21,383 bases of DNA from Desulfobacteraceae bacterium (GTDB lineage: Bacteria > Desulfobacterota > Desulfobacteria > Desulfobacterales > Desulfobacteraceae): positions 1-21,383 of the forward strand of contig JAFLJU010000424.1 of assembly GCA_022712835.1 (NCBI GenBank), in the 5' to 3' direction. The notes under the pieces are model-generated. The model searched no databases. It was given only the letters and a program-made list of their open reading frames with translations, and was not told the origin of the DNA. Made by a program: the position numbers and the translations under genes. Every line of letters starts with the position of its first letter. The stretch's first letter is position 1. This document shows positions 1 to 21,383 of this stretch, piece after piece.

Positions 1-567
1 CGCCGCAACTTCAGGTTCTCCTGTCAGCAGATCTGGTTCTTCTGACAAAAGAGTGTCTGTTTCAAAATCCAGAGGGTTTATGTCCAGATCATCCGGATCT
101 GACAGTCCTGCTTTATATTCCGGTTCCTCTTCCAGGTCATATTCCGGAAGATTGATGGACATTTCGGTTAGTTCTTGTGGGTCTATATCGTGCTCTTCCA
201 ACTCGATTTCATTAAGTCCGGTTTCCACCAAGGCGATACCGTCAGAGAAAGGATACTCCTGGCCAACCTGGGTATCAAATCCGTCCAATTCCATTTCCGG
301 TGCAAGGGTGTCCTCTTTTTCTGATTCGGCAATGTAATTGCCCTCCCTGTCAAAGAGCAGGCTGCCGCTTAAATTGATATCAAAGTCCAGCCTGAAAGCA
401 ATTTTATTGTTGTGAACTACGATCTGTCCACCCTTTGAAGACAGGGCGGAAACAGCCATCCGCTCCTTTAGAATCTGTCGGACAGCATCCAGGTCCAGAT
501 CTTCCCGTACCGCTTCAATCAGATCTTTTTCGCCGTCTTCAATGACTTGCGGGTCTGTTATTTTCAT
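1..567 (-). CDS. Acidic protein of unknown function (C-terminus beyond window)
   Basis: The reading frame is open from an ATG at 567 to the window edge, giving 189 residues with no stop, so the gene is partial. A GAGG ribosome-binding site lies 8 bases before the ATG. The start is 14 bases after the stop of the receiver-domain fusion gene, so it is very probably the next gene of the same operon. Residues 1-90 look like a small folded domain (predicted helix, then strands around VVHNNKIAFRLDFDINLSGS). From about residue 90 onward the chain is very rich in Asp and Glu, with recurring short blocks such as DLEEEPEY and SDPDDLDINPLDFE, suggesting a long acidic, probably disordered segment. I do not recognise the family. 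Its position suggests a role with the ABC/receiver system, but that is inference only. Confidence 0.8.
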   Translation of the reverse strand, partial: MKITDPQVIEDGEKDLIEAVREDLDLDAVRQILKERMAVSALSSKGGQIVVHNNKIAFRLDFDINLSGSLLFDREGNYIAESEKEDTLAPEMELDGFDTQVGQEYPFSDGIALVETGLNEIELEEHDIDPQELTEMSINLPEYDLEEEPEYKAGLSDPDDLDINPLDFETDTLLSEEPDLLTGEPEVAA

Positions 568-581
568 GGATGATACCTCGT

Positions 582-1958
582 TTAAATATTGTATGCCTGA
601 TTGGCAAAACGGTTTTCGATGAATTTTTCAAGATCAATAATTTTACCGATTCCCATTTCGTCATGCATATACCGTTGAATCTTTTCCAGATCCTGGACTT
701 CGGGGTAGAGGCCGTCCCAACGGATGGCCTGGGGCTGTGAAAAAACATTTGTTAATACATCTGGATTCAGACCCATTTTGCCTTCCGGATCAAGAAACTT
801 GACGGCAATTTGTGCCGCCCGGTTTTTGTCATTTTCGATGTATTCTCCGGTTTCAATCATCAGGGAAACAAATTCCTGGGCCGCTTCCGGATGCTTCTGA
901 ATAAAATCTTCTTGCATGGCCACCACACAGCAGGGATGATTGTCCCAGCGGCTGGCTGAATAAAATTCCAGATTTCCGATGTTGTTAACGATGGCTTTTG
1001 TGGCCACGGGTTCTGCAACCATGAAGCCTGCAACATCCTCGTTCTCTTTCATTATTTCCGGCATTTTAATGGGGGGGACTACCTCAAATCGAACGTTTAT
1101 CGCTTTTTTGCCCGGCACACCTGGTTTTAAACCCAATTCCTTTAAAAATTTATGGGCCAGCATATGGTGGACAGACATTTTATGGGGGATATCAACCACC
1201 TTGTACTTATAAAAGCTCTGGAGGGAATCAAATCTTGGATCATAATGTCTGGACCTGACAAAGGTAGATCCGTTTTTATGGGCAAAAAGTACCAGTTTTA
1301 TGGGAGAATCATAGGCAAACAAGTCCATGGCGATTGGAGCCAAGACCAAGGCGCAGTCGATTTCTCCGTTTTCAAGACCTTCCTGGATGGGGTTCCATCC
1401 TCCCTTAAGTGTGGTGGTCAGGTCAAAATGTTGGGGTTCCACATCCCCGGATTCAATTCTGTGTTTGAGGGCACCCAGTGCAAGGTGATCGGTAATTTGA
1501 ATATGGGCCACGTTCAGTTCAACCCTGCCGCCGATGGTGCTTCTTTGTTTTTGGGTGGATTTAGCGGTTTCCATGCCGCCAGCAAAGGCTTGTTCAATAG
1601 CTTTGCCAATTTGCTCAGCATCAAATGGCTTAGGGACATGGCCGTTTCCACCGGCTTCTTTGATGTTTAACTGCTGGCCTTTGTCCGACTGGGCCGTGGC
1701 CATGATAAAGGGCAGGTTTTTGAATTCGTCGGTGGCCCGGAGTGCGATTAAAAATTCCAGTCCATCCATTGTGGGCATATTCCAGTCACTGACCACCAGA
1801 TCCGGCTTTTCAGCCTTTACTTTTTCAAGTCCGTCTGCACCGTTAACCGCCATGACAAGATTTGTATATCCGGCTTTGGCCAGGATTTGTTTGAACATCA
1901 TGCGCATGGTTCCCGAGTCATCGGCCACTACTATTTTTATGTTTGGATCTACCGCCAT
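582..1958 (-). CDS. CheY-like receiver domain fused to NrtA/SsuA-like substrate-binding domain
   Basis: This is a 458-residue two-domain protein with an AAGGAG site before its ATG. Residues 1-125 are a complete CheY-type receiver: acidic pair D13/D14, phospho-acceptor D58 in SDWNMPTMDG (very close to the E. coli CheY signature), T88 and K110 in the KPF motif. A short linker (about 126-144) leads to a NMT1/NrtA-type periplasmic-binding fold (about 145-450), with APIAMDLFA at 207-215, AEPVATKAI near 315 and a W-DNHPCC motif at 338-344. There is no signal peptide, so the binding domain should be cytoplasmic. It lies 44 bases after the permease gene of the same ABC operon. The domain calls are firm. 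The role, perhaps phosphorylation-dependent control of the transporter or coupling of ligand sensing to chemotaxis, is inferred. This architecture is unusual. Confidence 0.93.
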   Translation of the reverse strand: MAVDPNIKIVVADDSGTMRMMFKQILAKAGYTNLVMAVNGADGLEKVKAEKPDLVVSDWNMPTMDGLEFLIALRATDEFKNLPFIMATAQSDKGQQLNIKEAGGNGHVPKPFDAEQIGKAIEQAFAGGMETAKSTQKQRSTIGGRVELNVAHIQITDHLALGALKHRIESGDVEPQHFDLTTTLKGGWNPIQEGLENGEIDCALVLAPIAMDLFAYDSPIKLVLFAHKNGSTFVRSRHYDPRFDSLQSFYKYKVVDIPHKMSVHHMLAHKFLKELGLKPGVPGKKAINVRFEVVPPIKMPEIMKENEDVAGFMVAEPVATKAIVNNIGNLEFYSASRWDNHPCCVVAMQEDFIQKHPEAAQEFVSLMIETGEYIENDKNRAAQIAVKFLDPEGKMGLNPDVLTNVFSQPQAIRWDGLYPEVQDLEKIQRYMHDEMGIGKIIDLEKFIENRFANQAYNI

Positions 1959-2002
1959 AAAAAACTCCTTAGATAATTATATGATAGTTTTATTAAATTG
2001 TT

Positions 2003-2836
2003 TTATTCATTCTGGTACCAATTGATTTTATGCTGGAGTTTCTGGAAAACCCGGTCCAGAATAAAGCCTAAAATTCCAATGGCAATGATCATTGCCATGA
2101 GCTTATCATACTCCATGGTATCCCTTGCGTCATTGATAAGATAGCCAAGTCCTGAGGAAACACCTAAAAATTCCGCCGGAACCAGAACAATCCATGCCAC
2201 CCCTAACGCCAGCCTCAGGCTGGTCAGCATGTGGGGCAGGGACGATGGAATGATAATAGTCCGGATCAGTTGGTAATCGCTTGCCCCTTGGTTTAACGCC
2301 ATTTTTATCCATTGGGGATTAATATTTAAAACGCCAATCGTTGTATTGAGTATTATAGGACAAACGGTGGCCATTACAATCAAAAAATAAACCGCGGACT
2401 CAAAACTTGCAAATAAAAGCAGGGCAATGGGCATCCAGGACAGAGGACTGATCATTCGGATAAACTGGAGGGGTGAGTAGGATAGCCCCCGGAGTTTTGG
2501 ATAAAAGCCAATAATAATTCCCAGGGGAAATCCGATGATCGACGCTATAAAGATGCCCACAAAAATTCGCCGAAGACTTGCAAATACAGAAGACCAGAAA
2601 CGGCTGTCCTGGAATGCATCCATAAGAGCTGTCAGGGTGGGACCGGGTAAAAAACCGTTAAACAGGGAAAACTTTGGCTGGGTAAAAATGATCCCTGAGA
2701 CCAGCATCCAACCTCCTGCAAACAGTAAAAGTCCTATTATTTCATATTTCCAGCCGAATTCTAAACGGCCGAAAACAGCATTTAATCCTACTTGTCTGGA
2801 ACTTCGATATACAAATTTGTTAATTGATTTCAACAA
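2003..2836 (-). CDS. ABC transporter permease, NitT/TauT (SsuC/NrtB) type
   Basis: This 277-residue inner-membrane permease has about six hydrophobic segments (roughly 31-51, 90-111, 128-145, 148-168, 205-225, 245-262). The cytoplasmic EAA loop that docks on the ATPase is at about 180-201 (NQGASDYQLIRTIIIPSSLP). Family members import nitrate, sulfonates, taurine, bicarbonate or thiamine precursors with a soluble binding protein and a dimeric ATPase. The start is a TTG at 2836 with AGGGA five bases upstream, and no in-frame ATG occurs near it. The first 17 bases overlap the end of the upstream binding-protein gene, which points to translational coupling. The substrate cannot be read from the sequence. 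Confidence 0.92.
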   Translation of the reverse strand: MLKSINKFVYRSSRQVGLNAVFGRLEFGWKYEIIGLLLFAGGWMLVSGIIFTQPKFSLFNGFLPGPTLTALMDAFQDSRFWSSVFASLRRIFVGIFIASIIGFPLGIIIGFYPKLRGLSYSPLQFIRMISPLSWMPIALLLFASFESAVYFLIVMATVCPIILNTTIGVLNINPQWIKMALNQGASDYQLIRTIIIPSSLPHMLTSLRLALGVAWIVLVPAEFLGVSSGLGYLINDARDTMEYDKLMAMIIAIGILGFILDRVFQKLQHKINWYQNE

Positions 2837-3983
2837 TCTCTTCCCTTGAAAATGGTGTTTCTATATTACACTTACAAAATTGATGAATTCCCCCCATCTC
2901 ATCCATGGCTTTTCTGACAAACCGGTCATCAACCAATTGTTTTGTTGCATTACCCGCATCCAGGGTAGCAAGGAAATCTGTGTTCCCTTCGACCCGGGTG
3001 TGTTTCATCTGCTCCACAATAAAGCGGGTGGCAGAAGGGAAGGGAAAGGGTTGGAAACCAATTCTTTCCACATCCCATTGGGGGTGGGTAAGTTCTGAGG
3101 CCAACGGTTTTTCGAAAACCCGTGCCAGGACCTCTTGGGGAACCGGAAGGTATCCTTCTCCATCCCGGCTGAGAAGATGGGCGGTTTCCCTTGGGTTTTT
3201 CTGGCACCAGGCCTGGGCCCGGACAATGGCATTCATGGCTTTTTGTACCACAATAGGATTTTGATTGATAAAGGGTTCATTGGCCACAATAACGCAACAG
3301 GGATGATTTTTCCAGATATCTCCGGAAAATCTCATGATCCGGGCATTAAATTTTATCTGGGCCAGGGCATTAAAGGGGTCTGCCACAATAAAGGCATCGA
3401 TTCTTTTTCCCAGAAGGGCCGTGGGCATGTCCGGCGGCGATAGAATAAACAGATTGACTTCATTTGGGGCAAGTTTAGCCGATTGGGGTTTAATCACCGG
3501 CACAAGTCCCTGGGTCCGGATGCCCAACTGCAAAATCAGGTTGTGCATGGAGTACCAGGAAGGCACCGCCACCTGCTTTCCTGCCAAATCTGAAAATTTG
3601 TAGATTCCGGAATCTCCCCTTACGGTTATGGCACTGCCATTGGTGTGGTCCCAGGCCAGAACTTTTATCGGAACCTTTTGTTTAAACCGCATCCACACCG
3701 GGATCGGAAAGAGCATGTGGGTTAAGTTAAATTTTTGGGTCAAAAAGGACTCGGTTAATATTTTCCAGGATCTGACCATGACCGGTCTTTCAACCTTAAG
3801 TCCTTCCTGGGCAAAATAGCCAAGCCCGTGGGCCACCAGAAGCGGGGTCGCATCTGTTATGGGCAGGTATCCAAGCTTTAAGGGGGTAGGCTGAGCAAAT
3901 GCGGGGATTGCCCCGGGTAAAACCAATCCGGAACAGGCTGCTGCTGCCGTTTTTAAAAATTTTCGTCGTGACAAGGTGTCCAT
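2820..3983 (-). CDS. Tat-exported ABC substrate-binding protein, NitT/TauT type
   Basis: This 387-residue protein begins with a clear twin-arginine signal (SRRKFLK at 5-11), a hydrophobic stretch and a likely signal peptidase I site after AFA at residues 28-30. It should therefore be exported folded to the periplasm. The mature part is a NMT1/NrtA/SsuA-like binding fold: PLKLGYLPITDATPLLVA at 34-51, ADPFNALAQI near 201-210 and IWKNHPCC at 223-230. The WxxHPCC motif is shared with the two signal-less homologues in this operon. A G-rich ribosome site (GGGGG) lies just before the ATG. It follows the ATPase gene by 21 bases and overlaps the permease gene, so it should deliver ligand to that permease. 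Tat export hints at a bound cofactor or cytoplasmic folding. The ligand is unknown. Confidence 0.93.
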   Translation of the reverse strand: MDTLSRRKFLKTAAAACSGLVLPGAIPAFAQPTPLKLGYLPITDATPLLVAHGLGYFAQEGLKVERPVMVRSWKILTESFLTQKFNLTHMLFPIPVWMRFKQKVPIKVLAWDHTNGSAITVRGDSGIYKFSDLAGKQVAVPSWYSMHNLILQLGIRTQGLVPVIKPQSAKLAPNEVNLFILSPPDMPTALLGKRIDAFIVADPFNALAQIKFNARIMRFSGDIWKNHPCCVIVANEPFINQNPIVVQKAMNAIVRAQAWCQKNPRETAHLLSRDGEGYLPVPQEVLARVFEKPLASELTHPQWDVERIGFQPFPFPSATRFIVEQMKHTRVEGNTDFLATLDAGNATKQLVDDRFVRKAMDEMGGIHQFCKCNIETPFSREEIVEIN

Positions 3984-4004
3984 TATTCCCCCTTTATTGC
4001 AATG

Positions 4005-4772
4005 TTAAAGCATGCTTCGTTTGGCCAAGTAGGCATTTTTGAATCTGTTCAGGATTTTAACTCGGATTTCCTTGAACCTTGGATTATTTCGGTCCCTTGG
4101 ATAGTCTTCGTTGATTTCAAAGATATCCGTGATGTTTGCCGGCTCCCCTGCTAAAAGAATGATTTTATTGCCCATCCGTATGGCCTCGTCAATGTCATGG
4201 GTAACAAACACGGCTGTAAATTTTTCTGATAGCCATAAATTGACCAGTTCTTCCTGGATATGGGCCTGGGTAAAGGTATCCAAAGAGGCAAAGGGTTCAT
4301 CCAGGAGAAGTGCTTTGGGTAGCCCCACCAGGGCCCGGGCAAGACAAACCCGCTGGGCCATCCCCAGGGACAACTGGCTGGGTTTGGATTCGGAAAATCC
4401 GGCCAGTCCCATGATTTCAAGAAATTGATTTACCCGATAGTCGAGTTCTTTGGTATCGCCCCTGATTTTACAGCCATAGGCGACGTTCTCCTTTACCGTG
4501 AGCCAGGGAATAAGGGCCGGCTGTTGAAAAAGCATGGATCGCGAGGGGTGGATCCCCTTGATTTCCTGGCCGTCCACATGGATGCTGCCGGAGCTTGGTT
4601 GTTCAAGTCCTGCCAGAAGGTTTAAAAGAGTGGTTTTCCCGCACCCGGACTCCCCCAGTATGATCACAAAATCACCCGGGTCAATGGAAAAGGAAATATC
4701 TTTGAGTACTATATGGTCTGCCCTTTTAGCTCGTTTGTAGCTCTTGGAGATGCGTTCAATGTCAATTTTCAC
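4005..4772 (-). CDS. ABC transporter ATP-binding protein, NrtD/SsuB type
   Basis: This 255-residue ATPase powers the neighbouring permease. Visible motifs are Walker A GESGCGKTT at about 40-48, Q-loop FQQPALIPW at 82-90, signature LSLGMAQR at 134-141, Walker B LLLDEP at 155-160 with D158/E159, and the H-loop THD at 191-193. The signature has Leu where most family members have the first Gly (LSGGM or LSGGQ), a noticeable deviation. The start is GTG at 4772, which overlaps the TGA of the preceding gene as GTGA, so translation is likely coupled. The protein stops soon after the nucleotide-binding domain. The NrtA-like regulatory domain that cyanobacterial NrtC carries as a C-terminal fusion is here a separate gene immediately upstream. 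Confidence 0.94.
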   Translation of the reverse strand: MKIDIERISKSYKRAKRADHIVLKDISFSIDPGDFVIILGESGCGKTTLLNLLAGLEQPSSGSIHVDGQEIKGIHPSRSMLFQQPALIPWLTVKENVAYGCKIRGDTKELDYRVNQFLEIMGLAGFSESKPSQLSLGMAQRVCLARALVGLPKALLLDEPFASLDTFTQAHIQEELVNLWLSEKFTAVFVTHDIDEAIRMGNKIILLAGEPANITDIFEINEDYPRDRNNPRFKEIRVKILNRFKNAYLAKRSML

Positions 4773-5743
4773 AATTTCATTTCCGATATGGCTTTTGTCG
4801 CATGGGAAAACTTAAGAAAGGCGTCCAGATCAATGGCTTGGGGCATCACCCCCATGGTGTCTGTCATATAGGTTTGAATGATATCCAACGCGTCCTTGTC
4901 CGGGAATAATTTCGACGGGGTAAAACTTATCCCACTATTTAAAAAGGCCTCTTTGACAATCCCCTGTTCCTGACCCAGGAAATTTTGGGCAAAATTAAGG
5001 GTTTGTTCGTCTATTTGGTTTTTTTTAAGTTGCGTATCCAGGGCTGTGGCAGACTGAAAAAAGTGGTGAACCAGTTCTTCTACTGCTTTTTTTTGGGAGG
5101 TTTCCAACTTGTTTCGCACAACGAATCCGCAACAGGGATGATCCTTCCACAAGCTGTCCGAGGTACAGAACTTGTCTGCTTCCCCATTGGCTATGGCCTG
5201 GCTGCCATAGGGCTCTGGAGCCATATAAGCTGCAATATCAATGTCTTGGTCATTTTCAAGCATTTGGGGCATGAGAAAAGGACTGACGGCTTCCGTCGTG
5301 ATATCATTGGGATCTGATTTAGAGGGAGCGTAAGATTTAAGAGAGAAGCCCGCTGCGGTAAGAAGCTTATGGAGCAACAGGTGTTGAACAGACAAATTGC
5401 TGGGAATCAAAATGGTTTTTCCCTGTAAATCAACCAGGCTTTTTATACGGGCCTGCCTGTTTCTCACCATCAAACTACCGGATCTGTGAACAAACATCAG
5501 CATGGAAATATCAAGGCCCGAGGCAAATAGATCCATCGCCAGGGGAGCTGTTATAAACGCACCGTGGATATCGCCATTTCTTAAGTCGTCACAGATTTGT
5601 CCCCATGAATTCATGGGGATGTTTTCAAGGGTGGCGTGCTGTAATCGATCACCATTCGATTGAAGGCGGAAAACAGAGTATCCTAAAATCAGGTGATCAA
5701 TAATTTTTAAATGTCCGACGCGGATATTTATTTTTTTTTCCAT
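4769..5743 (-). CDS. Signal-less NrtA/SsuA-like substrate-binding domain protein
   Basis: This 324-residue protein is the first gene of the ABC operon, with GAGG five bases before its ATG. It has a NMT1/NrtA-type binding fold but starts directly with the first strand (KINIRVGHLKIIDHL) and has neither a Sec nor a Tat signal, so it should stay in the cytoplasm. It resembles the binding domain of the receiver-fusion protein more than the exported protein: APLAMDLFA at 66-74 against APIAMDLFA, and similar C-termini (YMTDTMGV against YMHDEMGI). LWKDHPCC is at 198-205. By analogy with the NrtA-like domain of cyanobacterial NrtC, it may sense an internal ligand and gate the ATPase whose gene it overlaps by four bases. 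That role is inference. Confidence 0.9.
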   Translation of the reverse strand: MEKKINIRVGHLKIIDHLILGYSVFRLQSNGDRLQHATLENIPMNSWGQICDDLRNGDIHGAFITAPLAMDLFASGLDISMLMFVHRSGSLMVRNRQARIKSLVDLQGKTILIPSNLSVQHLLLHKLLTAAGFSLKSYAPSKSDPNDITTEAVSPFLMPQMLENDQDIDIAAYMAPEPYGSQAIANGEADKFCTSDSLWKDHPCCGFVVRNKLETSQKKAVEELVHHFFQSATALDTQLKKNQIDEQTLNFAQNFLGQEQGIVKEAFLNSGISFTPSKLFPDKDALDIIQTYMTDTMGVMPQAIDLDAFLKFSHATKAISEMKL

Positions 5744-5767
5744 TAATACCTCTTTTTTCCCCTATTT

Positions 5768-5781
5768 GGTATTAATATACC
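5768..5781. promoter_or_regulatory. Inverted repeat upstream of the ABC operon (candidate operator)
   Basis: GGTAT-TAAT-ATACC forms perfect 5-base arms around a 4-base centre, ending 25 bases upstream of the first codon of the minus-strand operon. It lies in the 177-base divergent region shared with the cheD-like gene. A repressor or activator site is plausible, but the repeat is short and AT-rich and could be chance. Confidence 0.25.
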
Positions 5782-5920
5782 CCCAGATAAATAAGCTGAT
5801 ATATCGGCCATTACTATCACAGGCACAAAATTCTGGCAAGACCATTCACGGTTAGCGCTTGATATGATAAGCCGAATGTTATAAAACAAACCACCCTAAA
5901 ATAAATGACACATTAATGAT

Positions 5921-6433
5921 ATGACTCATGATTCTGAAAAACCTGTTACCAGAGATTATTTCCTAAAGCCGGGATATATATATTTGCCTGAAAAACCCAC
6001 CGTGATCTCCACGGTGCTGGGGTCATCGGTCTCTGTGTGTCTTTTTGATAAAACCCTCAAGGCAGGGGGGATGAATCATTTTTTGTTTCCGGTGGTTGAT
6101 ACCGGTAAAACGACAACTTCCCTGTACGGCAATGTCGCTGTTTTGACCCTGATCCGGATGATGCGGGGAAACGGATCTGATCTGTCAAAACTGGAAGCCC
6201 AGATTTTTGGTGGGGCCTACAATCCGTCTGAATCTTCCCGGGATATCGGGCAGGACAATGTCAACGCTGCCAGGATGATTTTACATCAGAAGAAAATAAA
6301 AATTGTTTCAGAGGATGTGGGGGGGGAACTGGGGCGAAAAATTGTTTTTAATACCCTGAACAATGAAATATTAACCCTGAAGGTGGATCGGCTCAGGGAG
6401 TCTGACTGGTATCCCTATGAAGGAGATCGTTAA
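5921..6433 (+). CDS. cheD: CheD-like protein with Ser at the catalytic Cys position
   Basis: This 170-residue protein has the CheD fold signatures: STVLGSSVSVCLFD at 30-43, GGMNHFLFP at 49-57 and a later IFGGAYNP segment. CheD deamidates glutamines of chemoreceptors and exchanges with CheC in the adaptation system. In the characterised Thermotoga enzyme the catalytic residues are Thr21, Cys27 and His44. Here Thr31 and His53 are kept with the same Cys-to-His spacing of 17, but the Cys position is Ser36 (codon TCG). The nearby Cys40 matches a non-catalytic position. The protein may be inactive as a deamidase or work as a binding protein. It is divergent from the ABC/receiver operon and ends four bases into the convergent ubiB-like gene. 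No clear ribosome site precedes the ATG, and an in-frame stop at 5906 rules out a longer start. Confidence 0.88.
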   Translation: MTHDSEKPVTRDYFLKPGYIYLPEKPTVISTVLGSSVSVCLFDKTLKAGGMNHFLFPVVDTGKTTTSLYGNVAVLTLIRMMRGNGSDLSKLEAQIFGGAYNPSESSRDIGQDNVNAARMILHQKKIKIVSEDVGGELGRKIVFNTLNNEILTLKVDRLRESDWYPYEGDR

Positions 6434-8130
6434 AGGCGTCCTTTTCGGATAATGGCTACCAATAGCCAGATCCCCATGATGGCAGCAGCGATAAATCCGG
6501 CAATTCCAATGACGGAAACCCCAAACAAAAGCGGTGGGATGTTTGAATTGAGCACAATGGCAGATCCTAAAATCAGGGCGGCAATGATAATGGAAAAAGA
6601 GATCCGGTTGCTGGTCTGATCCTGGGTGACCATCAAGCGATCAAGCCCTTCGATCTTCACGGTGGCTTTAAGTTTTCCCTGTTTTGCCAGTTGAACCAGG
6701 TCCATGGTATCCCCGGGCAATGTTTGGAGTAGTTTAAACGATTCCCGGGCAATTCCCATGACATCCTGGGCAATGCGGGAAGGAGAAAGTTTCAAAAATT
6801 TGGCAGCCTTTACATAGGGGATGGCATGGCCGACCATATCAAACTCCGGGTCCAGTTTTCTGGCAACCCCTTCTATGGAGATAAAGGCCTTCATCATTAA
6901 AAACAGATCCGGCGGAATTCTGAGGCCCTGGGATGCGCAGAGCTCAAAAAATTCATTGACCATGCGGCTGGTTTTAATCTCTTTCAAAGTTTTGGACAGA
7001 TGAACAGAGGAGAACCTCGCAATTTCTTTTTCAAGGGCGGCCATATCCGGTGGCTCTTCATATTCCGTAAGTTCACACAACAGCCTTGCCACAAGCTTTA
7101 TATTGCTCGATGCAAGGGCAAGGATCAGGTCCACAAAGATCTCCCGGGTGGTCTGGTCCACAAATCCGGTCATGCCGAAATCCACCGGGCAGATCCGGTT
7201 ATCATCCAGTATGAAAATATTGCCAGGATGTGGGTCGGCATGGAAGAATCCATGCTCAAACACCTGTTTCATGATAAAGTCGGCACCATATCGGGTGATT
7301 TTTTTTCGATCAAGGCCTGCCCTTTCAATGGCCTCAATATCATCGGCTTTGATTCCCTGGATAAACTCCATGGCCAGGACCCGTTCACTGGATGCTTGCC
7401 TATGGACCCTGGGGATATGGATGGTTGTGTCTTTGGCAAATTGCTGGGCCATCTGTTCCATGTTGGTGGCTTCTATGGTGTAGTCCAGCTCTTTTTCAAG
7501 GGTTTTTGCAAACTCTTCCACTATTCTGACCGGCCTGAACAAGGCCACTTCCTCAATGTTTTTTTCCATGATGGATGCCAGGTGATGGATGATTTCAAGA
7601 TCCGCTTCAATTATCTTTCGGATGCCAGGCCGCTGAATTTTAACCGCGATTTGTTCATTGTTTGATAGGCGTGCCCGGTGGACCTGGCCGATGGAGGCAC
7701 AGGCCAATGGGGTTTCATCCATGGATTTAAATATGGCGGTATGGGGGGTGCCAAATTCCGAGGCAATGATTTGCTTTACCTGGTCAAACCCAAAGGGCGG
7801 AACTCCGTCCTGGAGCTTTGAAAGTTCTGCTATCAGATCCAGGGGAACCAGATCCGGGCGGGATGAGAGAACCTGGCCCATTTTTATGAAGGTTGGGCCA
7901 AGTTCTTCCAATGCCATGCGTATTCTTTGGTTTTTAGACAGTTTCGCCACCCGCTCATGGGGAGTGGTAAAGGGGATCAGATTTAAGCCTGATTCAATAT
8001 AGCGGTCAATTTTCATGGCCTCTATAATATTTTCAAATCCGTATTTGAAAATAATACCAATGATCTGCTGGTATCGGATCAGGTGCCGATAGCGTTTACC
8101 AACCCTGCCTATGGTTTTAATGCTGAGCAT
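6430..8130 (-). CDS. UbiB/ABC1/AarF-family atypical kinase-like membrane protein
   Basis: This 566-residue protein carries the hallmarks of the UbiB (ABC1/ADCK) family: the KxGQ motif at 83-86 (KMGQVLSSRPDLVP), the Ala-rich loop ACASIGQVH at 143-151, the ATP-site Lys164 in AVKIQRPG, the catalytic loop HADPHPGN at 297-304 and VDFG at 316-319. Two hydrophobic segments near the C-terminus (about residues 510-560) anchor it in the membrane. Family members support isoprenoid quinone or lipid metabolism through ATPase activity rather than ordinary protein phosphorylation. In an anaerobe a menaquinone or lipid-related role is more likely than ubiquinone synthesis, so no gene name is given. It starts 15 bases after the phasin-like gene without an obvious ribosome site, suggesting co-transcription. 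Its stop codon overlaps the convergent cheD-like stop. Confidence 0.92.
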   Translation of the reverse strand: MLSIKTIGRVGKRYRHLIRYQQIIGIIFKYGFENIIEAMKIDRYIESGLNLIPFTTPHERVAKLSKNQRIRMALEELGPTFIKMGQVLSSRPDLVPLDLIAELSKLQDGVPPFGFDQVKQIIASEFGTPHTAIFKSMDETPLACASIGQVHRARLSNNEQIAVKIQRPGIRKIIEADLEIIHHLASIMEKNIEEVALFRPVRIVEEFAKTLEKELDYTIEATNMEQMAQQFAKDTTIHIPRVHRQASSERVLAMEFIQGIKADDIEAIERAGLDRKKITRYGADFIMKQVFEHGFFHADPHPGNIFILDDNRICPVDFGMTGFVDQTTREIFVDLILALASSNIKLVARLLCELTEYEEPPDMAALEKEIARFSSVHLSKTLKEIKTSRMVNEFFELCASQGLRIPPDLFLMMKAFISIEGVARKLDPEFDMVGHAIPYVKAAKFLKLSPSRIAQDVMGIARESFKLLQTLPGDTMDLVQLAKQGKLKATVKIEGLDRLMVTQDQTSNRISFSIIIAALILGSAIVLNSNIPPLLFGVSVIGIAGFIAAAIMGIWLLVAIIRKGRL

Positions 8131-8145
8131 AAAAAAGCGCCGTGC

Positions 8146-8454
8146 CTATTCTTTTTTGGCGTCGGTTAATTTTTCAGTCAATTGGTCAATTCGCAAGTTT
8201 AAGGTTTTAATGTCTGATCTTGTGGGCAAATCCAGTTTGCCCAATATTTTTTCAATGGCGGTTTCTATTTTTTTGTCCAGGCCGGATTTGGCATCCTCAT
8301 ATTTTTCTTGACACTCATTGAGAAATTCTTTTGCTTCTGCCTGGCTCATCTTGGATTGTTCGGCAAAATCCTTGGCCAACTCCTCGATCTCTTTTTTGGA
8401 TCTCAGGGCCATGCCCACACCGGTTAACAGGCTTTTTTTAATGGTTTCAAGCAT
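8146..8454 (-). CDS. Phasin-like coiled-coil protein
   Basis: This 102-residue, almost entirely helical, charged protein begins with MLETIKKSLLTGVGMA, a pattern common in short proteins annotated as polyhydroxyalkanoate-regulator phasins. Residues 20-100 are rich in Lys, Glu, Gln and Leu with heptad-like spacing. The start at 8454 is chosen because AAGGAGAG lies seven bases upstream; a longer frame reaching 8811 would run far into the upstream dehydrogenase gene. The gene sits 52 bases after the acyl-CoA dehydrogenase and 15 bases before the ubiB-like gene, all on the same strand. A granule-surface or membrane-associated role is suggested by the family, but function is not established by anything visible here. 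Confidence 0.8.
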   Translation of the reverse strand: MLETIKKSLLTGVGMALRSKKEIEELAKDFAEQSKMSQAEAKEFLNECQEKYEDAKSGLDKKIETAIEKILGKLDLPTRSDIKTLNLRIDQLTEKLTDAKKE

Positions 8455-8506
8455 TTGGATTCTCTCCTTTTTGATGTTGCACGTATTGTATCCTTGATTT
8501 GGGTCC

Positions 8507-10354
8507 TTATTTAGAGCCAAAGGAGACCGATAGAATATCTTCCACACAGGTGTCTGCCTCCAGGATGGCATCCATCTTACCATAGGCCTGGGGAAGAAGG
8601 GTAGAAATAAAAAACCGGGCCGTTGCCATTTGTCCTGCATAAAAGGCGACATCTTTGTTTTTAAGTGCTTTGTCTGCAATGGCCGATTTATCAAGACTGC
8701 CGACCTTTTTGGCAAGTTTTGGAGCCGCAATGCTGGCCCGCCACAGATGCATCCAGGCAAAGGTGACGTCTCCTGTGATCTCCAGAAAGGGATGGGCAAA
8801 GGCATAGGCATTTAACGCCTGGTCCGATCTGGATCGATCTCCAATGGCCTTTGCAAGTTCCTCCAGCCGGGATACGGCATGGGCAACCTTAGCTCTCATC
8901 TCTTCAACCCCTTCAATCCCTTCAGCATCCTGGATGGTTTTTTTGATCTGGGCAATAAAATAGTCAAAGGATTTGCCTTGGTTCATGGAAAGCTTCCGGC
9001 CCAAAAGATCCATGGCCTGGATACCGTTAGTGCCTTCATAGATCATGAAAATTCGGGTGTCCCGCATGAGCTGTTCCACCGGGAACTCCTGGACATAGCC
9101 ATAGCCGCCGTAAACCTGAACGCCGTGGGAGCAAACCTCCAGGGATTTATCCGTGACATAGCCTTTAACAATGGGGGTTAAGACCTCAATCAGAGCCGCG
9201 GTTTCTTTTTTCAGGGTAACATCTTCTGTGGTGTGGACGATGTCCGAACATTTTCCATAATAATAGAGCAGGGATCGCATGCCTTCGGTATAGGCTTTCA
9301 TATTGAGCAATTGGCGTTTGACATCAGGGTGTTCAATAATGGCAACATTTTTGGCCAAAGGGTCTTTCCCAGCGGTGAGGTGTTTCCCCTGGATTCTGGT
9401 TCTGGCATATTCCAGGGCGTACATATAGGAGGCAGAGGCGCAGGCAAATCCCTGCATGCCCACAAATGCCCGGGCCTCATTCATCATTTTAAACATCTCT
9501 GGCATACCTTTGTTCTCTTCTCCCAGCAGGGTGCCGATGCTCTCGCCCTTTTCCCCCAGGGAAAGGGAGGCCGTGGCATTTCCGTGGATGCCCATTTTTT
9601 CTTCAAGTCCTGTGCAGACCACATTATTAAATGTACCCAGACTACCGTCATCATTCACCAGAAATTTGGGGACCAGGAACAGGGAAATTCCTTTTGTTCC
9701 GGCGGGTGCTCCTTCGATTCTGGCCAGGACCGGGTGAATGATATTCTCACACAGATCATGTTCTCCGGCAGAGATAAAAATCTTGGTCCCCTGGATGGCA
9801 TAGGTGCCGTCCGCTCGTTTAACAGCAGTGGTGGTAAGGGCCCCCACATCTGATCCGGCCTCGGATTCAGTGAGCAGCATGGTGCCGCCCCACTTTCCTG
9901 CAAACATTTTTTTCATATAGAGCTTTTGTTGGGTTTCATCCCCAAAGGCTTCTACCAGCTTGGCGGCTCCATGGGTCATTCCGTAATAGAGCATGAAAGC
10001 AGAATTGGCACCCACCATATACTCAAGGGCCGCACACCCGACTGTTTTGGGCATGCCTTGACCCCCCACAGCCGGATCGTCACACATGGCCAGCCACTCG
10101 CCTTCGCAATAAAGTTTCCATGCCCGCTTAAAAGAATCAGGTACTGTCACCTTGCCATTTTCAAGCTTGCATCCGATCTCATCCCCATCTTTAAAGGTGG
10201 GTAGAATCTCTTTGATGGCAAGATTCCTGGCTTCGGATACTATCAGGTCAACGGTTTTTTTATTAAACTCTTCAAACAGTTCGTGGTCAACCATTCCAAT
10301 TTGTTCATGTAATACAAAATCCACGTCTCTTCTATCTGCGATAAGCTGTGCCAT
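8507..10354 (-). CDS. Acyl-CoA dehydrogenase, long (DmdC/FadE-like) form with C-terminal extension
   Basis: This 615-residue FAD enzyme of the acyl-CoA dehydrogenase superfamily oxidises acyl-CoA to enoyl-CoA and normally passes electrons to ETF. It has an N-terminal acyl-CoA dehydrogenase segment (1-100), the flavin/substrate signature LLTESEAGSD at 160-169, and the RDTRIFMIYEGTNGIQ region at 431-446, in which E440 is the expected catalytic base. An extra C-terminal helical domain (about 460-615) makes it much longer than the 380-residue short forms and matches the class that includes 3-methylmercaptopropionyl-CoA dehydrogenases. AAGGAG lies ten bases before the ATG. It heads a probable three-gene unit with the phasin-like and ubiB-like genes. 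The substrate cannot be deduced. Fatty-acid beta-oxidation is the default guess. Confidence 0.94.
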   Translation of the reverse strand: MAQLIADRRDVDFVLHEQIGMVDHELFEEFNKKTVDLIVSEARNLAIKEILPTFKDGDEIGCKLENGKVTVPDSFKRAWKLYCEGEWLAMCDDPAVGGQGMPKTVGCAALEYMVGANSAFMLYYGMTHGAAKLVEAFGDETQQKLYMKKMFAGKWGGTMLLTESEAGSDVGALTTTAVKRADGTYAIQGTKIFISAGEHDLCENIIHPVLARIEGAPAGTKGISLFLVPKFLVNDDGSLGTFNNVVCTGLEEKMGIHGNATASLSLGEKGESIGTLLGEENKGMPEMFKMMNEARAFVGMQGFACASASYMYALEYARTRIQGKHLTAGKDPLAKNVAIIEHPDVKRQLLNMKAYTEGMRSLLYYYGKCSDIVHTTEDVTLKKETAALIEVLTPIVKGYVTDKSLEVCSHGVQVYGGYGYVQEFPVEQLMRDTRIFMIYEGTNGIQAMDLLGRKLSMNQGKSFDYFIAQIKKTIQDAEGIEGVEEMRAKVAHAVSRLEELAKAIGDRSRSDQALNAYAFAHPFLEITGDVTFAWMHLWRASIAAPKLAKKVGSLDKSAIADKALKNKDVAFYAGQMATARFFISTLLPQAYGKMDAILEADTCVEDILSVSFGSK

Positions 10355-10410
10355 ATATTAAAATCTCCTTTTAGATAAATAGTTTTTGTTTGTAGATTTA
10401 TATCTGTATT

Positions 10411-10439
10411 TTCCTATGCAAAATTAACACTATTGTCAA
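10411..10439 (-). promoter_or_regulatory. Candidate sigma-70 promoter of the acyl-CoA dehydrogenase unit
   Basis: On the minus strand, a perfect TTGACA (10439-10434) is followed after 17 bases by TAGGAA (10416-10411), a weak -10 match. It would start transcription about 50 bases upstream of the dehydrogenase ATG. The -35 is good and the -10 poor, so support is modest. Confidence 0.3.
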
Positions 10440-10454
10440 TATGCGAACTGTAAA

Positions 10455-10473
10455 AGTTTGATATTATTAAACT
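10455..10473. promoter_or_regulatory. 19-bp near-perfect palindrome (candidate operator)
   Basis: AGTTTGATA-T-TATTAAACT has 9-base arms with one mismatch around a central T. It lies just upstream of the candidate -35 of the acyl-CoA dehydrogenase unit and about 200 bases upstream of the divergent MBL-fold gene. Its size fits a TetR- or GntR-type dimer site, families that often control acyl-CoA genes. No regulator gene is present in the window. The remaining bases of this 317-base intergenic region are AT-rich without other clear signals. Confidence 0.3.
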
Positions 10474-10671
10474 AGTTTTAATTTGATTTAAAAAATTATT
10501 ATCAAAAAGAAAATGAAGTGGGTTTATAAGGGGAGGGGATAAAGTAGCCTTGCCAATAAAAATGTAAAATTTGTGGTGAATCAAAAAAAATATTGATTTC
10601 TGTGTCGATTCATATGATGTTACAAAGTAAATTTGTGGATAGGTTCTAATCTTTGGGTGTGTGGGAGAATC

Positions 10672-11526
10672 ATGTTTATAAAATGCTGGGGCTCCAGGGG
10701 GTCAATATCTGTATCTGGTAAGCAATATGTCAAATATGGCGGAGACACCACCTGTATCGAAATCCAAGCAAAAACAGGAGAAATCGTCATCATTGACGCG
10801 GGTACCGGGATCCGGCGGCTGGGCAATTCCCTTCTTCAGCGGAATGAATCTGCTTACACTCTGCTGCTCACCCATACCCACTGGGACCATATTCTGGGGA
10901 TTGCATTTTTCAAACCCTTGCTGCACCGCAAAACCCGGTTGACGATTCAGGACCGGAAATTCGCGGGTATTGATACAAGGGGAGTGTTTAATGAAGTCAT
11001 GAAGCCGCCTTTCTTTCCGATTCGGTTAACGGATCTGAAAGCCGATATTGGGTTTGATCCCTCTTTAAATGGTTGCTTTAAAATTGGTTCCATGACCATT
11101 GATTCGATTCCCACAAGTCATTCAGAAGGCAGTCTTGGATATAGGTTTACAGAAGAGGGGAAGCGGTTTGTCTTTTTGACGGATAATGAATTGGGTTTTG
11201 CCCATCCCCAGAGTGAGTCGGTTGAGGCCTATGTCAAGTTTGCGGCAGATGCCGATCTATTATTTCATGATGCTGAATATACCGCAGATGAATATGTCCG
11301 GAAGACGGGATGGGGACACTCATCCATCCCAGATGTTTTGGATCTTGCTTCCAGAGCTTGTGTCAAAAGACTTGGGATGATTCATTTGAACCAGGACCGG
11401 ACCGACGATGAGATGGATGCTATCGAGCAAGACTGTAGGAAGGTTTTGGGAAAAAAAGCCCAGGCCAATAATACCCAGGCAATTGATTGCTTTGGCGTGC
11501 CCTATAATTATGAAATCACCCTATGA
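10672..11526 (+). CDS. MBL-fold metallo-hydrolase (cyclic-phosphodiesterase/PhnP-like group)
   Basis: This 284-residue metallo-beta-lactamase-fold protein has the metal motif THTHWDH, giving H68, H70, D72 and H73. Later ligands are likely in the segments IPTSHSEGSLGYRF, FHDAEY and GHSSIPD, and near the C-terminus in GMIHLNQDRTDDEMD. The N-terminus MFIKCWGSRGS with YGGDTTC is typical of the subgroup often annotated as cyclic-nucleotide phosphodiesterase-like or PhnP-like hydrolases, which bind two Zn or Mn/Fe ions. The ATG at 10672 is chosen because GGGAG lies about six bases upstream and the family begins there; an in-frame TTG at 10633 would add 13 atypical residues. The substrate is unknown. 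It is divergent from the dehydrogenase unit and is followed 78 bases later by the AmpG-like gene. Confidence 0.9.
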   Translation: MFIKCWGSRGSISVSGKQYVKYGGDTTCIEIQAKTGEIVIIDAGTGIRRLGNSLLQRNESAYTLLLTHTHWDHILGIAFFKPLLHRKTRLTIQDRKFAGIDTRGVFNEVMKPPFFPIRLTDLKADIGFDPSLNGCFKIGSMTIDSIPTSHSEGSLGYRFTEEGKRFVFLTDNELGFAHPQSESVEAYVKFAADADLLFHDAEYTADEYVRKTGWGHSSIPDVLDLASRACVKRLGMIHLNQDRTDDEMDAIEQDCRKVLGKKAQANNTQAIDCFGVPYNYEITL

Positions 11527-11563
11527 TATTTAAATCTGATATTTAAATTCGATATTTAAATCT
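11525..11563 (+). repeat. Three tandem 13-bp AT-rich repeats
   Basis: GATATTTAAATCT (11525-11537), GATATTTAAATTC (11538-11550) and GATATTTAAATCT (11551-11563) follow head to tail. The first unit starts inside the MBL-fold stop codon. Each unit contains the palindrome ATTTAAAT. They lie 40-80 bases upstream of the AmpG-like start and could be regulator sites or a slippage product. Confidence 0.85.
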
Positions 11564-11604
11564 GATAATTTCATTCCCCCCTTAAAAAATTGGAAAAAAT
11601 ATAA

Positions 11605-13149
11605 ATGATGCGTAATTGGCAAGATTCACTTCGATCCTTGGCTCACCCAAGGGTAGTCACCATGCTTTTTTTCGGATTTTCTGCAGGTTTGCCCATATTA
11701 TTAATTTTTTCATCCCTATCGTTGTGGCTCAGGGAAGCCGGAGTTGAAAGATCCGCTGTTACTTTTTTCAGTTGGGCAGCCCTTGGGTACTCCTTTAAAT
11801 TTGTCTGGGCGCCTCTTGTGGACCGGCTGCCCATTCCAATTTTGACCAAGGCATTTGGGAGACGGCGAAGCTGGATACTTGTGGCACAGGCCGGTATTAT
11901 TACTGCTATTTTGTGGATGGGGTTCACAAATCCCGCAACGGGTCAGCATCCGTTAACTATTATGGCAATGGCAGCCGTGATGCTTGGTTTTTCTTCGGCA
12001 ACCCAGGATATTGTCATTGATGCCTATAGGATAGAATCGGCCCAAATTGATTTACAGGCCCTGATGGCATCCACTTATATTGGCGGGTATCGAATCGGTA
12101 TGCTGGTTGCGGGAGCTGGGACCTTGTTTCTTGCGGATTTGTTTGGGTCCAGCAAAGGAAATTATCGTTTTGAAGCCTGGCAGAACGCCTATTTCATCAT
12201 GGCGGGGTTCATGCTGGTGGGGGTTGTAACAGCAATCCTTGTGCCTGAGCCCGAGGTGAAAAAACTCGATGAAAAAACATATGCATCAACAGACTATCTG
12301 GGGTCTTTATTATTATTTGCCCTTGCAGCAGGGGGATTTATCCTGGCATTTCATTTCAGTGCGGATCTGGGCCTTGAATTAAAGCAGCGTCTTACTAGCT
12401 GGCTGAATAACAAACCCCTTGCCGGTTTGCTTGTTGAAGTTTTCCGGCTTGGGTTGGGACTCAGTGTTGCTAGCGTTATTGCAAAACTTTTCATGGCAAC
12501 GGGTTTTGTGAACCGTCAAATGGTGAACGCCAGTTACATAGCCCCTGTTTCCGATTTTTTTAATCGATATGGTGTCTTTCTTGCCTGGCTGCTACTGGCT
12601 TTAGTCGGCCTCTATCGAATTTCAGATATTGTATTGGGGGTTATCTCCAATGTGTTTTTCCAGGACCTTGGATTTTCAAAAACAGAGATCGCAAGTGTGG
12701 TGAAAACATTCGGGTTGTTCATGACCATTGCAGGCGGGTTCCTGGGGGGTATTTTATCCATCAGATATGGGGTGATCAAAATTCTATTTGTCGGTGCGCT
12801 GCTCTCTTCTTTAACCAATTTATTGTTCATGGGGTTGGCCGGGATGGGGCATAATCTACCGATGCTATACCTTGTTATCTCGGCGGATAACCTGGCCGGA
12901 GGTCTTGCCAGTGCGGCTTTTGTCGCTTTCTTGTCAAGCCTTACCAATATTCGGTTCACGGCCATTCAATATGCGATTTTCAGTTCTTTAATGACCCTGA
13001 TTCCCAAGGTTTTTGGCGGGTATTCCGGCACCCTGGTTGACACTCTGGGATATTCATCGTTTTTTTTGATTACGGCGGTTATCGGCATCCCTGTATTGAT
13101 CCTTGTCTGGCTGAGCGGGAAATATCTGGGGATGAAAGATCCTTTTTAA
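11605..13149 (+). CDS. ampG: AmpG-like MFS muropeptide permease
   Basis: This 514-residue polytopic membrane protein has about 12-14 hydrophobic segments. The N-terminal region shows AmpG hallmarks: FFGFSAGLPILLIFSSLSLW, then ALGYSFKFVWAPLVDR and FGRRRSW between the early helices, and SSATQDIVIDAYRIE further on. AmpG imports anhydromuropeptides from the periplasm for cell-wall recycling and, in some bacteria, beta-lactamase signalling. E. coli AmpG is 491 residues, so the length fits. The central part (about 225-300) has a longer loop and extra hydrophobic stretch than I would expect. Two adjacent ATGs (11605 and 11608) follow a weak GGAAAA site. No other peptidoglycan-recycling gene is in the window. 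A related sugar or siderophore transporter of the same family cannot be excluded. Confidence 0.85.
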   Translation: MMRNWQDSLRSLAHPRVVTMLFFGFSAGLPILLIFSSLSLWLREAGVERSAVTFFSWAALGYSFKFVWAPLVDRLPIPILTKAFGRRRSWILVAQAGIITAILWMGFTNPATGQHPLTIMAMAAVMLGFSSATQDIVIDAYRIESAQIDLQALMASTYIGGYRIGMLVAGAGTLFLADLFGSSKGNYRFEAWQNAYFIMAGFMLVGVVTAILVPEPEVKKLDEKTYASTDYLGSLLLFALAAGGFILAFHFSADLGLELKQRLTSWLNNKPLAGLLVEVFRLGLGLSVASVIAKLFMATGFVNRQMVNASYIAPVSDFFNRYGVFLAWLLLALVGLYRISDIVLGVISNVFFQDLGFSKTEIASVVKTFGLFMTIAGGFLGGILSIRYGVIKILFVGALLSSLTNLLFMGLAGMGHNLPMLYLVISADNLAGGLASAAFVAFLSSLTNIRFTAIQYAIFSSLMTLIPKVFGGYSGTLVDTLGYSSFFLITAVIGIPVLILVWLSGKYLGMKDPF

Positions 13150-13184
13150 ATTCACGTTTGTTGATCGAACAAAATAAATAATTC

Positions 13185-13213
13185 TTGACAAAAAAATATC
13201 ATTTTCCTACTTA
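13185..13213 (+). promoter_or_regulatory. Candidate promoter for the structured RNA at 13213-13391
   Basis: A perfect TTGACA at 13185-13190 is followed after 17 bases by TACTTA at 13208-13213, a 4-of-6 match to the -10 consensus. It lies 35 bases after the ampG-like stop codon and points into a region without a protein gene but with strong potential RNA structure. A start near 13220 would trim part of the outermost helix. Confidence 0.35.
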
Positions 13214-13391
13214 GAGGTGGGGAATAGTAATGGTAGGGTGCCTTAAGAACCAGATGGTTGACGTTGGGGCCTATTAAACTAAATATTTGTTGTGGTATCT
13301 GCTGAATTTATATCGGCCCATAAATTCAGGCTTTTCAAGGGGGATTCACCTTTATTATCAGGAGGTAGTTTGTTTTACCAGACCACTTTTT
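13213..13391 (+). ncRNA. Candidate structured non-coding RNA (~180 nt)
   Basis: No protein gene covers this stretch, yet distant segments pair in nested order: AGAGGTGG (13213) with CCACTTTT (13384-13391), TGGTA (13231) with TACCA (13376-13380), AGGGTG (13235) with CACCTT (13347-13352), CCTTAAGAA (13241-13249) with TTTTCAAGG (13332-13340, one mismatch), and CAGATG (13251) with TATCTG (13296-13301). The innermost hairpin is perfect: CTGAATTTAT (13302-13311) with ATAAATTCAG (13320-13329) around an 8-base loop. A promoter-like sequence precedes it. The length resembles 6S RNA, but the two-armed tip is not canonical 6S and I recognise no known family. Pairing was found by eye without energy calculation. 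Confidence 0.4.
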
Positions 13392-13429
13392 AAAATTTAA
13401 GAAGAGGTGCCAAATAGATTCTTGTCATA

Positions 13430-13563
13430 TTGTGCATAAAGAATGCACTGATATAATAAAAATGACCTGCAGAATATGCAGGTATAGCAGAGCGTATACA
13501 AAAAAATCGGCTTTGGATTCGGGAATGGTTTTTCCGGATGCAGGATAGCCGATTTTTTTTTCG
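13430..13563 (+). ncRNA. Candidate small RNA with its own promoter and terminator
   Basis: TTGTGC (13430-13435), a 16-base spacer and a perfect TATAAT (13452-13457) form a possible promoter with a start near 13464. The transcript would begin with a perfect 7-bp hairpin (ACCTGCA at 13465-13471, TGCAGGT at 13477-13483) and end at the terminator hairpin at 13500-13561, giving an RNA of about 100 bases. A further hairpin GTGCAT/ATGCAC (13432-13448) overlaps the promoter. No convincing short reading frame with a ribosome site is present. It could equally be the 3' part of the longer upstream transcript. Confidence 0.3.
13500..13561. terminator. Strong A-/T-flanked hairpin terminator, possibly bidirectional
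   Basis: Seven A then TCGGCT (13500-13512) pair with AGCCGA plus a T-run (13547-13561), a 13-bp stem. A second inner helix ATTCGGGA (13517-13524) with TTCCGGAT (13532-13539) stacks inside it. The nine-T tail on the plus strand and A-run on the other side allow termination in either direction. It closes the region downstream of ampG. Confidence 0.75.
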
Positions 13564-13666
13564 CTTTGCAATCTTTGGTTAACCCCTTCTTATACTGGTG
13601 AAGCATCCTAATTGGGCCCGGTGAATGGACTCTTTTTCATGTGCCGGTCTTTTTTTGTGCAGCCCT

Positions 13667-13704
13667 CTGCCCGGGAGCAATTTTCCTGCCCGGGAGCAAT
13701 TTTT
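13667..13704. repeat. Tandem 19-bp duplication
   Basis: CTGCCCGGGAGCAATTTTC at 13667-13685 is repeated immediately at 13686-13704, where the second copy has one extra T. The core CCCGGG is palindromic. It lies 56 bases upstream of the hdrA start and could be a recent slippage duplication or a pair of regulator sites. Confidence 0.85.
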
Positions 13705-13732
13705 CCAGGCCATAGCTTAAAATTAATGAGGC

Positions 13733-13738
13733 TATAAT
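13733..13738 (+). promoter_or_regulatory. Candidate -10 box of the hdrA operon
   Basis: A perfect TATAAT lies 21 bases before the hdrA ATG, which would leave a leader of only about 15 bases including the AGGAGG site (13747-13752). No good -35 box is found 16-18 bases upstream, so another sigma factor, an activator or a start further upstream is possible. Confidence 0.3.
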
Positions 13739-13759
13739 AAACGGTTAGGAGGTTTGAGA

Positions 13760-16700
13760 ATGACGCAAAAGTTGACACCCAACAAAGATCTTGCAGGTGC
13801 GGTCATGGTTCTTGGTGGCGGTATCGCAGGAATGCAGTCTGCCATTGATTTGGCAAATTCAGGGTACTATGTTTATCTGGTTGAAAAATCATATGCCATC
13901 GGCGGCATGATGGCCCGGTTGGACAAGACATTTCCAACCAATGACTGTACCATGTGAGTTATCTCACCCAAACTGGTCGAGGTCGGCCGGCATCTGAACA
14001 TTGAGTTGTTAACAAATACGGAACTTTTGGAACTGGATGGTGAACAGGGAAATTTCACGGCCAAGGTCAAAGAGAGCCCACGGTTTGTTGATATATCAAA
14101 ATGTACCTCCTGCGGGGAATGTACCAAAGTCTGTCCCGTTGATACCCCCAGCGAACACAACGAGGCTCTGGCGCCTCGAAAAGCCATCTTTAAACAATAT
14201 GAACAGGCCATACCCGGTGCTTATGGAATCTCTAAAAGATCCATTGCTCCCTGTAAGGCTACCTGTCCAGCACACGTGTCCATCCAGGGTTTTATCGCCC
14301 TCATGGGCCAGGGAAAATACCATGAAGCCTTAAAGCTGTTTAAACAGGAACACCCCTTTCCCGGTTCCTGCGGAAGGGTCTGCCACCATCCCTGTGAAGC
14401 TATCTGCACCAGGGGAGACGCCGATCAGCCCCTGGCCATCCAATACCTCCATCGGTATCTTTCTGAGCTGGATCTGGAAAGTGCAGAGCCCTGGCTTCCG
14501 GAACTTGCTGAAAAACGAGACGAAAAAATTGCCATTGTGGGGTCCGGCCCCGCAGGGCTGACGGCCGCCTATTACCTGGCTCAAAAAGGGTATGGGGTCA
14601 CCATATTTGAAAAACTGCCGGTGAAGGGCGGGATGATGGCCGTGGGGATTCCAGAATACCGGCTGCCCAAGGCAGAATTGGGAAAAGAGATTGACCTGAT
14701 TGAACGTCTGGGGGTCCAGATCAAAACTTCGGTTGAATTTGGAAAGGATATCACCCTTGAAAGCCTGAAAAAAGAAGGGTTTGCCACCGTGTTCATGGCA
14801 ACCGGTCTCCACGGTTCCAGGGGGCTTGGGGTTAAGGGTGAAGATCTTGACGGGGTTCTTAAGGGAACCAATTTCCTAAGAGATGCCGCCATGGGCAAGG
14901 CTGATAAAATTGCCGGCAAGGTGGTGGTTATTGGCGGCGGGAATGTGGCCGTTGATGTGGCCCTGACAGCCAGGCGTCTGGGGTCCGACGATGTTACCAT
15001 GGTCTGTCTGGAAAAAAGAGACGAAATGCCGGCCTGGGATTATGAAATTGAAGACGCCCTGGAAGAAAAGGTAAAAATTGTGAATAGCCTGGGCCCCATC
15101 GGTTTTCACGGAACCAATGGAAAAGTCGAAGAGGTGGCATTCCAGGAATGTACGGCGGTTTTTGATGAAAACGGAAGGTTTAATCCTCAGTTTGATGATT
15201 GCAAGCTCAATTCCCACGAAGCCGACATTGTGATCGTGGCCATCGGCCAGTCCGGAGAATTGGGGTTTGCTGAAAAAGAAGGGATCACCTTGACCCCGCC
15301 TGGCGGGTATAAAGCAGATCCTGACACCTTGCAAACGCCCATTGACTGGGTATTTGCCGGTGGAGACGCTTTTTACGGACCCAAATCGGTTGTGGATGCC
15401 GTCGCAAGTGGTAAGACGGCTGCCGAAAGTATGCACAGGTTTATAAACGGTCTGGATCTCACCGAAGGCCGGGAAAAAAGTTATGAATTTGAAAAACCCG
15501 AAATTATTAATGTTCCTAAGCTTCCCCGGGTAATACCTGAAAAGATCAGCGTGGAAGAGAGGGAAGGCAATTTTGCGGAAGTGACCTTAAGCCTTGCCAA
15601 GGAGGCCATTGACAGGGAAGCTGCCCGGTGTCTGTCCTGCGGTATCTGTTCGGAATGTTACCAATGTGTGGAGGTCTGTCTGGCAGGGGCGGTGGATCAC
15701 GACCAGCAGCCAAAGTTCCGGGATTTGAATGTGGGGTCGGTGATTATGACCACCGGTGCCACCACCTTTGATCCGTCGGGCTTAGATGATATTTATATGT
15801 ACAAGCGGTCTAAAAATGTCATGACCTCCCTTGAGTTTGAGCGGATTCTTTCCGCCGGGGGCCCCACCATGGGACATCTGGTCCGGCCTTCCGATGAAAA
15901 AGAACCGGAAAAGATTGCCTGGCTCCAGTGTATCGGCTCCAGGGATACCAACCGGTGCGGAAACGGCTATTGTTCCTCGGTGTGCTGTATGTATGCCATC
16001 AAGGATGCCATGATTGCCAAGGAGCATTCGGAGAAAGAGCTGGATGCGGCCATCTTTAATATGGATATGCGGACATTCGGCAAGGATTATGAAAAATATT
16101 ATAATCGGGCGGCTGACCAGGATGGGGTGAGATTTGTTAAGTCCCGGATCCATTCCGTGGTCGAAGAGCCGGGCACGGATAATCTGATTTTAAATTATGT
16201 CGACGAAGAAGGGGTGATGCATAGGGAAGTTTTTGACATGGTGATCCTGTCCGTGGGACTGACCATTCCCAAGGCGAGTGTGGACCTTGCCAACCGCATC
16301 GGGGTGGATCTGGACAAGTATAATTTTGTCAAGACCAGCACCTTTAATCCCCTGTTAACCTCCAGGCCCGGGGTCTTTGTGTCCGGGACCTTCCAGGGAC
16401 CCAAGGATATCCCCTCCTCCATCACCGAGGCGTCGGGAGCCGCAGGGGCGGCAGGCATCCATCTGGCAGCAGCCCGCCATACCTTGACAAAGACGGTTTC
16501 CATGCCCGAAGAAAGGGATGTACTGGGGGAAGAACCCAGGATTGGGGTTTTTGTCTGTAAATGCGGGATTAACATTGCCGGGGTCATTGATGTGGAGGAG
16601 GTGGCAAATTATACCAATAATCTTCCCAATGTGGTCTATACCGGTGAGAATTTGTTCACCTGTTCCCAGGATACCCAGGTATCCATCAAGGAGCTCATAG

Positions 16701-18205
16701 ATAAACACCAGCTCAACCGGGTGGTGGTGGCTTCCTGCACCCCCAAAACCCATGAAGGAATATTCATGGATACCCTGGAGGAAGCGGGTTTAAATAAGTA
16801 CTTGTTTGAAATGGCCAATATCAGAAACCAGGACGCCTGGATGCATTTCCATGAACCGGAACAGGCAACCGCCAAGGCCAAGGATTTGATTCGCATGGCC
16901 GTGGCAAGAGTCTCCACCCTGGGGCCCTTGCATGACAAACGGATCTCCATTATTGATAAAGCCCTGGTGGTGGGCGGTGGAATTGCTGGCATGACGGCTG
17001 CCAAAGGCCTTGCCGACCAGGGATTCCATGTGACTATGGTTGAAAAACAGGAAAGTTTGGGCGGCCTTGGAGGAACTCTCCATCACACCATTGAAGGGGA
17101 TGATATTCAAGGGTATGTGGCTGGGCTTGTTCGGGAAATAGAAAACCATGAAAACATTGATGTGTATAAACAGGCCTTGATTGTCGGGTTTACCGGTTAC
17201 AAAGGTAATTTTAACACCGAGGTTCTCATCGGTCCTTCCATGAAGCAACTAAAAATTGACCATGGGGTGATGATTGTTGCCACCGGCGCCACTGAATACA
17301 AACCAACTGAATTTTTATACAATGAAAGCGATTCCGTTGTGACCCAGCTGGAACTTGCCGATATGATTGAAGAAGGTCAGGCTAAGGAGCTGGACCGGGT
17401 GGTCATGATCCAGTGTGTGGGATCCAGAAATGAGGACAACCCCAATTGTTCCCGGATCTGCTGTCAGAATGCCGTGAAAAATGCCATTGCCATCAAGGAA
17501 AAAACGCCTGAAACCGATGTGTTCATCCTTTACCGCGACATGCGAATGTACAGTATGCTCGAGGAGTTTTACACAAAGGCCAGGAACATGGGCGTGATCT
17601 TTTCCCGGTTTGACAAGGAGCATCCGCCAATTGTGGAAAAAGGAGATGACGGCAAGGTCAGTGTCACCTTCAGGGATCATGTTCTGGGCCAAAAACTTGA
17701 AGCCAGTGCCGATTTGGTCGTCTTGAGTGCCGGGGTTACAGCCAGTGATACGGAAGAACTTTCCAGTATTCTCAAGACCCAGCGGAATCCCGAAGGGTTT
17801 TTCATGGAGGCCCATGTTAAGCTTCGGCCTGTTGATGCAGGAACCGAAGGGGTCTTTATTTGTGGTACGGCCCACGGGCCCAAGTTGATAAGTGAAACCA
17901 TTGCCCAGGCAATGGCCGCAGCTTCCCGGGCCACCACATTTCTTGCCCAGGAATATTTGACACTGTCTGCTGTCACTGCGGAAGTGAACCAGGTAAATTG
18001 CGCCTCCTGCCTGGTTTGTGTCAGGTCTTGTCCCTACAATGTGCCGGTGATCGATGAGATGGGGGTTTCCTTCATCGATCCGGCTCTTTGCCAGGGATGC
18101 GGGGTGTGTGCATCTGAATGCCCGGCAAAAGCCATTAAACTGAATTGGTATGAAGATGATTCATTGCTCAGCAAGGTGGATGCTTTGCTGGAGGGGGTAC
18201 TATGA
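13760..18205 (+). CDS. hdrA: Selenocysteine-containing HdrA-GltD-HdrA fusion (heterodisulfide reductase subunit A-like)
   Basis: This 1481-residue flavin/iron-sulfur protein reads through an in-frame UGA at 13955-13957 as Sec66, in [18 protein letters not shown], where HdrA homologues usually have Cys. The frame continues open on both sides and a SECIS-like hairpin follows. Domain order: HdrA FAD site (GGGIAG, 19-24), ferredoxin-like [11 protein letters not shown] (about 114-125), GltD-like insert (about 160-560) with its own Cys-rich start, FAD site VGSGPAG and NAD(P) site GGGNVAVD, continuation of the first HdrA with [13 protein letters not shown] (about 624), then a second HdrA ([11 protein letters not shown] about 930, FAD site about 1063) and two [4Fe-4S] clusters at the C-terminus. 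The ATG at 13760 follows AGGAGG. It overlaps mvhD by four bases. Its likely role is electron bifurcation between NAD(P)H, ferredoxin and the MetVF enzyme. Confidence 0.93.
13955..13990 (+). promoter_or_regulatory. UGA Sec codon and SECIS-like hairpin of hdrA
   Basis: After the UGA (13955-13957) and a 15-base gap, CTGGTC (13973-13978) can pair as RNA with GGCCGG (13985-13990), including two G-U pairs, around the loop GAGGTC. Position and a loop carrying GGU match the known bacterial SECIS layout, which recruits SelB within the coding region. No selA, selB, selC or selD gene is in the window. Confidence 0.7.
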
Positions 18206-18657
18206 TAAAGGAATTTGAACCGGTTATTCTGGCATTTTGCTGTAATTTCTGAGGGTATTCAGCCGCGGACCTGGCAGGTTCCATGAGATTGAAGATCCCA
18301 ACGAGTTTTAGAATTGTTCGCCTTCCCTGCACGGGCAAGATTGATATTATTCATATATTGAGGGCCTTTGAAAAAGGGGCGGACGGCCTCTATGTGGTGG
18401 GGTGTATGGAAGGAGATTGTCATTTTAACCAGGGCAATTTCAGGGCGCGCAAGCGGGTTGAACAGGCCGCAAAAATCCTGGACCAGGTGGGGGTTGGCGG
18501 AGAACGGGTGAAAATGTATAACCTGTCTTCGGGAGAAGGTCCCTTGTTTGCCCAGTATTCCATTGAAATGGTCAATAAGATAAAAGAAATGGGCCCAAAT
18601 CCCGTTCGCCTGGCCAAACAGAAAAAGGCAAAACAGAAAAAGGCAACCACAGCTTGA
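18202..18657 (+). CDS. mvhD: MvhD/FlpD-family subunit with predicted selenocysteine
   Basis: This 151-residue iron-sulfur protein carries electrons between a partner oxidoreductase and HdrA through a [2Fe-2S] cluster. Starting at the ATG that overlaps the hdrA stop (ATGA), the frame reads FCCNF then UGA at 18250-18252, then GYSAADLAGSMR. Family members have FCCNWCxYxxADLAG here, so the UGA replaces a conserved Cys and is read as Sec17. Other likely ligands are C13, C43, C68 and C73 (VGCMEGDCHF). Methanogen homologues (VhuD) are known selenoproteins. Starting instead at the later ATG (18283) would delete this conserved segment. The C-terminus is an unusual Lys/Gln-rich tail (KQKKAKQKKATTA). 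It is part of the hdrA-mvhD-metV-metF operon. Confidence 0.93.
18250..18282 (+). promoter_or_regulatory. UGA Sec codon and SECIS-like hairpin of mvhD
   Basis: Fourteen bases after the UGA (18250-18252), GGACCT (18267-18272) pairs with AGGTTCC (18276-18282) with one bulged U in the 3' arm and a short GGC loop. A single bulged U in the stem is also a feature of the well-studied E. coli fdhF SECIS. Spacing agrees with the hdrA element. Confidence 0.6.
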
Positions 18658-18698
18658 TATGGTTTCAATCATTAAACCGCTGAATATGAGGTAAGCTT

Positions 18699-19367
18699 AT
18701 GATAATAGCAGAAAAAAAACCCATTGAAGAAATTATTGAAGAAGTACGGGATTTTGACCGTATTCTGATCCTGGGATGCAACGAGTGCGTGACGGTTTGT
18801 GAGGCCGGTGGTAAAAAAGAGGTGGAGGTGCTGGCCTCGGCATTGAGAATGTATTTTATGACCCAGGGCGCAGAAAAGGTCATCACCGAGTACACCATGG
18901 AACGTCAGTGCGATCATGAGTATCTGGAAGAAATTCGAAAAGATATTGATGAGTATGATGCCATTGTCTCACTGGCCTGTGGGGTAGGGGTTCAGTTTGC
19001 AGCGGAAAAATATCTGACCACCCCCTTGTTGCCCGGGGTGAACACCATCTGTCTGGGTGCCAATGAAGACCGGGGGTTGTGGACGGAACGCTGTCAGGCC
19101 TGCGGCTCCTGTGTGCTGGCAAGAACCGGTGGCATCTGCCCTGTTTCCAGGTGTGCCAAACGGGTGCTCAACGGTCCCTGCGGCGGATCCACCGACGGTA
19201 AATGCGAGCTGGGTCCGGATACAGACTGTGCCTGGCAGCTCATTGTGGACCGGCTCAAAGCCCTTGACAAAATGGATGATTATGAGAAAGTTGCCCCCAT
19301 CAAAGACTGGTCCACAGACCGGGCAGGCGGCCCCAGAACCGTAACCAGGGAGGATGTAAACATATGA
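18699..19367 (+). CDS. metV: MetV: MTHFR C-terminal-domain zinc/iron-sulfur protein
   Basis: This 222-residue Cys-rich protein belongs to the methylene-tetrahydrofolate reductase C-terminal-domain family, called MetV in acetogens. It forms a complex with MetF and supplies metal centres for electron transfer. The N-terminal part has GCNECVTVCEAGGKKEVEVLA (C27, C30, C34). The C-terminal part has a dense Cys cluster (C132, C135, C138, C147, C152, C161, C169, C177) around CQACGSCVL and NGPCGGSTDGKCELG. GAGG sits seven bases before the ATG. It follows mvhD by 41 bases and overlaps metF by ATGA. The order hdrA-mvhD-metV-metF points to an Hdr-linked MTHFR complex like the one studied in Moorella thermoacetica. 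Confidence 0.92.
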   Translation: MIIAEKKPIEEIIEEVRDFDRILILGCNECVTVCEAGGKKEVEVLASALRMYFMTQGAEKVITEYTMERQCDHEYLEEIRKDIDEYDAIVSLACGVGVQFAAEKYLTTPLLPGVNTICLGANEDRGLWTERCQACGSCVLARTGGICPVSRCAKRVLNGPCGGSTDGKCELGPDTDCAWQLIVDRLKALDKMDDYEKVAPIKDWSTDRAGGPRTVTREDVNI

Positions 19368-20296
19368 GCGAGTTCGTAAGTGCCGGCAGGCTGGAAAGAG
19401 TAATGAAAGCAGGACACCTGGGCGTTACCTCGGAATGTGGTCCGCCACGGGGAAGTGATCCTGAAGAGGTGCGCAAAAAAGGCTTGATGATCAAAGATTA
19501 TGTGGATGCCATCAATGTCACGGACAACCAGACCGCCATGACACGGATGTCTTCCCTTGCCGCCTGTGTTCATTTAAAACTTTTGGGCATAGAACCCGTG
19601 CTCCAGATGGTGACAAGAGACAGAAACAGGGTGGCCCTCCAGAGCGATATTTTAGGGGCTGCCTCTTTTGATATTCCCAATATGTTGTGTCTGTCCGGTG
19701 ACCACCAGAGTTTTGGGGATTGTGCCCAGGGTCAGAATGTTCATGACCTGGACAGTATGCAATTGGTCCAGACCGTCCGCCACATGCGCGATGAAGGAAA
19801 ATTTCTGGGGGGAGATGACATTAAGCGTCCGCCCAAAATATTTGTAGGGGCTGCTGCCAATCCCTTTGCCGATCCCTTTGAGATTCGGGTGCCAAGGCTT
19901 GCCAAAAAAATTGCCTGCGGGGCGGAATTTATCCAGACCCAGTGTGTCTACAATATTGACAAGTTTAAGGAATGGATGAAACGGGCAGTGGACAGAGGAC
20001 TCCATGAAAAAACCTTTATCATGCCCGGCATGACCCCCATGAAATCGGTGGGTATGGCCAAATACATGAAGAACAAGGTGCCGGGAATGGATGTGCCCGA
20101 TGAGATCATAGCAAGGCTTGCCGGTGTTGAAAAGGGAAAACAGGCCCAGGAAGGCATTGATATTTGTGTGGAGCACATCCTGGAGCTCAAGGAAGTTACA
20201 GGTGTTGCAGGATTCCACATCATGGCCATTGAGTGGGAGGAGAAAGTGCCGGAGATCGTTGAAAGAAGCGGCCTCTACCCACGACCGGTATTATAA
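19364..20296 (+). CDS. metF: Methylenetetrahydrofolate reductase
   Basis: This 310-residue MetF-family TIM-barrel flavoprotein interconverts methylene- and methyl-tetrahydrofolate in the methyl branch of the Wood-Ljungdahl pathway. Recognisable parts are TSECGPPRGSD at 22-32 (E24 matches the general acid of E. coli MetF), NVTDNQTAMTRMSS, VTRDRNR and LSGDH, then ATHF-type barrel segments such as AANPFADPFE and AEFIQTQCVYNI. The length is near the usual 290-300. A GGAGG site precedes the ATG, which overlaps the metV stop. In sulfate reducers that oxidise acetate completely the enzyme may run in the oxidative direction. The neighbouring hdrA and mvhD genes suggest that electrons pass through an Hdr-type flavin centre rather than directly from NADH. 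Confidence 0.95.
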   Translation: MSEFVSAGRLERVMKAGHLGVTSECGPPRGSDPEEVRKKGLMIKDYVDAINVTDNQTAMTRMSSLAACVHLKLLGIEPVLQMVTRDRNRVALQSDILGAASFDIPNMLCLSGDHQSFGDCAQGQNVHDLDSMQLVQTVRHMRDEGKFLGGDDIKRPPKIFVGAAANPFADPFEIRVPRLAKKIACGAEFIQTQCVYNIDKFKEWMKRAVDRGLHEKTFIMPGMTPMKSVGMAKYMKNKVPGMDVPDEIIARLAGVEKGKQAQEGIDICVEHILELKEVTGVAGFHIMAIEWEEKVPEIVERSGLYPRPVL

Positions 20297-20318
20297 ATCA
20301 AATTTATCTGTAAAACCC

Positions 20319-20354
20319 AAGGCCCTGGTAAGAATATTCCTTTACCAGGGCCTT
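20319..20354 (+). terminator. Terminator hairpin of the hdrA-metF operon
   Basis: AAGGCCCTGGTAA (20319-20331) and TTACCAGGGCCTT (20342-20354) form a perfect 13-bp GC-rich stem with a 10-base loop, 22 bases after the metF stop. A T-rich stretch follows (ATTTTATATT), so intrinsic termination is likely. Confidence 0.85.
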
Positions 20355-20368
20355 ATTTTATATTAAGA

Positions 20369-20390
20369 GATAGGGACGGTGGGACCTATC
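20369..20390. promoter_or_regulatory. Inverted repeat upstream of the yebG-like gene
   Basis: GATAGG (20369-20374) and CCTATC (20385-20390) flank a 10-base centre, 44 bases before the yebG-like ATG. E. coli yebG is under LexA control, so an SOS operator is conceivable, but the site does not match a LexA motif I know. The C-run and T-run that follow (to 20405) also allow a second, weaker terminator. Confidence 0.25.
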
Positions 20391-20433
20391 CCCCTTGTTT
20401 TTTTATTATCATGCCGGAGCTTGAGGAGAAAAA

Positions 20434-20778
20434 ATGGCTGTAATTGTAAAGTATATTGTTGTCAGGAATGGAGAGGAAAAAATGACATTTGCGACAAAAA
20501 AGGAAGCAGACGCCCATGATAAGATGCTTGATATTGCCGACAATGTGTTTGATTTCCTGGAAAGCGCCAAAACAAAACTTACCGAGGACCAGCTGGAAGA
20601 AATTTCTCTGATCATGGCCCAGAAGCGTGATGATCTCATGCTGATTTTACGGGGCATGAACCCAAAGAAAAAAGTTTCTTCCAAATCGGCGGAGAAGTCC
20701 GCTTCCAAACCAGCAGCCAAAGAAATAGCTTCCCCTAAAAAGGAAACAGCAAAAACAAAGGCAAAAGAAAAAAAATAG
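20434..20778 (+). CDS. yebG: YebG-family protein with H1-like basic tail
   Basis: This 114-residue protein has an N-terminal half closely matching E. coli YebG, a small DNA-damage-inducible protein of unclear biochemical role: MAVIVKYIVVRNGEEKMTF followed by KKEADAHDKMLDIADNVFDFL, then a helical segment to about residue 72. From about residue 75 the chain becomes Lys/Ala/Ser/Pro-rich (KKKVSSKSAEKSASKPAAKE and onward), like histone-H1-type bacterial tails, and unlike the acidic C-terminus of the E. coli protein. GAGGAG lies six bases before the ATG. It is a single gene after the hdrA-operon terminator. The tail suggests nucleic-acid binding, which is inference. Confidence 0.88.
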   Translation: MAVIVKYIVVRNGEEKMTFATKKEADAHDKMLDIADNVFDFLESAKTKLTEDQLEEISLIMAQKRDDLMLILRGMNPKKKVSSKSAEKSASKPAAKEIASPKKETAKTKAKEKK

Positions 20779-20875
20779 ACCTGTTTACATCTTTAATGAT
20801 AAATAATTTTTTTGTCTAAAACTTTGAGTCTTCATCAAGTCCATTTAGCGTTGAACTCAACACTGGCCCCAATAA

Positions 20876-21064
20876 CCAAAAATCAGACCTAATGGTTTTT
20901 TTGCCACACATATTGACGAAAACGTCCCTAAAAAATTATATCGACTATCTCTTTATGCCGTGAATACAATCATGAACGAAGAATTTGCCGGTTTGATGAG
21001 GGACGGTGCCGGTGCCCATGATACGGAGCAGACGCCTGGATACTGTCAGGCTATGGTTGGGTGA
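20876..21064 (+). pseudogene. Possible gene remnant
   Basis: An in-frame TAA at 20873 and TGA at 21062 bound 62 open codons with ordinary amino-acid composition (for example NEEFAGLMRDGAGAHDTEQT). The first in-frame ATG is at 20972, giving only 30 residues, and no ribosome site precedes it. I do not recognise the family. Either a decayed gene end or chance. Confidence 0.2.
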
Positions 21065-21117
21065 ATAAACGCACACTATTAATAATAATCCACTATAAAA
21101 TTTGCGGTCCTAAGTCT

Positions 21118-21241
21118 CTATTTATTAGATTTGGTAATGCCGCCATTTTTAATAAATGGAAAAATATCATTACTCTATTCATTAGGTTTGTTAACCTTGG
21201 CATTTCAACGCTATTTACCCATTTTGCCAATATTGGTATTT
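21118..21241. repeat. Three imperfect ~31-bp direct repeats
   Basis: Copies begin with CTATTTATTAGATTTGG at 21118, CTATTCATTAGGTTTGT at 21175 and CTATTTACCCATTTTGC at 21211, each ending near a CATTT or TATTT. Starts are 57 and 36 bases apart. Copies 1 and 2 are closest. They are part of an AT-rich region with several inverted repeats. Confidence 0.5.
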
Positions 21242-21253
21242 CCGGTAAATAGC
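21210..21253. repeat. Nested inverted repeat
   Basis: GCTATTTACC (21210-21219) and GGTAAATAGC (21244-21253) are perfect 10-base arms. Between them lies a second palindrome, CCAATATTGG (21227-21236). As RNA or extruded DNA this makes a long hairpin directly before the next strong hairpin. Confidence 0.75.
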
Positions 21254-21264
21254 TAAAAAAAAGC

Positions 21265-21304
21265 CATTTAGGGAAAATGGCAACATTACCATTTTCCCTA
21301 AATG
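21265..21304. repeat. Perfect 16-bp inverted repeat hairpin
   Basis: CATTTAGGGAAAATGG (21265-21280) and CCATTTTCCCTAAATG (21289-21304) pair perfectly around the 8-base loop CAACATTA. Eight A precede the left arm (21255-21262) but no T-run follows on the plus strand. It would therefore act better as a terminator for minus-strand transcription, where the A-run becomes a T-run after the hairpin. Confidence 0.85.
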
Positions 21305-21383
21305 CCAGCCGGACAAGAGGTCATTCCTGACCAGATCCATCTTTAAAGGATTGTTCAGAACAAGCACTCACCATTTAGCAGAT

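Follow-up and report, generated by a model that had tools for sequence, protein, structure and literature searches.

The gene at 582..1958 on the minus strand of the window, by which we mean the whole 21,383-nucleotide stretch of Desulfobacteraceae DNA that was analysed, is an open reading frame for a 458-residue protein in which a receiver (REC) domain is joined to a binding-protein (SBP) domain of the NMT1_2/NrtA type. The fusion is real and conserved; it represents a widespread family, not an accident, and is undescribed in the literature that we searched, annotation at the database level being already in place. By analogy with known proteins the family can be said to combine two ideas, cytoplasmic regulation of the NrtC/CmpC type and a receiver of the CheV type, and the position of relatives beside importers and chemotaxis genes suggests that the fusion may let phosphorylation signalling and the supply of an imported nutrient act on each other.

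Pfam places the receiver at residues 9-121 (1596..1934, minus strand) with D13, D14, D58, T88 and K110 all present, that is, the acidic pair, phospho-acceptor Asp, Thr/Ser and Lys of CheY-type receivers. The fold and all of the phosphorylation residues are those of CheY itself, with 37% identity to CheY3, and, unlike CheY, the fusion carries a second, ligand-binding-type domain. This domain (residues 145-458; 585..1526, minus strand) is recognised both by the Pfam NMT1_2 profile, which matches residues 147-383, and by its fold, and it includes an HPCC motif at residues 341-344 (927..938, minus strand) that is placed in the presumed cleft and is common to the exported SBP. The predicted cytoplasmic location of the protein is supported by two observations that set it apart from exported ABC binding proteins with their export signal: the receiver starts at residue 9, and the Pfam TAT-signal match present in the SBP at 2820-3983 is absent from the fusion. 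Both the complete receiver and its joining to an NrtA-like fold without export signal, as read from the letters in an earlier note, are upheld by the Pfam and fold matches and by residue conservation. An assembly error or chance fusion was considered and is ruled out because the same fusion recurs in many independent genomes; no version with the two parts as separate genes was seen among the loci examined, where split forms were not the search target. Stand-alone SBPs without visible signal do exist, as separate paralogues.

Conservation of the phospho-acceptor and of the ligand pocket, on which the earlier note had made its reading depend, holds in 62 of 62 fusions. D14, D58, T88 and K110 are invariant throughout, position 13 being D or E, and I155, D157, W188, H227, G230, S231, P258, S262, W338, H341, P342, C343 and C344 are invariant in the 62 fusions as well as in 18 of 18 Tat SBPs (a duplicate, L105_335_tat, was removed from this alignment, and the two units of locus L068 were included and counted there as short forms). 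From the fold and the predicted secondary structure we infer that the invariant positions line the cleft. The presumed cleft residues, including W338xxHPCC, are common to the fusion and the exported SBP of the neighbouring importer, and fusion and Tat SBP likely share a ligand class. All of the fusions have Q154, a residue not seen among the most frequent letters of the other groups. Unlike the exported NMT1_2 proteins (NrtA, CmpA, S. aureus 3un6), the fusion has no export signal and is attached to REC; H158 and H259, which do not vary among the fusions, are moreover absent from the 18 Tat SBPs compared, and they are present in some of the stand-alone cytoplasmic SBPs and in isolated exported relatives.

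The family was found well beyond the window. In a phylum draw of 395 genomes the fusion is present in 20 (E ≤ 1e-80), with 20 of 21 matches running on into CheW, while in the phylum of a KSB1 relative it occurs in 5 of 82 genomes and in the class of a Melioribacteraceae relative in 2 of 149, all seven matches with CheW. When a CheW form was used as query, 119 of the 120 matches listed (of 1384) carry all three Pfam domains, a list that leans to CheW because the query is itself a CheW form. The order of genome G005, searched with at most four candidates scored per genome, yielded 77 matches at E ≤ 1e-100 in 49 of 242 genomes, a few with internal stops and part of them with wide flanks. Among these 77, 34 are window-like open frames of 460-517 residues, which at less than 520 residues are too short for CheW, and 43 are of 604-1212 residues. 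The architectures comprise REC-SBP, REC-SBP-CheW, REC-SBP-REC-SBP-CheW, REC-SBP-HATPase-STAS and one REC-SBP-SpoIIE. At L068 (8790-12407) and L167 (7968, plus strand, 1199 residues) a single chain of some 1200 residues carries two REC-SBP units in tandem and then CheW; L167 and the SpoIIE form were assigned by phmmer only. Family labels in the loci derive from single-sequence phmmer, with Pfam run on 50 proteins outside the window; the CheW domain of L068 was missed by the local search and revealed by Pfam, so that its units are labelled short in two trees and in the residue alignment and were relabelled for the topology test and the 100-locus count. No paper on REC-SBP or REC-SBP-CheW was found in a search of open-access papers, and to this extent the earlier statement that no protein of such architecture has been characterised stands; its premise of no precedent is too strong because cytoplasmic regulatory domains of the same fold are known in NrtC and CmpC, and database names for the architecture exist (for example 'multifunctional response regulator receiver/nitrate/sulfonate/bicarbonate ABC transporter').

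On the minus strand of the window the gene order is stand-alone SBP, ATPase, Tat SBP, permease, REC-SBP and an unnamed gene, with gaps of at most 44 bases. Pfam identifies an ABC importer permease (BPD_transp_1) at 2003..2836, an NMT1_2 exported binding protein with a twin-arginine signal at 2820..3983, a 255-residue ABC ATPase consisting of the ATPase domain only at 4005..4772 and, at 4769..5743, an NMT1_2 stand-alone SBP (SBPcyt) that has no visible export signal and is presumably cytoplasmic, all on the minus strand, as well as a divergent CheD at 5921..6433 (plus strand, E 8.1e-20). The first 189 codons of the unnamed-family gene, next in the operon and cut by the window end, lie at 1..567 (minus strand). 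Further away, at 14006-20296 on the plus strand, a long HdrA-like protein, MvhD and methylenetetrahydrofolate-reductase-related genes were named by eye from translations. The window clade was compared through 19 relatives (L001-L018 and L027), some of whose loci are cut by contig ends, and in 19 of 19 the fusion has the unnamed gene and one or more importer genes as neighbours. An Hpt gene lies downstream in 14 of the 19 loci, confirmed by Pfam in five of five tested; for the window its position falls past the end and is known from relatives only. cheD sits by the operon in 11 of the 14 relatives with enough sequence, the three in which it was not found being L010, L014 and L015; L001, L005, L012, L016 and L017 stop short of its position.

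SBPcyt at 4769-5743 belongs to a clade of seven such operon genes (96/99) separate from the Tat SBPs. Its branches are long, indicating fast evolution, and H259 and H264 of the fusion are missing from it while HPCC is kept. Genomes G001, G002 and G003 hold further stand-alone SBPs without visible signal elsewhere. In three Desulfoluna loci the downstream unnamed gene is a weak match, and their SBPcyt is doubtful because the one from L022 gave no NMT1_2 match in Pfam. The unnamed family itself, with 267 homologues, shows conservation over an N-terminal part of about 90 residues, which precedes a long acidic linker and, at the C-terminus, a motif resembling ILKESREFWEQKK; Pfam matched nothing in two full-length members, and a predicted structure was set aside as a poor model (pLDDT 58). 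Of the short REC-SBP genes, 25 of 39 have a member of this family within 8 kb, against 0 of 50 CheW forms.

Neighbouring genes were counted for 100 distinct fusions, comprising 50 CheW, 39 short, 8 HATPase-STAS, 1 SpoIIE and 2 other long forms. These loci are not a random sample, as several were picked after importer or che genes had been noticed in them, and complete flanks of 8 kb to either side were available for 21 of 39 short, 27 of 50 CheW and 3 of 8 HATPase-STAS forms. The importer chain accompanies 19 of 39 short forms (L015, whose importer genes are present, is not among them as its chain was missed by the 200-base gap rule) and 5 of 50 CheW forms, the latter figure, like that of 4 of 50 for CheA within 8 kb of CheW forms, not being a rate because loci were partly chosen for importer or che genes. 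In the unselected phylum draw none of the 20 CheW loci showed the importer chain. A different ABC importer, whose exported SBP is of the NMT1_2 type, is encoded no more than 10 kb from REC-SBP-CheW in G202 and G247 (loci L105 and L107, with Pfam for G202/L105 only). Among the 242 genomes the importer SBP (E ≤ 1e-60) is present in 28, and 27 of these also hold the fusion, compared with 22 of the 214 in which the SBP was not found (Fisher p 2.7e-21, ignoring kinship and genome size); the single genome with importer SBP and no fusion is G721, an assembly of 1.7 Mb. Fusion and importer SBP are at most 10 kb apart in 11 of the 27 genomes and were not found linked in 16, some of them on broken assemblies, and this importer is missing from 22 of the 49 fusion-bearing genomes. 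The 395-genome draw has the importer SBP in two genomes, one of them with the fusion, which corresponds to 1 of 20 fusion genomes.

Chemotaxis genes are most regular beside the HATPase-STAS forms, where CheA is directly adjacent in eight of eight loci (six genomes; Pfam for two) and a SpoIIE-phosphatase gene is nearby in seven of eight. These eight clusters (L067, L069, L159-L163 and L172) bring together a REC-SpoIIE phosphatase (in seven), REC-SBP-HATPase-STAS and CheA, several also with CheW, MCP or CheB, such that partner-switching and chemosensory parts adjoin. For the CheW forms, any scored che gene is found within 8 kb in 15 of 50 and none in 35 of 50, and in L106 and L181 REC-SBP-CheW lies inside che clusters; in the unselected draw of 20 CheW loci (L104-L123) CheA is within 8 kb in one and any scored che gene in six. 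In L115 and L121 REC-SBP-CheW, CheX and a stand-alone SBP stand in series (Pfam for L115). Within 8 kb of the 39 short forms, 18 of which are without full 8-kb flanks, CheA was found in none and MCP in two, and the link of the window's copy to CheA is therefore by kinship only. The earlier note had offered two alternatives, control of the ABC transporter by phosphorylation and modulation of a CheA-linked pathway by ligand binding. Gene context speaks for the former through the operon shared in two clades and the co-occurrence in 27 of 28 genomes, and for the latter through relatives with CheW or beside CheA, the direction of either influence not being readable from sequence.

Trees thinned to 71, 48, 46 and 15 rows place these forms relative to one another; the importer-linked fusions of G829, G848, G709, G659 and G787 were left off. 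The short form of the window clades with other short forms, 29 rows in one tree and 12 in another (100/100 in both), and within this clade the importer-linked rows on the tree form a clade of their own (20 and 5 rows). A separate clade (100/99), nested among CheW forms, unites the five CheW forms that have the importer chain and L171, whose contig ends after an ATPase gene. The same importer family is therefore linked to the fusion in two lineages, whose exported SBPs are relatives, with branching among them largely unsettled in the 15-row tree. A recent copying of the cytoplasmic SBP domain from the neighbouring Tat SBP is not supported: in the 71-row tree, where Tat and some cytoplasmic branches are long, the binding domains of the fusions fall into a single clade (41 rows, 100/100), which branches apart from the Tat SBPs. 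A 48-row topology test did not separate loss of CheW in the window clade from gain elsewhere (p-AU 0.467). CheW was probably gained or lost more than once, because a second CheW-less clade groups with the HATPase-STAS forms (46-row tree).

Two known systems come closest. Like CheV, the fusion has REC and, in many relatives, CheW, and in part of the loci it is associated with CheA and MCP genes; unlike CheV, REC-SBP-CheW has the SBP domain in the middle, and Pfam finds no CheW domain in the window protein, which thus lacks the combination of CheW and REC in one chain. The domain order of REC-SBP-CheW is the reverse of that of CheV. PMC12691637 describes CheV as joining a CheW-like domain to a receiver and reports that a mimic of its phosphorylated state binds one of the receptors tested but not another. 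The regulatory domain of NrtC/CmpC is likewise cytoplasmic, of NrtA/CmpA fold and tied to an ABC importer, and the regulatory domains of CmpC and NrtC are among the nearest solved relatives of the fusion's binding domain, with sequence matches at E 3.6e-12 (CmpC) and 8e-11 (NrtC). The expectation of the earlier note that binding-protein domains normally act outside the membrane is not supported insofar as it denies them a role inside cells, since this domain is cytoplasmic and of the same fold. It is borne by the ATPase in NrtC/CmpC; here it is on a separate protein with a receiver, and Pfam finds no C-terminal regulatory domain on the ATPase of the window. According to a 2026 review (PMC13249358), the regulatory domain of NrtC/CmpC is linked to nitrate, PII or SbtB; the one in CmpC reportedly blocks the NBDs when nitrate is low, and the one in NrtC mediates the action of PII.

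The reading that we judge most likely, at about even odds, makes the fusion a ligand sensor that works in the cytoplasm for a chemosensory or phosphorelay pathway and has ties to an ABC importer. The SBP domain would bind, in the cytoplasm, the compound delivered by the importer or a related one, the receiver would receive its phosphoryl group from the operon's Hpt in the window clade, or with CheA as donor in the CheW and HATPase-STAS forms, the ligand-bound state and phosphorylation would affect each other, and the internal pool of imported nutrient would tune chemosensory or phosphorelay output. For the CheW forms this output would be coupling to receptor-CheA arrays, like a CheV plus a nutrient sensor. 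For the window protein Hpt seems a more likely phosphodonor than a nearby CheA because no CheA was found near in its clade.

In a close rival, which we consider less likely, REC-SBP would act instead as a phosphorylation-controlled brake in trans on the ATPase and permease, much as a detached NrtC/CmpC domain placed under a receiver, with ligand and phosphorylation setting whether the NBDs are blocked. Such a brake would fit the operon shared with the importer in two separate clades, the rarity of the importer without the fusion (27 of 28 genomes have both), a window ATPase with no regulatory domain of its own and the near kinship to CmpC/NrtC regulatory domains, which by PMC13249358 act on the transporter in answer to nitrate or PII; however, many genomes with the fusion (22 of 49) lack this importer, the association with CheW and CheA is left unexplained and SBPcyt of the same operon would serve equally as a detached brake. 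That the receiver is a phosphate sink or scaffold and the SBP fold a ligand-less protein-binding surface appears improbable. CheV-like proteins have been discussed as sinks, which counts in its favour, as does the fast evolution of the SBPcyt paralogue with the absence of H259 and H264 from the window copy, but a mere surface would not need presumed cleft residues that agree with those of the exported SBP and are invariant across the fusions (62 of 62). An enzyme of Thi5- or MqnA/D-like kind under receiver control is very improbable, the likeness of the binding domain to Thi5 and to MqnA-MqnD being one of fold only.

Returning to the cytoplasmic sensor, we propose tentatively, and with confidence short of even, that the family may constitute an undescribed class of intracellular chemosensor in which the binding domain of an importer is re-used inside the cell on a chassis of the CheY/CheV kind, whose outputs can be exchanged (coupling through CheW, partner switching by HATPase-STAS beside CheA, or a phosphorelay with Hpt). 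If true, the delivery by an importer would be read against a kinase signal within one protein. The coupling of chemosensory kinases to nutrients already inside bacteria is only partly known, and with binding domain and receiver, often also CheW, in one chain that accompanies one importer family such coupling becomes testable with purified proteins. The family may offer, in addition, a trans-acting, phosphorylatable counterpart of the NrtC/CmpC regulatory domain.
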